From Gammaproteobacteria bacterium SG8_30 (lineage in GTDB: Bacteria; Pseudomonadota; Gammaproteobacteria; Steroidobacterales; Steroidobacteraceae): DNA of 64,000 bases. Location: positions 2,933-66,932 of the forward strand of contig LJNS01000002.1 in assembly GCA_001303245.1 (NCBI GenBank), given 5' to 3'. Both the position numbers and the translations under genes were made by a program. The notes under the pieces are model-generated. The model was given only the letters and a program-made list of their open reading frames with translations, was not told the origin of the DNA and did not search any database. This document shows positions 1 through 64,000 of this stretch, piece after piece (the first letter of the stretch is position 1; the number at the start of each line of letters is the position of its first letter).

Positions 1-1112
1 CCGATCGACAGGGGCTCGCGGGAAATGCGGTGCGCACGGCCGGCGAAGACGACGTGCGTCGGTGCCGCGCCGCGTTCGCGATCTCCCCTTGCGTCTGTCC
101 GCCTGGGTGGGTGCGCCCGCGCGAGCTCGAGCAGCTCGGCATCTGGTGTCGCCGTGATCTCGTCGGCCCGCTGCAGCGCGCCGAGCGCGGCCGCGCCTGC
201 CGGAAGCGCGACGACCTCCGCATCGGCCAGTGCGCGGCATCGCTCTGCCAGCGCCGGGAGCGTGCCCGCTCTGGCCGAAAGCGCGACGGTCACCGGCTCG
301 CCCGCGCGCCGCGCGCCTTGGATGAGATCGGCAAGCTGCGTGTAGAACGCCTCCGCCGCGAACACGAACTGCTCGCGGCGCAGCGACACGCCGAACCGGC
401 CGGCGGCGCCCTCGAGCTCCGCGTCGATCGACTCCTGCTGCGCCAGGCCCGAGAGCCACACGGGCAGGCGGTCGAACAGCTGCTGTTCGGTCGCGGCCTG
501 GTGCAGCGGATCAAACCGCGTACGGCGAACCATCGCCTCGGCGACGAGCTGGGCCCACGCATCGTGCAGCGCCTTCAAGCCGACCCGGGGCGCGACCTCC
601 ACGCGCCGCCGCCGCAGCGGATCCCCGTGGAGCTCGGTCAGGACCGCCTGGTACAGGTGCAGGTCCAGGTGCAGCACGGTTTCCTGAGCCTCGAGTGCCG
701 CACAGGCCGCCACCGCAAGATCGACGTAGCCGGCCACCGGCACGTTAGCAGCCCTCGCGATACCGGCCAGCAGGCCGGCCTCGCCCAGGCGCATGGTTCC
801 CGGAAGCGCGAACAGTGCCTCGTCCTCCGCCCCGGCGACCGCCTTCCACAAGGCGGACAGGTGCACGTACGCGAGATCGGCACGCGAGCCTGCGCCGGCC
901 GCGGGTCGCGGCAGCGGATCCGTGCTGAGTTCGGACCAGAAGCGGTCGAAGGCCAGCACCGGCTGCAGGCGCGCCCGCGCTGCGGCCTCCGCGCCGACGG
1001 TGACGACGTCCGCCGGTTCGAGCAGCGCGATCCCGGGGCTCGGCGCGGACACCGCGCCCTCCCGGGCCGGGACGACGCCGGCGTCGACCAGCTCGAATGC
1101 GATACGCGGCAT
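1..1112 (-). CDS. Hsp70/actin-like ATPase-fold protein (C-terminus beyond window)
   Basis: The frame is open from an ATG at 1112 to the window edge, giving 370 codons without a stop. The layout follows the actin/Hsp70 fold. It starts MPRIAFELVDAG where phosphate loop 1 would be. An FALPGTMRLGEAGLLAGIA-type stretch resembles the Hsp70 'PAxF..QR' segment. TVLHLDLHLYQ sits where DLGGGT is expected, and VTVALSARAGTLPAL followed by ALPAGAAALGAL resembles the adenosine/GAA region. The phosphate loops lack the usual glycines, so ATP hydrolysis is doubtful. The last visible residues, AGRAHRISREPLSIG, resemble the start of an FHA-type domain. It lies 2 bp after the MotA-like gene and is the last visible gene of the operon. 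The fold is inferred from motif order and the function is unknown. Confidence 0.7.
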   Translation of the reverse strand, partial: MPRIAFELVDAGVVPAREGAVSAPSPGIALLEPADVVTVGAEAAARARLQPVLAFDRFWSELSTDPLPRPAAGAGSRADLAYVHLSALWKAVAGAEDEALFALPGTMRLGEAGLLAGIARAANVPVAGYVDLAVAACAALEAQETVLHLDLHLYQAVLTELHGDPLRRRRVEVAPRVGLKALHDAWAQLVAEAMVRRTRFDPLHQAATEQQLFDRLPVWLSGLAQQESIDAELEGAAGRFGVSLRREQFVFAAEAFYTQLADLIQGARRAGEPVTVALSARAGTLPALAERCRALADAEVVALPAGAAALGALQRADEITATPDAELLELARAHPPRRTDARGDRERGAAPTHVVFAGRAHRISREPLSI

Positions 1113-1114
1113 GC

Positions 1115-1912
1115 TCAGCGCACCTTCAGGTGCCTCAGCAACCGCTGGTCGAGGTACACCTCTGAGTCGAGCACCAGCCTCTCCTGCGCCCGCTGCAGGT
1201 TGTGCAGCAGGAACATCAGGAGCAGCGAGAGCATCAGCGCGAAGAAGGTGGAGTTGAAGGCCACGCCGAGGCCGGCCGTGACGCCCGCGATGTCGCCGGT
1301 CACGGCCTTGTGCGCCTCCGCCAGCGCGTCACCGATGCCGCGGACGGTGCCGATGAACCCGATCGCCGGGATCGCCCAGGCAATGTACCTCACCATCGAA
1401 AGCTCCGAGTCGAGCCGCTCCGCCTCTGCCTGGACCACGGCCCTCGCGGCCTCGGATACGTCCTGCACGTTGCGCGTTGCGCCGAAGCGTGCGAGCGCTG
1501 CCTTGAGCGCCCGCACCGTCAGCATCGACTGGCGCTCCGCCGGCAAGGACTCGAGCTGCCGCGAGTACTCACGCGTGTCCTCCGGAAGGATCCGCATGCC
1601 TTCCGGGACCTGCACGAGGTCCTCTTCCAGCGCGGCGCGCTCGCGCAACGTCGCACGGCCCTTGTAGCCGATGATGCCGATTGCCCACAGCATGAGGATC
1701 AGGCAGGACTCCTGCTCGTAGTCCTTGACGATGACCCAGAGCGATCGCTCGGGCACGTAGTCCGGGTCCGCCCTCATCGCCTCGGCCTGCGCCGTCAGCA
1801 CCGCTTGGGCGTTGGGCCGGACGAGCGCCACGTAGAACGCGTGGACGACGATGGTCGCAGCAAGCAGCGTGAAGATGCTGAACAGGAATTCGTTCGGGGT
1901 GCGTTTCGTCAT
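1115..1912 (-). CDS. MotA/TolQ/ExbB-family proton-channel-like membrane protein
   Basis: This 265-residue protein has four hydrophobic segments: near residues 9-30, 70-85, 170-195 and 210-237. The last two, with AIPAIGFIGTVRGIGDAL and LGVAFNSTFFALMLSLLLMF, are the conserved core of the MotA/TolQ/ExbB superfamily. These proteins form the stator that couples ion flow to work across the envelope. A cytoplasmic loop of about 85 residues sits between segments 2 and 3, as in TolQ and MotA. No MotB, TolR or ExbD-like partner with one membrane helix and a periplasmic domain is recognisable beside it. The neighbours are a secreted small protein upstream and the Hsp70-like gene 2 bp downstream, so the role probably belongs to this operon rather than to flagella or Ton. 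Confidence 0.88.
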   Translation of the reverse strand: MTKRTPNEFLFSIFTLLAATIVVHAFYVALVRPNAQAVLTAQAEAMRADPDYVPERSLWVIVKDYEQESCLILMLWAIGIIGYKGRATLRERAALEEDLVQVPEGMRILPEDTREYSRQLESLPAERQSMLTVRALKAALARFGATRNVQDVSEAARAVVQAEAERLDSELSMVRYIAWAIPAIGFIGTVRGIGDALAEAHKAVTGDIAGVTAGLGVAFNSTFFALMLSLLLMFLLHNLQRAQERLVLDSEVYLDQRLLRHLKVR

Positions 1913-1939
1913 GGTCCTGCCACGGCCGCCAGCGGCCTT

Positions 1940-2284
1940 TCAGATGTCGATCGGGAAAGATACCGGGAAATCGGCGCGCACCTCCTCCGAGGGATCGAAG
2001 CGCTGCGGGGTCGGCCCGGTGCTGCGCTGCCCCGGCGGCAGGGGCGGCAGCTTCTCCTCCTGTTCCTCAGCCTGCTGCGGCTCCGCCTGGCCCTCGGCCG
2101 GTGCCGCTGCCGGAACCGGTTCCTTCGGAGCCTCCGCCGGCAGTTCGTCGAGAAAAGGTACGTCGTCCTCGGCGGTGGCAGCCTGGTCCGTCTGGGGCTC
2201 GTCGGCCGGGGGCGCCTGCTGTTGCGCCAGCGCAAGCCCGGCCAGCAACACCGCCGGAAGGAGGGTCCAGGGCAGCCGTGTCAC
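1940..2284 (-). CDS. small secreted proline/glutamate-rich protein
   Basis: This is a 114-residue protein with a GTG start. The first 20 residues (MTRLPWTLLPAVLLAGLALA) read as a signal peptide. An acidic, Pro/Ala/Gln-rich and probably disordered middle follows, ending in a more ordered tail, TPQRFDPSEEVRADFPVSFP. The defined tail after a low-complexity linker suggests the tail is the functional part, perhaps docking to a partner. The gene lies 3 bp after the PEGA/FGE gene and 27 bp before the MotA-like gene, inside the same run. No family is recognised and no function is assigned. Confidence 0.75.
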   Translation of the reverse strand: MTRLPWTLLPAVLLAGLALAQQQAPPADEPQTDQAATAEDDVPFLDELPAEAPKEPVPAAAPAEGQAEPQQAEEQEEKLPPLPPGQRSTGPTPQRFDPSEEVRADFPVSFPIDI

Positions 2285-2287
2285 GGT

Positions 2288-4708
2288 TCACTCCGCATAG
2301 CGCGCGATCCTGAATCCCAGGTCCGGCTTGCCCGCGGCGCCTACGTCGCGCCAGGCGAGCCGCAGGTCCGGCGTCTTCCCCGTCAGCCAGCTCGACCCGC
2401 GGACCACCCAGGTCTCACCCTGCTCCGGGCCGGCAGGGTCGGTCGCCACGGTATCGGCCCCCGTCACGTAGATCGAGTAGTGGTCGGTGGTCCACTCGGA
2501 GACGTTTCCGCCCAGATCGAAAAGGCCGAGCGGATTGGGGCCGAAGCTCCCGACGGGGGCGGCGACCCGGAAGCCGTCGTCGTAACCGCTGATCACCACG
2601 GGAGTCAGGTAGATCGCCGACTGGTCGGCATAGTTCCCCGACCGCGGGGCCACCGGCAGCGCGTCTCCCCAGGGATACTTGCGGGCCGCCTGGCTGCCGT
2701 CGTGGCGCGCCACGAACTCCCACTCTGCCTCGGTCGGCAGCCGGTAGCCGGTGGTCACCGGCTCCGCGAGCGTGAGCCGGCCGTTGCCGGACACGTAGGC
2801 GGGCGGCAGGCCCTCCTTGCCGGAGAGCCAGTTGCAGAAGGCTGCCGCGTCCTGCCAGCTGACCCTCGCTACCGGCTGCCGATCGAGGTCCAGCGACTCC
2901 TCCTTGAATATCCCGGAGGCGTGATTCGGACGGAACTCCCGGAACTCGCGGTTGGTGACCTCGCGCACGCCGATGTAGAAGGGTCGCTCGAGCTCGATCC
3001 GGCGTTCCGCCTCGTTCGAGCGCCGCCCGGGTTCGCGGCGCGGGCTGCCCATCGTGAACGTGCCGCCGCGCACGAGCTTGAGCTCGGCCCCGACGGGGCT
3101 CTGCACGAGCGGTGGCAGACGCGCGAGGCGTGCCTGTGCGGGAGAGGTCAGCTCGTACTCGACGACCTGCGGTAGCTCCGGCTTCGGCGTGACGGTCGCC
3201 TTGAACGTGGCGAGCCCGGGCTTGCGGATCTCGAGCGCATGGGGCGCCGCGGGCAGCGACAGGGTCTGGTTGGCCAGGCCCCGCGACCGGCCGTCCACGA
3301 ACAGCTCTGCGTCGGCGGGCTCACCTTTCACCGTAACCTGGCCGAGGACGGCCTCGAGCGTCAGCGTCAGCGTCTTTCGCTCGCCCGGGCTCACCGCGAT
3401 GTTGCGCGTCTGCGACGCGTACCCGGGGCGGCTGACGACCACCTCGTGCGCGAGTCCCGGCGCGAGGTCCAGGGTCGCCGGCGTCCGCCCACGATAGCGC
3501 CCCGATACGCTCACGTCGGCGCCCTCCGGCTCGGTGCGGACCGCGAGCATGCCGTCGGGCAGGCCGAGCTCGACCGGCCCGATGGTAAGCGGCTCACCCG
3601 CCTTGACGGTGATCGGCGTCTCGTAGCGCCGATAGTCCGGGTGCTCGAGCGCCAGCGTGTAACGCCCGGCGTCGACGTCCGCGACGAGCGGCGTGACGCC
3701 GAGTTCCTGGTCCTCCAGAAGCACGCGGGCGCCGGCCGGCACCGACTCGACCCTGACCTCGGCGAAGTCCGGCTCGAGGCGGACGTCGACCGACTGCGAC
3801 TCGCCGCCTCCCACGACGTCGAGGGACACGCGGTACTGCGCGTAGCGCTGCGCCTCGACCAGGACTTCCCGGGTTCCCGGGGCCAGCGGATATTCGCCGG
3901 GAACCGGGCCGAGCTCAGTACCGTCGACGGACAGCACGCCCTCGATGCCGCCCGTGTCGAATACGACGTTCCCAGGCAGCCGTTCTAGCGGGACGACGAA
4001 TTCCTGGGCATCGTCGCGGGACACCGTGACGGTCAGCGCCGCCGGCACATAGCCCTTCGCCTCCACCTCGAGCGTGTACTCGCCGGGAAGAACGAGATAC
4101 CGGCCACCTAGGGGCAGCTCGAGGCCGGTACCGACGAAGTCGACGCGGTCCGGCTCCAGCTCGGGCGTCGTGCGGACGCTGACAGCGACCGACAGCAGCA
4201 GCAGCGCCAGGATCGCCAGCACGGCAAGGCCCGCAACTCCCACGGCAAGCCGTCCCCGGGGAAGAGCGCGACGCCGCGGGCGCGGTCGGGCGCCGGGAGC
4301 CCGGTAGTCCACCGGCTCGATCCGGATGCGCGCCACGTCGCCCGGTGCCAGCGCGGGTTCCTCGGCGAGCGGCGGCAGCGTGACGTTGGCGACGGCCTCG
4401 TGCTCGACGACCAGAACCGGCCCGTCGTCACGGGACTCGAGCCGTAAAAGCGCACGACCGAGATCCGTGACGGACTGCTCCGACATCGGCACGGGTCCGT
4501 CGACCGGCCGGCCGTCCATCCGCAGGGTCGCTCCCTGGCGCGGCGCGAGGACGAACCGGCCGTCGCGCATCGCGACCTCCGCCAGGACCTCGTGTGGCGC
4601 GCAGCCAGGCAGCACCACCGTGCTTCCGGGTCCGCCCAGGGATATCGGGAAGTCGCCCGCGTCGAGCAAGCGCTCGCCGAGCGGATCGACGAGACGGATC
4701 CCGCTCAA
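2288..4708 (-). CDS. FHA-like / PEGA-repeat / sulfatase-modifying-factor-like fusion protein
   Basis: This 806-residue protein has a layered build. Residues 1-125 look like an FHA-type beta domain (DAGDFPISLGG, FVLAPRQGATLRMDGRPV). A basic linker precedes one membrane helix near 153-175. PEGA-type beta repeats fill about 185-525, with recurring 'VRVESVPAGARVLLEDQELG' and 'TPATLDL'-like units. Residues 545-806 form an FGE/SUMF1-type domain (FTMGSPRREPGRRSNEAE, YRLPTEAEWEFVAR, GLFDLGGNVSEWT, WVVRGSSW). The catalytic cysteine region of true formylglycine enzymes is replaced by LRLAWRDVG, so this is probably a binding domain. Topology would place FHA inside and PEGA/FGE in the periplasm. The TTG start overlaps the kinase stop in TTGA, implying coupled translation. 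Confidence 0.88.
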   Translation of the reverse strand: MSGIRLVDPLGERLLDAGDFPISLGGPGSTVVLPGCAPHEVLAEVAMRDGRFVLAPRQGATLRMDGRPVDGPVPMSEQSVTDLGRALLRLESRDDGPVLVVEHEAVANVTLPPLAEEPALAPGDVARIRIEPVDYRAPGARPRPRRRALPRGRLAVGVAGLAVLAILALLLLSVAVSVRTTPELEPDRVDFVGTGLELPLGGRYLVLPGEYTLEVEAKGYVPAALTVTVSRDDAQEFVVPLERLPGNVVFDTGGIEGVLSVDGTELGPVPGEYPLAPGTREVLVEAQRYAQYRVSLDVVGGGESQSVDVRLEPDFAEVRVESVPAGARVLLEDQELGVTPLVADVDAGRYTLALEHPDYRRYETPITVKAGEPLTIGPVELGLPDGMLAVRTEPEGADVSVSGRYRGRTPATLDLAPGLAHEVVVSRPGYASQTRNIAVSPGERKTLTLTLEAVLGQVTVKGEPADAELFVDGRSRGLANQTLSLPAAPHALEIRKPGLATFKATVTPKPELPQVVEYELTSPAQARLARLPPLVQSPVGAELKLVRGGTFTMGSPRREPGRRSNEAERRIELERPFYIGVREVTNREFREFRPNHASGIFKEESLDLDRQPVARVSWQDAAAFCNWLSGKEGLPPAYVSGNGRLTLAEPVTTGYRLPTEAEWEFVARHDGSQAARKYPWGDALPVAPRSGNYADQSAIYLTPVVISGYDDGFRVAAPVGSFGPNPLGLFDLGGNVSEWTTDHYSIYVTGADTVATDPAGPEQGETWVVRGSSWLTGKTPDLRLAWRDVGAAGKPDLGFRIARYAE

Positions 4709-6990
4709 ATCGGCTCCTCGCAGCGCACCACCACGGGATCGGGCGCCGCGCCCGGTCGCACGACGACTTCCTCCCGGACGTCGCGGTAGCCCGGCCGGCT
4801 CCCCACGACGGCATAGCGCCCGGGCATCAACTCCACCTGCTGGTTGAGGAAGCTGCCCATGCGACCGACGCGGTATATCACGACTTCCGTGACCCCGTCC
4901 GACTCGAGACTCACGCGGACCGGCGTCTGCGCCGCGCGCAGCATCTCGGCGAGGGACGCCGCACGGCGCGCGAGCAATTGCCGCGGCGGCGGCGCAGTGG
5001 CGGCGGCGGCGAGCAGGCTCTCTGCCTCGCTGCGGCCCGCGGGCTGCCAGAGACGCTCAGGCTCGTCGAAGAGCTTGTCCATGCGCTCGTCGAGACCAAC
5101 GCGCGGCACGACGCGATCGAGCCCCGCCTGCGCCGGGGCGAGCGTCGGTTCCAGGGAAAGCGCCTCGGACCACGCCTCGCGCGCCTCTGGCCATCGCTCC
5201 GCCCGCTCGGCGGCCTCGGCCCGCTCCGTCAGTGCACGCAGCGTCGCTGCGCGGTCGTCGCGCTCGAGCTGGGCGAGCGCGTCGCGGACTTCCGGCGAAC
5301 CGGGGCGCATGGCGCCGGCCCGCTCGAAGGCCGCACGCGCTTCCTCGCCACGCCCGGCGGCCAGTGCCGCCATGCCGCGCGACACGACGGCCGCAAACGC
5401 GTCGTCGGACTGCCGGCGCGTGACCCGGTCGATGCCTTCCCGGGCTCCGGGTGCCTCGGCATCGACCGTGAGCGCCCGCCGATAGGCGGCAAGGGCTTCC
5501 GTGTACCTGCCGGCACGCTCCTCCCGGCCGCCCTCGTCGACGGCAGCGAGGACTTCGTCGAGCGTCTGCGTCCGCCGGAGCCCGGCCTCGGCCGCGGCGT
5601 CACCGGGCTCGATCGCCAGCGCGAGCCCAAACGCTTCGGCGGCGGCGGCGGACTGACCGCGAGCGAGTGCCTGGCGGCCTGCCTCGATGGCCGCGGCGAG
5701 CGCCTCGGGACGGCGTCCGTCGATGGCATCGACGGCCTGCGTGGCGTCCTCCCACGCGGCAGCCGCTTCGGCGTAGCGGCCGAGGTCGAACGACCGGCTC
5801 GCCTCCGCGCCGCGCCCCCGTGCCGTGGCGAGCTCGGCAGTCGCCCAGGTCGCTGCCCGTCTCGCCTCGACGGTGGCGAGCCTCTGCTCGAAGCCCTGGC
5901 GCGCCTGCTCCGCCGCGGCACGCGCCTGTGCGCTCGCTACCCGGTCCTGCTCCTCGCTCTTCAGCCGCTCGGCATCTGCGAGCGCAGCCGCGACCGCATC
6001 ATCGCCGGTGGCGTCCCGGCGCCGCTCGACATAGTCGGGCAGCCACAGGAACACGCCGAGGGCCACTACGACCAGCGCGACCACGGCGGCCGTGCCCATC
6101 GAGCGGCTGATGCCGGACCCGCGCGGCCTGCCGGCGGTAGCAGGCGGTCTGGCGGGGCGCTCCCTCGACGGGCGGGAAGGCTCCGGGGGACGGTCCTCGG
6201 CCGGCTCGCGCAACGCCTCGGCGAGTTGCCGACGAACCTGCTGCATCGACGCCGGACGATCCGCGGGGGATTTGGCGAGCAGGCGGAGAGCCAGCTCGCG
6301 CAGCCGCTCCGGGGCGGGCAGTCGCGGAATCAACGGTGGTACCGGCTCGTGCAGCACCCGCTCCGTCGTGATCTCCGGGTAATAAGGCGGGTGCCCCGAC
6401 AGCAGCTCGAACAGCATCGCCCCGAAGGCATAGAGGTCGTCCGCCGGGCTCGCCGCCTCACCTCGGAGCTGTTGCGGACTCATGTTGTAGGGCGATCCGC
6501 CGCGTTGCACCGCCCCGGTCCACGTCGCCAGACCGAAGTCGGCCAGTCGGGCACGGCCGTCGGCGTCCAGCAGCACGTTGGCGCACTTGAGGTCGCGGTG
6601 CACGAGCCCCCGCTCGTGCGCCGCGGCGAGCGCCTCGGCCACCCGGTCGAGGGCCGGTACGAACACCTGGAAGGAGCGCCCGCGAAACTGGCCGAGGTCG
6701 CCGCCGGGCAGGTAGTCCATGCCGAGCACGACGAGACCGTCGATGCAATGGAGGCCCAGGACCGGGACCACGAGCTCGAAGGGCAGCTGGCGCGCGACGT
6801 CGACCTCCGCGCGCAGGCGGGCCTCCGCCCCCGGCGCATCGAGCAGGCGCGCCTCGAAGACCTTGAGCGCCACGCGGCGCTCCTCTTCCCGGTCCTCGGC
6901 CAACCAGACCTCGGCCGCGCGTCCCTCGGACACGCGGCGGACGAGCGCGAATCGGTCCCCGAGGACCTGCCCGGGAGTGAGGTCGATCAT
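4705..6990 (-). CDS. membrane Ser/Thr protein kinase with TPR-like repeats and PEGA-like C-terminus
   Basis: The ATG at 6990 (MIDLTPGQVLGDRFALVRRV) fits the kinase N-terminus and lies 8 bp after the upstream stop; a longer frame to 7104 is unlikely. The product is 761 residues. The kinase domain (about 10-265) has VALKVF, HRDLKCANVLLD, DFGLATW, a SPQQL element in place of APE, and DDLYAFGAMLFELLSG. The glycine loop is degenerate (EGRAAEV). A membrane helix lies near 305-325, then an Ala/Glu-rich coiled coil and several TPR-like repeats, then a PEGA-like end (VELMPGRYAVVGSRPGYRD). The catalytic Lys, HRD and DFG are all present, so activity is expected. The FHA-like neighbour is the obvious candidate reader of its phosphorylation, by inference. 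Confidence 0.92.
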   Translation of the reverse strand: MIDLTPGQVLGDRFALVRRVSEGRAAEVWLAEDREEERRVALKVFEARLLDAPGAEARLRAEVDVARQLPFELVVPVLGLHCIDGLVVLGMDYLPGGDLGQFRGRSFQVFVPALDRVAEALAAAHERGLVHRDLKCANVLLDADGRARLADFGLATWTGAVQRGGSPYNMSPQQLRGEAASPADDLYAFGAMLFELLSGHPPYYPEITTERVLHEPVPPLIPRLPAPERLRELALRLLAKSPADRPASMQQVRRQLAEALREPAEDRPPEPSRPSRERPARPPATAGRPRGSGISRSMGTAAVVALVVVALGVFLWLPDYVERRRDATGDDAVAAALADAERLKSEEQDRVASAQARAAAEQARQGFEQRLATVEARRAATWATAELATARGRGAEASRSFDLGRYAEAAAAWEDATQAVDAIDGRRPEALAAAIEAGRQALARGQSAAAAEAFGLALAIEPGDAAAEAGLRRTQTLDEVLAAVDEGGREERAGRYTEALAAYRRALTVDAEAPGAREGIDRVTRRQSDDAFAAVVSRGMAALAAGRGEEARAAFERAGAMRPGSPEVRDALAQLERDDRAATLRALTERAEAAERAERWPEAREAWSEALSLEPTLAPAQAGLDRVVPRVGLDERMDKLFDEPERLWQPAGRSEAESLLAAAATAPPPRQLLARRAASLAEMLRAAQTPVRVSLESDGVTEVVIYRVGRMGSFLNQQVELMPGRYAVVGSRPGYRDVREEVVVRPGAAPDPVVVRCEEPI

Positions 6991-6998
6991 TTTCCGGC

Positions 6999-8267
6999 TC
7001 AGCCGGCCCCGGGCGAGGTCGCTCCGCTGGCGCCGTCGGCAACCGAGGAGCCCCGGGCGAGCCCGGTGTCCTCGACGTACAGCTCGTGCAACAGGCGGCG
7101 CCACTCCGCGTACTGCTCCTCGGCCGTGCCGGTCAGGCGAAGCGTGCGTCCTTCGACGTCCACCACGAGCGGCGCTGCCTCGGACTCGAAGGAGGAAGAG
7201 AGCTCCTTGAGCGTCTCCGTGTGGATCTTCGACTCCTCGCGCTTCTTGAGGCCGCTCATCACGGCCGCGACGCCGCCGGCGGCGGCGCCGTAGCGGACTG
7301 CGTCGGTGATCCGCGCGCAGTTGCTGCTGCCGCAGCTGTCGGGCACGAGCACCGCGGCCGCCACGGCCAGCGCGCCGAGCGCCATGCGCGTCCTGGCCTG
7401 CGCTTTGAGCTTCTCCTCGGCCTTGATCTCGTCATAGGTGTAGCGGCGCCAGTTCGAGTACGGCTCGTCCATGCGCTCGCTGAACGCCGTGTAGCCGTCG
7501 CTGACAGTGTCGATCAGGTTCTCGTCGCGCTCGCGGATGGCCGCGACCCGCTCGAGCACCGGGTCGTTCTCGGCCGGCAGGCGGATCACCTCGTATCGGC
7601 CCGTCTTGTCGTCCTTGCCGAGGTACTCCTCGAAGGCGGCGGGCGCGAAGCCGCTCGCGAAGCGCAGGTCGGCGACCCGCTGCACCGTCTCGAGCTGCTC
7701 GTCGCTGAGCGCCTTGCGCGCCGCAAGCAGGTCGTTCGCGATCGTGACGTAGACGTTCTGGAAAGGATCGCGGCCCAGGTTGCCTCCCTCGCGGTAGGAG
7801 CGGGTGTCCGCCGGTCCCTCGTACTCCTTGTCGAGCCACTCGCGGCCGGTCGCATCCTCCGCCCGTACCCGGATCTTGAGCTCGGCCCCGGTCGACTCGA
7901 GAATCTCGCCGCTGACGATCAGGTCGGTCGAGTCCACCTGCGACGGCACGACGCGCACCGCGCCCCACTGCGCCGTGCCGACCAGCGTCTCGCGCAATCG
8001 GGTGGGGATGTAGCGGGCCTCGGCGCGACGGATTTCCGGATAGATGCGCTCCTCGTCGGCCTTCTCCGGGTCCTCCTCGACCTCCTTGGGGATCCCCGGG
8101 TCGAACAGGCGGATGCCCACGTCGATCAGGCGCTCCTCGCCGACTTCCTGCGTCGCCTGGGTGGCCTGCATCTGCGGCAGAGGACGCGTTTCCTGGACGA
8201 CGCAGCCTGCCGACACCACCGCCAGCGCGGCCACCGCAATCGAATAGCGAACCGTGCTCATGCTCAT
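6999..8267 (-). CDS. predicted outer-membrane lipoprotein of the kinase operon
   Basis: This 422-residue protein has a lipoprotein signal: hydrophobic residues 6-20 and the lipobox VSAGC with the lipidated Cys at 22. Residue +2 is Val, which does not suggest inner-membrane retention. The middle part (LIVSGEILESTGAELKIRVR, WLDKEYEG, NVYVTIANDL) resembles envelope proteins with a beta-rich, LPS-assembly-like fold. A short hydrophobic stretch near 300-318 and a charged C-terminal region follow. The family is not recognised. It is 8 bp upstream of the kinase and clearly co-transcribed. A role in sensing or presenting an envelope signal to the kinase is inference only. Confidence 0.8.
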   Translation of the reverse strand: MSMSTVRYSIAVAALAVVSAGCVVQETRPLPQMQATQATQEVGEERLIDVGIRLFDPGIPKEVEEDPEKADEERIYPEIRRAEARYIPTRLRETLVGTAQWGAVRVVPSQVDSTDLIVSGEILESTGAELKIRVRAEDATGREWLDKEYEGPADTRSYREGGNLGRDPFQNVYVTIANDLLAARKALSDEQLETVQRVADLRFASGFAPAAFEEYLGKDDKTGRYEVIRLPAENDPVLERVAAIRERDENLIDTVSDGYTAFSERMDEPYSNWRRYTYDEIKAEEKLKAQARTRMALGALAVAAAVLVPDSCGSSNCARITDAVRYGAAAGGVAAVMSGLKKREESKIHTETLKELSSSFESEAAPLVVDVEGRTLRLTGTAEEQYAEWRRLLHELYVEDTGLARGSSVADGASGATSPGAG

Positions 8268-8304
8268 GTTCCGCCCCAGTGTGGCGCCCGGATCGTGCCG
8301 GCCG

Positions 8305-9918
8305 TCACTGCCCTTTCTTGTACTGGCGATACTCTTCCCAAAGCGCCTCGCGCAACTCCGGATCGGTCTCCTTCATCGCCGCCTCCCGGATCTGGCGTGC
8401 CACGATGTCGTCGTCGCTGCCATCCGGGATGTCCGGTGGAATGTTACGCGGACCCGAGCCGGTCGAGCCGATCGCCGTGCCCGACCCGCCGCCTTGCTGG
8501 GCGGCACCGCCCGCCTGGCCGTCGCCCTCGTCGCCGGCCCCTACGGACTCCAGGCCACCCCGCGAACCGGCTTCCGAGCCCGTCGCACCGTCGCCGTCCT
8601 GGCCGCGCTCCCGGTCTTCACCCGGTCCACCACCCGGCCCCTGCTGGTCCTCCGATTGCTGACCGGCACGTTCGCGAGCGATCTGTTCCTGGGTCGCCCG
8701 AACCGCAGCGTCGAACGCGCCGAACGTCTCCTCGAGGCGGCGGTCGATTGCCGCTCGCCGATCCTCGCCCCCCGGGACACTTGGCCCGGCGCCCACGCCG
8801 TCTCCGGCAGCCCCGGCTGGTCCGGCTGGTCCGGCCGATCCTGCCGACCCCGCCGTCGACCCCGCAACGGCACCCGAGGGTCCGCCGACGGATCCACTTG
8901 CTTGCCTACCCGCGCCGGAGCCCGGACTCCCAGCCCCGTCGGCCCCACCCCCCGAGGCGGTACTCCGTCCGGCCGGCCCGCCGCCCGCCGGTCCCGCGCC
9001 GCCAGGCGTGGAGCCTCCTCCCGCCGTGGCAGAAGTCCCGGCATCGCCGGCGCCCGCCTGCTCGCCCGGACCCTGACCGGCACTGCCGCCGCTCGAGGGA
9101 TCGGCGAACGGGTCGTCAGCACCCCGCCCGCTCGCGGCGGCGCCGCCGCCGGGCTCGGCGAAAGGATCAGTTTCTCCTTCCCCAGCGGAGCCACCGCCTG
9201 GCTCGGCAAAGGGATCGTTCTCTCCCGCGGCGGCGCCGTCCTCGGCGAACGGATCGTCTCCGGGTGCGCCTCCCTTCGCGAACGGATCCTCGCTACCGGG
9301 AGTTCCCGCCCCGCCGCCGCCGTCCTGCTGGGTCGCGTTCGGGCCGCTCCCGGCCTGCTGGTTGCCGGCAGCGCCCGCAGCACCTGCCTGGGCTCCCTGA
9401 GCAGCGGCTGAAGATCCGTCCGTCCCCGGCGTGCCGCCCGAAGTCTGCCCCGCCTGGCCGCCCGGCTGCGCGCCCTGCTGACCGGCGGTTTCCGCGCCGC
9501 CCGCAGTCGACCCTTGCGCCTCTGCCTGGGGAGCCCCGCCCGGCTGCTGGCCGCCCGCGCTGCCCTGCTGGCCCGGCGAAGAACTCGGGCTGCCGGCACT
9601 CTGGCCGCCGGTTGCGGTCGAGGAGGTCGGGCTCGGCTGCGGAATCGAGGCGGAACCACCGCCGCTGCTGGGGGAGGAGGACGGGAAACTGGACGATGGC
9701 CCGCCCCCGCTCGAGGGAGAGGAAGGCGAGGACGAGGGTGAACCCGAGGACGAAGGCGGCGATCCTGAACTGCCGCCGGACGGCGAGGAACTCGGCGGGC
9801 TGGGGGTGCCGCCGCTCGGGCTGGGCTGCGTCATCACGCTCTGCGACAGGCAGCCGGCGAGCAACAAGGCGGCCGAACCGGCCAGCAGTGCCCCGCGAAT
9901 GCGCGCCAAGCGGATCAT
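8305..9918 (-). CDS. low-complexity lipoprotein with DPFA repeats
   Basis: This 537-residue protein starts at an ATG behind GAGGAGAG. The signal peptide ends in the lipobox LLAGC (Cys 22). The mature part begins with about 75 residues of almost pure Ser/Pro/Gly, then Gly/Ala/Gln-rich sequence, then five DPFA repeats, then a collagen-like Gly-x-x stretch. The last 45 residues (VARQIREAAMKETDPELREA and onward) are the only part that looks folded, probably helical. Frame choice is supported by the signal peptide, the ribosome site and the ordered tail. The composition suggests a flexible tether from the outer membrane that carries short docking motifs. No function is known. Confidence 0.75.
   Translation of the reverse strand: MIRLARIRGALLAGSAALLLAGCLSQSVMTQPSPSGGTPSPPSSSPSGGSSGSPPSSSGSPSSSPSSPSSGGGPSSSFPSSSPSSGGGSASIPQPSPTSSTATGGQSAGSPSSSPGQQGSAGGQQPGGAPQAEAQGSTAGGAETAGQQGAQPGGQAGQTSGGTPGTDGSSAAAQGAQAGAAGAAGNQQAGSGPNATQQDGGGGAGTPGSEDPFAKGGAPGDDPFAEDGAAAGENDPFAEPGGGSAGEGETDPFAEPGGGAAASGRGADDPFADPSSGGSAGQGPGEQAGAGDAGTSATAGGGSTPGGAGPAGGGPAGRSTASGGGADGAGSPGSGAGRQASGSVGGPSGAVAGSTAGSAGSAGPAGPAGAAGDGVGAGPSVPGGEDRRAAIDRRLEETFGAFDAAVRATQEQIARERAGQQSEDQQGPGGGPGEDRERGQDGDGATGSEAGSRGGLESVGAGDEGDGQAGGAAQQGGGSGTAIGSTGSGPRNIPPDIPDGSDDDIVARQIREAAMKETDPELREALWEEYRQYKKGQ
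9088..9294 (-). repeat. five DPFA peptide repeats inside the lipoprotein gene
   Basis: Read on the minus strand, the motifs are EDPFAKGG, DDPFAEDG, NDPFAEPGGG, TDPFAEPGGG and DDPFADPSSGG. They are spaced 11-21 residues apart by Gly/Ala/Glu-rich linkers. The acidic residue before DPFA and the acidic or Pro residues after it are conserved, while the linkers vary. This is the pattern of repeated short linear motifs rather than of simple slippage. Confidence 0.8.
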
Positions 9919-10028
9919 TCGGTCTCTCCTCGCCGGTCTCGGACTGCAAACGCCTGTCCGAAAACCCGGCCGTCCTGGGGTTTATGACGCCCGGCAGGTC
10001 CCCAGGTTCCGCGTCCTTCGCCTTGCCG

Positions 10029-10745
10029 TCAGTGGGTTCCTGCCGTCGCGGCCATCGTCGGGTCCACGCCCCGCAGGAAGCCGCCGAGTTGCTCCGCGAG
10101 CCGGTCGCAGGCCGTCCCCTGGACGCGCGCAATGAAGGGCAAGGGCACGATCACCCCCACCAGCGCGGACGTCCCGGTCACGTTCGTCGAAATCGAGCCT
10201 GCCGACTTCGCGTTCTGCAGGTCCCAGACGATCGCGTCGTAGTCGGACTCCTTTTCCCACCAACCGAAACCGATGCAGCCACCGCCCCCTGGACCGATGG
10301 CGCAGCTGATGCTGCCGCCGCTGTCCGTCTGGCGCGTCAGGCCATCGACCCACACGATATACCGAACGCCGCTCTCCTCGATGCGTTGACGCACCGCTGG
10401 TCGCGTCAGCAGTCTGGCCACCCCTTCCGCCCGCTGTGGCGCCGTCGACGGCTCGAACCAGGGAAACATCGCGTCCTGGAACTCGTTGTTGCCGTGGACG
10501 CGGATGCCGTTGCGCCTCGCAATCTTCTTGCCGACGCAGTCCATGAAGTCGTCCTCGGCGGTGACGCCCTCGACGTGAGGCTTGGCCAGCAGGACGACGG
10601 CCTCGTCATCGGCGATGCTCGTGGCCAGGCTTCGGCTCTCTTCGAGCTGTGCGGTCATGCAGCCGGCGGCGAGAAGCGCCGTACCGACGGCCGTCACGGC
10701 CCGCATGCGCGGTGAGATGGCGAAAAGTCCTGACGTCCGTGCCAT
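10029..10745 (-). CDS. predicted lipoprotein, first gene of the kinase operon
   Basis: This 238-residue protein starts at an ATG preceded by AGAGGAG. It has a lipobox TALLAAGC with the lipidated Cys at residue 29. The mature domain contains DDEAVVLLAKPHVEGVTAED, a VRYIVWVDGLTRQTDSGGSI strand and a GGGGCIGFGWWEKES loop. It ends with FIARVQGTACDRLAEQLGGF. Four Cys in the mature part could form two disulfides. It may be a small periplasm-facing receptor or adaptor, but no family is recognised. The gene stands first behind a good promoter, 110 bp before the DPFA lipoprotein. Confidence 0.75.
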   Translation of the reverse strand: MARTSGLFAISPRMRAVTAVGTALLAAGCMTAQLEESRSLATSIADDEAVVLLAKPHVEGVTAEDDFMDCVGKKIARRNGIRVHGNNEFQDAMFPWFEPSTAPQRAEGVARLLTRPAVRQRIEESGVRYIVWVDGLTRQTDSGGSISCAIGPGGGGCIGFGWWEKESDYDAIVWDLQNAKSAGSISTNVTGTSALVGVIVPLPFIARVQGTACDRLAEQLGGFLRGVDPTMAATAGTH

Positions 10746-10806
10746 GACGGGACTCCTCTCATAAGAAGTGCATCCCGGCGTGACCAGGATGCGACGCGAT
10801 GTCTCA

Positions 10807-10833
10807 AATATACGCGAGAAACGTGAGCGTCAA
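10807..10833 (-). promoter_or_regulatory. sigma-70-like promoter of the kinase/lipoprotein operon
   Basis: On the minus strand a -35 TTGACG (10828-10833) and a -10 TATATT (10807-10812) are separated by 15 bp. They lie about 60 bp upstream of the first gene, which has its own AGAGGAG ribosome site at 10753-10759. Both hexamers match consensus at five of six bases, but the spacer is short. No other promoter-like site was seen inside the eight-gene run. Confidence 0.45.
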
Positions 10834-10846
10834 GCCGCGATCCTGC

Positions 10847-11926
10847 TCACCACAGGGCGAGCTGTCCTCGGACGGTCCGCGGCGGGCGGAATCGGCTCGT
10901 ATCCAGCGGATCCTGCGCGCGGGCGACGAGCCCGTGCCGGCGACAGGCGGCCTCGAAGCGGCGTTCTAGCAACTCCGCCCAGGGACCCGTCCCCCGCATC
11001 CTCGTGCCGAAGCGCGGGTCGCTGTCCCGCCCGTCGCGCATTTCGCGAATTCGGCTGCGGACGCGAGCGGCCCGGTCCGGAAAGTGCGCAGCGAGCCACT
11101 CGTAGAAAAGGTCCTTCACCTCACGCGGCAGTCGCAGCAGCAGGTAACCGACCGAGTCCGCACCGGCCTTCGCCGCCTCCCCCACGATGCGTTCGAGCTC
11201 ATGGTCGTTGATGGCCGGGACGACCGGCGCGTACATGACCCCCGCGGGCACGCCCGCCTCCGTCAGCCTGCGGACCGCGGCGAGCCTCGCAGCGGGCGAA
11301 GCGGCGCGCGGCTCCATCCTGCGCTTGAGGTCGTCGTCCAGCGTCGTGACGCTCAGGAAAACGCGGGTCAGGCGTCTTCGCGCCAGCTCGCCGAGCAGGT
11401 CGAGGTCGCGCAGCAGCAGCGCCGACTTGGTGACGATCGACACGGGATGCTCGCACTCGAGCATCAACTCGAGGATCGAGCGGGTGACACGGTACTGCCG
11501 CTCGATGGGCTGATAGGGATCGGTATTGGTCCCGAGCGCGATCGTCTTGCACACGTAGCGCGGCCTCGACAGCTCCTCCTTCAGCCGCTCGGCCGCGTCC
11601 TGCTTGAAGAAGAGCCGCGTCTCGAAGTCGAGACCCGCCGACAGGTTGACATAAGCATGGGCGGGGCGGGCGAAGCAGTAGACGCAGCCGTGCTCGCAGC
11701 CGCGGTAGGGGTTGATCGACTGCTCGAATGGCACGTCCGGGGAGTCGTTGCACGTGATGACGCTGCGCGCGGGCTCGGGGAGCACCGTGGTCTCGAGAGG
11801 TGGAAGCGGCTCCTCGAGCACGCCCCAGCCGTCGTCCTCCCGTCGCGTCCGGGTCGACTCGAAGCGGCCTGCAGGATTGGACAGCGCGCCGCGCCCCGCG
11901 CGCTGTTCCCGGGAGTGCCGGAACAT
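10847..11926 (-). CDS. PA0069-family radical SAM protein
   Basis: This 359-residue protein carries the radical SAM cluster motif in YRGCEHGCVYCFARP (CxxxCxxC). It has the family's other landmarks: GALSNPAGRFE, NDSPDVPFEQSINPYRG, LGTNTDPYQPIE and VTKSALLLRDLDLL. The family is distantly related to spore photoproduct lyase, and a DNA-repair role is often suspected but unproven. The ATG at 11926 matches the conserved N-terminus. No Shine-Dalgarno sequence precedes it, because a LexA-type operator and the -10 element directly abut the start. That arrangement points to damage-inducible, nearly leaderless expression. Confidence 0.9.
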   Translation of the reverse strand: MFRHSREQRAGRGALSNPAGRFESTRTRREDDGWGVLEEPLPPLETTVLPEPARSVITCNDSPDVPFEQSINPYRGCEHGCVYCFARPAHAYVNLSAGLDFETRLFFKQDAAERLKEELSRPRYVCKTIALGTNTDPYQPIERQYRVTRSILELMLECEHPVSIVTKSALLLRDLDLLGELARRRLTRVFLSVTTLDDDLKRRMEPRAASPAARLAAVRRLTEAGVPAGVMYAPVVPAINDHELERIVGEAAKAGADSVGYLLLRLPREVKDLFYEWLAAHFPDRAARVRSRIREMRDGRDSDPRFGTRMRGTGPWAELLERRFEAACRRHGLVARAQDPLDTSRFRPPRTVRGQLALW

Positions 11927-11928
11927 GC

Positions 11929-11963
11929 CTGTATGTTTATACAGTTCACGAGGCCAGAGTCAA
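11929..11963 (-). promoter_or_regulatory. promoter with overlapping LexA (SOS) box for the radical SAM gene
   Basis: At 11929-11944 the sequence is CTGTATGTTTATACAG, an exact CTGT-N8-ACAG LexA-box pattern. Read on the minus strand it contains a -10 TATAAA (11936-11941), with a -35 TTGACT (11958-11963) 16 bp upstream. The operator therefore covers the -10, as expected for repression. The predicted transcription start lies only about 3-5 nt before the ATG at 11926, so the message would be almost leaderless. Confidence 0.75.
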
Positions 11964-11997
11964 TCCGGGCTCCCGTCCGGCGCCAAGGCGGTTGCCG

Positions 11998-13203
11998 TCA
12001 GCGGCGCTCGGGTGCCGGAAACCGGTCCATGCGCCGCAGCTGCGGAAACCACCGCGCCCACAGGCCGGCGATCGCCACGCTCGCGACGCCCCCCACCACC
12101 ACTGCCGGCCGCAGACCCCACCAGGCAGCGGTGACGCCCGACTCGAACTCTCCGAGCTCGTTCGACGCCCCGATGAACACGGCGCTGACCGCGCTCACCC
12201 TGCCGCGGATCGCGTCCGGCGTCTCGAGCTGCACGAGCATGTGACGTATGTACACGCTGACCATGTCCGCCGCGCCGAGGACGGCCAGCGCGCCGAGCGA
12301 CAACAGGAAGTTCTCCGACACGCCGAACACGACGGTCGCCACGCCGAAGGCCGCCACGCCCCAGAGCATCGCCGGCCCCACGCGCTCCGCGAGCGGTCGC
12401 CAGGCCAGCCACAAGGCCACGAGCGCGGCACCGACCCCTGGCGCCGCACGCAGCATCCCGAGACCGTCCGGTCCGACCTGCAGGATGTCGCTGGCATAGG
12501 CCGGAAGCAGCGCGGTAGCGCCACCGAACAGCACGGCGAACAGGTCGAGCGAGATGGCGCCCAGGATCACCTTGCGCCTGAATACGAAGCGCAGACCTTC
12601 GAGCAGGGAGTCGAAATTCACCGAGCCGGCTCCCCCCTCGGGCCGGGGCGCCCGCACGCCGAACATCAGCACGACGGCGAGCGCGAGCAGCACCGAGACC
12701 GTCCCGTAGACGACCTCCGCGCCGGCCAGGTACACGATGCCCCCGATCGCCGGACCGACGATGGTCGAGAGCTGCCAGGTCGTCGAGTTCACTGCGACGG
12801 CCCGGCCGAAGAGCGCTGGCGGCACCACGTTCGGCAGCAGCGCCTGGCCGGTCGGCATGGCGAAGGCCCGTGCGGCACCGAATATCACCATCACGGCGAA
12901 TACCGGCCACACGACCGACAGCCCCGCCAGGGAAAACGCGAGCAGCAACAAGGCGCACAGCAGCTCCGTCGCGTAGCACGCCGAGAGAACCTTCTGCCGC
13001 GTGTGCCGATCGGCGAAGTGTCCCGCGGGGAGCACCAGCAGGACGAAGGGTAGGAACTGCGACAGTCCGATCAGGCCGAGGTCGAGCGGATCCCGCGTGA
13101 TGTCGTAGACCTGCCAACCCACCGCGACGGTCTGCATCTGGACGGCGACCGACGTTGCAAGCCGCGCCGAGAGGAAGCGGGTAAAGCCCGAGTGCGCGAG
13201 CAA
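11998..13203 (-). CDS. MFS transporter (EntS/MFS_3-like exporter)
   Basis: This 401-residue membrane protein has about 12 hydrophobic segments. The N-terminus (FTRFLSARLATSVAVQMQTVAVGWQVYD) and the loop FADRHTRQKVLSAC after helix 2 are typical of the MFS_3 branch, which includes enterobactin exporter EntS and drug exporters. A second conserved stretch is FAMPTGQALLPNVVP. The substrate cannot be told. The TTG at 13203 is the only plausible start. The gene lies 58 bp downstream of asd on the same strand, so it may be co-transcribed. Confidence 0.88.
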   Translation of the reverse strand: MLAHSGFTRFLSARLATSVAVQMQTVAVGWQVYDITRDPLDLGLIGLSQFLPFVLLVLPAGHFADRHTRQKVLSACYATELLCALLLLAFSLAGLSVVWPVFAVMVIFGAARAFAMPTGQALLPNVVPPALFGRAVAVNSTTWQLSTIVGPAIGGIVYLAGAEVVYGTVSVLLALAVVLMFGVRAPRPEGGAGSVNFDSLLEGLRFVFRRKVILGAISLDLFAVLFGGATALLPAYASDILQVGPDGLGMLRAAPGVGAALVALWLAWRPLAERVGPAMLWGVAAFGVATVVFGVSENFLLSLGALAVLGAADMVSVYIRHMLVQLETPDAIRGRVSAVSAVFIGASNELGEFESGVTAAWWGLRPAVVVGGVASVAIAGLWARWFPQLRRMDRFPAPERR

Positions 13204-13261
13204 CGCACGCAGCTCGCCGCGCCGGTCCGATCCAGTGTCCTGGCCGGGGGTGTCGATTCGG

Positions 13262-14374
13262 TCAGGCCTCGAGGAGGATCCGCAGCGTCCGCCGCAGCGG
13301 CTCGGCCGCGCCCCAGAGGAGCTGGTCCCCGACCGTGAACGCCGAGAGGAACTCGCCGCCCATGGCGAGCTTTCGCAGCCGACCGATCGGGACCTCCAGC
13401 GTGCCGGTCACCGCCGCGGGCGTCAGGCGTGCGAGGCTTGCCTCGCGCTCGTTCGGCACGACCCGCACCCAGTCGTTGGCAGCGGCCAGCAGCGACTCGA
13501 CCTCCGCCAGCGACACGTCGCGTGTCAGCTTGATGGTGAGCGCCTGGCTGTGCGAGCGCATGGCCCCCACACGCACGCACAAGCCGTCGATGGGGATAGG
13601 GTTCTGCCCGCGGCCGAGAATCTTGTTGCCTTCCGCACCGCCCTTCCATTCCTCCCGGCTCACGCCGTTGCCGAGGTCCTTGTCGATCCACGGCAGCAGG
13701 CTTCCCGCGAGCGGATACCCGAACTGGCCGACCGGGAAGTCGCCCGCCCGCATGGCGGCAGACACGTGGCGGTCGATGTCGAGGATGGCGCTCGCGGGAT
13801 CGGCCAACAGCCCGGATACGGCGTCGTGGAGGCGGCCCATCTGTCCGAGCAGCTCGCGCATGTTCTGGGCTCCTGCACCGGAGGCGGCCTGGTAGGTCAT
13901 GGAAGTGACCCACTCGACGAGCCCTTCCCGCATCAGGCCGCCTAACGCCATCAGCATCAGGCTCACGGTGCAGTTGCCGCCGATCCAGTCTCGCTTGCCA
14001 GCGCGCAGCGCCCCGTCGATGACGTGTCGGTTGACCGGATCGAGGACGATCACGGACTCGTCGTTCATGCGCAGCGTGGAGGCCGCGTCGACCCAGTGCC
14101 CCTTCCAGCCGGCTGCGCGGAGCGCAGGATAGGTGGCTCCCGTGTAGTCTCCGCCCTGGCAGGACACCAGGATCTCGCAGGTCGCCAGGGAGTCTAGGTC
14201 GCCTGCATCCGCCACGGGCTCGATGTCCCGGCCGATGGCGGGACCCGCCCCGCCCGCCTGCGAAGTCGAGAAAAAAACGGGCTCGAAGACTTCGAAGTCC
14301 TGCTCCTCGCGCATCCGTTGCACGAGCACCGAGCCCACCATACCCCGCCAGCCGATGATTCCCACGCGCCGCAT
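13262..14374 (-). CDS. asd: aspartate-semialdehyde dehydrogenase
   Basis: This enzyme reduces aspartyl phosphate to aspartate semialdehyde with NADPH, the branch point to lysine/diaminopimelate, threonine and methionine. The start is placed at the ATG at 14374 ([15 protein letters not shown]), which matches the family N-terminus; an upstream in-frame TTG at 14404 adds 10 unconserved residues. With this start the product has 370 residues and the catalytic Cys of [10 protein letters not shown] is residue 135, as in E. coli Asd. Other conserved segments are [16 protein letters not shown] and [16 protein letters not shown]. An AAGGCGAG sequence lies just upstream. Confidence 0.96.
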
Positions 14375-14471
14375 CAATCGGGCACTCGCCTTGTTGCGCT
14401 GCAAAGAAAGACACTATAGCGCGCGCCGGGTGATCGCGAAAACGCCACGCCGGCGGTGGCGGGGATGAGCA

Positions 14472-15044
14472 TCATCCCGCCGGGGGCTCTCCCCGCTCAC
14501 CGGCCACCACCACGAACAGCAGCCGGCAGGGCTCGTCGCCGCGATTGATCCAGGTGTGCAGGTTTCCCGCCTGGACGATGGTGTCGCCCGCGTGAAGCTC
14601 GATGTCCCGGCCGGGTATCCGCAGCAGGACGGAGCCGGACAGTACCGCCATGTAGTCCAGCGTGTCCTGCCGGTGCATGGGGATGTCGGTCTCGTCGCTG
14701 CCCGGAGGGATCTCTGCGACATAGAAGCCGGTACCGGCGAAGCCCTCCCGGTACGCGTTGCCGGCGCTGATACCGAGGTCCGTGGCGGCCGGCACTTCGA
14801 CCGGTACGCTCGGAGACTCCCACAGCCGCGCGATGCGGGTTCCGTTCATGACGAGCGTGTTCGTCGGTTCGCCGTCGGCAAGGACCACGGCGTTTCCATC
14901 GGCATCCTCCGACGTGACGATGCGTCGCAACGGACGGCGAGCGCCTCCGGAGCCTTCGGCGCAAGGGGCGAGGGTGGCTGCGGCCGTCGCCGAGGCCAGT
15001 GCCAGGACCCGACGTCGCGTGGTCGTAGTGCCTTCGCTCCCCAT
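14472..15044 (-). CDS. secreted cupin-domain protein
   Basis: The ATG at 15044, behind AGAGAAG, gives 190 residues. The N-terminus TTTTRRRVLALASATAAATLA resembles a twin-arginine (Tat) signal, so export of a folded, metal-bound protein is plausible. Residues 100-185 form a cupin barrel: GFYVAEIPPGSDETDIPMHR, then TLDYMAVLSGSVLLRIPGRD and TWINRGDEPCRLLFVV. The His in IPMHRQD and the Asp/Tyr of LDYMAVLSG occupy usual metal-site or substrate positions. The reaction is unknown. The gene stands 66 bp after the DUF3429 gene. Confidence 0.8.
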   Translation of the reverse strand: MGSEGTTTTRRRVLALASATAAATLAPCAEGSGGARRPLRRIVTSEDADGNAVVLADGEPTNTLVMNGTRIARLWESPSVPVEVPAATDLGISAGNAYREGFAGTGFYVAEIPPGSDETDIPMHRQDTLDYMAVLSGSVLLRIPGRDIELHAGDTIVQAGNLHTWINRGDEPCRLLFVVVAGERGEPPAG

Positions 15045-15109
15045 CTTCTCTGGTCTCCTAGATCCGGGCGCGGTGCGCGACGCCGTGACGATTACGGACG
15101 GTCCATGTC

Positions 15110-15586
15110 TCAATGGACCGCCGGCACCAGCGTCCGCGCCATGAGTGCCAGGCCGAGCGAGGCGCAGACGATCAGCGTGAGCCAGCGGCGCAGGGCGAGA
15201 TACTCCGGGGGCAGGACGCCGGCGCCGAGTACCCGGTGCTCGTAGAGCCAGAAGCCGCCGAAGGTCGCCACCTGCACGGCGACGGCCGTCTCGAACTGCA
15301 GCAGCAGCGTAGCCCAGGCAAGAAGCGACGGTACGACGCCGATCGCAAGCAATCCCGAGGCCTTGCCCGGCCGGCCGTATAGGACCAGGCCCCAGTGGAC
15401 GCCGCCCAGGAAGGCCAGGATTACCGCCCCGTAGCCGACCAGGACGCGTCCCGCGACGTGCCGGACGTCCGGTTCGGTCACGACCAGCATGACCAGCGCG
15501 CAGGCCACAAACGGCACGAGCCCGCCATAACCGAGCGCCTTCGTCCATCGCGGCAGGCCGGCGGGCGCGAGATTCCTGTCGGTCAT
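15110..15586 (-). CDS. DUF3429 family inner-membrane protein
   Basis: The ATG at 15586 (MTDRNLAPAGLPRWTKALGY) gives 158 residues with five hydrophobic segments. The pattern LGYGGLVPFVACAL, YGAVILAFLGGVHWGL, IGVVPSLLAWATLLL and PPEYLALRRWLTLIV is that of the DUF3429 family. The conserved FLGGVHWG and the PxEYxxLR motif near the end are present. The function is unknown. The open frame extends upstream to 15790, but that part is not membrane-like and is probably not translated. Confidence 0.82.
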   Translation of the reverse strand: MTDRNLAPAGLPRWTKALGYGGLVPFVACALVMLVVTEPDVRHVAGRVLVGYGAVILAFLGGVHWGLVLYGRPGKASGLLAIGVVPSLLAWATLLLQFETAVAVQVATFGGFWLYEHRVLGAGVLPPEYLALRRWLTLIVCASLGLALMARTLVPAVH

Positions 15587-15741
15587 GAGCGGGGTTCCTG
15601 GTGAGCGGCAGCCGCGGATTATCCTCGGGCGGAGGGGATGGCGCCACGAAACCAGCCTGCGGTCTCCGGGATGCCATCTTCCCCGGCAGGCACTACACTG
15701 AGTCGTCATAAGTTCAAGATGACTTGGCGAAGGGGGCTGGC

Positions 15742-17055
15742 ATGCGATCCGTGCTGTTCGTGCTCGCGTTGTGCCTCGTCCATACGGCACACGCCGAGGG
15801 ACTGACCGTCAGCGATCCGGCACGGAGGGGCCAGGCGCCGGAAGTGGCTGTCGGCCCGGACGGCTCGGTCCACGTCATCTGGCTCGACAAGGGCCCGGTC
15901 GGTACCGCAGATCGGCACGGCCACGACAAGAGCGGCGGCCACAGCCACCAGTCCTTCACGGACCTGATGTACGCCCGCTCTGACGACGGCGGCCGGACAT
16001 TCACCGAGGCGCGCCGGGTCAACGCAACGGACGGCGACGTCTGGGGATTCGCCGTCGGCAAGCCGCGCATCGGCATCGGCCCGACCGGGATCGTTCACGT
16101 GTTCTATCCGGCGAACGCGACCTCGACCCGGACCGGCAAGGCAGTGGCCTCGTCGGTGTACGTCCGGTCGACGGACGGGGGCAGGACGTTTTCGGCTCCC
16201 GTGCAGATGAACGCGGACGCCGAGACCGACCTCTCGGAACTCGTCCACGGCGGGCTCTCGCAGGCGCACGTCTTCGGCACCATGGCCGTGGCGCCCGGCG
16301 GGGACGTGTACACGTTCTGGCTCGACACCCGCGACATGACGGCCGAGCGCACATTGTCGTCGATCTTCGTGCGCGCCTCGCATGACGACGGCGCGACCTT
16401 TGCCCCGGAGCGGCGCCTGTTCACCGGCGACGCCTGCCCCTGCTGCCAACTGACCGCCGCACTGGGGGCCGACGGCGCCGTGTACCTGGGCAGCCGGACC
16501 GTGTCTCCGGACAACCTCCGTATGCCCACGGTGACGGTGTCGCGGGATAGGGGCGAGCACTTCGGGCCGCGGGTCTCCACGGGCGGCGCGCCGTGGACGC
16601 TCGAGGGCTGCCCGCTCAAGCCGGTGGCCGTGGCCGTTTCGGGCGAACACGTCTACACGCTGGTGCACAACGGTGCGGAGCAGCCGCCTGGCGTGCTGTT
16701 TGCGCGCTCGGTCGACGGCGGCAGGTCGTTCGAGCCCGCCATCAGGATCCACCCGGAGGCGGCGGTCAGCGACAGCCCTGCGCTGGTCAGTGCCTGGCGT
16801 GGCCTCTATGCGTTCTGGCACGCGAAGGCCGGCGGCGAGCGCCGGATCTACATGCGAACCTCGACCGACCAGGGCGCGAGCTGGAGCGCGGTGACCGAGA
16901 TCGAGGCGCCTGCGGGCGCGGCCAGCTATCCGGCGGCCGCGGCCATGCCGGATGGATCCGCGTTCGTCGTCTGGCAGCAGGGCGAGCAGATCATGGCCGC
17001 GAAGGTGTGGACGCCCGTCACCTGCAGGCTCTGCGGCAGCAACGGCGCTTCATGA
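15742..17055 (+). CDS. secreted BNR/sialidase-fold protein with His-rich loop and CPCC motif
   Basis: The ATG at 15742 follows GAAGGGGG and gives 437 residues; residues 1-18 are a signal peptide. At least six Asp-box (BNR) motifs mark a beta-propeller: RSDDGGRTF, RSTDGGRTF, SHDDGATF, SRDRGEHF, RSVDGGRSF and STDQGASW. A His-rich loop (RHGHDKSGGHSHQ, residues 58-70), CPCC (232-235) and CP at 290 are suggestive of metal binding or disulfide chemistry. The canonical sialidase Arg triad is not evident, so sialidase activity is not claimed. The stop overlaps the start of a thioredoxin-like gene in ATGA, which suggests a redox partnership. Confidence 0.82.
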   Translation: MRSVLFVLALCLVHTAHAEGLTVSDPARRGQAPEVAVGPDGSVHVIWLDKGPVGTADRHGHDKSGGHSHQSFTDLMYARSDDGGRTFTEARRVNATDGDVWGFAVGKPRIGIGPTGIVHVFYPANATSTRTGKAVASSVYVRSTDGGRTFSAPVQMNADAETDLSELVHGGLSQAHVFGTMAVAPGGDVYTFWLDTRDMTAERTLSSIFVRASHDDGATFAPERRLFTGDACPCCQLTAALGADGAVYLGSRTVSPDNLRMPTVTVSRDRGEHFGPRVSTGGAPWTLEGCPLKPVAVAVSGEHVYTLVHNGAEQPPGVLFARSVDGGRSFEPAIRIHPEAAVSDSPALVSAWRGLYAFWHAKAGGERRIYMRTSTDQGASWSAVTEIEAPAGAASYPAAAAMPDGSAFVVWQQGEQIMAAKVWTPVTCRLCGSNGAS

Positions 17056-17546
17056 GCCTGCGTTCGCCGCTCGCCGCGCTGGCCCTCGCCCTCGCCGCCT
17101 GCGCCTCTCCGGCGCTCGCCGACGACGGGCTGCAGATGGCCACGGCGCAGGAGTTCGCACAGGTCCTCGCCGCCGAGCGAGGCAGGGTCGTCGTGCTCAA
17201 CCTGTGGGCGACCTGGTGCACGCCCTGCCTGAAGGAGATCCCGGACCTCGTGGAGCTCGAGCGGGAGCTTGCCGCCCGGGGAGTGAAGCTCCTGGCCGTC
17301 GGCATGGACGATCCCGAGGAGCGCGACCGGGTCGAGGCGTTCCGCAAGGAGCACTTCCCGGAGTTTCGCAGCTACCTGCGCAACGAGCTCGAGATGGACA
17401 CGCTGGTCAGCGTCGTCGACCCCGCCTGGAACGAGCTGCTCCCGACTACGTACCTGATCGATCGCGACGGCAAGGTGGCAAAGCGCATCCAGGGCAAGCG
17501 CTCGCTGGAGGCGTTCCGGACGGAAGTCGCCGCACTGCTCGACTAG
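17052..17546 (+). CDS. TlpA-like periplasmic thioredoxin
   Basis: This 164-residue protein starts with a signal sequence (MSLRSPLAALALALAACASPALA). A thioredoxin fold follows with the active site NLWATWCTPCLKEIPDL (CTPC) and the cis-Pro segment LLPTTYLIDRDGKV. TlpA/ResA-type proteins reduce or exchange disulfides of exported partners, often before metal or haem insertion. The ATGA overlap with the upstream BNR gene indicates coupled translation. The Cys-rich BNR protein is therefore the natural candidate substrate (inference). Confidence 0.92.
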   Translation: MSLRSPLAALALALAACASPALADDGLQMATAQEFAQVLAAERGRVVVLNLWATWCTPCLKEIPDLVELERELAARGVKLLAVGMDDPEERDRVEAFRKEHFPEFRSYLRNELEMDTLVSVVDPAWNELLPTTYLIDRDGKVAKRIQGKRSLEAFRTEVAALLD

Positions 17547-17550
17547 CCAG

Positions 17551-19083
17551 CTAGCCGGAGCTCGGCACCAGGCCCTGCGGCGCCAGGCCAAGCAGGCGCG
17601 CGTCGCGCAGCACCTCGCGCGCGGCCTCGATGTCCGGCGCGAAGTGCCGGTCGTGATCGTAGAAGCCGACCTTCGCCCTGAGCAGTGCTTGCGCCGCCTC
17701 GAGCGCCTCCGACGACCTGAGCGGGCGGCGGAAGTCGATGCCCTGCGCGGCCGCGAGCAGCTCGATCGCCAGCACCCCGCGCGTGTTCTCCGCCATCTGT
17801 GCGAGCCGCCGCGCGGCGAAGGTCGCCATGCTGACGTGGTCCTCCTGGTTGGCGGAGGTCGGCAGGCTGTCGACCGACGCTGGATGAGCGAGCGACTTGT
17901 TCTCGCTGGCGAGTGCCGCGGCCGTCACCTGGGCCAGCATGAAGCCCGAGTTGAGCCCGCCCTGCTCCACGAGGAACGGCGGCAGCTGGCTCAGCGACGA
18001 GTCGATCAGCATCGCGATGCGCCGCTCGGAAAGCGCCCCGACCTCGGCGATGGCGAGTGCGAGGTTGTCCGCGGCGAACGCCACCGGCTCGGCGTGGAAG
18101 TTGCCGCCGGAGAGCACCTCCCCGGCCTCGCCGAGCACCAGCGGGTTGTCGGAGACCCCGTTCGCCTCGACCTCCAGCACCCGCGCGGCATCGCGGACCT
18201 GCTGCAGGCATGCCCCGGCCACCTGCGGCTGGCAGCGCAGCGAGTACGGGTCCTGCACGCGGTCGCAGTCGGCGTGGGAGTGCTCGATCTCGCTGTGCGC
18301 GAGCACCGCACGGAACGCCGTCGCGACGTCGATCTGGGCCTCGTGACCGCGCGCCTCGTGGATGCGCGCGTCGAAGGGCGTCCTGCTGCCGAGGGCCGCG
18401 TCGACGCACATCGCGCCGGTCAGGATCGAGGCGAGCAGCAGGTCTTCGGCCTCGAACAGGCCCTCCAGGGCGAGCGCGGTCGACACCTGCGTGCCGTTGA
18501 GCAGCGCGAGGCCTTCCTTGGGGCCGAGCTCGATGGGCTCGATGCCGGCGTCGGCCAAGGCCCGGGACGCGGGCAGCACACGTCCGCCGTAGTGCACGGC
18601 GCCCTCGCCGATCAGCGCGAGCGAGAGATGGGCGAGCGGCGCGAGATCGCCGGAAGCGCCGACCGAGCCTTGCGACGGCACCCGCGGCAGGATGCCGGCG
18701 TTCACGAGTTCGAGCAGCCGCTCGACCACCAGCGGCCGTACGCCCGACAGGCCACGCGCAAGGCTCGCGGCCTTCAGGATCATCGTGAGGCGCACCGTGG
18801 AGTCCGCGAGCGGCGGGCCGACCCCGGCGGCGTGCGAGCGGACGATGTAGAGCTGCAGCTGCGCGAGCTCCTCGGGTGCGATCCGCGTCTTGGCCAGTCG
18901 GCCGAAACCGGTATTGATGCCGTAGAGCGCCTCGCCGGCATCGAGCCGCGCCTTGACCGCCTCGACGGCCCGCTCCACGTCCTTGCGCCAGCCCATCGCG
19001 AGACCGACGTGCTCGCTGCCGCGCGCGAGGCGCCTCAGTTCGCCGAGCGAGACGGCACCAGCGCGGATCTGCAGTGTCGCCAC
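17551..19083 (-). CDS. hutH: histidine ammonia-lyase
   Basis: HutH removes ammonia from histidine to give urocanate, the first step of histidine degradation. The 510-residue product has the MIO cofactor motif [14 protein letters not shown], with Ala143-Ser144-Gly145 as the self-cyclising triad. Other active-site stretches are [30 protein letters not shown] and a GGNFHAEPV loop. Length is normal for the family. It lies 5 bp after hutU, whose stop is at 19089, so the two form an operon. Confidence 0.97.
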
Positions 19084-19088
19084 TTCGC

Positions 19089-20768
19089 TCAGTCCAGCGA
19101 CGGCAGGTCGAGGCCCTGCTCGCGGGCACAGGCGACGGCCCGCTCGTAGCCGGCGTCGGCGTGGCGCATCACGCCCGTACCCGGATCGTTGCGCAGTACG
19201 CGTGCGATCCGTGCTGCGGCCGCATCCGTTCCGTCGCAGACGATGACGACCCCCGCGTGCTGGGAGAAACCCATCCCCACGCCGCCGCCGTGGTGGATCG
19301 ACACCCAGGTGGCCCCGCTCGCGGTATTGAGCAGTGCGTTCAGGAGCGGCCAGTCGGACACCGCGTCCGAGCCGTCACGCATGCCTTCGGTCTCGCGGTT
19401 CGGGCTCGCCACGGATCCGGAGTCGAGGTGATCGCGGCCGATGACTACGGGCGCCTCGAGTTCGCCGCGCGCGACCATCTCGTTGAACGCGAGGCCGAGT
19501 CTGGCACGATCGCGCAGGCCCACCCAGCAGATCCTGGCCGGCAGCCCCTGGAAGCGGATGCGCTCGCGCGCCAGGTCGAGCCACCGGTGCAGGTGCGGAT
19601 CGTCCGGGATCAACTCCTTGACCTTGGCGTCCGTACGATAGATGTCCTCCGGGTTGCCCGACAGCGCGACCCAGCGGAAGGGACCGACGCCCTCGCAGAA
19701 CAGCGGCCGGATGTAGGCCGGCACGAAGCCCGGGAAGTCGAAGGCTTCGGCGAGCCCCTCCTCGAAGGCCATCTGCCGGATGTTGTTGCCGTAGTCGAAA
19801 ACGACCGCTCCGGCCGCCTGCAGGTCGAGCATCGCCTGAACGTGGATCCTCATCGACGCCCGCGCGGCGCGCTCGATGCGTGCCGGGTCGTCGCGACGGG
19901 CGGCAGCGGCCTGCTCGAGCGTCCAGCCCTGCGGCAGGTAGCCGTTGCGCGGATCGTGCGCGGAGGTCTGGTCGGTCACGGCGTCCGGCACGACGCCGCG
20001 TGTCGCGAGCTCGGGGAAGACGTCCGCGGCGTTGCCGAGGAGGGCGACCGACAGCGCGCGCTTCGCCGCCCGTGCCTCGTCGATCCAGCCGAGCGCCTCG
20101 TCGAGCGAGGCCGTCTTGCGGTCGAGGTAGCCGGTACGCAGCCGGAAGTCGATGCGCGAGGGGTCACACTCCACGGCCAACATCGAGAAACCGGCCATCG
20201 TCGCGGCGAGAGGCTGCGCGCCGCCCATGCCGCCGAGCCCCGCGGTCAGGATCCAGCGCCCGGCCGCCTCTCCGCCGAAGTCCTGGCGGGCGCAGGCCCC
20301 GAAGGTCTCGTAGGTGCCCTGCACGATTCCCTGCGAGCCAATGTAGATCCAGGACCCGGCCGTCATCTGGCCGAACATCATCAGGCCCTTTCGATCGAGC
20401 TCGTGGAAGTGCTCCCACGTCGCCCAGTGCGGTACGAGGTTGGAATTGGCGATCAGCACGCGGGGCGCATCCGGGTGGGTGCGGAACACCCCCACGGGCT
20501 TGCCCGACTGCACGAGCAGCGACTCGTCCTCGCCGAGGCGCTCGAGCACCTGCAGGATGCGGTCGAAGGCCTCCCAGTCGCGGGCGGCCTTGCCGATCCC
20601 GCCGTAGACGACGAGCTGCTCGGGATGCTCCGCCACCTCGGGATCGAGGTTGTTCTGGATCATCCGGTAGGCCGCCTCGGTGAGCCAGCTGCGGCAGGAG
20701 ATTTGGGCCCCGCGCGGCGCCCGGATGACGCGCCGCCCGGTGGCCGCCTGTGGTGATGCATGCTTCAT
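19089..20768 (-). CDS. hutU: urocanate hydratase
   Basis: HutU converts urocanate to imidazolonepropionate using tightly bound NAD. The start is set at the ATG at 20768 ([20 protein letters not shown]); an in-frame GTG at 20801 adds unconserved residues. The 559-residue product has [27 protein letters not shown] (NAD binding), [13 protein letters not shown] and the C-terminal [20 protein letters not shown]. It is transcribed with hutH and diverges from hutI, leaving 77 bp for shared control. No HutC-type repressor gene is in the window. Confidence 0.96.
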
Positions 20769-20845
20769 GGTGCGCGAGGATACGCCGTCGGTGGGCCGCA
20801 CACAGCCCCCGCCCGGGCCGGCGCCGCTCGGTTAAGCTTCCGGCC

Positions 20846-22066
20846 ATGTCTCCAGCCAGCGGCACGCGGGCCATCACGAACGCCACTCTTGCGACCTGCG
20901 TCGGGGGTCGATACGGATTGCTGGAGCGGGGCGCCGTGGCCATCGCAGGCGAGAGGATCGCCTGGGTCGGGCACTCGGACGCGCTGCCCGCACTGCCGCG
21001 GGACACGGAACGACTCGACGTGGCCGGAGCCCTCGTCACGCCCGCGCTCACGGACTGCCACACCCACCTCGTCTTTGCCGGAAGCCGGGCACGCGAGTTC
21101 GAGCGTCGGGTGGAGGGTGCGAGCTACGAGGACATCGCGCGCGCCGGTGGAGGAATTCTTGCCACCGTGCGGGCGACGCGCGAGGCCGGCGAGGAAGCCT
21201 TGCTGGCGCTGGCCGTCGCACGCGCGCGCGCTTTGCTCGCCGAAGGCGTCACGACGATCGAGGTGAAGTCCGGCTACGGGCTCGATCTCGAGAACGAACT
21301 CAAGCTGCTTCGCGTCGCGCGCCGCGTCGGCCAGTCGCTCCCGGTCACGGTGCACACGACCCTGCTTGCCGCGCACACGGTCCCGCCCGAGCATGCCGGC
21401 CGCGCGGACGACTACGTGGACCTCGTCGTCGAGGATATCCTGCCAGCAGCAGCAGCCGAAGGCCTCGTCGACTCCGTGGACGCCTTCTGCGAGCGCATCG
21501 CGTTCTCGCCGTCGCAGGTGCGCCGGATCTTCGAGCGTGCGCGGCAGCTGGGCCTGCCCGTCCGGCTGCACGCCGAGCAGCTCTCCGACTCGCGCGGCGC
21601 CGCGCTCGCCGCCAGTTTCGGCGCGCTCTCGGCCGACCACCTGGAACATCTCCACGAGGACGGCGCGGTGGCGATGGCCCGGGCCGGCACCGTCGCCGTG
21701 CTGCTACCGGGCGCGTTCTTCTTCCTGCGCGAGTCTCGCCCTCCCCCCGTCGGACTGCTGCGCCGACACGGTGTGCCCATTGCGGTGGCAAGCGACTTCA
21801 ATCCGGGCTCCTCGCCGCTTCTCTCGCTGCGCCTGGCGATGCTCATGGGCTGCACGCTGTTCGGCTTGACACCTGCAGAGGCGCTGGCCGGCGTTACCGT
21901 GCATGCGTGCACCGCGCTGGGGCTCGGTGCAGAAAGGGGGACGCTGGAACCCGGCAAGCTTGCCGACCTGGTGGTGTGGGACGCCTCGCACCCTGCGGAA
22001 CTCGTGGCGCAGTTCGGGACCGACCGGCCACGGCTGATACTGCGACGCGGTCAGCCCGTCGGTTGA
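20846..22066 (+). CDS. hutI: imidazolonepropionase
   Basis: HutI opens the imidazolone ring to N-formimino-glutamate. The ATG at 20846 gives 406 residues. This amidohydrolase carries the metal-binding DCHTHLVFAGSR, the conserved EVKSGYGLDLENELKLL, HTTLLAAHTVPPE, RLHAEQLSDS and a late SDFNPGSSP. The C-terminal GTLEPGKLADLVVWD is typical of the superfamily. It reads opposite to hutU/hutH and runs tail to tail into hutG, sharing 16 bp. Confidence 0.96.
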   Translation: MSPASGTRAITNATLATCVGGRYGLLERGAVAIAGERIAWVGHSDALPALPRDTERLDVAGALVTPALTDCHTHLVFAGSRAREFERRVEGASYEDIARAGGGILATVRATREAGEEALLALAVARARALLAEGVTTIEVKSGYGLDLENELKLLRVARRVGQSLPVTVHTTLLAAHTVPPEHAGRADDYVDLVVEDILPAAAAEGLVDSVDAFCERIAFSPSQVRRIFERARQLGLPVRLHAEQLSDSRGAALAASFGALSADHLEHLHEDGAVAMARAGTVAVLLPGAFFFLRESRPPPVGLLRRHGVPIAVASDFNPGSSPLLSLRLAMLMGCTLFGLTPAEALAGVTVHACTALGLGAERGTLEPGKLADLVVWDASHPAELVAQFGTDRPRLILRRGQPVG

Positions 22067-23007
22067 GCGACGTTCCAGGCGATGCGCGCGACGAGCCGCG
22101 CGGCGAGGCGCGCCGTCCGGCCGTCGACATCGAAGGAGGGATTGAGTTCGGCGACGTCCGCGAGGCGCAGCTTGCCGGCCGCGCAGGCGGCGTCCACCAG
22201 TCGCTCGACCAGCCCGGGATCGATGCCGAGCGCAGCCGGAGCGCTGACGCCCGGCGCCACGGCCGCAGGGAATGCATCGAGGCAGATCGTCAGGTAGAGG
22301 TGGTCGACCTCGCCGGCGAGGATCCCGATCTCCCGGACCAGTACGTCGTAGCGCTCCGCCCGGGTTTCCTCGTCGAGCACCCAACGCACGCCGAGTGCGG
22401 CGGCACGGTTGAAAAGCGCCGCCGTGTTCGCGAAGCGACTGACGCCGATGCACAGGTAGCGCACCTGCCGCTCCTGTGCCGCGGCCTGCTCGAGGATCTG
22501 CCGGAATGGCGTACCGGAGGTCCCCGGCTCTCCCGCCCGCAGGTCGAAGTGAGCATCGAAGTTGAGGATGCCGATGGCGCCCCGGTCGCCGCGAGCTCGC
22601 AACGCGTCGTGCAACCCGCACCAGGACGCCAGCGCCATCTCGTGCCCCCCTCCCAGCCCGAGCGGCAAGCTGCCGGCCCGAAGCGTGTCGGCCACGACAG
22701 CGCTGAATTCCTCCTGGGCCGTCTCGAGGCCGTCTCCGGCACAGGCAACGTCGCCGAGATCGTCGATCGCGTCGATCGAGTGGGCCGGCAGGTTCGCCAG
22801 CGCCTGTCGCAGGGCATGGGGTCCGGACGCGGCGCCCCGTCGACCCTGGTTGCGGATGACGCCCGCATCACACGCGAAACCGATGAGGGCGATGCGCGCT
22901 GCCGCGGTGTCCCGAGCGCGCATGACCTGGTGCCAGCGCCGGCCGGTCTCGCCCTCGGCCTCGTCCACGCGACCCGTCCAGTCGGCCCTGACCACGGGGC
23001 GCCTCAC
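22051..23007 (-). CDS. hutG: formimidoylglutamase
   Basis: HutG hydrolyses formiminoglutamate to glutamate and formamide, completing the four-step Hut pathway. The GTG at 23007, behind GGAG, gives 318 residues and keeps the conserved WTGRVD and GRRWHQ near the N-terminus; the frame extends upstream to 23352 but without family sequence. Arginase-fold metal segments are LGLGGGHEMALASW and NFDAHFDLR. The third, LTICLDAFPAAVAPGVSAP, has Cys where arginases have the first Asp of a DxD pair. This may be a lineage feature. The pathway fit with hutH, hutU and hutI supports the call. Confidence 0.9.
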   Translation of the reverse strand: MRRPVVRADWTGRVDEAEGETGRRWHQVMRARDTAAARIALIGFACDAGVIRNQGRRGAASGPHALRQALANLPAHSIDAIDDLGDVACAGDGLETAQEEFSAVVADTLRAGSLPLGLGGGHEMALASWCGLHDALRARGDRGAIGILNFDAHFDLRAGEPGTSGTPFRQILEQAAAQERQVRYLCIGVSRFANTAALFNRAAALGVRWVLDEETRAERYDVLVREIGILAGEVDHLYLTICLDAFPAAVAPGVSAPAALGIDPGLVERLVDAACAAGKLRLADVAELNPSFDVDGRTARLAARLVARIAWNVAQPTG

Positions 23008-23075
23008 GTCACGCTCCGGACCGCCATGGCGGGGATTTCCGCAAGGAACGCTGTTCCCGGCATGGCGTACGCACG

Positions 23076-23396
23076 TCAGTCCACGGGCGGGGGCGCGTCC
23101 GCCGGCGGCTTTCCACCGGCGGGCTTGCGCCACAGGCGACCGTTGCGAACGCCGTTTCGCACACCGTTGATGATCTCGTCGGCGCGACTGCGGACCTCGG
23201 CGAGCCACCGACGGGCCCAGGCGAATTCGAGCCCGAGGATGCCGAGACCGATCGGGATCACCACGAGGGCCGGACCGGGAAGCACGATCATCGCGATCCC
23301 GATGAGCACGACGGTTCCGCCGATGACCGCGATCGCGATGCGGCGCGCCCACTTGTAGGTGATCGAGGCGGTTGCCTGCCAGTCAGGTTGCTGCAT
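23076..23396 (-). CDS. PGPGW-family small membrane protein
   Basis: This 106-residue protein has two adjacent membrane helices around residues 20-57. Between and around them is the family signature VLPGPALVVIPIGLGILGLE, followed by FAWARRWL. The C-terminal 40 residues are basic and Pro-rich. Proteins of this family (putative transmembrane protein PGPGW) have no known function. The gene lies 68 bp upstream of hutG in the same direction, but no functional link is evident. Confidence 0.85.
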   Translation of the reverse strand: MQQPDWQATASITYKWARRIAIAVIGGTVVLIGIAMIVLPGPALVVIPIGLGILGLEFAWARRWLAEVRSRADEIINGVRNGVRNGRLWRKPAGGKPPADAPPPVD

Positions 23397-23479
23397 GACC
23401 GTGCCGAATCCACGAACCGTGCCGTCGCTGCCGCGCCGTGGCTGCGCGGCTCCCGGCTCACGCCCGCTGCCGGACGAGA

Positions 23480-23962
23480 CTACCGGGGCATTCTAGCCCG
23501 CGCGCTGTGACAACACTGCGAACCGGGTCGTTCCAGCTGCCGATCGTGCGTCGCCGAGAGCATTACGAGCGACAGGATGGTACCTATCGTGGCGAGAAAC
23601 GTGTCCCACCGGGTGTCCCACATGTCGCCCTGCGTGGCGAGGAACTCGTCGGCCCCCGCCCCGACCAGGAGCGCCGCCCACCACTCGTCGAGCTCGTAGG
23701 TGGCGCTGATCGCGAGGCACACGCACACGGTGAGCAACGGCAGCCAGCAGCTGGACCCCAGGGTCGAGGTTCTGCTCAGTATCTCCCTGGTCGCAACGGC
23801 CGGGACGAAGCCCTGCGCGAAGTGGCCGAGCCGGTGGTAGCGGTGTCTCGACAGCTCGAACAGTTCCTGGAACCAGAAGCCGAGCGGCGTACGTGCGTAG
23901 GTGTAGTGGCCGCCGTAGACCAGGATCAACGCGAGGAGGCTGCGTTGCGCAGCCCGGCTCAC
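23480..23962 (-). CDS. DUF2238 (YjdF-like) membrane protein, N-terminally short
   Basis: The frame contains the DUF2238 core: LILVYGGHYTYARTPLGFW, RHRYHRLGHFAQGFVPAVATRE and DEWWAALLVGAGADEFLATQGDMWDT. Family members such as E. coli YjdF carry about 60 more N-terminal residues with two membrane helices. Here the only in-frame start after the upstream gene is a GTG at 23962, inside GTGA with the TPR gene stop, giving 160 residues. Upstream in this frame is the antisense-free coding region of the TPR gene in another frame. The gene therefore looks truncated, and may be non-functional. Confidence 0.6.
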   Translation of the reverse strand: MSRAAQRSLLALILVYGGHYTYARTPLGFWFQELFELSRHRYHRLGHFAQGFVPAVATREILSRTSTLGSSCWLPLLTVCVCLAISATYELDEWWAALLVGAGADEFLATQGDMWDTRWDTFLATIGTILSLVMLSATHDRQLERPGSQCCHSARARMPR

Positions 23963-24585
23963 TCCATGCGTGCCTGGACCTGCTCGGTGAGGAGGTCCAC
24001 GAGCTGGCTCCTGTAGAAGTCGCCGCCCACCTGGCTCTTCGCGGCCTCGAGGAACCCGAGCATCTCCGCAGGGTCCTGTCTCACCGGGCAACCAGCGAAG
24101 GTGCCGTTCAACGACCAGCGGACGAAGCCCACCTGCCCGGCGAGCCGACCCTGTTGCGCCGAGCGCCGAATCAGCTCGGCAGCCCGGCAGGTGTCCTGCG
24201 GCTGCTGGTTGAGCCCGAGCAGGTGGAGGTATCCGACGACGAACAGGGACTGCGGGTAGTCGGCGTCCACGGCGGCCGCCCGGTAGGGAATCGCCTTCTC
24301 GCCCATGCCCGAGTACCCGTAGACGCGTGCCAGCTGGTAGTTCAGCCGTGGGTTGTCCGGGTCCTTCTTGACCGCCGCCTCGCACGCGGCCATCGCGGCG
24401 GGCAGGTCGATGTCCTTGCGCTCGTTTCCGGGCGCTACGTGGTAGGGATCGTCCGGGTGAGCGGCGAGCCGGTCGCAATCGGTGACTGTCTGGGAGTACT
24501 TCGACGGATCGAAGGGCCTGAAGTCCCCGTCCGCGAGGGCGGCGACCGGAAGCAGCAGCAGCACCGCGACGTCGAGCGAGCGCAT
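23959..24585 (-). CDS. secreted TPR/Sel1-like protein
   Basis: The ATG at 24585 follows AAGGAGAG and gives 208 residues. Residues 1-18 form a signal peptide (MRSLDVAVLLLLPVAALA). The mature protein has helical repeats: DLPAAMAACEAAVKKDPDNP, LNYQLARVYGYSGMGEKAIP and CRAAELIRRSAQQGRLAGQV. Several Cys are spaced through the repeats. It is probably a periplasmic scaffold, and its partner is unknown. Its stop overlaps the start of the short DUF2238 gene. Confidence 0.8.
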   Translation of the reverse strand: MRSLDVAVLLLLPVAALADGDFRPFDPSKYSQTVTDCDRLAAHPDDPYHVAPGNERKDIDLPAAMAACEAAVKKDPDNPRLNYQLARVYGYSGMGEKAIPYRAAAVDADYPQSLFVVGYLHLLGLNQQPQDTCRAAELIRRSAQQGRLAGQVGFVRWSLNGTFAGCPVRQDPAEMLGFLEAAKSQVGGDFYRSQLVDLLTEQVQARME

Positions 24586-24650
24586 GGGGCCTCTCCTTGC
24601 ATCGGCCGGCGGCCATGGGACCAGAGCGGCGTCCCGGACGCAACCGCGGG

Positions 24651-25547
24651 CTACTCCTCGAGCAGGAATCCCTCGACGATCCTGGCCACGGAGGCGGGCT
24701 GCTCGTGGTGCAGCATGTGGCCGGCACCCTCGACGCACTCGATCCTCACGCCCGGGATGTTGGCGCGGAAGCTCGCCTCCGAACCGTCCTCGCCCAGCCG
24801 CGGCAGGAACTCCGACTGCCCGGCCAGCACGAGCATCGCCGGCGCGACGACCTGCCGCCAGCAGGCCTCGGCTTCGTCGCGCCGGTAGCTGTACGGATTG
24901 AGCAGCTTGTGCGCCGGGTCCGCGACGATGCGCGCGCGCCCTTCCGGCGTCTGCGCGGCCCAGCTTCGCGCGATGAAGTCCGCGCGCTCTGGCGGCAGCC
25001 GCGGGCTCCGACGCAGCAGCACGTGAACGAGATCCTCGAAATCACGATACTCGCCGAAGGGCGGCGGCGCCCGCAGCTGTTGCAGCCAGTCGCGATAGCG
25101 GCCCGGGGCGTCCCCGGGGCGTCCCCGTGGGAGGCCGAATCCCTCGAGGCTGACCACGCGGCGCACCCGCTCCGGGCGGATGCCGGCGTAGAGCAGGGCG
25201 ATGTTGCCCCCCATGCTGTGTCCAACGAGCCGGGCGCCGGCGTCCGGGCAGAGGACGTCGAGCATGGCGTCGAGGTCGGCGAAGTAGTCGGGGAACCAGT
25301 AGCCTGCCGGTGACCACTCGGACCGACCGAAGCCTCGCCAGTCGAAGGCGGCGAGCGGCCAGTCGCGCTCGAGCTCGTCGACCAGGAACTGGAACGTGTC
25401 GGCCGTGTCTGCCCAACCGTGCAGCAGGACCACCGGGTCCCGCGCAGCGGGGTCGCCCCAGCGCGTGAGGTGATGCGCAAGGCCACGCACGGTCAAGAAG
25501 TCGTGCGCCGGCCTCCGGCGGATCCGATAGCGCGGCGGATCAGTCAT
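24651..25547 (-). CDS. alpha/beta hydrolase
   Basis: This 298-residue protein has the alpha/beta hydrolase landmarks: VVLLHGWADTADTF (oxyanion region), FDWRGFGRSEW, the nucleophile elbow GHSMGGNIALLYA (Ser) and AGHMLHHEQP (catalytic His) near the C-terminus. The acid is probably the Asp/Glu after the sixth strand (AGQSEFLPRLGED). The substrate is unknown; serine hydrolases of this type act on esters, epoxides or C-C bonds. It stands alone between the TPR gene and the divergent M24 peptidase. Confidence 0.9.
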   Translation of the reverse strand: MTDPPRYRIRRRPAHDFLTVRGLAHHLTRWGDPAARDPVVLLHGWADTADTFQFLVDELERDWPLAAFDWRGFGRSEWSPAGYWFPDYFADLDAMLDVLCPDAGARLVGHSMGGNIALLYAGIRPERVRRVVSLEGFGLPRGRPGDAPGRYRDWLQQLRAPPPFGEYRDFEDLVHVLLRRSPRLPPERADFIARSWAAQTPEGRARIVADPAHKLLNPYSYRRDEAEACWRQVVAPAMLVLAGQSEFLPRLGEDGSEASFRANIPGVRIECVEGAGHMLHHEQPASVARIVEGFLLEE

Positions 25548-25690
25548 CTGCAGGGAAACCGCGATCGCACATGGACGACGGCGTGCCAGGAGTGCGAGGA
25601 AGATGCCCGCAGTATAGGGGTCAGCACGATTGACAGTCAGCGGCCCAGGCGCGATCTGTACGGGTAGATCTTCACAGCCTGGAGCGGCAC

Positions 25691-26959
25691 ATGAGCACCA
25701 GACTCTACGATCCGGCCCGGGGCGCCGCGATCATGGAGCGGCACGGCCTGGACGGCCTGATTGCGGCGCAGAACCTGAACGTGTACTACGCCTCCGGGTA
25801 CTGGGGTGCACTAATGGGTTCGGGCAGGGAGCACCTCTACTACGCGGTGCTGCCGCGACTCGACAGGGAGCCCCCCGCCCTCGTGATGGGCAGCTTCGAG
25901 TGGCGTCGCCTGATGACCGAGGGCGGCACCTGGATTCCGAACCTCGTCGGCTACACGGCGCCGGTCGATGCCGATCACGCCTCCGAGGGTCCGGAGGGCC
26001 CGGAGGTCGGCGCCAGGCCGCGCGCGCCCGGTGCGCACCCGTATCAGGGATGGCCGGTGCGCGGGGGCGTTCGGCTGACGGCCAACGAGCGCGAGTGGCT
26101 TGCCGTGCAGGACCGCCTGCGTGGCACCGAGTCGGCGTCGCCCGTCTGGGCGCTTCTCAAGGCGGTCCGCGAGGCGGGCCTCGAGTACGGCACGATAGGC
26201 GTGGACGACCCGCGCATCGGGCACTGGCTGACGGAAGCTGGCCTGCCCGCCAAGTTCGTGCCCGCCGAGCACATCTTCTGCGAAATCAGGCGGGTGAAGA
26301 CGCCCGCAGAGATCGAGTTGCTCCGCGAGGCAGCACAGATCAACGAGGCAGCCTGCCTCGCCGCCTCCGGGGCGCTGCGCGACGGTGCGACGTGGAGCGA
26401 GCTCGAGGATCTCTACATGGCGGAGATGGCCCGGCGAGGCGGGCGGGGCGTGTATCTCTCGGGAGGCTCCGGCGGACTGCCCGACCGCCGCGTCCGGCGA
26501 GGCGAGCCCGTGATGATCGACGCGCTCGGCCACTACCGCCGCTACCACGGCGACTTCGGACGATCCATGGTCGTCGGCGAGCCCGACGAGGAGCTGCTGG
26601 CACGGAACCGCGCAATGCAGGAGGGATGGCGCGAGGTGCTGGAGTCGGTGCGCCCGGGGCTGCGTTACCGCGAACTGGCCCTGCGAGCCGTCAACGCGAT
26701 ACAGCGAGCGGGCTTCCCGGAGTTCTGCCTGGCGGTGCCGCACAGCGTGGGGCTGCAGCATACGGACGACCCGGCTCCCATGACGCGGGACGGGTTCGAC
26801 TACGGTGACCCCGTGCTCGAGGAGAACATGGTCATCAACGTCGACCTGCCGTACATCGAGATCGGCTGGGGCTCGGTCCACCTCGAGGACACGCTGCTCG
26901 TTACCGCCGACGGCTGCGAGCCGCTGACGTCGATGAAGATGGACCTGATCGTCCGCTGA
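25691..26959 (+). CDS. M24 family metallopeptidase (Xaa-Pro aminopeptidase-like)
   Basis: This 422-residue protein has a creatinase/prolidase N-terminal domain (about 1-200) and a pita-bread catalytic domain. All five metal ligands can be placed: the two Asp of MIDALGHYRRYHGDFGRS, His of VPHSVGLQH, Glu of DLPYIEIGWG and Glu of VHLEDTLLV. Such enzymes cut Xaa-Pro bonds or related substrates with two metal ions. An acidic/Gly insertion near 95-115 (SEGPEGPEVGARPRAPG) is unusual. The ATG follows GGAGCGGCAC. It has no obvious operon partner; 264 bp of unassigned sequence follow it. Confidence 0.92.
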   Translation: MSTRLYDPARGAAIMERHGLDGLIAAQNLNVYYASGYWGALMGSGREHLYYAVLPRLDREPPALVMGSFEWRRLMTEGGTWIPNLVGYTAPVDADHASEGPEGPEVGARPRAPGAHPYQGWPVRGGVRLTANEREWLAVQDRLRGTESASPVWALLKAVREAGLEYGTIGVDDPRIGHWLTEAGLPAKFVPAEHIFCEIRRVKTPAEIELLREAAQINEAACLAASGALRDGATWSELEDLYMAEMARRGGRGVYLSGGSGGLPDRRVRRGEPVMIDALGHYRRYHGDFGRSMVVGEPDEELLARNRAMQEGWREVLESVRPGLRYRELALRAVNAIQRAGFPEFCLAVPHSVGLQHTDDPAPMTRDGFDYGDPVLEENMVINVDLPYIEIGWGSVHLEDTLLVTADGCEPLTSMKMDLIVR

Positions 26960-27223
26960 ATTGCTCGGGATGCGCCTCGGCCTGTCGTTCGGGTCGGGCT
27001 GGCGCTGCCCCCGCGTGCTGTCCACTTTTCTCGAAACTCGCGCTGCGGGGAACACCGCTCGCCGCCAGCACGCCTGTGAGGTTCTGCCGGGCGTTCCCGC
27101 CGCGCGGCCGGGGTCCGGCGCGGTGTCCGCTCGATTCGCTCCCCGATACTCGCTCGGTCTCGCGGACACCCGCGCCACCACGGCCGCGAGGCGCGGCAAG
27201 TCCCGATCAAGACGGCACGCCGC

Positions 27224-28384
27224 TCAGCGGAAGACGCGCTGGTGCTCCTGGAAGGCGTAGCGGTCGGTCATGCCGGCGACGTAGTCGGCCACGGCCCTGG
27301 CGCGGCCGGCCGGGCCCTGCTCGGACTCGAGCCGCAGCGCAATGTCGCGGTGCTCCGCGGGCATCAACGCAACATCGTCGAAGAAGGCGCCGTAGAGGTC
27401 CTTGAGCGTGCGGACTGCGCCTTCCCGCATGCCCTGTACCCGCTCGTGCTCGTAGACATGCCGTCGCAGGAAGCGCTTGAGCTCGAGGTGCTCCTCGTGC
27501 TTGCCGTCGGAGAAGGCCACCAGCGGCCCAACCTGCGCGCGAACTGCGTCGATGTCGTCAGGACCGGCAGCGGCGAGCCGGCGACGGGTCTCCTCGATGA
27601 GGTCTGTGACCACGTCGTTGATCATGCGCCGGATGGTCTCGTGCACCAGCTTGCGGGACGGGATGTCGGGGTACGCGGAGTGCACGGCGTCGTGATGCCG
27701 GCGGAACAGCGTGACCTGCGCCAGGGTATCGACGGACACGAGGCCCGCGCGGATGCCGTCGTCGACGTCGTGATTGTTGTAGGCGATCGCGTCAGCGACG
27801 TTGGCGAGCTGCGCCTCGAGCCCCGGTTGACGACGCTCCAGGAAGCGCCGGCCGACGTCGCCGAGCCGTCGGGCGTTGGCCGCGGAGCAGTGCTTCAGGA
27901 TTCCTTCCCTTGACTCGAAGGTCAGGTTCAGGCCGGGAAACTCCGCATACCGCTCCTCGAGTTCGTCCACCACGCGCAGCGATTGCAGGTTGTGCTCGAA
28001 GCCGCCGAAGTCCCGCATGCATTCGTTGAGGGCGTCCTGGCCCGCGTGACCGAAAGGCGTATGGCCGAGATCGTGGGCCAGGCAGATCGCCTCGGTGAGC
28101 GGCTCCGACAGACCGAGAGCACGCGCCACCGTCCGGGCGATCTGCGCGACCTCGAGGGAGTGCGTGAGTCGCGTGCGGAACAGGTCGCCCTCGTGATTGA
28201 CGAAGACCTGGGTCTTGTAGACCAGCCGCCGGAACGCGTTCGAGTGGACGATCCGGTCGCGATCCCGCTGGAACTCGCCCCGGTAGCCCGCTGCCGGCTC
28301 CGGATGGCGCCTGCCACGCGACGTGGCTTCCAGCGCGGCGTAGGGCGCGAGTCCGTCATCGTGCAGGCCCTGCCGGTGGCTCAC
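27224..28384 (-). CDS. dgt: dGTPase-like HD-domain triphosphohydrolase
   Basis: The GTG at 28384 overlaps the aroB stop in GTGA and gives 386 residues. The N-terminus fits the family ([15 protein letters not shown], then [20 protein letters not shown]). The HD metal site is [14 protein letters not shown] with [17 protein letters not shown], and [17 protein letters not shown] supplies further ligands. These enzymes split dNTPs to nucleosides and tripolyphosphate and help control dNTP pools. The ending [14 protein letters not shown] is typical. It is the last gene of the aroK-aroB-dgt run. Confidence 0.93.
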
Positions 28385-29475
28385 GCGACCTTGCCCACCG
28401 TGTCCTCGAGCAGCGAATCGAGGACGGCCGGCGGATAGTCGCCGGTCAGCGTCGCACGGCCGATGGCCTCCAGCAGCACGAGACGGATGCGGCCGGACGC
28501 GACCTTCTTGTCCATGCGCATCAGCTCGAGGGCCCGCGCCCGGCCGAGTCGGGGCGGATCCGGGGGCAGGCCGGCACGCTGCAGCAATGCCCGGATACGC
28601 CCGACGTCCCTCCGGCCGAGCCAGCCGAGCCTGGCGGACATCTCGGCCGCCATGGTCATGCCGACGGCAACCGCCTCGCCGTGGAGCCAGCTGCCGTAGC
28701 CGGCCGCCGCTTCTATCGCATGACCGAAGGTATGGCCGAGATTGAGCAGTGCCCGTTCGCCGCGCTCGTGCTCGTCGCGCGCAACGATCGCCGCCTTGCA
28801 TGCGCAGCAGAGCCGGATGGCGTACACCAGCGCTGCGGGCTCACGGGCGAGGAGGTCCTCGATGTGCTCCTCCAGCCAGGCGAAGAAGCCAGCGTCACGG
28901 ATGAGGCCGTACTTGATGACCTCGGCAAGACCGGCGCGCAGTTCGCGTTCGGGCAAGGTGTCCAGCGTACCCGTGTCGGACAGCACGGCGACCGGCTGGT
29001 GGAAGGCGCCGATCAGGTTCTTGCCGCCCGGGTGGTTTACGCCCGTCTTGCCGCCGACGGAGGAATCGACCTGCGCGAGCAGCGTCGTGGGCACCTGAAC
29101 GTAGTCGACGCCCCGCTGGTAGCAGGCCGCCGCGAAGCCGGCGATGTCGCCCACCACGCCGCCGCCGAGGGCGACGACGGCACAGTCCCGGTTCATCCGC
29201 GCCTCGACCAGCGCGTCCAGGACCCGGCCGACGATGGCGAGAGTCTTGTGCTCCTCGCCGTCCGGCAGGATGCACTCGCTGATCCGCCGGCCGGCGAGAG
29301 CAGCGCGCAGCGGCGCAAGCCACAGGGGCGCCACCGTCTGGTTGCTGACCACCAGGACGTCGCGCGCTCGGATGCATGCGTCGACCCGTTCGCGGGCGGC
29401 CAGCAGGCCCGGACCGATGACGATCGGGTAGCTACGGTCTCCGAGGTCGATGGTCAGCGTGCCGGCTTCAGTCAT
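28381..29475 (-). CDS. aroB: 3-dehydroquinate synthase
   Basis: AroB cyclises DAHP to 3-dehydroquinate, the second step of the shikimate pathway, with NAD and a divalent metal. The 364-residue product shows [28 protein letters not shown] (NAD site), [19 protein letters not shown] and GLAEVIKYG. The metal region is [19 protein letters not shown] with [11 protein letters not shown]. Its ATG overlaps the aroK stop in ATGA, and its stop overlaps dgt, so the three are translationally coupled. Confidence 0.97.
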
Positions 29476-30017
29476 GCCCTCTCCGGTGCGGCCGCCAGCC
29501 CGTGAAGCCGGTCGGCGATCTCCTCTGCGACCGCACCGACCTTGCGACCGTCCGTGCGGACGGTGATCGCCGCGATCTCGCGGTAGAGCGGCTCGCGGAG
29601 GGCCATCAGCTGCTCGAGTCTCGAGCGCGGGTCTTCCGTATCGAGCAGCGGCCGGTTGCGGCTCCGGCGGGTCCGCGCGAGCTGCTGGTTGACCGAGGTC
29701 TCCAGGTACACCACGACGCCGCGGCGCGCCAGATTCGCGCGGTTCTCGGCCGCCAGCACGGCGCCGCCCCCCGTCGCCAGCACGATGCGGGAGCGTCGCG
29801 TCAGTTCGTCGATCACCTCGCGCTCGCGCGCGCGAAAACCCTCTTCGCCCTCCTTCTCGAAGATGAACGGGATGTCCACGCCGGTCCGCTCCTCGATGAC
29901 TGCGTCACTGTCGACGAAACCATACTCCAGGCGCCGGGCCAGGCGTTTGCCCACGGCCGTCTTGCCCGACCCCATCGGGCCCACCAGGAAAATGCTCGCG
30001 AGCGGTCGCGTCTCCAT
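29472..30017 (-). CDS. aroK: shikimate kinase
   Basis: AroK phosphorylates shikimate with ATP. The 181-residue product from the ATG at 30017 has the P-loop [15 protein letters not shown], the shikimate-binding [13 protein letters not shown], and ATGGGAVL. The lid RRSRNRPLL follows. A GTG directly before the ATG gives one extra residue and is less likely. It follows pilQ on the same strand, but a strong terminator lies between them. Confidence 0.96.
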
Positions 30018-30037
30018 CACTGCCGATCCCGCCCCGG

Positions 30038-30070
30038 AAAAAAGAGACGGCCGCCCCGGAGGGCGGCCGT
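30038..30070 (-). terminator. rho-independent terminator after pilQ
   Basis: On the minus strand a perfect 10-bp stem, ACGGCCGCCC / GGGCGGCCGT (30061-30070 and 30047-30056), has a 4-base loop. It is followed by CTC and six T residues. It ends the pilMNOPQ transcript 48 bp after the pilQ stop and just before aroK, so aroK must have its own promoter or rely on readthrough. Confidence 0.9.
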
Positions 30071-30117
30071 GAGACTTTGCCGAGCGCCGCGCCGGCTGGC
30101 AAGCGGCGAGCGGCGGT

Positions 30118-32271
30118 TCAGTCGATATTCGCGCCTTCGCGCAGGATCTTCGGCGTGACGAAGATCAGCAGCTCGTCGCGATTGTTCGTGCGCTGCTTGC
30201 TCTTGAACAGGTAGCCGAGACCGGGGATGTCGCCCAGGAACGGCACCTTCCGCTCCGCCTCGCGGCGATCCGTCTCGAGGATGCCGCCGAGCACGACGGT
30301 CTGACCGTCGTTCACCAGCACCTGGGTCGAGATCGAGCGGGTGTCGATCGACGGCACGAAACCGCCCGTCGCGCTCGGCACGAGCTCGCCCACGCTGTCC
30401 TTGTTGACCTCGAGGTCGAGGATGACGCGGTCGTCGGGCGTGATCTGCGGGGTGACCTTGAGCGACAGCACCGCCTTCTTGAAGGAGGTCGTCGTCGCTC
30501 CGCTCGAGGCCGACTCCTGGTAGGGAACCTCGACGCCCTGCTCGATTACGGCCTCGCGCTGGTTCGCCGTGATCACGCGCGGCGAGGAGACGATCTCGCC
30601 CTTGCCCTCGGCCTGCGCGGCCGAGATCTCGAGGTCGATCAGGAAGTCGTCGAAGTCGAGGATCGCGAGCGCGATGCGGCCGGCCGGGTTGCTCACCGGC
30701 ATGTTGACGTTGTAGCGGTCGAAGTTGCCGAAGGGCACCTGGACCGGGTACGGCTGGCCGGTGTTCGCGAGGTTGTCGAGGGCAGAGCCCACGATCGAGT
30801 CGGTCGCCTGGGCGCTGCCGCTGATCGCGAACAGGTCCGACACGTCGTCGGACACGCGTGTGAAGCCCGCCCGGACGCCGAGCTCGCGCGAGAAGTCGTC
30901 GCTCACGATGACGATGCGCGACTCGATCAGCACCTGGCGGACCGGGATGTCGAGCGTGGCCACCATGCTGCGGATCTGCTCGAGCTGCTCGGTGGTGTCG
31001 CGCACGAGCAGCGTATTGGTGCGCTCGTCGATGCTGACGCTGCCGCGCTCGGACAACAGTGAGCCGCCGCCGCCCGCCTTGAGCAGGTTGGCGATGTCCG
31101 AGGCCTTCGCATAGTTCACCTGCAGGAACTCGGTCCGCAACGGCGCGAGTTCCTGGATGTCCTGATGCGCCTCGAGCTCGGCCTTCTCGCGGGCGGCGAT
31201 CTCGGCCTGCGGCGCCACCAGGATCACGTTGTCCTTCTTGCGCATGTCGAGGCCCTTGGTGCGCAGGACGATGTCGAGCGCCTGGTCCCAGGGCACGTTC
31301 TGCAGCCTGAGGGTCACGCGCCCCGTCACCGTGTCGCTGACGACGATGTTCTGGCCGCTGGTGTCGGCGAGCAGCTGCAGCACTGCACGGACCTCGATGT
31401 CCTGGAAGTTGAGCGTCAGGCGCTCGCCCGTGTAGACCTTCTCGGCCTCGGTCACCATCGCCTGCTTCGGCCGTTCCTTGACCTCGACGACATAGGTGTC
31501 GTCCGTCTGGTAGGCGAGCTGCTCGAAGTCGCCCGCCGCGGCGACGACCACGCGGGAGCCCGTTGCCGTGCGCACGGCGTCCACGGTGGTCACCGGCGTC
31601 GCGAAATCCACGACGTCGTAGCGCTTCATCAGCTCCTCCGGGAGCACGGCGCCCGTGAAGTCGACGACGACGCGGTTGCCTTCCTGGCGGAGGTTGGCCG
31701 GCACGCGCGCGTCCGAGAGCTTGACGATCACCCGCCCCGCGCCGTCGGCCGAGCGGCGGAAGTCGATGCCGCGAACCTGTCGCGGACCGGCCGACGGGGC
31801 GGCTGCCGCTGCCTGCGCCGGGGCGGCTGCCGCGGCGGCCTGCGTGCCGATGTTCACCACGACCGAGTCGCCCATCGCCTGGGCCGTGTACGGCACGAGC
31901 GAGTCGAGGTTGAAGACGACCCGAGTGCGGCCGCCGGCTTCGGCGACCACGATCGTGTCGACCCCGCCGGCGTTGACGTCGATGCGACGGTTGTCGAGCG
32001 CGAGCCCGACTCCCGGCAGGTCGACCGACAGCCTCGCAGGCTGGTCGATGGTGAAGGCCAGCGGATCCGGTGCCGGCCCGCTGGTCCTGAGCGTCACCTG
32101 CAGCGCATCGCCCGCCAGCGACTTGACGTCGATGTCGGTCAGCGCGGTGGAGCTCTGGGCGGCCACCTGTCCGCCCCAGGCGATCGCCAGCGCGGCCACA
32201 AAGCCGCCGAGCGCACGCCTGGCAGCCTTGCCGCCCCTATTCCAAACCGTTGCCCGGTCATTGCCAGCCAT
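30118..32271 (-). CDS. pilQ: type IV pilus secretin PilQ
   Basis: PilQ forms the outer-membrane channel for the pilus. The ATG at 32271, behind GGGAGAA, gives 717 residues with a signal peptide ending near VAAQ. Two AMIN domains (about 40-130 and 150-250) would bind peptidoglycan. The STN/secretin N domains follow (LTLNFQDIEVRAVLQLLADT, VTLRLQNVPWDQALDIVL). The C-terminal secretin barrel has VLIESRIVIVSDDFSRELG, VTPQITPDDRVILDLEV and VPFLGDIPGLGYLFKS. It is the last gene of the pil operon, before the terminator. Confidence 0.97.
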   Translation of the reverse strand: MAGNDRATVWNRGGKAARRALGGFVAALAIAWGGQVAAQSSTALTDIDVKSLAGDALQVTLRTSGPAPDPLAFTIDQPARLSVDLPGVGLALDNRRIDVNAGGVDTIVVAEAGGRTRVVFNLDSLVPYTAQAMGDSVVVNIGTQAAAAAAPAQAAAAAPSAGPRQVRGIDFRRSADGAGRVIVKLSDARVPANLRQEGNRVVVDFTGAVLPEELMKRYDVVDFATPVTTVDAVRTATGSRVVVAAAGDFEQLAYQTDDTYVVEVKERPKQAMVTEAEKVYTGERLTLNFQDIEVRAVLQLLADTSGQNIVVSDTVTGRVTLRLQNVPWDQALDIVLRTKGLDMRKKDNVILVAPQAEIAAREKAELEAHQDIQELAPLRTEFLQVNYAKASDIANLLKAGGGGSLLSERGSVSIDERTNTLLVRDTTEQLEQIRSMVATLDIPVRQVLIESRIVIVSDDFSRELGVRAGFTRVSDDVSDLFAISGSAQATDSIVGSALDNLANTGQPYPVQVPFGNFDRYNVNMPVSNPAGRIALAILDFDDFLIDLEISAAQAEGKGEIVSSPRVITANQREAVIEQGVEVPYQESASSGATTTSFKKAVLSLKVTPQITPDDRVILDLEVNKDSVGELVPSATGGFVPSIDTRSISTQVLVNDGQTVVLGGILETDRREAERKVPFLGDIPGLGYLFKSKQRTNNRDELLIFVTPKILREGANID

Positions 32272-32290
32272 CAGAAATTCTCCCACGAAA

Positions 32291-32821
32291 TCAGTCGCTG
32301 AGCGCCAGGGCCGCCGGCCGCTCCAGATATCCACCCAGTCCGTCCGGGACGATCTCGACGAGCGCGATGCGCGCGTCGTTCACCGATGTGATCCTGCCGT
32401 CGTTCTGGCCCAGGTGATTGCCCGGCAGCACCCGGTGGATCAGGCCGTCCTTGGTCTGCACGAGGCCGTAACGCGCGCCCCCGAGCTCCAGCGTCCCGAC
32501 CATCTTCAGCGTGTCGAGCGAGAACTGCTCGAGATACTCGCGCGGGCGCCTGGTGTCCGGCCGCGGGCCGTTCGCGCCGTCGCCGCCAAGCGTCTGCAGG
32601 AAGGGCGAGCGCTTGTCCGCCATCGTGTAGTCATACGACTCGTATGGCCTTACCTCCGGCAGCGGCTCGATCCGGCCGCCGGGGCGCTGCTTGGCCTGCT
32701 CGACCTTGGTCCTGAGTTCGCCGAGGTCGGCACCGCATCCCGCGAGGGCCAAGGCTGCCGCGAGGCAGGCCGCCGAGAGCATTGTCTTGTGCATCGTTTG
32801 CGTCATGGTCTCATCGCTCAC
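32291..32821 (-). CDS. pilP: type IV pilus inner-membrane lipoprotein PilP
   Basis: This 176-residue lipoprotein (lipobox LALAGC) links the PilNO inner-membrane complex to PilQ. The mature N-terminus is Pro-rich and unstructured. The C-terminal beta domain has FSLDTLKMVGTLELGGARYG and VQTKDGLIHRVLPGNHLGQN, typical of PilP. The ATG at 32821 overlaps the pilO stop in ATGA; in-frame Met residues at 6 and 10 are alternative starts. It precedes pilQ by 19 bp. Confidence 0.95.
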   Translation of the reverse strand: MSDETMTQTMHKTMLSAACLAAALALAGCGADLGELRTKVEQAKQRPGGRIEPLPEVRPYESYDYTMADKRSPFLQTLGGDGANGPRPDTRRPREYLEQFSLDTLKMVGTLELGGARYGLVQTKDGLIHRVLPGNHLGQNDGRITSVNDARIALVEIVPDGLGGYLERPAALALSD

Positions 32822-33510
32822 CGGCGCTTCTTGGTAGCGGCCTTGGCCTGCGCTTCCTGCTCGGCGATCTCGGACTCCTCGAGGTAGCGATAGGTCTTGG
32901 CCGTCAGGTCGAGCGTCAACTCATCCGTCGGCGTGGCGACTCCGCGCCTGCTGCCGCTCGAGCGCCGCGTCCCGTCGCCCTGCGTGATCTGAATGTCGTG
33001 CAAGGTCACGATCCGCGGCAGCGCTGCGATGCCGCTGACGAACGCGCCGAATTCGTGGTAGCCACCCGTCAAACGGATCTTGATGGGCAGCTCGGCATAG
33101 AACTCGCGGCGCGACTCCGAGCCGGGCTGGAAAAGCTTTTCCTGCAGGCCGGCGGCCAGGCCGGTCTGAGAGATGTCGACCAGCAGGCTCGGCACCTCGG
33201 TCTTGCCGGGCAGCTGCCGCAACATCGCGCCGAAGCTGCGCTCGATCTCGGCCAGCTGCTGGCGATAGGCCTCGAGGTTGGCCGCCTTGCGCTGCTTCGT
33301 GTCGAACGTGTTCCAGAGCTGCTGTTCCTCGGCCTCGACCTTGCGCAGGTCGGGCAGATTGCCCTTGTAGACGAACTGCCAGACGAGCAGGCCGGTCACG
33401 ATGACGAACACGAGCCCGACGGCGAGGGCCCGGAACACGAAGGGCCAGCGGCCGACGTCCCGCGCGTCGAGGTTCCGCAGCTGCTCGAAGAACTGCCTGA
33501 TGCCGTTCAT
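32818..33510 (-). CDS. pilO: type IV pilus alignment protein PilO
   Basis: PilO pairs with PilN across the inner membrane. The 230-residue product has a membrane helix at about 27-48 (FRALAVGLVFVIVTGLLVW), a coiled coil (VEAEEQQLWNTFDTKQRKA) and a ferredoxin-like periplasmic domain (LPGKTEVPSLLVDISQTGL, IRLTGGYHEFGAFVSGIAAL). A short extension after the domain is rich in Lys, Glu and Ala. Start and stop overlap pilN and pilP by 4 bp. Confidence 0.96.
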   Translation of the reverse strand: MNGIRQFFEQLRNLDARDVGRWPFVFRALAVGLVFVIVTGLLVWQFVYKGNLPDLRKVEAEEQQLWNTFDTKQRKAANLEAYRQQLAEIERSFGAMLRQLPGKTEVPSLLVDISQTGLAAGLQEKLFQPGSESRREFYAELPIKIRLTGGYHEFGAFVSGIAALPRIVTLHDIQITQGDGTRRSSGSRRGVATPTDELTLDLTAKTYRYLEESEIAEQEAQAKAATKKRR

Positions 33511-34109
33511 CGGCTGGCCTCCTTGACCCGCTTCTTCTGCGGCTGTCCCTGCGCCTCGGCCTCGTCCTGGCCCTCGGGGCTCTTCAGCTGTGCGAACAGC
33601 GTGAAATTGGAGCCGGCGCCCGGCTGTCCGGTCTCGATGACCTTCAGGTCCGGCTTCTCCATGACCTCGGAGGCGTCGATGTTGCGCATGAATGCCGAGA
33701 CGCGGGTGCTCGACTGCGCCACGCCGTTGAACTCGAGGCGCCGGGCGTTCTGCCGGACGGAAGTCAGGTACACACCCTCCGGAAGGGTGGCCACCATGTC
33801 GTCGAACAGCTTGACGATCTCGGGCCGGCTCTTCTGCAGCGTCTCGATGACCTCCATGCGGGCGATCATCCTTGCCTTCTGCTCCTCGAGCGCGAGTATC
33901 TCCTCGATCTGCTTGTCGAGCTCGGCGATCTCGGCCTTGAGGTAGTCGTTGCGGCGCTCCTGCGCGTCGATCATGGTGCTGACCGTGAAGTGCGACAGCA
34001 ACGCGATCAGCATGCCGAGGCCGATGGCGGCGCCGAGGCCGACCAGGAATTCCTTCTGGCGCCGCTTGCGTAGCTCGGCGCGCCAGGGGAGTAGGTTAAT
34101 ACTTGGCAT
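33507..34109 (-). CDS. pilN: type IV pilus alignment protein PilN
   Basis: PilN begins with the signature MPSINLLPWRAELRKRRQKE, whose short cytoplasmic tail binds PilM. A membrane helix (FLVGLGAAIGLGMLIALLSH) and a coiled coil follow, then the periplasmic fold (LPEGVYLTSVRQNARRLEFN). The product is 200 residues, with a basic, Glu/Gln-rich end beyond the usual fold. The gene overlaps pilM by 14 bp and pilO by 4 bp, so translation is coupled. Confidence 0.96.
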   Translation of the reverse strand: MPSINLLPWRAELRKRRQKEFLVGLGAAIGLGMLIALLSHFTVSTMIDAQERRNDYLKAEIAELDKQIEEILALEEQKARMIARMEVIETLQKSRPEIVKLFDDMVATLPEGVYLTSVRQNARRLEFNGVAQSSTRVSAFMRNIDASEVMEKPDLKVIETGQPGAGSNFTLFAQLKSPEGQDEAEAQGQPQKKRVKEASR

Positions 34110-35190
34110 CGTCGTCGAAGCTCCGCAGTGCCAGCCCGCAGGCGGTGAGCAGCGCCGTGGCGTCCCGCGTCACGCCGAGCGCCTTGGCCTTGGAAGAGAC
34201 GCGCATCTGCCCGAGCGGATCGCCGCGCTCGGCCGCGATGCCCACGCGGCTCGCAATCACGTCTGCGACGCCCGGAATGTTCGCGCAGCCCCCGCAGACC
34301 AGGATCTGCTCGGGCTGCGCGCGGCCGCTTCCGGAAGCGAGGTAGAACTGCAGGGAACGGCTCACCTGCTGCGTCATGTCGTCGATGAACGGGTCGAGCA
34401 CTTCGGGCTGATAGTTGGAGGGCAGTCCGCCTTCCTTCTTGGCGCGGCCCGCCTCCTCCATCGACAGCCCGTAGGTCCGCATGATCTCTTCGGTCAGCTG
34501 CTGGCCGCCGAACGGGAAGTCACGCGTGTACACGACCTTCAGGTCCCGCAGCACGCTGAAGGTCGTGGTGCTGGCCCCGAAGTCGATGATCGCGATGGTC
34601 CGGTCGATGCCGCCGTCCGGCATCTGGTGGGTCATCAGCCGGCACGCGTTCTCGAGCGCGAAGGCCTCGACGTCGACCAGCTTCGGCACGAGGCCGGCCG
34701 CGGTGACCGCGGCGACGCGCTGGTCCACGTTCTCGGTGCGGGTCGCCACCAGCAGGACGTCCATCGTCTCGGGATCCTTCTCCGACGGTCCCATGACCTG
34801 GAAGTCGTAGCTGACTTCTTCCATCGGGAAGGGAATGTACTGGTCGGCCTGCATCTCCACCTGCTGCTCAAGCTCGGCGTCCGGCAGCGCGTTGGGCATC
34901 GGTATCGACTTCGTGATCACCGCGTCACCGCTGATGGCAACCGCGCACTCCTTCGACCGGACCCCGGAGCGCTTGACTGCCCGGCGGATCGCCTCGCCGA
35001 CCGCGTTCGCATCGACGATGGCCTTCTCGTTCACGGCGTTGTGCGGAGTCGGCTCGGCCGCATAGGCCTCCACGCGGTACTGGCCGCCGGACTCGGCAAG
35101 CTCGATGAGCTTGATCGAGGAGGTGGTGATGTCGAGGCCCACCAGCGGTCGGTGCCTTGTGCGCAGCGAAATCTGAGGCAGCTTCAGCAC
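34096..35190 (-). CDS. pilM: type IV pilus actin-like ATPase PilM
   Basis: PilM is the cytoplasmic actin-like component of the pilus alignment complex. The GTG at 35190, behind AAGGAAAAG, gives 364 residues. Actin-fold motifs are VGLDITTSSIKLIEL (phosphate 1), IAIIDFGASTTTFSVL (phosphate 2), LVCGGCANIPGVADVI (adenosine) and the SHS2 insert with VEMQADQYIPFPMEEV. It is the first gene of pilMNOPQ and diverges from the PBP1A gene. Confidence 0.97.
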   Translation of the reverse strand: MLKLPQISLRTRHRPLVGLDITTSSIKLIELAESGGQYRVEAYAAEPTPHNAVNEKAIVDANAVGEAIRRAVKRSGVRSKECAVAISGDAVITKSIPMPNALPDAELEQQVEMQADQYIPFPMEEVSYDFQVMGPSEKDPETMDVLLVATRTENVDQRVAAVTAAGLVPKLVDVEAFALENACRLMTHQMPDGGIDRTIAIIDFGASTTTFSVLRDLKVVYTRDFPFGGQQLTEEIMRTYGLSMEEAGRAKKEGGLPSNYQPEVLDPFIDDMTQQVSRSLQFYLASGSGRAQPEQILVCGGCANIPGVADVIASRVGIAAERGDPLGQMRVSSKAKALGVTRDATALLTACGLALRSFDDDAKY

Positions 35191-35256
35191 AAATCTTTTC
35201 CTTTTCAGGTCAAGCGCTTGCGACGCCTAAGCGCTACGCGGATCAAGTTTGCCCGC

Positions 35257-35285
35257 AACTATATAGCAAGCAACTGTTAAATTGA
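35257..35285 (-). promoter_or_regulatory. candidate promoter of pilMNOPQ
   Basis: On the minus strand, -35 TTCAAT (35280-35285) and -10 TATAGT (35257-35262) are 17 bp apart, about 70 bp upstream of the pilM GTG. The -10 matches five of six consensus bases; the -35 matches three. The local AT-rich patch stands out in otherwise GC-rich DNA. Confidence 0.45.
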
Positions 35286-35577
35286 ACGTGACCCGGATCG
35301 CAGATCGAAGCCCGTCGTCAACCCCCTGCCGCTCTCCCTGCCCGTGTCGTGACGGCCGTCCGGTTTGGCCCGGTCCGGCCAAGTTGTCGGCCGGGTTGCT
35401 GCTCTCTTGAGCGGCCACCGGCTCGACGCCTGTGACGGATGCTGCACGCAAGGGCTGGACGGCTCCGTGCGGAACTTCACGATCCACGCAACTCGCCGGT
35501 CCGCACCGCGGGGACCCGCTCGAATCTGCGAGCGTGCATAATCGTTTCCCTCCTCTGGTTCTGGACCCGGACTGACG
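35286..35577. other. pilM-mrcA intergenic region, remainder
   Basis: Together with the pilM promoter and leader this makes 387 bp between divergent genes. No convincing gene, structured RNA or repeat was seen. It must hold the promoter of the PBP1A gene; a CATAAT hexamer at 35537-35542 is a possible -10, but no good -35 accompanies it. A pyrimidine-rich stretch (TTTCCCTCCTCTGG) follows. Confidence 0.4.
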
Positions 35578-38070
35578 TTGAAGCTTCGCCCCGGTCGGAT
35601 CGTCCTTGCCGCCACTGCCGTCGTCGTCGCGCTGGCAGGACTCGTCGGTCTTGCCTTCCTCTCGACCTGGTTCTATCTGAAGCCCACACTCCCGGACGTC
35701 GCGCAGCTCAGGCAGCTCCGGCTGCAGATGCCGCTCCGGGTGTACAGTCGCGACGGCCTGCTGCTCGCCCAGATCGGCGAGCAACGGCGCATTCCGGTCG
35801 CCTATCGGGACGTGCCGCAGATCGTCGTCCAGGCATTCCTCGCAGCCGAGGACGACCGCTTCTTCGAGCACCCCGGCATCGACTGGCAGGGAATGCTGAG
35901 GGCGGTACTCGTGGCCGCCGGCCTGCCCGGGCCCCGCCAGGGCGGCAGCACGCTCACCCAGCAGCTCGTGCGCACCACGCTCATCGAGAACGAGCGCACC
36001 ATGCGGCGCAAGCTGCGGGAGATATTCCTCTCCGTGACGCTCGAGCGGGAGCTCACCAAGGAGGAGATCCTCGAGCTCTACCTCAACACCGTGTTCCTCG
36101 GTCAGCGCGCCTACGGCGTCGCCGCCGCCGCCGAGACCTACTTCGACAAGCCGCTGGCCGGGGTGACAGTGGCCGAGGCTGCCACGCTCGCCGGCATCCC
36201 GCAGGCGCCGTCACGCTACAACCCGGTGGCGAGCCGTGAGCAGGCCGAGCGTCGCCGCGCCTACGTCCTCAGACGCATGCGCGAGCTCAATTTCATCAGC
36301 GATGCCGAGCAGCAGGACGCCCTCGCCGGGCCGATCACCGGTGAGCTGTATGGCCCGCGGGTCGAGATCGAGGCGCCGTACGTCGCCGAAATGGTCCGGC
36401 AGGCCCTGTTCGACCAGTTCGGGGGCAGGATCTACGCGGACGGTTTCCGGGCGTACACGACCGTCGACAGCCGCCTGCAGCGAGCGGCGGACGTGGCATT
36501 GCGCAGCGCGCTGATCGAGTACGACCGGCGGCACGGCTATCGCGGTCCCGCGGGACGCGCGGAGCTGCCGCCCGTCGAGACGGCCGCGGTCGTGGAGGCC
36601 GCGCTCGCGCCCGTACCGACAGTGGGTGGTCTGCTGCCCGCTCTCGTGCTCTCCGTCGATGCAGCATCCGCGACGGTCGCGACCCGCGGCAGGGGGAACT
36701 TCACGCTGCCTTTCGAGGGAATGCGCTGGGCACGCCCGTCGCTGCCCGACCAGAACGTCGGCAAGGCCCCCGAGCGGCCGGCGGACGTCCTCGCCCGCGG
36801 CGACATCGTGTACATCCTGCCGAAGGCCGGGACCGAGGCCTACCTTGCCCAGGTACCGGATGCGCAGGCGGCGATCGTAGCGATCGATCCGCACGACGGC
36901 GGGATCGCCGCCCTGTCAGGTGGATTCGACTACTACGCCTCGAAGTTCAACCGCGCGACCCAGGCCCGCCGCCAGCCGGGCTCGGCCTTCAAGCCCTTCA
37001 TCTACTCGGCGGCGCTCGAGAACGGCTTCACGCCCGCCTCGATCATCCTCGACGCGCCGGTAGTCTACGAGGCGCCCGAAGGCACGGAGGAGAAGGACTG
37101 GCGTCCCGAGAACGTGGACAGCCGGTTCTACGGGCCGACGCGCCTGCGGGACGCTCTGGCGCGTTCGCGAAATCTGGTGTCCATCCGGCTGATGCGTGCC
37201 TTGGGCATCGGGACTGCCCGTGAATACGCGTTGCGGTTCGGCTTTCCGCCAACGCACGTTCCCGAGGATCTCACTGCGGCGCTCGGCACGGCCCAGCTGA
37301 CGCCCCTCGAGGTGGCGGCGGCATATGCCGTCTTCGCCAATGGCGGTTTCCGCGTGGGGCCTTACTTCCTCGACCGCGTCGAGGACTCGACCGGCGAGCT
37401 GCTGCTCGAGGCCGACCCTGCCGTGGCCTGCCTGGACTGCGAGCCCGAAACACAAGGCGGTCCCGTCGGCCTGCTCGGCGGCTTCATGCCGTCACTGCGT
37501 TCCATCGTCTCGGGAGACGGATCCGGTGCGACCTGGGCGCGCGACGTCGGCGGCTCCCTGCGCGTCGGCCCCGAGCACCGGGCCGGGCTCGCGATCAGCA
37601 CCGCAAACGCCTTCATCATGACGGACATGATGAGCGACGTGATACGCGTCGGCACCGGCCGGCGCGCGCTGGCGCTCGGCCGCCGCGATCTCGCCGGCAA
37701 GACGGGCACCACCAACGACCGCCGCGACGCGTGGTTCTCCGGCTTCAACGGCAACCTGGTCGCGACGAGCTGGATCGGATTCGACCAGGAACGCAGCCTG
37801 GGCGCGAGAGAGGAAGGCGGCCGCACGGCGCTGCCGATGTGGATCTACTTCATGCGCGAGGCGCTGCGCGACCGGCCGGTGAGCCGCCTGCCGATGCCGG
37901 AGGGCGTCGTGACCGCCCGGGTCTCGGCCGTGACCGGAGAGCTCACCGGGCCGGACGATCCGGACGCCGTACTCGAGTATTTCCTCGCGGGCTCGGCTCC
38001 CGGCGGTCCGGCGAGCGACGGCGAGACCGCACCCGCGTCGCCGGCACGCCCCGACGAATCCATCTTCTAG
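35578..38070 (+). CDS. mrcA: penicillin-binding protein 1A (bifunctional transglycosylase/transpeptidase)
   Basis: This enzyme polymerises and cross-links peptidoglycan. The TTG at 35578 is the only start before the conserved N-terminus and gives 830 residues. A membrane helix lies at 8-34. The GT51 domain has AEDDRFFEHPGIDWQG (catalytic Glu) and RQGGSTLTQQLVR. An OB-like domain follows, then the transpeptidase with Ser469 in PGSAFKPF (SxxK), SRN in LARSRNLVS and Lys708 in the KTGTTND motif. The Pro/Ala-rich tail after about 800 is disordered. The position opposite pilMNOPQ is the classic gammaproteobacterial layout. Confidence 0.96.
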   Translation: MKLRPGRIVLAATAVVVALAGLVGLAFLSTWFYLKPTLPDVAQLRQLRLQMPLRVYSRDGLLLAQIGEQRRIPVAYRDVPQIVVQAFLAAEDDRFFEHPGIDWQGMLRAVLVAAGLPGPRQGGSTLTQQLVRTTLIENERTMRRKLREIFLSVTLERELTKEEILELYLNTVFLGQRAYGVAAAAETYFDKPLAGVTVAEAATLAGIPQAPSRYNPVASREQAERRRAYVLRRMRELNFISDAEQQDALAGPITGELYGPRVEIEAPYVAEMVRQALFDQFGGRIYADGFRAYTTVDSRLQRAADVALRSALIEYDRRHGYRGPAGRAELPPVETAAVVEAALAPVPTVGGLLPALVLSVDAASATVATRGRGNFTLPFEGMRWARPSLPDQNVGKAPERPADVLARGDIVYILPKAGTEAYLAQVPDAQAAIVAIDPHDGGIAALSGGFDYYASKFNRATQARRQPGSAFKPFIYSAALENGFTPASIILDAPVVYEAPEGTEEKDWRPENVDSRFYGPTRLRDALARSRNLVSIRLMRALGIGTAREYALRFGFPPTHVPEDLTAALGTAQLTPLEVAAAYAVFANGGFRVGPYFLDRVEDSTGELLLEADPAVACLDCEPETQGGPVGLLGGFMPSLRSIVSGDGSGATWARDVGGSLRVGPEHRAGLAISTANAFIMTDMMSDVIRVGTGRRALALGRRDLAGKTGTTNDRRDAWFSGFNGNLVATSWIGFDQERSLGAREEGGRTALPMWIYFMREALRDRPVSRLPMPEGVVTARVSAVTGELTGPDDPDAVLEYFLAGSAPGGPASDGETAPASPARPDESIF

Positions 38071-38080
38071 GAGGTCCGAC

Positions 38081-38686
38081 GTGGCCAAGCGAAGCGTCCG
38101 GGGTGACCTGCTGCGGCACGCGCTGGCCGCCGAGGCGGCCCGCCTCATGGTGGAGCACGGCGTGGACGACTTCCTGTTTGCGAAGCGCAAGGCCGCAGAG
38201 CGTCTCGGCGTGAGCGATCACGCCGTGCTGCCGAAGAACACGGAGATCGAGGCGGCCATCGAGGAACACCACCGGCTGTTCGGCTCCGAGACGCACGAGG
38301 ACGAGCTGGCGGACCAGCGCCGCCACGCCCTAGCCGCGATGCGGCTGCTCTCGGACTTCGAGCCACGCCTCGTGGGCCAGGTGCTCGCGGGCACGGCCAG
38401 TCCGCACAACGAGATCGAGCTGCACCTGTTCGCCGACACGCCGGAGGCGGTCGTCTTCCAGCTGATGGAGCACGGCGTCAGGCATCGCGTGGCCGAGCGC
38501 CGGGTCCGCCTCATGCGGGACGAGCCCCGGAGCTTTCCGTCGGTGCAGTTCGCGAGCGGCCGCTACGACGTCGATGCGGTCGTGTTCCCGCGCGACGGCA
38601 TCCGCCAGGCTCCTTTCAGCCCGGTCGACGGCAAGCCCATGCGGCGCGCCACGCGCGCCGAGGTCGAGGCGCTCGTCGCCGGTTAG
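38081..38686 (+). CDS. conserved protein, possible nucleotidyltransferase-like
   Basis: The GTG at 38081 follows GGAGG, which overlaps the mrcA stop region, and gives 201 residues. Conserved-looking blocks are [41 protein letters not shown], and [21 protein letters not shown] following [20 protein letters not shown] is compatible with the core of a nucleotidyltransferase fold. Similar proteins in public annotation carry an unsupported Mur-ligase name; there is no Mur ATP site here. It probably forms an operon with mrcA. Its stop is interlocked with that of gltA. Confidence 0.75.
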
Positions 38687-39978
38687 CGCTCGGACAGGGG
38701 AACGTAGTCCCGCTGCGTGGGCCCGCGGTACAACTGCCGCGGGCGTCCGATCTTCATCGCCGGGTCAGCAATCATCTCGAGCCAGTGGGAGACCCAGCCC
38801 GCCGTGCGGGCCAGTGCGAACATCACCGTGAACATCGAGCGCGGGATGCCGAGCGCGCTGTAGATGATGCCGGAGTAGAAGTCCACGTTCGGGTAGAGCT
38901 TGCGCGACACGAAGTAGTCGTCGGAAAGCGCTATCTCCTCGAGCTTGAGCGCGAGCTCGAACGTCGGGTTGTCGGAGCTGCCGAGTTTGCCGAGCACCTT
39001 GTGACACATCGCGCGGATGATCTTGGCGCGCGGGTCGAAATTCTTGTACACGCGGTGCCCGAAGCCCATCAGACGGACGCCGCTCTCCTGGTTCTTGACG
39101 CGGTTCAGGAAGTCAGGGACGTTCTCCACGCGGCCGATGCGCTCCAGCATCTGCAGCACCGCCTCGTTGGCGCCGCCGTGAGCCGGGCCCCACAGGGCGG
39201 AGACGCCCGCCGAGATCGCCGCATAGGGATTGCAGCCCGTGCTGCCTGCGAGCCTGACGGTCGAAGTGCTGGCATTCTGCTCGTGGTCGGCGTGCAGCAT
39301 GAACAGCAGGTCCATCGCCTTGGCGTGCAGCGGGTCCACGTCGTAGTCTTCGCAGGGCACGGCGAAGAACATGTGCAGCATGTTCGCGGTGTACTCGAGG
39401 TCGTTGCGCGGGTAGATGAACGGCTGCCCGAGCGCATGCTTGTAGGCGGCCGCGGCGATGGTCGGGATCTTGGCGATGATGCGATGCGCGAAGATCTCCC
39501 GGTGGCGCGCGTCGTGGATGTCCATGGAATCGTGGTAGAACGCCGCCATCGACGCCACGATCGCCGACACCATCGCCATCGGGTGGGCGTTGTGGTGAAA
39601 GCCGTCGTACATCTTCAGCAGTGACTGGTTCAGCATCGTGTGCCGGCTGATCGAGCCGGCGAAGCTCTCGAACTCGGCCTTGCTGGGCAGCTGGCCGTTG
39701 ATCAGCAGGTAGGCCACCTCGAGGTGCGAGCTGTGCTCCGCCAGCTGCTCTATCGGGTAGCCCCGGTAGAGCAACACCCCGGCGTCGCCGTCGATGTAGG
39801 TGATGTGGCTCTCGCAGGAGGCCGTGGCCATGAAGCCCGGGTCGAAGGTGAAGACACCCTGCTCCTTGTAGACGCCGGCCAAGCTCACGACGTCCGGCCC
39901 GACGGTGCCGGAGAAGGCCTCGAGCTCGGTGGACTTGCCGGAGGAGAGGTCGGTCAGCTGGAACTTCTTGTTGCTCAT
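38683..39978 (-). CDS. gltA: citrate synthase (type II, hexameric)
   Basis: Citrate synthase condenses acetyl-CoA and oxaloacetate at the entry to the TCA cycle. The 431-residue product matches the gram-negative hexameric class. It begins [20 protein letters not shown] and has [36 protein letters not shown] (catalytic His), [17 protein letters not shown] (second His) and [16 protein letters not shown] (catalytic Asp). This type is usually inhibited by NADH. It converges with the upstream plus-strand gene; both stop codons lie in a shared TTAG. Confidence 0.97.
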
Positions 39979-40089
39979 GGTCGTTTCTGCCCGGTCCTGA
40001 GGACGTTAGGTGACGTGGCGCGGTGACACCCGAGCCTGTCATGATGCACCGCAATAATCAATACGATTTCCCACGCGTAAAATGAGTAC

Positions 40090-41256
40090 ATGCGTCGGTC
40101 CCTCGCCGTCTACGTCCACCTGCCCTGGTGCGTCCGGAAGTGCCCGTACTGCGACTTCAACTCGCACCAGGCACCGGCACGACTGCCGGAAGACGCCTAC
40201 GTCGAGGCCCTGTGCCGGGACCTCGACTGTGACCTGCCGCTCGCAGGAGATCGGGTGGTCTCGAGCGTGTTCTTCGGGGGAGGTACCCCGAGCCTGTTCA
40301 AGTCGGCCTCGATCGCGCGCTTCCTCGCGGAACTTCGCGGGCGTTGCCACGTCGCATCGGACGTAGAGGTCACGCTCGAGGCGAACCCCGGCACGATCGA
40401 GCGGGGACGTTTCGAAGGGTATGCCGAGGCAGGCGTGAACCGTGTATCGCTCGGTGCCCAGAGTTTCTGCGCCTCGGCACTCGAGACGCTGGGCAGGATC
40501 CACGTGCCTGCCGACATCGAGACCGCCGTCGCGGACCTCCGCTCGGCAGGCATCGGCAACTTCAACCTGGACCTCATGTACGGGCTGCCGGGGCAGGGTC
40601 TCGACGCGGCCGTCGCGGACGTGCGTCTCGCCCTGGGGCTGCGTCCCGCCCACCTGTCCCACTACCAGCTGACGCTCGAGGCGGGGACACCCTTCTTCCG
40701 CCAGCCGCCTGAACGGCTGCCGGATGACGACGCGACCCTGGAGATGCAGCTCGCCTGCCAGGAGGTGATCGCCGGCGCCGGTTTCGGCCAGTACGAGGTT
40801 TCGGCCTACGCGCTACCCGGCCGCTCCTGCCGCCACAACCTCGCCTACTGGACCTTCGGGGACTACCTCGGCCTGGGGGCCGGCGCCCATGGCAAGGTGA
40901 CGATGGACGAAGCCGTCCTGCGGACCGAGAGGCTGCGGCGTCCGCGCGAGTACCTGGCCGGGGGCGGCGGATCGCCGGTGACCCGCCGCAGGCGCGTGGA
41001 GCCCGCGGAGCTGCCTTTCGAATATGCGCTCAACGCCCTCCGGCTGACCGGCGGCTTCGAGCTCGGCCACTTCGAGTCCGCGACCGGCCTGCCCCGCACC
41101 GCGTTGTCAGGCCCCCTCGACTCGCTCACCGCCCGCGGCCTGCTCGAGCTCGACGACGAACGGGTCCGTCCCACGTTGCTGGGCTTTCGGTTTCTCAACG
41201 ACGTCCAGCAGGCGTTCCTGCCCGACCCCGAGGCGGGACCCGGGAGAGCCGCTTGA
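40090..41256 (+). CDS. hemW: radical SAM heme chaperone HemW
   Basis: HemW delivers haem to respiratory enzymes; it was long misread as an oxygen-independent coproporphyrinogen oxidase. The 388-residue product starts MRRSLAVYVHLPWCVRKCPYCDFNSH, with the radical SAM CxxxCxxC and the extra Cys position typical of HemW. FFGGGTPSLF, EVTLEANPGTIE, VSLGAQSF and LDLMYGLPGQ follow the family. It is shorter than true HemN. No clear ribosome site precedes the ATG. It is translationally coupled to a Rof-like gene. Confidence 0.95.
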   Translation: MRRSLAVYVHLPWCVRKCPYCDFNSHQAPARLPEDAYVEALCRDLDCDLPLAGDRVVSSVFFGGGTPSLFKSASIARFLAELRGRCHVASDVEVTLEANPGTIERGRFEGYAEAGVNRVSLGAQSFCASALETLGRIHVPADIETAVADLRSAGIGNFNLDLMYGLPGQGLDAAVADVRLALGLRPAHLSHYQLTLEAGTPFFRQPPERLPDDDATLEMQLACQEVIAGAGFGQYEVSAYALPGRSCRHNLAYWTFGDYLGLGAGAHGKVTMDEAVLRTERLRRPREYLAGGGGSPVTRRRRVEPAELPFEYALNALRLTGGFELGHFESATGLPRTALSGPLDSLTARGLLELDDERVRPTLLGFRFLNDVQQAFLPDPEAGPGRAA

Positions 41257-41516
41257 ACGGTTACCGGATCGTCGACTGCGATCTGCACGACCTGTACGAG
41301 ATTACGATCCTGCGGCGGCGCCGGCTGTTGCTCAACTGGCTCGACGAGCACGGCCTGGCGCACCTCGAGGTCGTGTGGCCGAACGATCTGGAGACGACGC
41401 CCGACGGAGAGTTCCTTTTGGGTACAGGCAGTTGCGGCCGATCGTTACGAATCAGGCTCGATCGGATCGTCCACGCGCGGGATCCGGTTGCTGGCGAGGA
41501 CTTCACAAAGCCCTGA
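41253..41516 (+). CDS. Rof-like (Rho-binding antiterminator) small protein
   Basis: A TTG start inside TTGA of the hemW stop gives 87 residues. The pattern YRIVDCDLHDLYEI, a short charged beta hairpin and an ending SLRIRLDRIVHARD match the Rof/YaeO family (C-D-x-H/Y-D-Y-x-E-x, then a basic strand, then L-x-L-D-x-I). Rof binds Rho and blocks termination. The spacing after the first strand is longer than in E. coli Rof, so the match is moderate. Coupling to hemW is unusual. Confidence 0.55.
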   Translation: MNGYRIVDCDLHDLYEITILRRRRLLLNWLDEHGLAHLEVVWPNDLETTPDGEFLLGTGSCGRSLRIRLDRIVHARDPVAGEDFTKP

Positions 41517-41857
41517 AATCGGTCGGCTCGCAGGGCAGTTGTGCACAGCCGGTCGGGACGGGTGATGCGACCGGGACTTTCGTCATATTCTTCCTGCTAT
41601 GCGTTAACTCGATCAGTCTAATTATTTGAAATATCTGGTCAAAATTGGCTGCTCAAATTTTAATCAAAGTGACATTAAGGCGATTTTGCGCGAAGTTCGC
41701 GGGACGGAGCGGACCCTGGTCCACAGAGTTATCCACAGGATTTGTGGATAAGGGGAAAAGCCTCTCAGTTTCGGTCACTTAGGTCGGCCCGCGGCCGACC
41801 GTATCGTACGCGGCGACGGCCCAAGGGTTGCGGCCTTGCCATGACCGGCGGCCGAGC
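41517..41857. other. AT-rich non-coding island
   Basis: No coding sequence was found between the Rof-like gene and the rpmE promoter. From about 41575 to 41700 the base composition drops far below the surrounding GC level, with runs such as CTAATTATTTGAAATATC and CAAATTTTAATCAAAG. A weak DnaA-like site, TTGTGCACA, lies at 41539-41547. The DnaA box pair at 41729-41751 closes the AT-rich part. Confidence 0.7.
41717..41751. promoter_or_regulatory. inverted pair of perfect DnaA boxes plus one degenerate box
   Basis: TTATCCACA occurs on the plus strand at 41729-41737 and on the minus strand at 41743-41751, separated by 5 bp. A third site with two mismatches, TGGTCCACA, lies at 41717-41725. All flank the AT-rich island. 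This fits a DnaA-binding locus. The number of boxes is small for a chromosomal origin, and no dnaA, rpmH, gidA or parAB genes are near. Confidence 0.75.
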
Positions 41858-41886
41858 TTGTAACGAGGATCCGGCCCGGCTAGACT
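41858..41886 (+). promoter_or_regulatory. candidate rpmE promoter
   Basis: -35 TTGTAA (41858-41863) and -10 TAGACT (41881-41886) are 17 bp apart, each matching four of six consensus bases. A start near 41893 would leave a leader of about 48 nt before the rpmE ATG. Confidence 0.4.
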
Positions 41887-41940
41887 CCCCGGCCCTTTTC
41901 CACACCGATGGGCCATAGAGCTGCCCCGGACGAGACGGCC

Positions 41941-42147
41941 ATGAAGGCGGACATCCACCCCAAGTACCAGGAAATCACCGTCACCTGCACCTGCGGGAAC
42001 TCCTTCCGGACCCGCTCGACGCTCTCCGAGGACCTCCAGATAGAGGTCTGCTCGCAGTGCCACCCGTTCTACACGGGCAAGCAGAAGATCGTCGACACCG
42101 GCGGCCGCGTGGACAAGTTCCGCAAGAAGTACGGCCTGTCCCGCTGA
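41941..42147 (+). CDS. rpmE: 50S ribosomal protein L31 (zinc-binding form)
   Basis: The ATG at 41941 ([20 protein letters not shown]) gives 68 residues; an in-frame upstream ATG at 41908 adds unconserved residues. The Cys ligands in CTCGNSF and [13 protein letters not shown] mark the zinc-containing C+ type, rather than the zinc-independent paralog used in zinc starvation. The ending [11 protein letters not shown] is conserved. It stands alone, with a hairpin 30 bp after the stop. Confidence 0.97.
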
Positions 42148-42177
42148 CGTCGGGCGGGACCTCCCTGTTGGCAGGAC

Positions 42178-42201
42178 GAAGGGCGCCGAGCGGCGCCCTT
42201 C
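42178..42201 (+). terminator. hairpin after rpmE
   Basis: A perfect 11-bp inverted repeat, GAAGGGCGCCG and CGGCGCCCTTC, has a 2-base gap, so the loop will open a pair or two. Only a loose T-rich stretch follows, so termination may be partial or the hairpin may stabilise the 3' end. Confidence 0.6.
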
Positions 42202-42314
42202 GCGTCTGTGGCAGCCTTTAGGGGCGACCGCGGGTCAACTTTTCGCTCCCTCGGTCGTCAAACCGAGTAACTACCCGCCACGGCGGGCAGAATGCCCAGT
42301 CCGACACGAGCGCC

Positions 42315-43781
42315 ATGACGTCATTCAGCACGAAGAGCACCGCGGCGGCCGGAGCACTCGCCATGCTCCTCGGTGGCACCGGCGGCCCAACGGTGGCCGC
42401 CGACGCTGCGACCGTTTCCAAGTCGGAGATCAAGCGCGCGCAGCAGATGCACGTGCAGGTCACGCAGTCGCAGGGCGTGTACCCGGATCCGGCCGTAAAC
42501 GACTACGTCCGCGAACTGGGACAGAAGATGGCCGCCGTCAGCGACATGCCCGACCTCGAGTGGCAATTCACCGTCCTCGATACCGACGCGATCAACGCCT
42601 TCACGACGGGTGGCGGTTACGTCTACGTCTCGCGCGGCCTGCTGGCCTATCTCGACTCCGAGGCCGAGCTGGCAGCCGTGCTCGGGCACGAGATCGGTCA
42701 CGTCACCGGCAAGCACCCGTCGCGACAGCAGACGCAGGGCACGCTCGCCGGAATCGCGAGCGCCGCCGCGGCGATCCTCACCCGGCAGCCTGCCCTCGGC
42801 GACCTGACGAGCGTCGCCGGAACGGCGATCGTGCGCGGCTACGGGCGCGAGATGGAACTCGAGGCCGACGAGATAGGTGCGCGCTACCTCGCGCGCGCGG
42901 GCTACGACCCCGAGGCGATGATACGGGTGGTCGCCACGCTCAAGGACCAGGAGCGCTTCGAGAAGGACCGCGCGCGCGCCGAAGGCCGCGAGCCACGCGT
43001 CTACCACGGCCTGTTCTCCACCCACCCCGACAACGACACGCGGCTCAAGGAAGTGATCGCCGCGGCCGGCGTGGCCAAGGTCTCGGCCACCGGCGAGGAG
43101 CAGAACCGCGAGCGCTTCCTGCACGCCATCAACGGCCTGGCCTTCGGCTCGAGCCGCGGCCAGGGCATGGTGCGCGGCAACCGTTTCTACCACGCCAACT
43201 ACCAGTTCACGATGGCCTTCCCGCAGGACTGGCGGGTCGACAACAACGCGAACGAGCTCGTGGCTGTTTCGCCCGACAAGAACCACTACCTGCAGCTCAC
43301 GGCGCAGGCGCCGCCGCCAGGCGTGACCAGCCCGCGCGAGTTCGCGCTGCGTGGACTGGCCGATCGCCGCCTGGACCGTGCCGAGGAGCTCGAGATCAAC
43401 GGGCTCGATGCCTACAGCGTCATCGTGCGCGGCGATCCGTCACCGTATGACAACAGCTCGAACGTCCGCTACGTCATCATCAGCTTCAACAACCTGATGT
43501 GGATCGTGCGCGGCGCCAGCCGGGCGGACGACCCGGTGCCGTCGGGCGACGTCCTGTTCATGTCCGCCGCCAAGACGTTCCGGCAACTGCGGTCCAACGA
43601 GTTCCGGCTCGCCGAGCCGTACCGGCTGCGGATCGTCAAGGTACCCGAGGGCTACGACATGGAGAAGATCGCGGCACGCTCGCCGCTCGAGGAGTACTCC
43701 CTCGAGGAGCACCGGCTGATCAACGGGCTGTACCCGGACGGCGAGCCGCAGACCGGCGACTACATCAAGTTCGTCCGCTAG
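42315..43781 (+). CDS. periplasmic M48 family zinc metalloprotease
   Basis: This 488-residue protein has an N-terminal export signal (hydrophobic 10-29). The M48 catalytic site is VLGHEIGHVTGKH (HExxH) with the third ligand in MELEADEIGARYLARAG. INAFTTGGGYVYVSRGLL is the usual substrate groove strand. Unlike BepA, the C-terminal half lacks clear TPR repeats. It instead contains beta-rich segments (FYHANYQFTMAFPQDWRVDN), resembling proteases annotated as M48 plus a PDZ-like or unknown C-terminal domain. A role in outer-membrane protein quality control is plausible. The 3' end overlaps rdgB by 17 bp, tail to tail. Confidence 0.9.
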   Translation: MTSFSTKSTAAAGALAMLLGGTGGPTVAADAATVSKSEIKRAQQMHVQVTQSQGVYPDPAVNDYVRELGQKMAAVSDMPDLEWQFTVLDTDAINAFTTGGGYVYVSRGLLAYLDSEAELAAVLGHEIGHVTGKHPSRQQTQGTLAGIASAAAAILTRQPALGDLTSVAGTAIVRGYGREMELEADEIGARYLARAGYDPEAMIRVVATLKDQERFEKDRARAEGREPRVYHGLFSTHPDNDTRLKEVIAAAGVAKVSATGEEQNRERFLHAINGLAFGSSRGQGMVRGNRFYHANYQFTMAFPQDWRVDNNANELVAVSPDKNHYLQLTAQAPPPGVTSPREFALRGLADRRLDRAEELEINGLDAYSVIVRGDPSPYDNSSNVRYVIISFNNLMWIVRGASRADDPVPSGDVLFMSAAKTFRQLRSNEFRLAEPYRLRIVKVPEGYDMEKIAARSPLEEYSLEEHRLINGLYPDGEPQTGDYIKFVR

Positions 43782-44376
43782 CCCGCCCGCTGAGGGCCGC
43801 CACGAGAGCGCGCAGCGCCTGCCCGCGATGGCTGACGCGGTTCTTCAGGTCGTCCGGCATCCCGGCGGCCGTGAGACCCGACGACCCTGCGATCAGGAAC
43901 AGCGGGTCGTAGCCGAAGCCCCCGGACCCCTGGCGCTCGGTACCGATCCGTCCTTCCCACGAAGCCTCGCAGACGAGCGGCGCGGGATCGGCGGCGTCTG
44001 CCACGAACACGATGGCACAACGGTAACGCGCCGTGCGCCGCTCCGGGGGCACTCCCGAGAGGTCGGCCAGCAGCCGGTCGTTGTTGTCCTCGTCGCTCGA
44101 GCCTTCGCCGGCGTAGCGCGCCGAGCGGACCCCCGGCGCCCCGCCTAGCGCATCCACCTCGAGGCCCGAGTCGTCGGCGATGGCCGGCAGCCCGCTGCCG
44201 CGAGCGGCGTGGCGCGCCTTGACGAGCGCATTGTCGACGAAGCTCTCGCCGTCCTCGACCGGCGGCTCGATGCCGAAGGCGGACTGAGGAACCGCCTCGA
44301 AGCCCACGTCGGCCAGCAGCTGCCGCATCTCGCGCAGCTTGCCGGCATTGCCGGTGGCGAGCACGACCTTGTCCAC
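43765..44376 (-). CDS. rdgB: non-canonical purine NTP pyrophosphatase (RdgB/HAM1)
   Basis: RdgB removes ITP, dITP and XTP from the nucleotide pool. The family starts at M-x-KVVLATGN, so the GTG at 44376 (VDKVVLATGNAGKLREM) is chosen, giving 203 residues; an adjacent GTG at 44379 is possible. Key segments are ADDSGLEVDALGGAPGVRSARYAGE, GSGGFGYDPLFLI and the C-terminal VSHRGQAL. It lies 20 bp after rph, as in many proteobacteria. Confidence 0.95.
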   Translation of the reverse strand: MDKVVLATGNAGKLREMRQLLADVGFEAVPQSAFGIEPPVEDGESFVDNALVKARHAARGSGLPAIADDSGLEVDALGGAPGVRSARYAGEGSSDEDNNDRLLADLSGVPPERRTARYRCAIVFVADAADPAPLVCEASWEGRIGTERQGSGGFGYDPLFLIAGSSGLTAAGMPDDLKNRVSHRGQALRALVAALSGRASGRT

Positions 44377-44396
44377 CACGCCGCCGGGCGGGCCGC

Positions 44397-45152
44397 TCAG
44401 GGCAAGCGGCCGTCGAGCGCCTCGAGCTGCAAGGCGCACAAACCGGCGATCCCCGCGACAGCGAGGTCGAGCAGGGCATCGAGTTCCTCGCGGCGGAACG
44501 CGTGGCCCTCGGCCGTCCCTTGCACCTCGATGAATGCGCCGCCCGAGTTCATGACCACGTTCATGTCCGTCTCCGCTTCCGAGTCCTCGGCGTAGTCGAG
44601 GTCGAGCACGGGCAGGCCCGACACGATGCCGACGGAGACCGCCGCCACCTGGCCGTGCAGCGGGCTTGCTTCCAGCGCCTTGCGGCGCCTGAGGGCGCGT
44701 ATGGCGTCCGCGAGGGCGACGTAGCCGCCGGTGATTGCGGCGGTGCGCGTTCCGCCATCGGCCTGCAGTACGTCGCAGTCGATCGTGATGGTGCGCTCAC
44801 CGAGCGCGCGCAGGTCGATGCAGGCTCGGAGCGAGCGTCCGATCAGGCGCTGGATCTCGAGCGTCCGGCCGCCCTGCCGCCCGCGGGCGGCCTCTCGCGG
44901 ACTGCGCGTGTGCGTGGCGCGTGGCAGCATCCCGTACTCGGCCGTCACCCAACCCTGCCCGCTGTTCCGCAGGAAGGCCGGGACACCGGTTTCGACGCTG
45001 GCGGTACACAGCACGCGGGTGTCGCCGAACTCGACCAGTACGGAACCCTCGGCGTGCCGGGTGTAGCCGCGGGTAAAGCGCACGGGGCGAAGCTCGTCGG
45101 CGGCGCGGCCCTGGCGTCGTCCCGCTCCCGCGGGCGGCGTCAGCCCAGCCAA
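44397..45152 (-). CDS. rph: ribonuclease PH
   Basis: RNase PH trims tRNA 3' ends by phosphorolysis. Family segments are [74 protein letters not shown] and [16 protein letters not shown]. No ATG or GTG precedes the conserved part. The best start is a TTG at 45152, which overlaps the PP2C 3' end by 13 bp and gives 251 residues. Confidence 0.93.
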
Positions 45153-45883
45153 CGCAGCGCCGCCACGGTGGTGTTGTCGCTGTTCGGCGCCGAGGCTGCG
45201 ACCGCCCGGTCCACCAGCTCGGACAGCGCCTCGGCCAGCGGCTTTCCGTCCGGGCGCCAGAACGAAGCGATGTCGGCGTCCTTGAGGTTGGCCCAGAGCC
45301 CGTCGGAACAGACGAGCAGGATGTCGTTGGGCACGAGCGGACGGCGCGGCGAAACGGTCATGTCCGGCAGGGCCGCCTCCCCCCCGATGCACGACTCCAC
45401 GTAGTTGCGCATCGGGTGGCCGTGAACCTCATCCTCCCGGATCATGCCCTCGCGCAGCAGCTGCTCGACGTGGCTGTGATCGCGGGTCCGTTCGACGAGG
45501 CCGCCGTTGCGGATGTGGTAGACACGGCTGTCGCCCAGGTGCGCCCAATACGCGGAAGCGCCCTGCACGAGGCACACCGCGCAGGTGGCGCGCGGCCGCT
45601 TGTCCACCGGCAGCTTGGTCCCGGCCGCCACCACCGCCTCGTGCGCGCGGCCGAGCGCCAGGTGCAGGAATCCGAGCGGGTCGAACAGCGGGTGCTCCTC
45701 GGCACTGAAGGCGTCGATCAGCGCCTTGCGGCCGATCTCGGCCGCGAGCGCGCCGTCCGCATGCCCGCCCATGCCGTCCATCGTCACGAGGAGGGCACAG
45801 TTCCGGTCGGCGACGACCGCGGCGCGATCCTGGTTTTCCTCGCGATGCCCGACGTCGCTGACGTCCGCAAACTCTATCTGCAA
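45140..45883 (-). CDS. PP2C-family Ser/Thr protein phosphatase
   Basis: A TTG start at 45883, with GGGAGG 5 nt upstream, gives 247 residues beginning [22 protein letters not shown]2C metal motifs are [41 protein letters not shown] and [10 protein letters not shown]. Such phosphatases reverse bacterial Ser/Thr phosphorylation and often pair with a membrane kinase. No kinase adjoins it here; the nearest is the operon at 4705-6990. It is coupled to rph and diverges from yicC. Confidence 0.93.
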
Positions 45884-45992
45884 GCGACCTCCCGGCCCGG
45901 TCCTGTCCCATCTGTTATTCTGGCGCAAAAGCTTACATGAGCGGCGCCGGATTCGTGAGCGGACGGCGGCGAGCCGCGGCGGGGATGAATCG

Positions 45993-46859
45993 ATGATTCG
46001 CAGCATGACCGGCTTTGCCCGGAGCGAGCAGAGCACCTCATTCGGCAATCTCGCCTGGGAGCTGCGCAGCGTCAATCACCGCTATCTCGAGATCTCGCTG
46101 CGCCTGCCTGAGGATTTCCGTGCGGCCGAGGGCGAGTTCCGCCAGGCCATCGCGGCCATCGCACGGCGCGGGAAGGTCGAGGCCATTCTCTACTTCCGGC
46201 CCGTGACCGCGGCCGCTCCGGAGTTCGAGCTCAACGAGCCGCTGCTCGAGCGGTTGATCGAGCGCGCCACGCAGATCCGCAGCCGGCTCGCCGATGCCGC
46301 CGACATCAACGCCGTCGACCTGCTGCGCTGGCCGGGCGTCGTCCGCGAGGGCGAGCGTGACACCGGTCCCCAGCTCGCCGCGGCGCACGTGCTGCTGCGA
46401 GAGGCCCTCGCCGCATTCGCGGACTCGCGGGCGAGCGAGGGTGGCCGCATCGCCGACCTGCTGGCCAGCCGCTGCGACTTGGTCGAGTCGCTCGCCAACG
46501 AGGTGAGCGGTCGCCTGCCCGAGGTCCGGCAGCGGATCCGGGACAGGCTCAACGAGCGGCTGGCGCAGGTCGCCGTCGAGCCGAACGCGGACCGCCTGGA
46601 GCAGGAGATCGTGATCGCGCTGCACAAGATGGACGTCGACGAGGAACTCGACCGTTTGCGCAGCCACGTCGTGGAGATGCGCAAGGTCATCGCTGCCGAC
46701 GAGCCGGCGGGGCGCCGGCTGGACTTCCTGATGCAGGAGTTCAACCGCGAGGCCAACACGCTGTCCTCAAAGTCCCAGGACGTCGAGACCAGCCGGGCGG
46801 CGGTCGAGATGAAGGTCCTGATCGAGCAGATGCGCGAGCAGGTGCAGAACGTCGAGTAG
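45993..46859 (+). CDS. yicC: YicC family endoribonuclease-like protein
   Basis: The ATG at 45993 gives 288 residues that start MIRSMTGFARSEQS, the family signature. SVNHRYLEISLRLPEDF and the C-terminal LDFLMQEFNREANTLSSKSQ match both conserved YicC domains. E. coli YicC is linked to stationary phase and small-RNA decay. It reads away from the PP2C-rph-rdgB run; gmk, its usual neighbour in many genomes, lies about 10 kb further on here. Confidence 0.95.
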   Translation: MIRSMTGFARSEQSTSFGNLAWELRSVNHRYLEISLRLPEDFRAAEGEFRQAIAAIARRGKVEAILYFRPVTAAAPEFELNEPLLERLIERATQIRSRLADAADINAVDLLRWPGVVREGERDTGPQLAAAHVLLREALAAFADSRASEGGRIADLLASRCDLVESLANEVSGRLPEVRQRIRDRLNERLAQVAVEPNADRLEQEIVIALHKMDVDEELDRLRSHVVEMRKVIAADEPAGRRLDFLMQEFNREANTLSSKSQDVETSRAAVEMKVLIEQMREQVQNVE

Positions 46860-46932
46860 CTCCCGACGCCCTGACGCTGCGCGACCGGTGCAGTATCCGA
46901 GTCGCCACCCCCGGGGGTCGGCGCGATCCCGC

Positions 46933-48357
46933 CTAGAGCCGGACCATCACGTGGCGGACCACGCTGTAGTCTTCCAGCGCGTAGGACGACAGGTCCTTGC
47001 CGTATCCGGAGCGCTTGAAGCCGCCGTGCGGCATCTCGCTGACCAGCATGAAGTGCGTATTGATCCAGGTGCAGCCGTATTGGAGGCGGGCGGCGACCTG
47101 CATCGCGCGGCCGACGTCCCGCGTCCACACGGAGGAGGCCAGGCCGTACTCGGAGTCATTGGCCCAGGACACGGCCTGGTCCACGTCTTTGAAGCGTGTC
47201 ACCGAGACCACCGGTCCGAAGACCTCGCGCCGGACGATCTCGTCGGCCTGGCGCGCACCGGCCACGACCGTCGGCTCGTAGAAGAAGCCACGTCCCGTCG
47301 GGGCGCTCCCACCCGCGGTGATCTCCACGTGCTTCAGCGCAGACGCGCGCTCGACGAACCCGGCGACCCGCTCGCGTTGCGCCGCGCTGATCAGCGGGCC
47401 CATCTCGACGCCCGGCTCCTCCTGGCGGCCCACCTTGATCGAGGAAGCCGCCGAGCTCAGGTCGGCCACCAGCTTCTCGTAGATCTTCGGGCCGGCGTAG
47501 AGCCGGCAGGCGGCCGTGCAGTCCTGGCCCGCGTTGTAGAAACCGAAGCCGCGGATACCGGCGACCACCTCGTCGAGATCTGCGTCGTCGAAGACGATGA
47601 CGGGCGCCTTGCCGCCCAGTTCGAGGTGCGTGCGCTTGATGCCCTTCGAGGCGGCCTTGAGGATCTTCTGTCCCGTCGAGATGTCGCCGGTGAGCGAGAC
47701 CATGCGCACACGCGGGTGGCTCACCAGCGAGGCGCCGACGGTCTCGCCGCGGCCCGCGACCACGTTGACGACGCCCGCCGGGAACAGTCCGGCCAGCGCT
47801 TCGGCGAGCTTGAGCGTCGTCAGCGGCGTCTGCTCGGAGGGCTTGATGACCACCGTGTTGCCCGCGGCCAGCGCCGGCGCGAGCTTCCACGCCGCCATCA
47901 TCAACGGATAGTTCCAGGGAGCGATCGAGGCCACCACGCCGACCGGGTCCCGGCGGATCATGCTGGTGAAGCCGGCCAGGTACTCCCCCGCCACCGCCCC
48001 GTGCATGGCGCGGGCCGCGCCCGCGAAGAAGCGGAACACGTCGGCGATCGCCGGGATCTCGTCGCTGAGCGCCGCCGGGAGCGGCTTGCCGCAGTTGGCC
48101 GACTCGAGGCGCGCATACTCCGCGCCCTCCTGCTCGATGTGGTCGGCGAGGCGGAGCAGCAGCGCTGCGCGATCCTTAGGCGGCGTCGCCGCCCAGCCAG
48201 GAAAGGCGGTCTCGGCAGCACGCACGGCGGCGTCCACCTGCTCGCGCGTGGCCTCCGCGATGCGGGCAATCACCTTGCCCGACGCCGGATCGAGGACGTT
48301 CTCCAGCTCGCCCTGGCCGGCCACGAGGCGGCCGCCGATCAACAGTTTCTTCTGCAT
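46933..48357 (-). CDS. patD: gamma-aminobutyraldehyde dehydrogenase
   Basis: This enzyme oxidises 4-aminobutanal to GABA in putrescine catabolism. The 474-residue product equals E. coli PatD in length and aligns closely along its whole length. Examples are the start [54 protein letters not shown], the catalytic Cys in [14 protein letters not shown], and [20 protein letters not shown]. It is the last gene of a polyamine-type ABC operon, 23 bp after the second permease. Confidence 0.95.
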
Positions 48358-48380
48358 GGTCCGATCTCCGGGTAGGTGGC

Positions 48381-49193
48381 TCACAGGTTCGGTTCGGTCG
48401 TCCCGGGACGCGTCAGCCGGTAAGCCAGCAGGATCGGGACGAGCGTCACCAGCACGACGGTGACGGCGACGACGTTGGTGATCGGCCGCTCGCGCGGCCG
48501 GAACAGCTCGTTGAAGAACCAGATGGGCAGGGTCCGCTCGTGACCCGCCGTGAACAGGGTGACGATGATCTCGTCGAAAGATAGCGCGAACGCCAGCATC
48601 CCGCCGGCGAGCAGCGCCGTGGCGATCTGCGGCAGCAGCACGTAGCGGAAAGTCTGCGCGCCGTCGGCACCGAGGTCCATCGAGGCCTCGATCCAGCTCT
48701 GGGGCAGGCGGCGGAGCCGCGCGATGACGTTGTTGTACACGATCACGATGCAGAAGGTGGCGTGTCCGGTCACTATCGTCCAGAAGCCGGGCTGGATGCC
48801 GCCGAGCTTGAACGCCGACAGCAGGGCGATGCCCGTAATGATCCCGGGCAGCGCGATTGGCAGCACGAACAGCAGCGTGACCGCCTCGCGGCCGCGGAAC
48901 CGGCTGCGCGCGAGTGCGAAGGCCGCAAGCGTGCCGAGCACCAGCGCCATGGCCGTCGCCACCGTCGCGACCGCGAGTGAGAGCCTGAGCGCCGCCCAGA
49001 TGTCCTCGCGAGCGAAGGCCACGGCGAACCAGTGCAGCGTGAGTCCGGGCGGCGGGAACTGGTAGGTCCGGTCTTCGGTAGTGAACGCATAGAGCAGGAT
49101 GACCCACACCGGAAGGTGCAGGAAGGCGAGGCCTGCGAAAGCGGCGATCCGCGCGCCCGTGGACGGCCGGTTCCAGTCGCGGTCAGAGCGCAT
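48381..49193 (-). CDS. ABC transporter permease, PotC/YdcV-like
   Basis: This 270-residue inner-membrane protein has six predicted helices. The cytoplasmic EAA loop [23 protein letters not shown] docks to the ATPase. [25 protein letters not shown] and [13 protein letters not shown] are typical of spermidine/putrescine permease 2 (PotC/YdcV). It overlaps the upstream permease gene by 11 bp. Confidence 0.93.
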
Positions 49194-50091
49194 CGAAGGC
49201 TCCCAGACGCTTCGCCAGCGCGAGATAGAGGCCGATCAGCACGATCGGCACCACCGAAAAGGCTGCCGCGAGCGGAATGTTCCCGGCGGTGCCCTGCTGC
49301 TGGTAGACCATCATCCCGATGAAGTAGCCCGGTGCCCCCACGACGCTCGGGATGATGTAGTCGCCCAGCGTCAGCGAAAAGGTGAACACCGAGCCCGCCG
49401 CCAGCCCGGGCAACGCCAGCGGCAGCACGACGTTGCGGAAGGTCTGCCCGGGACGCGCACCGAGATCCGCCGAGGCCTGCAGCAGCGAGTCCGGCACGCG
49501 CTCGAGCGCGGCGGCAAGCGGCAGGATCATGAACGGCAGCCACATGTACACGAACACGATGAACATGCCGAGGTAGGACGAGGCCAGCGACGGCCCGCCG
49601 ACGACCGGCGCGGCGAGCGCGCCCTCGAGCGCCGGCGTGAGCCCGAGCTGGTCGACGAACCAGGACAGGATGCCCTGCTTGGCCAGCACGAGTCGCCAGG
49701 CATAGACCTTGACAAGGTAGCTGGTCCACATGGGCATCATGACACCGACGTAGAAGAACCCCTTCATGGCCGGTCCGGCATGCCTGGCCATGTAGTTGGC
49801 GACCGGAAAGGCGATGACCGCAGCAGCCAGCGTCACCGCCACCGCCATGCCGAGGGTGCGCAGGATGATGTCGACGTTGGCCGGATGGCTCAGCAGCTGG
49901 CGGTAGGTCGCGAGTGTCAACTCCGGTACGATCCGGGCCGTGAACTCGTCTATCGCGTACAAGCTCTGCAGCAGCAGCGCAAGAAGCGACCCGAGATAGA
50001 CGATTCCGAGCCACAGGAGCGGCGGCAACAACAGCAAGGCGAGGTAGAAACCGCGCCGGCCGTACAGCTTGGCCGACAGGACCCGCATCAT
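49183..50091 (-). CDS. ABC transporter permease, PotB/YdcU-like
   Basis: The start is the first of two adjacent ATGs (50091), overlapping the ATPase stop, giving 302 residues. Six helices and the EAA loop [20 protein letters not shown] are clear. [20 protein letters not shown] and [15 protein letters not shown] resemble PotB/PotH/YdcU. It pairs with the next permease to form the channel. Confidence 0.93.
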
Positions 50092-51122
50092 GGTATCGGA
50101 GGGCCTTCGACGAGAGGCACCGCGCTTTCCGGTGACCACGCCAGCAGGACCCGGTCGCCCGCTGCCGGCATCTGCCCGGCGGGCTCGGACTCGGGACGTG
50201 CCGCCGTCAGCACTGGGCCCGCATCGATCCTGACGTGCCAGCGGCTCGCGGCGCCGTGGTACTGGACGTCCTCCAGGCGTCCTTCACAGGTGATCGCGCC
50301 GGCGCGTACCGGCTGGGCCGGCACGAGGACTTCGATGAGCTCGGGCCTGATCGCGAACGGCCGTGCCTCGCCGGTCAGGCGTGCCGCGACGTGGGCTTCC
50401 ACCACGTTGGCGCTGCCGACAAACCGGGCCACGAAGGCGGTGCGTGGCCGCACGTAGAGGACACGAGGTGCATCGAGCTGTTCGATGCGACCCTCCCGGA
50501 ATACGGCGATGCGGTCGGCCATGCTGAGCGCCTCGCCCTGGTCGTGGGTCACGTAGACGAACGTGATGCCGAGCCTGTGCTGCAGCGTCTTGAGCTCGGT
50601 CTGCATCTCCTCGCGCAGACGCAGGTCCAGCGCTCCGAGCGGTTCGTCGAGCAGCAGCACCTTCGGTCGGTTGATCAGCGCCCTGGCGAGCGCCACCCGT
50701 TGTTTCTGGCCGCCCGAGAGCTGGCCGGGCCGGCGGTCGGCCAGTTCCTCGAGCTGCACGAGCCCCAGCACCTCGAGCGCACTACGCCTGCGGGCGGTCG
50801 CGGGCACGCCGCGCACCTTCAGTCCGTAGGCTACGTTGTCCGCCACGCTCATGTGCGGAAACAGTGCGTAGTCCTGAAAGACGGTATTGACGTTGCGCTC
50901 GAACGGCGGGGTGGCCGTCACGTCCTCGCCGTCGAGCAGGACCGAGCCCTGTGTCGGCCGGTCAAAGCCGGCGATCAACCTGAGGCACGTCGTCTTGCCG
51001 GAGCCCGAGGGGCCCAGGAGGGCGAAGAACTCCCCCGGCGCGACGGCGAGCGATACCTGCTCGAGCGCCGTGACGGACCCGAAGCGCCGGCCGACGCCCC
51101 GGAGCTCTATTGCCGCGGTCAT
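50088..51122 (-). CDS. ABC transporter ATP-binding protein, PotA/YdcT-like
   Basis: The ATG at 51122 ([20 protein letters not shown]) gives 344 residues; the frame extends upstream without homology. Walker A is [18 protein letters not shown], the signature [15 protein letters not shown], and Walker [13 protein letters not shown] followed by the H-loop [30 protein letters not shown] is typical of PotA. A C-terminal TOBE-like domain (about 250-344) is present. It powers the two permeases downstream. Confidence 0.95.
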
Positions 51123-51135
51123 CGCGGTCCCGGCA

Positions 51136-51161
51136 CCGCGAGGCGCGGATGCGCCTCGCGG
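51136..51161 (-). other. intercistronic stem-loop between binding protein and ATPase genes
   Basis: CCGCGAGGCGC and GCGCCTCGCGG form a perfect 11-bp stem with a GGAT gap, in the 56-bp space between the two genes. There is no T run. Similar hairpins after binding-protein genes protect the upstream message from 3' decay, so that more binding protein than transporter is made. Confidence 0.7.
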
Positions 51162-51178
51162 CCCGGACTCCCGGTACG

Positions 51179-52366
51179 TCAGCGTCCGCCCATGACGGCG
51201 ACGTAGTCCGTGCTCCAGCGGCTGTACGGCACGCACTCACCCTGTGCGCACGCCGCCTCCGGCGTCCGCCAGAACCAGATCTTCTCGAAATTGCCGAAGC
51301 CGTTGGTGTCGCATCCGTTCGGGCCTAATAGCTCGTTGCCCGTGCAGGCGGCCGGCACCGCCGGATTCGATCCGAACCACGCGGCAACGTCTCCCTGCAC
51401 CTTCGGGCTGATGGACCACTCCAGCCACTCGTACGCGCAGTTGGGGTGCGCTGCCGTCGCGCTCATCATGGTCGTGTCGGCCCAGCCCGTGGCGCCTTCC
51501 TCGGGTACCACGCTGCCCACCGGCTGCCCGTTCGCAACCAGGGTGTTGACCTGGAACGGCCATGACCCGGAGGCGACGACGCCCTCCGTCGTGAAGTCCT
51601 GCACCTGGACGTTGGCGTCGTGCCAGTAGCGGTGCACCAGCGGATGTTGCGTCCGGAGGAGGCCCAGGACCGCCGCATACTGCGTCTCCGTGAGTGCGTA
51701 CGGGTCGTTGATGCCGAGATCCGGCTGCTTCGACATGAGGTAGACGGCCGCGTCGGCGATGTAGATCGCCCCGTCGTAAGCCTGGATGCGTCCCTTGTTC
51801 GGCTTGCCATCCGGCAGGTCCATGGGCTCGAACACGACGGCCCAGGACGTCGGCGGCTCCGTGAAGGCGACGGTGCTGTACATGAGGACGTTTGGACCCC
51901 ACTGGTACGGGACCCCGTAGTGCTTGCCGTCCACGTAGTGCCACGACGCCCGCTGCAGCCGGGCATCGACGCTCGCGTAGCTAGGCACCCGGGTGACGTC
52001 GACCGGCTGCACCGTATTGCCGCGGATCAGGCGTACCGAAGCGTCGCCGGATGCCGTCACCAGGTCGTACCCGCCCTGTGTCATGAGCGAGACCATCTCG
52101 TCCGAGGTTCCCGCCGTCTTGACATTCACCTTGCAGCCCGTCTTGGTCTCGAAGCCCGTGACCCAGTCGTAGGCGGCGTCGGTCTCCCCCCTTTCGATGT
52201 AACCGGGCCAGGCCACGATGTCGAGCCGACCTTCGAGCTCACCGGCCGCCTTCGCCGGTGGCGGCGTCTCGGCCTGCTTCTTGCCCTGGCAGCCGGCCGT
52301 GGCCATCGCCAGTCCGATCGATAAGGCGGCAGCCCGTGCCGCCAGGACGGATACTCGCAGAGACAT
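51179..52366 (-). CDS. ABC transporter substrate-binding lipoprotein, PotD/YdcS-like
   Basis: The ATG at 52366, behind AGGGGAA, gives 395 residues with lipobox ATAGC (Cys 28). RLDIVAWPGYIERGETDAAY, KVNVKTAGTSDEMVSLMTQG and GVPYQWGPNVLMYSTVAF match the spermidine/putrescine-binding family. The gene order binding protein, ATPase, permease, permease, PatD is that of E. coli ydcSTUV-patD, so the likely ligands are putrescine or related amines. Confidence 0.92.
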   Translation of the reverse strand: MSLRVSVLAARAAALSIGLAMATAGCQGKKQAETPPPAKAAGELEGRLDIVAWPGYIERGETDAAYDWVTGFETKTGCKVNVKTAGTSDEMVSLMTQGGYDLVTASGDASVRLIRGNTVQPVDVTRVPSYASVDARLQRASWHYVDGKHYGVPYQWGPNVLMYSTVAFTEPPTSWAVVFEPMDLPDGKPNKGRIQAYDGAIYIADAAVYLMSKQPDLGINDPYALTETQYAAVLGLLRTQHPLVHRYWHDANVQVQDFTTEGVVASGSWPFQVNTLVANGQPVGSVVPEEGATGWADTTMMSATAAHPNCAYEWLEWSISPKVQGDVAAWFGSNPAVPAACTGNELLGPNGCDTNGFGNFEKIWFWRTPEAACAQGECVPYSRWSTDYVAVMGGR

Positions 52367-52571
52367 GATGGATTCCCCTGAAGATATGACCGTGATCGTC
52401 AAGCCCGTGCCTCGCGTGGGCACATGCGCGAATCTTATGCCCGGCGCGGGCCGCAAGCCACGGTGACCGCGCGGCGGCGGGGCGTACCATCCTCGCCGAC
52501 GCCGGTCCGGACCCGCGCGCGGCCGGCGGAGAGTTCCGAGCGAAGGGAGGAGTCGTGAGGACGGGGACCCG

Positions 52572-53279
52572 ATGAACGACGGCGGCTTGAGTGTACGCGA
52601 ACGGACGGCGAGCATCGTCACCCGCCCCGGGTTCACCGTTGCCGTGGTGCTCGCTGCGACGGCGCTGATGGCGCTTTACGGCGGCATCGGCTTCCTGGCG
52701 GGCCTCGCAGTCGCGTTCGTCGTGCTGTGGGCCACCCGCTGGGACTGGGCACGTTTCGGTTTCGGAACTCCGCTACGCGGGCAGCTCGGGCGGACGCTCG
52801 GGCTGGCGCTCGCGTGGGTCGCCGTCGGCATCCTGGTCGTGGACCTGTGGATGACGCCGCTCGCGGAGCGCCTGACGGGAGAGCCGCACGACTACTCGCA
52901 CTTCGCCTTCCTCGAGGGGAACTTGCGCAACCTGGTGCTGTTCACGCTGTTCATGTGGGTGGCAGCCGCCTTCGGCGAGGAGTTCTTCTATCGCGGCTAC
53001 GTGATGCGGCAGCTGGCGCTGCTGCTCGGCGACTCGAGGGCGAGCTGGACCGCGGCCATCTTCCTGTCCGCGCTGCCCTTCGGCGTCGTACACCTCTACC
53101 AGGGGTGGAGCGGCGTCCTGACCACCGGCGCGATGGGCGTCGTTCTCGGCGCGGTCTACTACTTCAATCGCCGCAACCTCGCCGTCTGCGTGCTCGTCCA
53201 CGGCTTGTACAACATGGTGGGACTGACGCTGATCTACCTGGGCCAGGGCGACGCGTTGCGGCGCCTCGCCGGGGGGTGA
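52572..53279 (+). CDS. CPBP-family intramembrane protease
   Basis: This 235-residue membrane protein has the CPBP (Rce1-like) motifs in order: AAAFGEEFFYRGYVMRQLAL (Glu-Glu and Arg), ALPFGVVHLYQGWSG (first His) and LAVCVLVHGLYNMVG (second His). About six to seven helices are predicted. Bacterial members cleave or modify membrane peptides, with few known substrates. It diverges from the ABC operon. Confidence 0.92.
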   Translation: MNDGGLSVRERTASIVTRPGFTVAVVLAATALMALYGGIGFLAGLAVAFVVLWATRWDWARFGFGTPLRGQLGRTLGLALAWVAVGILVVDLWMTPLAERLTGEPHDYSHFAFLEGNLRNLVLFTLFMWVAAAFGEEFFYRGYVMRQLALLLGDSRASWTAAIFLSALPFGVVHLYQGWSGVLTTGAMGVVLGAVYYFNRRNLAVCVLVHGLYNMVGLTLIYLGQGDALRRLAGG

Positions 53280-53291
53280 GCGCGTGGCTGC

Positions 53292-53672
53292 TCAGCGCGA
53301 CTCTCCCTGCCCCTCATCGCGTTGCACTGCAGGCCGGCTGCGACTCCACCGCCGGGTCACTGCGAACAGGACCAGAACGATCATCGCGAACGCGACTTTT
53401 GCCAGGTCCTCGAAGTCCGCACCTGCGGTCTCGCGCAGGAACAAGAGCCCCACCACCAGAAATGCGATCGCGATCGCGACGGCGAAGCTCGAGGGACCCG
53501 GGCGGCGTCTGAAGGGATCCTGCTCCGCGCCACTGCGCCGCCGCGGGAACCGGTGGCGTGACGAGGCGGCTCCCGGCGCCGATTCCACGGTCCACGGATT
53601 GGCGTCGCGCGCCGTCGGAGCGGGCGGTGGCGGCAGTTGGGTCGTCTCGTCGCTGGCTCTACGCGGCTGCAT
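53292..53672 (-). CDS. hypothetical small membrane protein
   Basis: This is a 126-residue frame with a hydrophilic, Pro/Arg-rich N-terminal half and two hydrophobic segments (FAVAIAIAFLVVGLLFL and VAFAMIVLVLFAV) near residues 63-79 and 91-106. Each contains few charges, which is unlikely by chance in an antisense frame. No homology is recognised. It lies tail to tail with the CPBP gene; if it is not a gene, 446 bp here are empty. Confidence 0.5.
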   Translation of the reverse strand: MQPRRASDETTQLPPPPAPTARDANPWTVESAPGAASSRHRFPRRRSGAEQDPFRRRPGPSSFAVAIAIAFLVVGLLFLRETAGADFEDLAKVAFAMIVLVLFAVTRRWSRSRPAVQRDEGQGESR

Positions 53673-53725
53673 CGGGGGGTTGCTCCGGAGGCCCGATCAT
53701 ACCTCGACCGGCCGATTGCGCGGCG

Positions 53726-54391
53726 TCAGCCGCGCTTGCGCGCGAGCGTCAGTCCGTCGCCGATGGGCACGAGGCTCAGGTCGACCCGCTCGTCGATCCG
53801 CAGAGTCTCGTTGAAGCGGCGGATCGCCTGGGTGTCCCCGGACTGGTCCGCCGCGTCGGCGACGGCACCGTCCCAGAGGGTGTTGTCCACGGCGATCAGG
53901 CCGCCCGGGCGCAGCAGGCGAAGTGCGCGCTCGTAGTACGCCGGGTAGCCTGCCTTGTCCGCGTCGATGAAGGCAAAGTCGTAACTAGCCTCCTCGCCCG
54001 CGGCCAGCCGCGCATCGAGCGTGTCGATCGCGGGCGCGAGCACCAGCTCGATCCGGTCGGCGACGCCTGCCTCCGCCCAGTAGCGGCGGGCGATGGCCGT
54101 GTACTCCGGATTGACGTCGCAGGCCAGGAGGTACCCGTCCGCAGGCAGCGCGAGCGCCACGGCCAGGCTCGAGTAGCCGGTGAACACGCCGACCTCGAGC
54201 GCGCGCCGCACACCGGCCAGGCGCACCAGCAATTGCATGAACTGTCCCTGCTCGGGCGAGATCTGCATGCCCGCAGCCCGGTGGGACGCGGTCTCGTTCC
54301 GCAAGCGGCCCAGAATCTGCGGCTCGCGCAGGCTCACGGAGAGCAGGTACTCGTACAACCGGTCGTCGACCGCGATCGTCTTCCGGGACAA
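53726..54391 (-). CDS. class I SAM-dependent O-methyltransferase (CCoAOMT-like)
   Basis: A TTG at 54391, behind AAGGAGG, gives 221 residues. SAM motif I is ALEVGVFTGYSSLAVALAL, followed by ACDVNPEY. The metal-site segment FAFIDADKAGYPAYYERAL and VDNTLWDGAVAD are typical of the cation-dependent caffeoyl-CoA O-methyltransferase-like group. The substrate is unknown; bacterial relatives methylate catechols and other phenols. Confidence 0.92.
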   Translation of the reverse strand: MSRKTIAVDDRLYEYLLSVSLREPQILGRLRNETASHRAAGMQISPEQGQFMQLLVRLAGVRRALEVGVFTGYSSLAVALALPADGYLLACDVNPEYTAIARRYWAEAGVADRIELVLAPAIDTLDARLAAGEEASYDFAFIDADKAGYPAYYERALRLLRPGGLIAVDNTLWDGAVADAADQSGDTQAIRRFNETLRIDERVDLSLVPIGDGLTLARKRG

Positions 54392-54537
54392 GGTGCCCTC
54401 CTTCGGGTTCCGGATCTCGGATCGCCAGACTCCCCGATCGGCGGGCCCACGTCCAGCGCCGGACCCTGGTGACCCGACCGAGCCTCTCGGGTCTGCGCGG
54501 GGAGTCGCCGGCCGGCTTCCCGGTATCATCATGGCGC

Positions 54538-55367
54538 ATGCGCACTGCCAAATCGGGACCCCGAACCCCACCGACCGTGGCCATCCCTCTCGCGGTCGCT
54601 CTCCTGGCATCCGGGTGCCCGCTCATGACGAGCGCGGACACCTTGCGCCAGGCGGAACGCGATCTGGTCAATTTTGCCTTTGCGACCCAGCTCGGCAGCG
54701 GCATCTACACCGTCGACGGGCGCACGGTCCAGATCTACCGGCTGCCGTTCTCATGGCAATTGCCGGAACCGGAGGACGGCCGCCCGCGTGTCCGACTGGC
54801 CTTCCCCGTGACCCTGGGCCTGTTCGACTTCGAGATCGGCGACATCGTGGAGGAAGGCATCCCCACCGACTTCGAGACGCTGAGCGCGGCCGTCGGAGTC
54901 GAGCTCGACTTCCCCGTCGGCGAGTCCTGGCACCTGCTGCCTTACGCCGAGGCCGGACACGCCTGGGACTTCCACAGCGACCAGGACGCCATCTTCTACT
55001 CTATCGCTCTGCGCGCGCGCCGGGACTTCGAGCGGCAGGACCGGTTGATCCGCTTCAAGGCCACTCGTCGCTGTTCCGGCTCGAAACCGGGGTCGAGTCG
55101 CGGTGGACGCTGGAGAGCGAGTTCCGCGGCCACCAGGTCGACTGGGGCCCCTACGGAGTCGTCGAGTGGTACGCGGACCGTCCGGAGCAGCCGGTCGAGC
55201 GCTCCTCGACCTCGAGTGGCATCCCGCTGCAGGCCGAGGTGGGATTCACCATCGGGACCCGGACGACAGCGAAGCTCTGGGGCATTCCCGTCCCCAGGAT
55301 CGGCTTCGGCTACCGGTTCGGAGACGGGCTGTCTGCCTACCGGCTCGCTTTCGGCGCGCCGTTTTGA
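54538..55367 (+). pseudogene. outer-membrane beta-barrel protein, single-base frameshift
   Basis: From the ATG at 54538 the first frame gives a signal/lipobox-like start (LAVALLASGC) and then alternating beta strands (FAFATQLGSGIYTVDG, LAFPVTLGLFDFEIG, WHLLPYAEAGHAWDF). Near 55060 it turns into Ser/Arg-rich nonsense. The adjacent frame continues the barrel: GHSSLFRLETGVESRW, QVDWGPYGVVEWYAD and RIGFGYRFGDGLSAYRLAFG. One missing G in the AAGGCC at about 55058-55063 would restore FKGHSSLF. It resembles solitary autotransporter-type barrels. It is either a decaying gene or a sequencing error. Confidence 0.75.
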
Positions 55368-55450
55368 GTCGCCGCGCTTTCGAATGAGCGCTTGCAATGG
55401 CGCCTGGGCGGCGCAATCTGCTCACTCGTACCCCTGAATCCCGGCGAGCC

Positions 55451-56323
55451 ATGGAGACACTGGAACTTGCAGCGGCGATCCCGCCGGCACTCGCCTCGGA
55501 CTGTTCGCTGGTGCTGACGTCGACTGGAATCCGCCACGAGTTGCGTACGGCACCGGGGCTCGTCGAGGTCTGGGTCGCGGCCGCGGACGCCGGCCGCGCC
55601 CGGGCGGAGCTGTCGGCCTACCTGCGCGAGAACCTGGACCACGTCAGACCGCTGCCGGACCTTCCGCGCCACCCCCACGCGCTGGCGGGCATCGTTGCGT
55701 ACGTCCTCGTGCTCATCGGCGTCACCGGCGCGGCGCTGTTCCGGCTCGGAAATCGCAGCTGGGTGGACCGGGGTGTGCTCGACATCGGCGTGTTCGAGCG
55801 CGGGGAGTGGTGGCGGGTGTTCACTGCCCTGACGCTGCATGCAGATCTCGGCCACTTGCTGGCGAACCTTGCCTTCGGCGTCCTATTCGCCTGGCCCGCA
55901 AGCCAGTTCCTCGGCGTCGGCGTGGCGTGGCTCGCGATCGTGCTCGGCGCCGGCGGCGCCTATGCGCTCGACATGCTCCTTCACCCGCCGAGCCACACGG
56001 TGCTCGGCGCCTCGACGGCCGTCTTCGTGGCGCTGGGAATTACGTCTGCGTTTTCCTGGCGCCGCAGGGCATCACGCCGTGCCACGCCATTCCAGCGGGC
56101 AGCCCCCCTGGTAGCCGGTCTCGCCCTGCTCGCCTTCACCGGTGCGGGGGGTGAAAGGACCGACCTGATGGCTCACGTCCTCGGATTCGGAGTCGGCGTC
56201 GGAACTGGTATCGGTCTCGCGCACTCTCGGCTGCCGGCCATGGGTGATGCTCGGCCACAGTGGATTGCCGGCGCAGCGGCATTGGGGGTCCTGGCAGTCA
56301 GCTGGGCCACCGCCTTCGCCTGA
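55451..56323 (+). CDS. rhomboid-family intramembrane serine protease
   Basis: This has a small N-terminal cytoplasmic domain (about 1-75) and then six or seven helices. Rhomboid motifs are EWWRVFTALTLHADLGHLLANL (His and Asn), VLGASTAVFVALGI (catalytic Ser in GAST, as in many proteobacterial members) and LMAHVLGFGVGVGTG (catalytic His). The start is uncertain: METLELAA at 55451 is chosen, but an ATG at 55397 adds 18 residues. Confidence 0.88.
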   Translation: METLELAAAIPPALASDCSLVLTSTGIRHELRTAPGLVEVWVAAADAGRARAELSAYLRENLDHVRPLPDLPRHPHALAGIVAYVLVLIGVTGAALFRLGNRSWVDRGVLDIGVFERGEWWRVFTALTLHADLGHLLANLAFGVLFAWPASQFLGVGVAWLAIVLGAGGAYALDMLLHPPSHTVLGASTAVFVALGITSAFSWRRRASRRATPFQRAAPLVAGLALLAFTGAGGERTDLMAHVLGFGVGVGTGIGLAHSRLPAMGDARPQWIAGAAALGVLAVSWATAFA

Positions 56324-56346
56324 GCCCGCACGTCAGCACAACGTCC

Positions 56347-56374
56347 TTGATATGTCATTAAAAGCATATAAATT
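56347..56374 (+). promoter_or_regulatory. candidate promoter of gmk-rpoZ-spoT
   Basis: -35 TTGATA (56347-56352) and TAAATT (56369-56374) are 16 bp apart, in a strongly AT-rich patch between the rhomboid gene and gmk. The leader to the gmk ATG would be about 165 nt. The rest of this 224-bp gap holds nothing recognisable. Confidence 0.4.
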
Positions 56375-56547
56375 CGGTTAAATGTGGCGATCCTTCCGCT
56401 AACTCGCCCCGACAATCGCAGCATGAAGACACCTCGCCAGTCACTCGGCTGGGGTCGGATCCAACGGATCCGGGCTTCGAGCTCACCTTGGCAGGCGCTT
56501 CCTGCTCGCGCATCCTTGCCGCCCCCCTTGCCGGTGCCGCCAGGCCG

Positions 56548-57177
56548 ATGCCAGCAGATCGCCCCCACCGAGGCCGTTTGTTCGTGATTGCCGCCCCCTC
56601 GGGCGCCGGCAAGACCAGCCTCGTGCGGGCCCTGATGGAGCGCATCCCCGCGCTCGCCTTCTCGGTCTCGTTCACGACGCGCCCGCCGCGCCCCAATGAG
56701 GTCGACGGCCGCGACTACTTCTTCGTGAGTCCGGAGGAATTCGAGCGGATGGCGCAGGCCGGCGAGTTCCTGGAGCACGCGCGGGTCTTTGACAACCGCT
56801 ACGGAACGGGACGTGCCCGGGTCGAGGCTGCGCTGGAGGCGGGACAGGACCTGATCCTCGAGATCGACTGGCAGGGCGCGCGTCAGGTGCGCGAGCGGCT
56901 GCCGGAGGCGATCGACATCTTCATCCTTCCTCCGTCCCGTGCGGCCCTGGAAGAGCGGCTCCGGGCTCGGCGATCCGACAGCCCCGAGGTCATCGCGCGA
57001 CGCCTCCGGGACTCCGTGGCGGAGATGTCGCACTGGGCCGAGTTCCGCTACGTGGTGGTCAACGACCGCTTCGAACAGGCGCTCGAGGACATGGCGGCGA
57101 TCGCCACGGGCCGGGGAGAGGCGCTCGCCGCCGACCGCGCGGGCCTCGCCGCCTTCGCCGCCCGACTGCTGGATTGA
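56548..57177 (+). CDS. gmk: guanylate kinase
   Basis: Gmk converts GMP to GDP. The ATG at 56548 gives 209 residues. The P-loop is [18 protein letters not shown]; the GMP-binding region is [38 protein letters not shown] and the lid arginines follow. An upstream ATG at 56488 adds an unconserved stretch. It begins the gmk-rpoZ-spoT run, the standard order in gammaproteobacteria. Confidence 0.96.
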
Positions 57178-57262
57178 CGGCCCTGTCGATCCGAGGCTGG
57201 CGGGCCCACTGCAGCTTGCGATATCCTGTAAGGCCGTTTCGCTGACTCTCACCGGTTTTCCC

Positions 57263-57550
57263 ATGGCCCGAATCACCGTCGAAGATTGCCTGCAGAACGT
57301 CGACAACCTGTTCGACCTCGTCCTCCTTGCCGCCAAACGCTCGCGCCAGCTCGCGAACGGCGCCGAGGCCCGCGTCGAGTGGGAGAACGACAAGCCGACG
57401 GTGGTGGCGCTGCGCGAGATCGCCGAAGGGCAGGTCACCATCGACCTGCTGAACGAGCCGGAGCCCGAGCCGGAACCGGAGTTCATCCCGGAGAATCCGC
57501 TCGACCTCGCGGCCGACTTCCGCGCCCCGCAGCTCGGCCTGGGAGACTGA
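57263..57550 (+). CDS. rpoZ: RNA polymerase omega subunit
   Basis: The 95-residue product starts [20 protein letters not shown], diagnostic of omega, and continues with [17 protein letters not shown] and [17 protein letters not shown]. Omega assists assembly of beta-prime and, in many proteobacteria, forms part of the ppGpp site. An acidic Glu-Pro stretch follows and the tail is longer than in E. coli. spoT begins 19 bp later. Confidence 0.97.
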
Positions 57551-57569
57551 TCCCGGGGCAGCGCGCCCC

Positions 57570-59720
57570 ATGAGCTACGCCTCCACGCTGTTGGGTTTCT
57601 TGCCCGGCGGGAGGCGCGCCCCCGGGATCGCGCAGCTCACCTCCAAGCTCGAGTCCTACCTGCCGCCCGATCACGTCGAGCGGGTCCGCGACGCTTACGA
57701 CTACGCCGAGGCGGCCCACAAGGGACAGAAGCGCCGATCCGGCGAGCCCTATATCACGCACCCGGTCGCGGTCGCCGACATCCTGGCCGACCTGCGCATG
57801 GACGGGGCCACCCTCGCGGCAGCCATCCTGCACGACGTGGTCGAGGACACCGGCGTCTCGACGGCCGAGATAGCGGAGCACTTCGGCGGCGAGATCGCCG
57901 AGATCGTCGACGGGGTCACCAAGCTCGATCAGATCCGCTTCAAGAACCGCCAGGAAGCCCAGGCCGAGAGTTTCCGCAAGATGATGCTGGCGATGGTGCG
58001 GGACATCCGCGTCATCATGGTCAAGCTGGCCGACCGTGTGCACAACATGCGCACCCTCGGCGCGATGCCGCCGGCCAAGCGGCGACTCGTGGCGCGCGAG
58101 ACGCTCGACATCTACGCGCCGATCGCCAATCGCCTGGGCATCCACTCGATCAAGCTCGAGCTCGAGGAACTCGGCTTCAGGTCGCTCTACCCGAAGCGCT
58201 ATCGCGTGATCGAGCGCGAGCTCAAGCGCTCGCGGGGCAACCAGAAGGAGTTCCTGCCAAAGATCACGCGCAACCTCGCCGACGCGCTGAAGCGGGCGGG
58301 CATCGACGGCCGCGTCGAGGCCCGCGAAAAGCACCTGTTCAGCGTCTACGCGAAGATGCGCCGCAAGAAGGTGCAGCTGAGCGAGGTGATCGACGTCTTC
58401 GGCCTGCGCATCGTCGTCGCTACGGTCGACGAGTGCTACCGTGTCCTCGGACTTGCGCACGGCCTGTACCGGCCGATGCCCGGAAGATTCAAGGACTACG
58501 TGGCCATACCGCGCGTCAACGGCTACCAGTCGCTGCACACGACCCTGTTCGGCCCTAACGGCATGCCGCTCGAGCTACAGATCCGCACCAGCGAGATGCA
58601 CGAGATGGCCGAGTCGGGCATCGCAGCGCACTGGGCGTACAAGACGGGCGAGACCGACCGCGGTGCGCGGCAGGAGCGTGCGCGCGAGTGGCTCAAGAAC
58701 GTCGCCCAGCTGCAGGATGCCTCCGCCGAAGAGGTGATGGAGAACGTCAAGGTCGACCTGTTCCCGGACAAGGTCTACGTCTTCACGCCCAAGGGCGACA
58801 TCATGCGCCTGCCGCGTGGCGCGACCTGCGTCGACTTCGCCTACGCCGTGCACACCGGAGTCGGCAACCGCTGCGTGGCAGCCAAGGTCGACCGGCGGCT
58901 TGCTCCGCTGCGGACGGTGCTGCGCAACGGCCAGACCGTCGAGATCATCACCGCCAAGGGCGCGCAGCCGAACCCGGCGTGGGCCAGCTTCGTGGTGTCG
59001 GCCAAGGCGCGCGCCGCGATCCGGCAGTACCTCAAGGGGCTCAGGCGAGGCGAGGCGATCGACCTCGGCGGCAGACTGCTCAACCAGGCGCTCGAGGAGT
59101 TCAAGCTCAACATCCGCGCGTTGCCCCCCGAGCGGCTCGACCAGGTCGCCGTCGCGCTCGGCCTGGAGGACGGCAAGGATCTGCTCGAGAAGATCGGCCT
59201 AGGCGAGCGGCCCGCGCCGCTCGTCGCGAGGCGTGTCCTGCCCCGCGAGGAAGACTTGCACGAGGGCGGCCCGCAGGCGCCGCTCGCGATCGCCGGCACC
59301 GAGGGGCTGGTGGTCGCCTACGCCCGCTGCTGCTTCCCGGTCCCGCCGGACCCGGTCGTCGCCTACCTGTCGAGCGGGCGCGGCGTGGTGATCCACCGGG
59401 ACAACTGCGGCAACGTGGCCGGCTTCCGCAAGCAGCCGGAGAAGTGGATCCCGGCCGTGTGGCAGAAGCAGGCGAACCGCACGTTCCGTTCCGAGATCAA
59501 GGTCCACGTCACCAATCGCATGGGCGTCCTCGCCCAGGTCGCGGCGCAGATCGCGGCCAACCAGACCAACATCGACCACGTCAACGTGACACCCGAGGGT
59601 GACGACACGTCCATGATCACGCTGGAGATCGACGTGCGCGACCGCGGACACCTGGCGCAGGTGATGCGCGCCATCAAGTCCATGCCCGACGTCATCGAGG
59701 TGGAGCGGACGCTGGCCTGA
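57570..59720 (+). CDS. spoT: bifunctional (p)ppGpp synthetase/hydrolase
   Basis: This 716-residue protein has a complete HD hydrolase domain (AAAILHDVVEDTGVSTAEI, about 60-155) and synthetase domain (VFGLRIVVATVDECYRVLGL, GRFKDYVAIPRVNGYQSLHT, LQIRTSEMHEMAESGIAAHW). A TGS domain follows (VYVFTPKGDIMRLPRGATCV). A C-terminal ACT domain (about 640-716) ends it. Both active sites look intact. No RelA gene is in the window. Confidence 0.96.
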   Translation: MSYASTLLGFLPGGRRAPGIAQLTSKLESYLPPDHVERVRDAYDYAEAAHKGQKRRSGEPYITHPVAVADILADLRMDGATLAAAILHDVVEDTGVSTAEIAEHFGGEIAEIVDGVTKLDQIRFKNRQEAQAESFRKMMLAMVRDIRVIMVKLADRVHNMRTLGAMPPAKRRLVARETLDIYAPIANRLGIHSIKLELEELGFRSLYPKRYRVIERELKRSRGNQKEFLPKITRNLADALKRAGIDGRVEAREKHLFSVYAKMRRKKVQLSEVIDVFGLRIVVATVDECYRVLGLAHGLYRPMPGRFKDYVAIPRVNGYQSLHTTLFGPNGMPLELQIRTSEMHEMAESGIAAHWAYKTGETDRGARQERAREWLKNVAQLQDASAEEVMENVKVDLFPDKVYVFTPKGDIMRLPRGATCVDFAYAVHTGVGNRCVAAKVDRRLAPLRTVLRNGQTVEIITAKGAQPNPAWASFVVSAKARAAIRQYLKGLRRGEAIDLGGRLLNQALEEFKLNIRALPPERLDQVAVALGLEDGKDLLEKIGLGERPAPLVARRVLPREEDLHEGGPQAPLAIAGTEGLVVAYARCCFPVPPDPVVAYLSSGRGVVIHRDNCGNVAGFRKQPEKWIPAVWQKQANRTFRSEIKVHVTNRMGVLAQVAAQIAANQTNIDHVNVTPEGDDTSMITLEIDVRDRGHLAQVMRAIKSMPDVIEVERTLA

Positions 59721-59781
59721 CTCACGGATCTGATCCATCCGCTAACATCCGAGCCTCCTCCCACTTCTTCCGGACCGCGCC

Positions 59782-60165
59782 ATGACCCGCCAGATCATTT
59801 CGAGCCCCGACGCCCCGAAGGCGATAGGTCCCTACTCCCAGGCCGTTCGCGCAGGTGACACCGTCTACTGCTCCGGCCAGATTCCCCTCGATCCGGCAAC
59901 CGGGGAGCTCGTGGCGGGCGACTTCGAAACACAGGCCAGGCGCGTCTTCGACAACCTGCAGGCCGTCGCCCGCGCGGCGGGCGGGAGCCTCGACGAGGCC
60001 GTGCGCGTGACCATCTACCTAACGGACCTCGGCAAGTTTCCGCTGGCCAACGCGGTCATGGCCGAGTACTTCTCGGAGCCTTATCCGGCGCGCGTGACCA
60101 TCGGCGTCGCCTCGCTGCCGAAGGGGGCCGAGGTCGAGGTGGACTGCGTCCTTGTCACCGGATAA
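59782..60165 (+). CDS. ridA: RidA family reactive imine deaminase
   Basis: RidA hydrolyses reactive enamines and imines such as 2-aminoacrylate. The 127-residue product has PKAIGPYSQAVRAGDTVYCS, SGQIPLDPATGELVAGDFE and the conserved Arg in PARVTIGVASLPKGAEVEVD. The position between spoT and recG is common in gammaproteobacteria. Confidence 0.95.
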   Translation: MTRQIISSPDAPKAIGPYSQAVRAGDTVYCSGQIPLDPATGELVAGDFETQARRVFDNLQAVARAAGGSLDEAVRVTIYLTDLGKFPLANAVMAEYFSEPYPARVTIGVASLPKGAEVEVDCVLVTG

Positions 60166-60238
60166 GCGCAGCCACGAACCGGTTGCGCCTGCGAGGAACA
60201 CGAGCCCCGCGGTCCCCGGCCGCCCGCCCGGGACAGCC

Positions 60239-62329
60239 GTGACCGACGGTGGCGGCACGTCCGAGGCCAGGCCCGTCACGGCCCTGAAGGGAGTAGGGCA
60301 GGCCCTCGCCGACAAGCTCGGCAGGCTCGGCGTGGAGACGGTCCAGGACCTCCTGTTCCTGCTGCCGTTGCGCTACGAGGATCGCACCCGCACCGTGCCG
60401 ATCGGCTCGCTCCGGCCCGGCGACCGCGCCGTCGTGGAGGGCGAGGTGGAACTCGCGGAGGTCGTGTTCCGCAGGAAGCGCACGCTGCTGGTGAGGCTCT
60501 CCGACGGCACGGGGTTCCTGACGCTGCGGTTCTTCTATTTCTCGGGCGCGCAGCAGCAGCAGTTGCAGCGCGGCCTGCGGCTCCGGTGCTTCGGCGAAGT
60601 CCGTCGCGGCCCGGTCGGCCTCGAGATCGTCCACCCCGAGTACCGCCGGGCGGATGTGCCCGATGCGCAGGCCGTCGAGGACGTGCTGACGCCGATCTAC
60701 CCGGCCACCGAGGGCGTGCAGCAGGGCCGGCTGCGCATCCTGACGGCCATGGCACTCGAGCAGGCCGCACGCAGCACCGTCCGTGACTGGCTGCCGCCGG
60801 AGTTGCTGGCGGACCTCGGGCTGCCACCGCTCCAGGCAGCGCTCGAGTACGTGCACCGGCCGCCCCCCGACGCCCGGCTCGACCTGCTGGCCGCCGGCCG
60901 GCACCCCGCGCAGCGACGGCTCGCATTCGAGGAACTGCTCGCGCACCAGCTTTCCCTGCGGCAGCTGCGCAAGGAGGTCCGCCGCGACCCCGCCTGGCCC
61001 TTCGGGGGGCCCGGCGAGCTGGAGCGCAAGCTGCTCGACTCCCTGCCCTTCGCGCTCACCGGCGCCCAGCGCCGCGTCGTCGCCGAGGTGCGTGCCGACC
61101 TCTGCCAGTCGAGTCCCATGTTGCGGCTCGTGCAGGGCGACGTGGGCTCGGGCAAGACGGTCGTGGCCGCTTTGGCTGCACTGCGCGCCGTCGAGTCCGG
61201 CTGCCAGGCGGCGCTGATGGCGCCGACCGAACTGCTCGCCGAGCAGCACGCCCAGAACTTCGAGCGCTGGCTGCGACCGCTGGGCCTGCCGGTCGCCTTC
61301 CTGTCGGGCAGGCTCACCGGCAGGGCGCGGCAGGCTGCCCTCGACGCCATCGCCTCCGGGGAGGTGCCGCTCGTCGTCGGCACCCACGCGCTGTTCCAGG
61401 AAGGCGTCCGTTTCGCGCGCCTCGGGCTGGCCATCGTCGACGAGCAGCACCGCTTCGGCGTGCACCAGCGGCTCGCACTGCGTGAGAAGGGCGCGGGCGG
61501 CGGCCGCTTCCCGCACCAGCTGATCATGACTGCGACCCCGATCCCGCGAACGCTGGCGATGACCGCGTACGCCGATCTCGACGTGTCGGTCATCGACGAG
61601 TTACCCCCGGGCCGCACGCCGGTCAGCACGGTCGCGGTCGCGGAGTCCCGACGCGACGAGGTCGTGGCGCGGATCCACGCCGCAGTGCGCGAGGGCAGGC
61701 AGGCCTACTGGGTCTGTCCCCTCATCGAGGAGTCCGAGGTCCTCGAGGCCCAGGCCGCAGAGGAGACGGCGGCGACGCTGGCGGCCGCGCTCCCCGAGAT
61801 CCGGGTCGCTCTCGTGCACGGCCGGATGTCCAGCGCGGACAAGGAACGGACCATGGCGCGCTTCAAGGCCGGCGAGATCGGCCTGCTGGTGGCGACGACC
61901 GTCATTGAGGTCGGCGTGGACGTCCCGAACGCCAGCCTGATGGTCATCGAGAATGCCGAGCGCATGGGACTCGCCCAGCTGCATCAGCTCCGCGGGCGCG
62001 TCGGCCGAGGCAAGCACGCCAGCAGCTGCGTGCTGCTGTACCGGCCGCCGCTGTCCGACACGGCGCGCCAGCGCCTCAAGGTGCTGCGCGAGACCACCGA
62101 CGGCTTCGAGGTCGCGCGACGTGACCTCGAGCTGCGCGGGCCCGGCGAGCTTCTCGGCACGCGCCAGACCGGGCTCATGCAGATGAAGGTGGCGGACCTG
62201 GTGCGCGACGCCGACCTCCTGCCCCGGGTCCAGGACGCGGCGGAGATGATGCTCGCGCGCCATCCGGCTAACATTGGGCCGCTGAAGCGGCGCTGGATCG
62301 GCGCCGGAGCCCGCTACGGCAAGGTATGA
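60239..62329 (+). CDS. recG: ATP-dependent DNA helicase RecG
   Basis: RecG remodels stalled replication forks and branched DNA. The GTG at 60239 gives 696 residues, close to E. coli RecG (693); a TTG at 60152 adds 29 residues. An N-terminal wedge/OB domain has LKGVGQALADKLGRLGVETV. Helicase motifs are RLVQGDVGSGKTVVAALAAL (Walker A), IVDEQHRFGVHQR (DEQH) and TVIEVGVDVPNASLMVIENA. HQLRGRVGRGKHASSCVLLY and the ending ending in ARYGKV complete it. It overlaps ubiC by 4 bp. Confidence 0.96.
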   Translation: MTDGGGTSEARPVTALKGVGQALADKLGRLGVETVQDLLFLLPLRYEDRTRTVPIGSLRPGDRAVVEGEVELAEVVFRRKRTLLVRLSDGTGFLTLRFFYFSGAQQQQLQRGLRLRCFGEVRRGPVGLEIVHPEYRRADVPDAQAVEDVLTPIYPATEGVQQGRLRILTAMALEQAARSTVRDWLPPELLADLGLPPLQAALEYVHRPPPDARLDLLAAGRHPAQRRLAFEELLAHQLSLRQLRKEVRRDPAWPFGGPGELERKLLDSLPFALTGAQRRVVAEVRADLCQSSPMLRLVQGDVGSGKTVVAALAALRAVESGCQAALMAPTELLAEQHAQNFERWLRPLGLPVAFLSGRLTGRARQAALDAIASGEVPLVVGTHALFQEGVRFARLGLAIVDEQHRFGVHQRLALREKGAGGGRFPHQLIMTATPIPRTLAMTAYADLDVSVIDELPPGRTPVSTVAVAESRRDEVVARIHAAVREGRQAYWVCPLIEESEVLEAQAAEETAATLAAALPEIRVALVHGRMSSADKERTMARFKAGEIGLLVATTVIEVGVDVPNASLMVIENAERMGLAQLHQLRGRVGRGKHASSCVLLYRPPLSDTARQRLKVLRETTDGFEVARRDLELRGPGELLGTRQTGLMQMKVADLVRDADLLPRVQDAAEMMLARHPANIGPLKRRWIGAGARYGKV

Positions 62330-62889
62330 GTCCCCCGTCCACGAGTCCCGCGCTCGGGCAGCCGCCGGCATCAGGCTGGACTGCCGACATCGATCGCCTC
62401 GCGCCGCCGCGCGAGGCGCGCGGGTGGCTGACCGAATCGGGACTGCTCACGGAAAGGGTGCGCTCGCTTTGCGGCGGCACGTTCGGTCTGCGGATCGTCG
62501 ACGAGCGCCTCGACCTGCTCTCGCCCGAGGATGCCGCGGCCCTCGAGGTGGCCGACCTGTCGGCGTTCGTGCGCGAGGTCGAGCTGACGTGCGACGATCG
62601 CCCGCAGGTATTCGCGCAGACGCTGGTGCCCTCCGCAACCCTCGCGGCCCAGCCTTGGCTCGCGCAGCTCGGTGACACGGCGCTAGGGCCCAGGCTCGCG
62701 AGCCTCGGCGGCGCCCTGCGCGATCCGTTGGAATATTCGCTGCTGTCCCCGGGAGAGTCGCTCTGCGAGCGGGCGCTGCACGGTTCCGGCCTCGACCGCA
62801 ACGGGTTGTGGGCGAGGCGCGCCCGGTACCGGCTCGGGCCGCACTGCCTGGTGGTTCAGGAGGTGTTTCTTCCCGAGGCGCTCGCATGA
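62326..62889 (+). CDS. ubiC: chorismate lyase
   Basis: UbiC splits chorismate to pyruvate and 4-hydroxybenzoate, the ring precursor of ubiquinone. The 187-residue product has WLTESGLLTERVRSLCGGTF, VREVELTCDDRPQVFAQTLV and LSPGESLCERALHGSG, in family order. It overlaps recG and ubiA by 4 bp each (ATGA), so it is translationally coupled with both. Confidence 0.92.
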   Translation: MSPPSTSPALGQPPASGWTADIDRLAPPREARGWLTESGLLTERVRSLCGGTFGLRIVDERLDLLSPEDAAALEVADLSAFVREVELTCDDRPQVFAQTLVPSATLAAQPWLAQLGDTALGPRLASLGGALRDPLEYSLLSPGESLCERALHGSGLDRNGLWARRARYRLGPHCLVVQEVFLPEALA

Positions 62890-63845
62890 GCGCCGAGCTC
62901 CGTCCAGCCCAGCCGCCGCGACCACCGCGCGACCCCACCTACAAGCCGGCCTGGCGACCAACGCCGTTCCGCGATGCCCTGGGCGCGCTCGGGCGTACGC
63001 TCATCGACTATGCGCAGCTCACGCGCCTGCATCGGCCGATCGGCATCTGGCTGCTGATGTGGCCGGCCCTCTGGGCTCTGTGGATCGCCGGCGCCGGTCA
63101 TCCGGACGAGCGCGTATTCGTCATCTTCATGGCGGGCGTGCTCGTCATGCGCTCGGCCGGCTGCATCATCAACGATTATGCGGACCGGGACTTCGATCCC
63201 TTCGTGCGCCGCACGGCCGGCCGGCCGCTTGCGTCGGGCCGCGTCAGCCCGGGCGAGGCGCTGACGCTGTTCGTCGCGCTCGGCCTCGTCGCCGCCTGGC
63301 TTGCACTCCAGCTCGGGCCCCTGGCACGGCTGTACGCGGTGGCTGGGGCCGTGCTGGCGATCACCTACCCGTTCACCAAGCGCTACGTTCACGTGCCCCA
63401 GTTCTACCTGGGCCTCGCGTTCGCATGGTCGATCCCGATGGCGTTTGCCGAGATCGGCGAGTCCGTGCCGCGCCTGGGCTGGCTGCTCGTCGTGGCGGTC
63501 GTGCTGTGGGCGGCCGTCTACGACACGCTCTATGCCATGGTCGATCGCGAGGACGACCTGAAGCTCGATCTCAAGTCGACGGCCATCCTGTTCGGCGACG
63601 CCGACCGGGTGATCGTCGCAGCGATGCAGGCCATGGTGCTGCTCGCGCTCTACCTCGCGGGCAGGGAAGCGGGCCTCGGCGACTGGTACGCCGTCGGGCT
63701 CGTCGCGGGTGGCGTCATCTTCGCCTACGAGCAGTGGTTGATCCGCGGACGGGAGCCGCTGCGCTGCCTCCAGGCGTTCAACAACAATCACTATTTCGGC
63801 CTGGTGGTCTTCGTCGGCATCGCCCTCGACTACCTGTTCCGATGA
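62886..63845 (+). CDS. ubiA: 4-hydroxybenzoate polyprenyltransferase
   Basis: UbiA attaches the polyprenyl tail to 4-hydroxybenzoate at the inner membrane. The ATG at 62886 gives 319 residues and eight or nine helices. The two Asp-rich motifs are present: IINDYADRDFDPFVRRTAGR and YDTLYAMVDREDDLKLDLKS. LTRLHRPIGIWLLMWPALWA is the usual first helix. The N-terminal 35 residues are Pro-rich and longer than in E. coli. Confidence 0.96.
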   Translation: MSAELRPAQPPRPPRDPTYKPAWRPTPFRDALGALGRTLIDYAQLTRLHRPIGIWLLMWPALWALWIAGAGHPDERVFVIFMAGVLVMRSAGCIINDYADRDFDPFVRRTAGRPLASGRVSPGEALTLFVALGLVAAWLALQLGPLARLYAVAGAVLAITYPFTKRYVHVPQFYLGLAFAWSIPMAFAEIGESVPRLGWLLVVAVVLWAAVYDTLYAMVDREDDLKLDLKSTAILFGDADRVIVAAMQAMVLLALYLAGREAGLGDWYAVGLVAGGVIFAYEQWLIRGREPLRCLQAFNNNHYFGLVVFVGIALDYLFR

Positions 63846-64000
63846 AGCGCTGGCTTTCGCGACTGCTGCAGGTAGCGGTCCTGCTCCTGCCCGCCCTCGC
63901 CCTCTACGCCTGGCAGACGCGCGACCTGCTGCCGCACGGTGCCCGCAGCCCGGCGCCCGGTCTCGACCTGCGCCGGCTGAACGGAGGGAACTTCGACGGG
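63842..64000 (+). CDS. thioredoxin/redoxin-like membrane protein, N-terminus only
   Basis: The ATG overlaps the ubiA stop in ATGA. The 53 visible residues give a basic start and a membrane anchor (LLQVAVLLLPALALYAW). A stretch PAPGLDLRRLNGGNFDG follows, which resembles the first strand of TlpA/Redoxin domains. The active site lies outside the window, so the call is tentative. Confidence 0.5.
   Translation, partial: MKRWLSRLLQVAVLLLPALALYAWQTRDLLPHGARSPAPGLDLRRLNGGNFDG

Follow-up and report, generated by a model that had tools for sequence, protein, structure and literature searches.

What is a LexA box doing almost on top of the start codon of a radical SAM gene, and what kind of message and enzyme would it control? 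In the window, by which we mean the whole 64,000-nucleotide stretch of DNA that was analyzed, the palindrome CTGTATGTTTATACAG (CTGTATAAACATACAG on the gene strand; 11929..11944, annotated without strand) matches the LexA (SOS) pattern CTGTN8ACAG with 0 mismatches. A gap of 2 bp separates it from the ATG (11924..11926, minus strand) of a PA0069-family radical SAM gene (10847..11926, minus strand; 359 aa, assigned by NF033668 and Pfam Radical_SAM, with CX3CX2C at residues 77-84), and it spans the -10 of a TTGACT-N16-TATAAA promoter, an arrangement that an earlier note on this DNA had described and that is confirmed in the sequence. The reading we favor, and consider quite probable, is that a LexA-repressed, near-leaderless promoter drives this enzyme.

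By its motif alone the box is not significant. It is the sole exact match in the window, for which the chance expectation is 0.28 and in which at least one match arose in 26 of 100 shuffles; genome-wide, 8 exact CTGTN8ACAG sites compare with 11 for the reversed control. With no excess over controls, motif counts in window and genome were dropped as evidence. The significance of box and promoter must therefore come from position and from relatives, and for the box it does lie in its position and conservation. There is a single LexA gene in the source assembly (2.8 Mb, 75% complete). CTGTATAAACAGCCAG precedes it, as does CTGTTCATCCATACAG at a distance of 8 bp from the ATG; this genome therefore uses the CTGTN8ACAG class. 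The concern, voiced with the earlier note, that the LexA might belong to a different motif class is settled by these sites in front of lexA itself. The accompanying suggestion that the motif be sought upstream of recA turned out otherwise: recA (L371) has no CTGTN8ACAG-like site at ≤2 mismatches within 300 bp.

In the closest relative (79% identity), CTGTATATTTATACAG is placed exactly 2 bp before the ATG. The box was present in 15/15 same-family orthologs examined, mostly exact and otherwise with ≤2 mismatches. Its distance to the start codon is 1-12 bp, most often 7 bp (8/15). Across the host's order, 35/67 orthologs have an exact box within 110 bp of an anchor near the gene start, compared with 0/67 in each of three farther-upstream windows (0/201) and 2 occurrences of the reversed pattern. 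SOS control, as the earlier note had proposed it, thus finds backing in a genomic lexA with the same motif and in a box conserved at the gene start through family and order; as a prediction, LexA control of the radical SAM gene is strongly supported and very likely. Such control is lineage-dependent, because in the same class outside the order the exact CTGTN8ACAG box occurs in only 7/83 orthologs, and class-wide control by this motif was dropped on the same count. Among Xanthomonadales orthologs, TTAGN6TACTA was found only in L080 and L113, and most are without a recognized box. Two Luteibacter loci (L029 and L043) bear the palindrome TGTACATTTGTACA just before and into the ATG, which presumably resembles the site of the xanthomonads' second LexA. 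In a set of boxless Xanthomonadales loci (L019, L030, L046, L050, L057 and L065), TGNGAC is shared and is followed at ~9-10 bp by a -10-like hexamer, whose end is ~6 nt away from the ATG.

The alphaproteobacterial orthologs are accompanied by their own LexA motif. GTTCN7GTTC is found within 230 bp in 48/57 of them, whereas the control windows gave 4/57 and then 0. A second, class-wide sample, composed mostly of one genome per family, has the motif in 26/30. Its position is narrowly set: 38-40 bp before the start codon in 32/48 of the first set, with the box start 37-42 bp before it in 20/26 of the second. The direct repeat runs in one orientation at the radical SAM genes (26:0) and mostly in the opposite one at lexA (1:23). 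Judging from the spacing, the TTGNTT core of the alphaproteobacterial box would fall at the -35 position, and the one-way orientation would be explained by such a placement. Where no LexA was detected, the box is generally missing too: in the family f181, the LexA DNA-binding domain was not found in 7/7 tested genomes (G283, G297, G309, G321, G331, G339 and G346; 2.2-3.1 Mb, 91-95% completeness), and the orthologs have no box at ≤1 mismatch, while a -10 (e.g., TATATT) is kept 6-9 nt before the start codon. The exception is G325 (87% complete), in which the box is present and LexA was not found. In an alphaproteobacterial genome without LexA, G758, the radical SAM gene (C3:15439-16481) is fragmented and contains stop codons, which gives it the look of a decaying gene. 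In alphaproteobacterial loci (L014-L089, including L016 and L024), a ribonuclease HII gene follows downstream on the same strand, its motif being present in some frame of 45/57 loci, often after a gap of 30-190 bp; sometimes a gene for a RAMA-domain N6 adenine DNA methylase comes next. SOS control in alphaproteobacteria may extend to rnhB.

Earlier publications describe SOS control of splB-type genes in several phyla. As passages of the source papers describe it, LexA regulates “splB” (COG1533 radical SAM) in alpha- and betaproteobacteria, and the argument was made for these two classes that SOS control is kept under different LexA motifs (PMC3323433); LexA-regulated splB-type genes are likewise described in Bacteroidetes (PMC8565304), in Gram-positives and Balneolaeota (PMC7739468) and, as a radical SAM gene, in Streptomyces (PMC9380542). 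The present gene resembles these in being an SPL-related radical SAM gene under a LexA box, with several motif classes represented, SPL standing for spore photoproduct lyase. The cited passage of PMC3323433 has the trait as not seen in Gammaproteobacteria, but the present gene shows it, in a class consistent with Gammaproteobacteria. Neither a leaderless layout nor missing catalytic residues, the two features taken up below, are mentioned in the passages on published splB genes.

The promoter is compact. On the minus strand, the order is TTGACT-N16-TATAAA-CATACAGGC-ATG: the -35 hexamer TTGACT (11958..11963, minus strand) is followed after a 16 nt spacer by the -10 hexamer TATAAA inside the LexA box (11936..11941, minus strand), and the ATG comes 9 nt after the -10. 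Together the two hexamers match the promoter consensus at 10/12 positions, one of only two matches of at least 10/12 on both strands of the 64 kb; it escapes a stricter scan in which the final base of the -10 has to be T. The other promoter-like match, TTGACG-N15-TATATT (10805-10833, minus strand), comes just after the radical SAM gene and before the next gene. The start codon is secure, because the open reading frame 10847-11926 begins at the first possible start past the preceding stop, with no earlier one available, and the family-conserved GRGALSNP motif begins at residue 11 of the protein. No Shine-Dalgarno precedes this ATG in the sequence, which upholds the earlier statement that no ribosome site exists. 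If the discriminator is 6 nt long, transcription is predicted to start 3 nt ahead of the ATG, for a predicted leader of ~3 nt. Upstream, a co-directional MFS transporter gene (11998..13203, minus strand; Pfam MFS_3/MFS_1) ends 71 bp away, and no terminator-like site was found between the two genes; read-through is possible. Elsewhere in the window, 8305-9918 on the minus strand encodes a 537-residue, Ser/Gly/Pro/Ala-rich, low-complexity lipoprotein-like frame.

Is this near absence of a leader peculiar to one gene? Leaderless genes of bacteria are recognized by a TANNNT ~12 bp upstream of the start codon; in the few alpha- and gammaproteobacterial genomes with detected leaderless genes, these account for only 4.5-6.3% of all genes (Zheng et al., 2011, PMC3160421). 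With start codons picked by a rule that differed slightly across the three gene sets and took no account of the -10, so that some may be wrong, and with related genomes that do not count as independent, exactly 6 nt separate TANNNT from the start codon in 14/30 alphaproteobacterial radical SAM genes versus 0/30 lexA and 0/29 recA genes of the same class sample, and in 10/15 radical SAM genes of the host's own family versus 0/30 lexA genes of its order. Shine-Dalgarno matches of at least 5 nt follow the reverse pattern in alphaproteobacteria: 2/30 for radical SAM genes, 11/30 for lexA and 18/29 for recA. The window's own gene departs slightly in distance, its TATAAA standing 9 nt, not 6, before the ATG, and is likewise without a Shine-Dalgarno. 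The box of the host's family covers the -10 and that of the alphaproteobacteria lies over the -35, so two geometries and two motifs share one fixed distance from -10 to ATG. The nearly leaderless message claimed in the earlier note is supported by this predicted geometry, and in relatives it is likely a recurring trait of the family. The genes of these relatives are like the TA-led genes of PMC3160421 in having TANNNT ~12 bp upstream of the start without a Shine-Dalgarno, and unlike them in that the enrichment concerns a single SOS gene family. In the literature searched, no report of a conserved leaderless layout of PA0069-family genes was found.

The enzyme itself belongs firmly to its family, matching NCBIfam NF033668 at 504 bits against a cut-off of 360, over positions 2-347 of 348, and Pfam Radical_SAM at 70.9 bits; by this curated model it is in the same family as PA0069 of Pseudomonas aeruginosa. 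A 2006 study by Cirz and colleagues reportedly placed PA0069 in the LexA regulon of that organism. The cluster-binding pattern is intact, with C77, C81 and C84 of CX3CX2C invariant in 30 sequences. A single-sequence search returned no solved relative, and a profile search for one returned only a weak partial match to SkfB. The AlphaFold model (pLDDT 76, weak in the cluster-loop region) retrieves SPL entries as its top Foldseek matches (TM 0.48-0.59), the best being 4fhc (TM 0.56-0.59), and a 91% profile match to SPL covers the C-terminal half. SPL is therefore the nearest solved fold, sharing CX3CX2C and the invariant Tyr83, which matches the SAM-binding Tyr of SPL.

The resemblance does not extend to the catalytic residues. 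The hydrogen-donor Cys of SPL (C141 in Bs, C140 in Gt) aligns to residue 133, which is T here and T/A/I/S/G across 30 sequences, with Cys in 0/30; hhalign covers only residues 161-238, and this placement comes from a MAFFT alignment and a shared TD motif. The relay Tyr (Y99 in Bs, Y98 in Gt) aligns to Phe85, the position being F in 20/30 and Y in 10/30. In SPL, C141A abolishes in vivo function, and Y97F/Y99F, which lacks both tyrosine hydroxyls, is inactive (PMC3742179). The Pfam SPL model (PF20903) scores 11.1 bits, below its cut-off of 27, and in one genome, G439, a PA0069 gene is found alongside an SPL homologue that has the Cys. Going by these residues, we conclude that the radical SAM enzyme is probably not an SPL by mechanism. 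The kinship with photoproduct lyases proposed in the earlier note accordingly survives at the level of fold, with 4fhc as best match, and fails at the catalytic residues and the Pfam SPL model; of its damage-inducible DNA-repair enzyme, the predicted SOS control stands, while repair, with the SPL residues missing, is a claim too far.

How would such a locus work? In the undamaged cell, LexA would sit on the box, over the -10 and the start of the message, and block RNA polymerase. Upon DNA damage, RecA-stimulated cleavage of LexA would free the promoter, and transcription would begin ~3 nt before the ATG, or at it. A ribosome could then initiate on the 5′-terminal AUG without Shine-Dalgarno contact. 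The enzyme produced would direct 5′-deoxyadenosyl radical chemistry at a damaged base, a nucleotide or a nucleic-acid-linked substrate. This last step is the weakest: a place in the DNA-damage response, through 5′-deoxyadenosyl radical chemistry by a mechanism other than that of SPL, is the likeliest role of the enzyme, and we put it forward tentatively.

Other explanations of the control region account for parts of these data. Were the palindrome a chance match at a gene outside SOS control, the counts would cause no difficulty, an exact site being expected in about a quarter of windows of this size and exact sites not being enriched genome-wide; but a coincidence of this kind is highly improbable given the positional conservation in family and order against clean controls, the different LexA motif that alphaproteobacteria have at the same gene, and the lack of the box in LexA-less relatives. 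The shared strand, the 71 bp gap and the missing terminator-like site would also allow expression mainly by read-through from the MFS gene, with a long leader and a box that modulates only part of expression. Such a message would have no ribosome site to serve it, the gap itself holds a 10/12 promoter that is one of two in 64 kb, and the promoter layout is common to family members, so that this route seems improbable as the main one. A further question is whether the short leader was selected at all, or arose as a by-product when a LexA box was fitted onto the promoter. As a by-product would predict, boxes also precede the start codon by 7-11 bp at lexA genes of the order, but these genes show TANNNT-N6 in 0/30 and keep their Shine-Dalgarno matches; moreover, the boxless f181 genes retain the short distance from -10 to ATG, and the alphaproteobacterial boxes, over the -35 and thus in another geometry, go with that same distance. 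We regard the by-product explanation as unlikely.

A different kind of challenge concerns the product. The published “splB” reading would make the gene an SPL or a close functional equivalent, induced in the SOS response for direct reversal of the UV dithymine lesion, and it can draw on 4fhc as the best solved structure, on the C-terminal profile match, on Tyr83 and on the name given to such genes in passages of several papers. Against it stand a residue 133 that is never Cys in 30 sequences, a Phe at the relay Tyr99 position in 20 of 30, this protein included, the loss of function that C141A and Y97F/Y99F cause in SPL (PMC3742179), the subthreshold Pfam SPL score, and the coexistence in G439 of a PA0069 gene with a Cys-bearing SPL homologue; we give this identification little credence. 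The LexA-repressed, near-leaderless promoter in front of a PA0069-family enzyme thus remains the reading we prefer.

Many genome papers use the name splB and ascribe photoproduct repair to the gene, a label that, by the residue test, probably misleads for a widely SOS-controlled enzyme. A broader proposal, which we advance as speculative, is that PA0069-family genes represent an SOS unit of ancient origin that has stayed leaderless throughout Proteobacteria because its message can then still be translated while damage or stress impairs the usual route of initiation. On this view, LexA boxes of one class or another would have been placed around a promoter in which the -10 keeps a set distance to the start codon, and the enzyme would have a lesion chemistry unlike that of SPL. 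The recurrence of the layout in many distant relatives suggests an old, overlooked part of the bacterial damage response, and the conserved leaderless arrangement offers a direct way to ask, with ordinary reporters, whether a damage-response message is translated specially.
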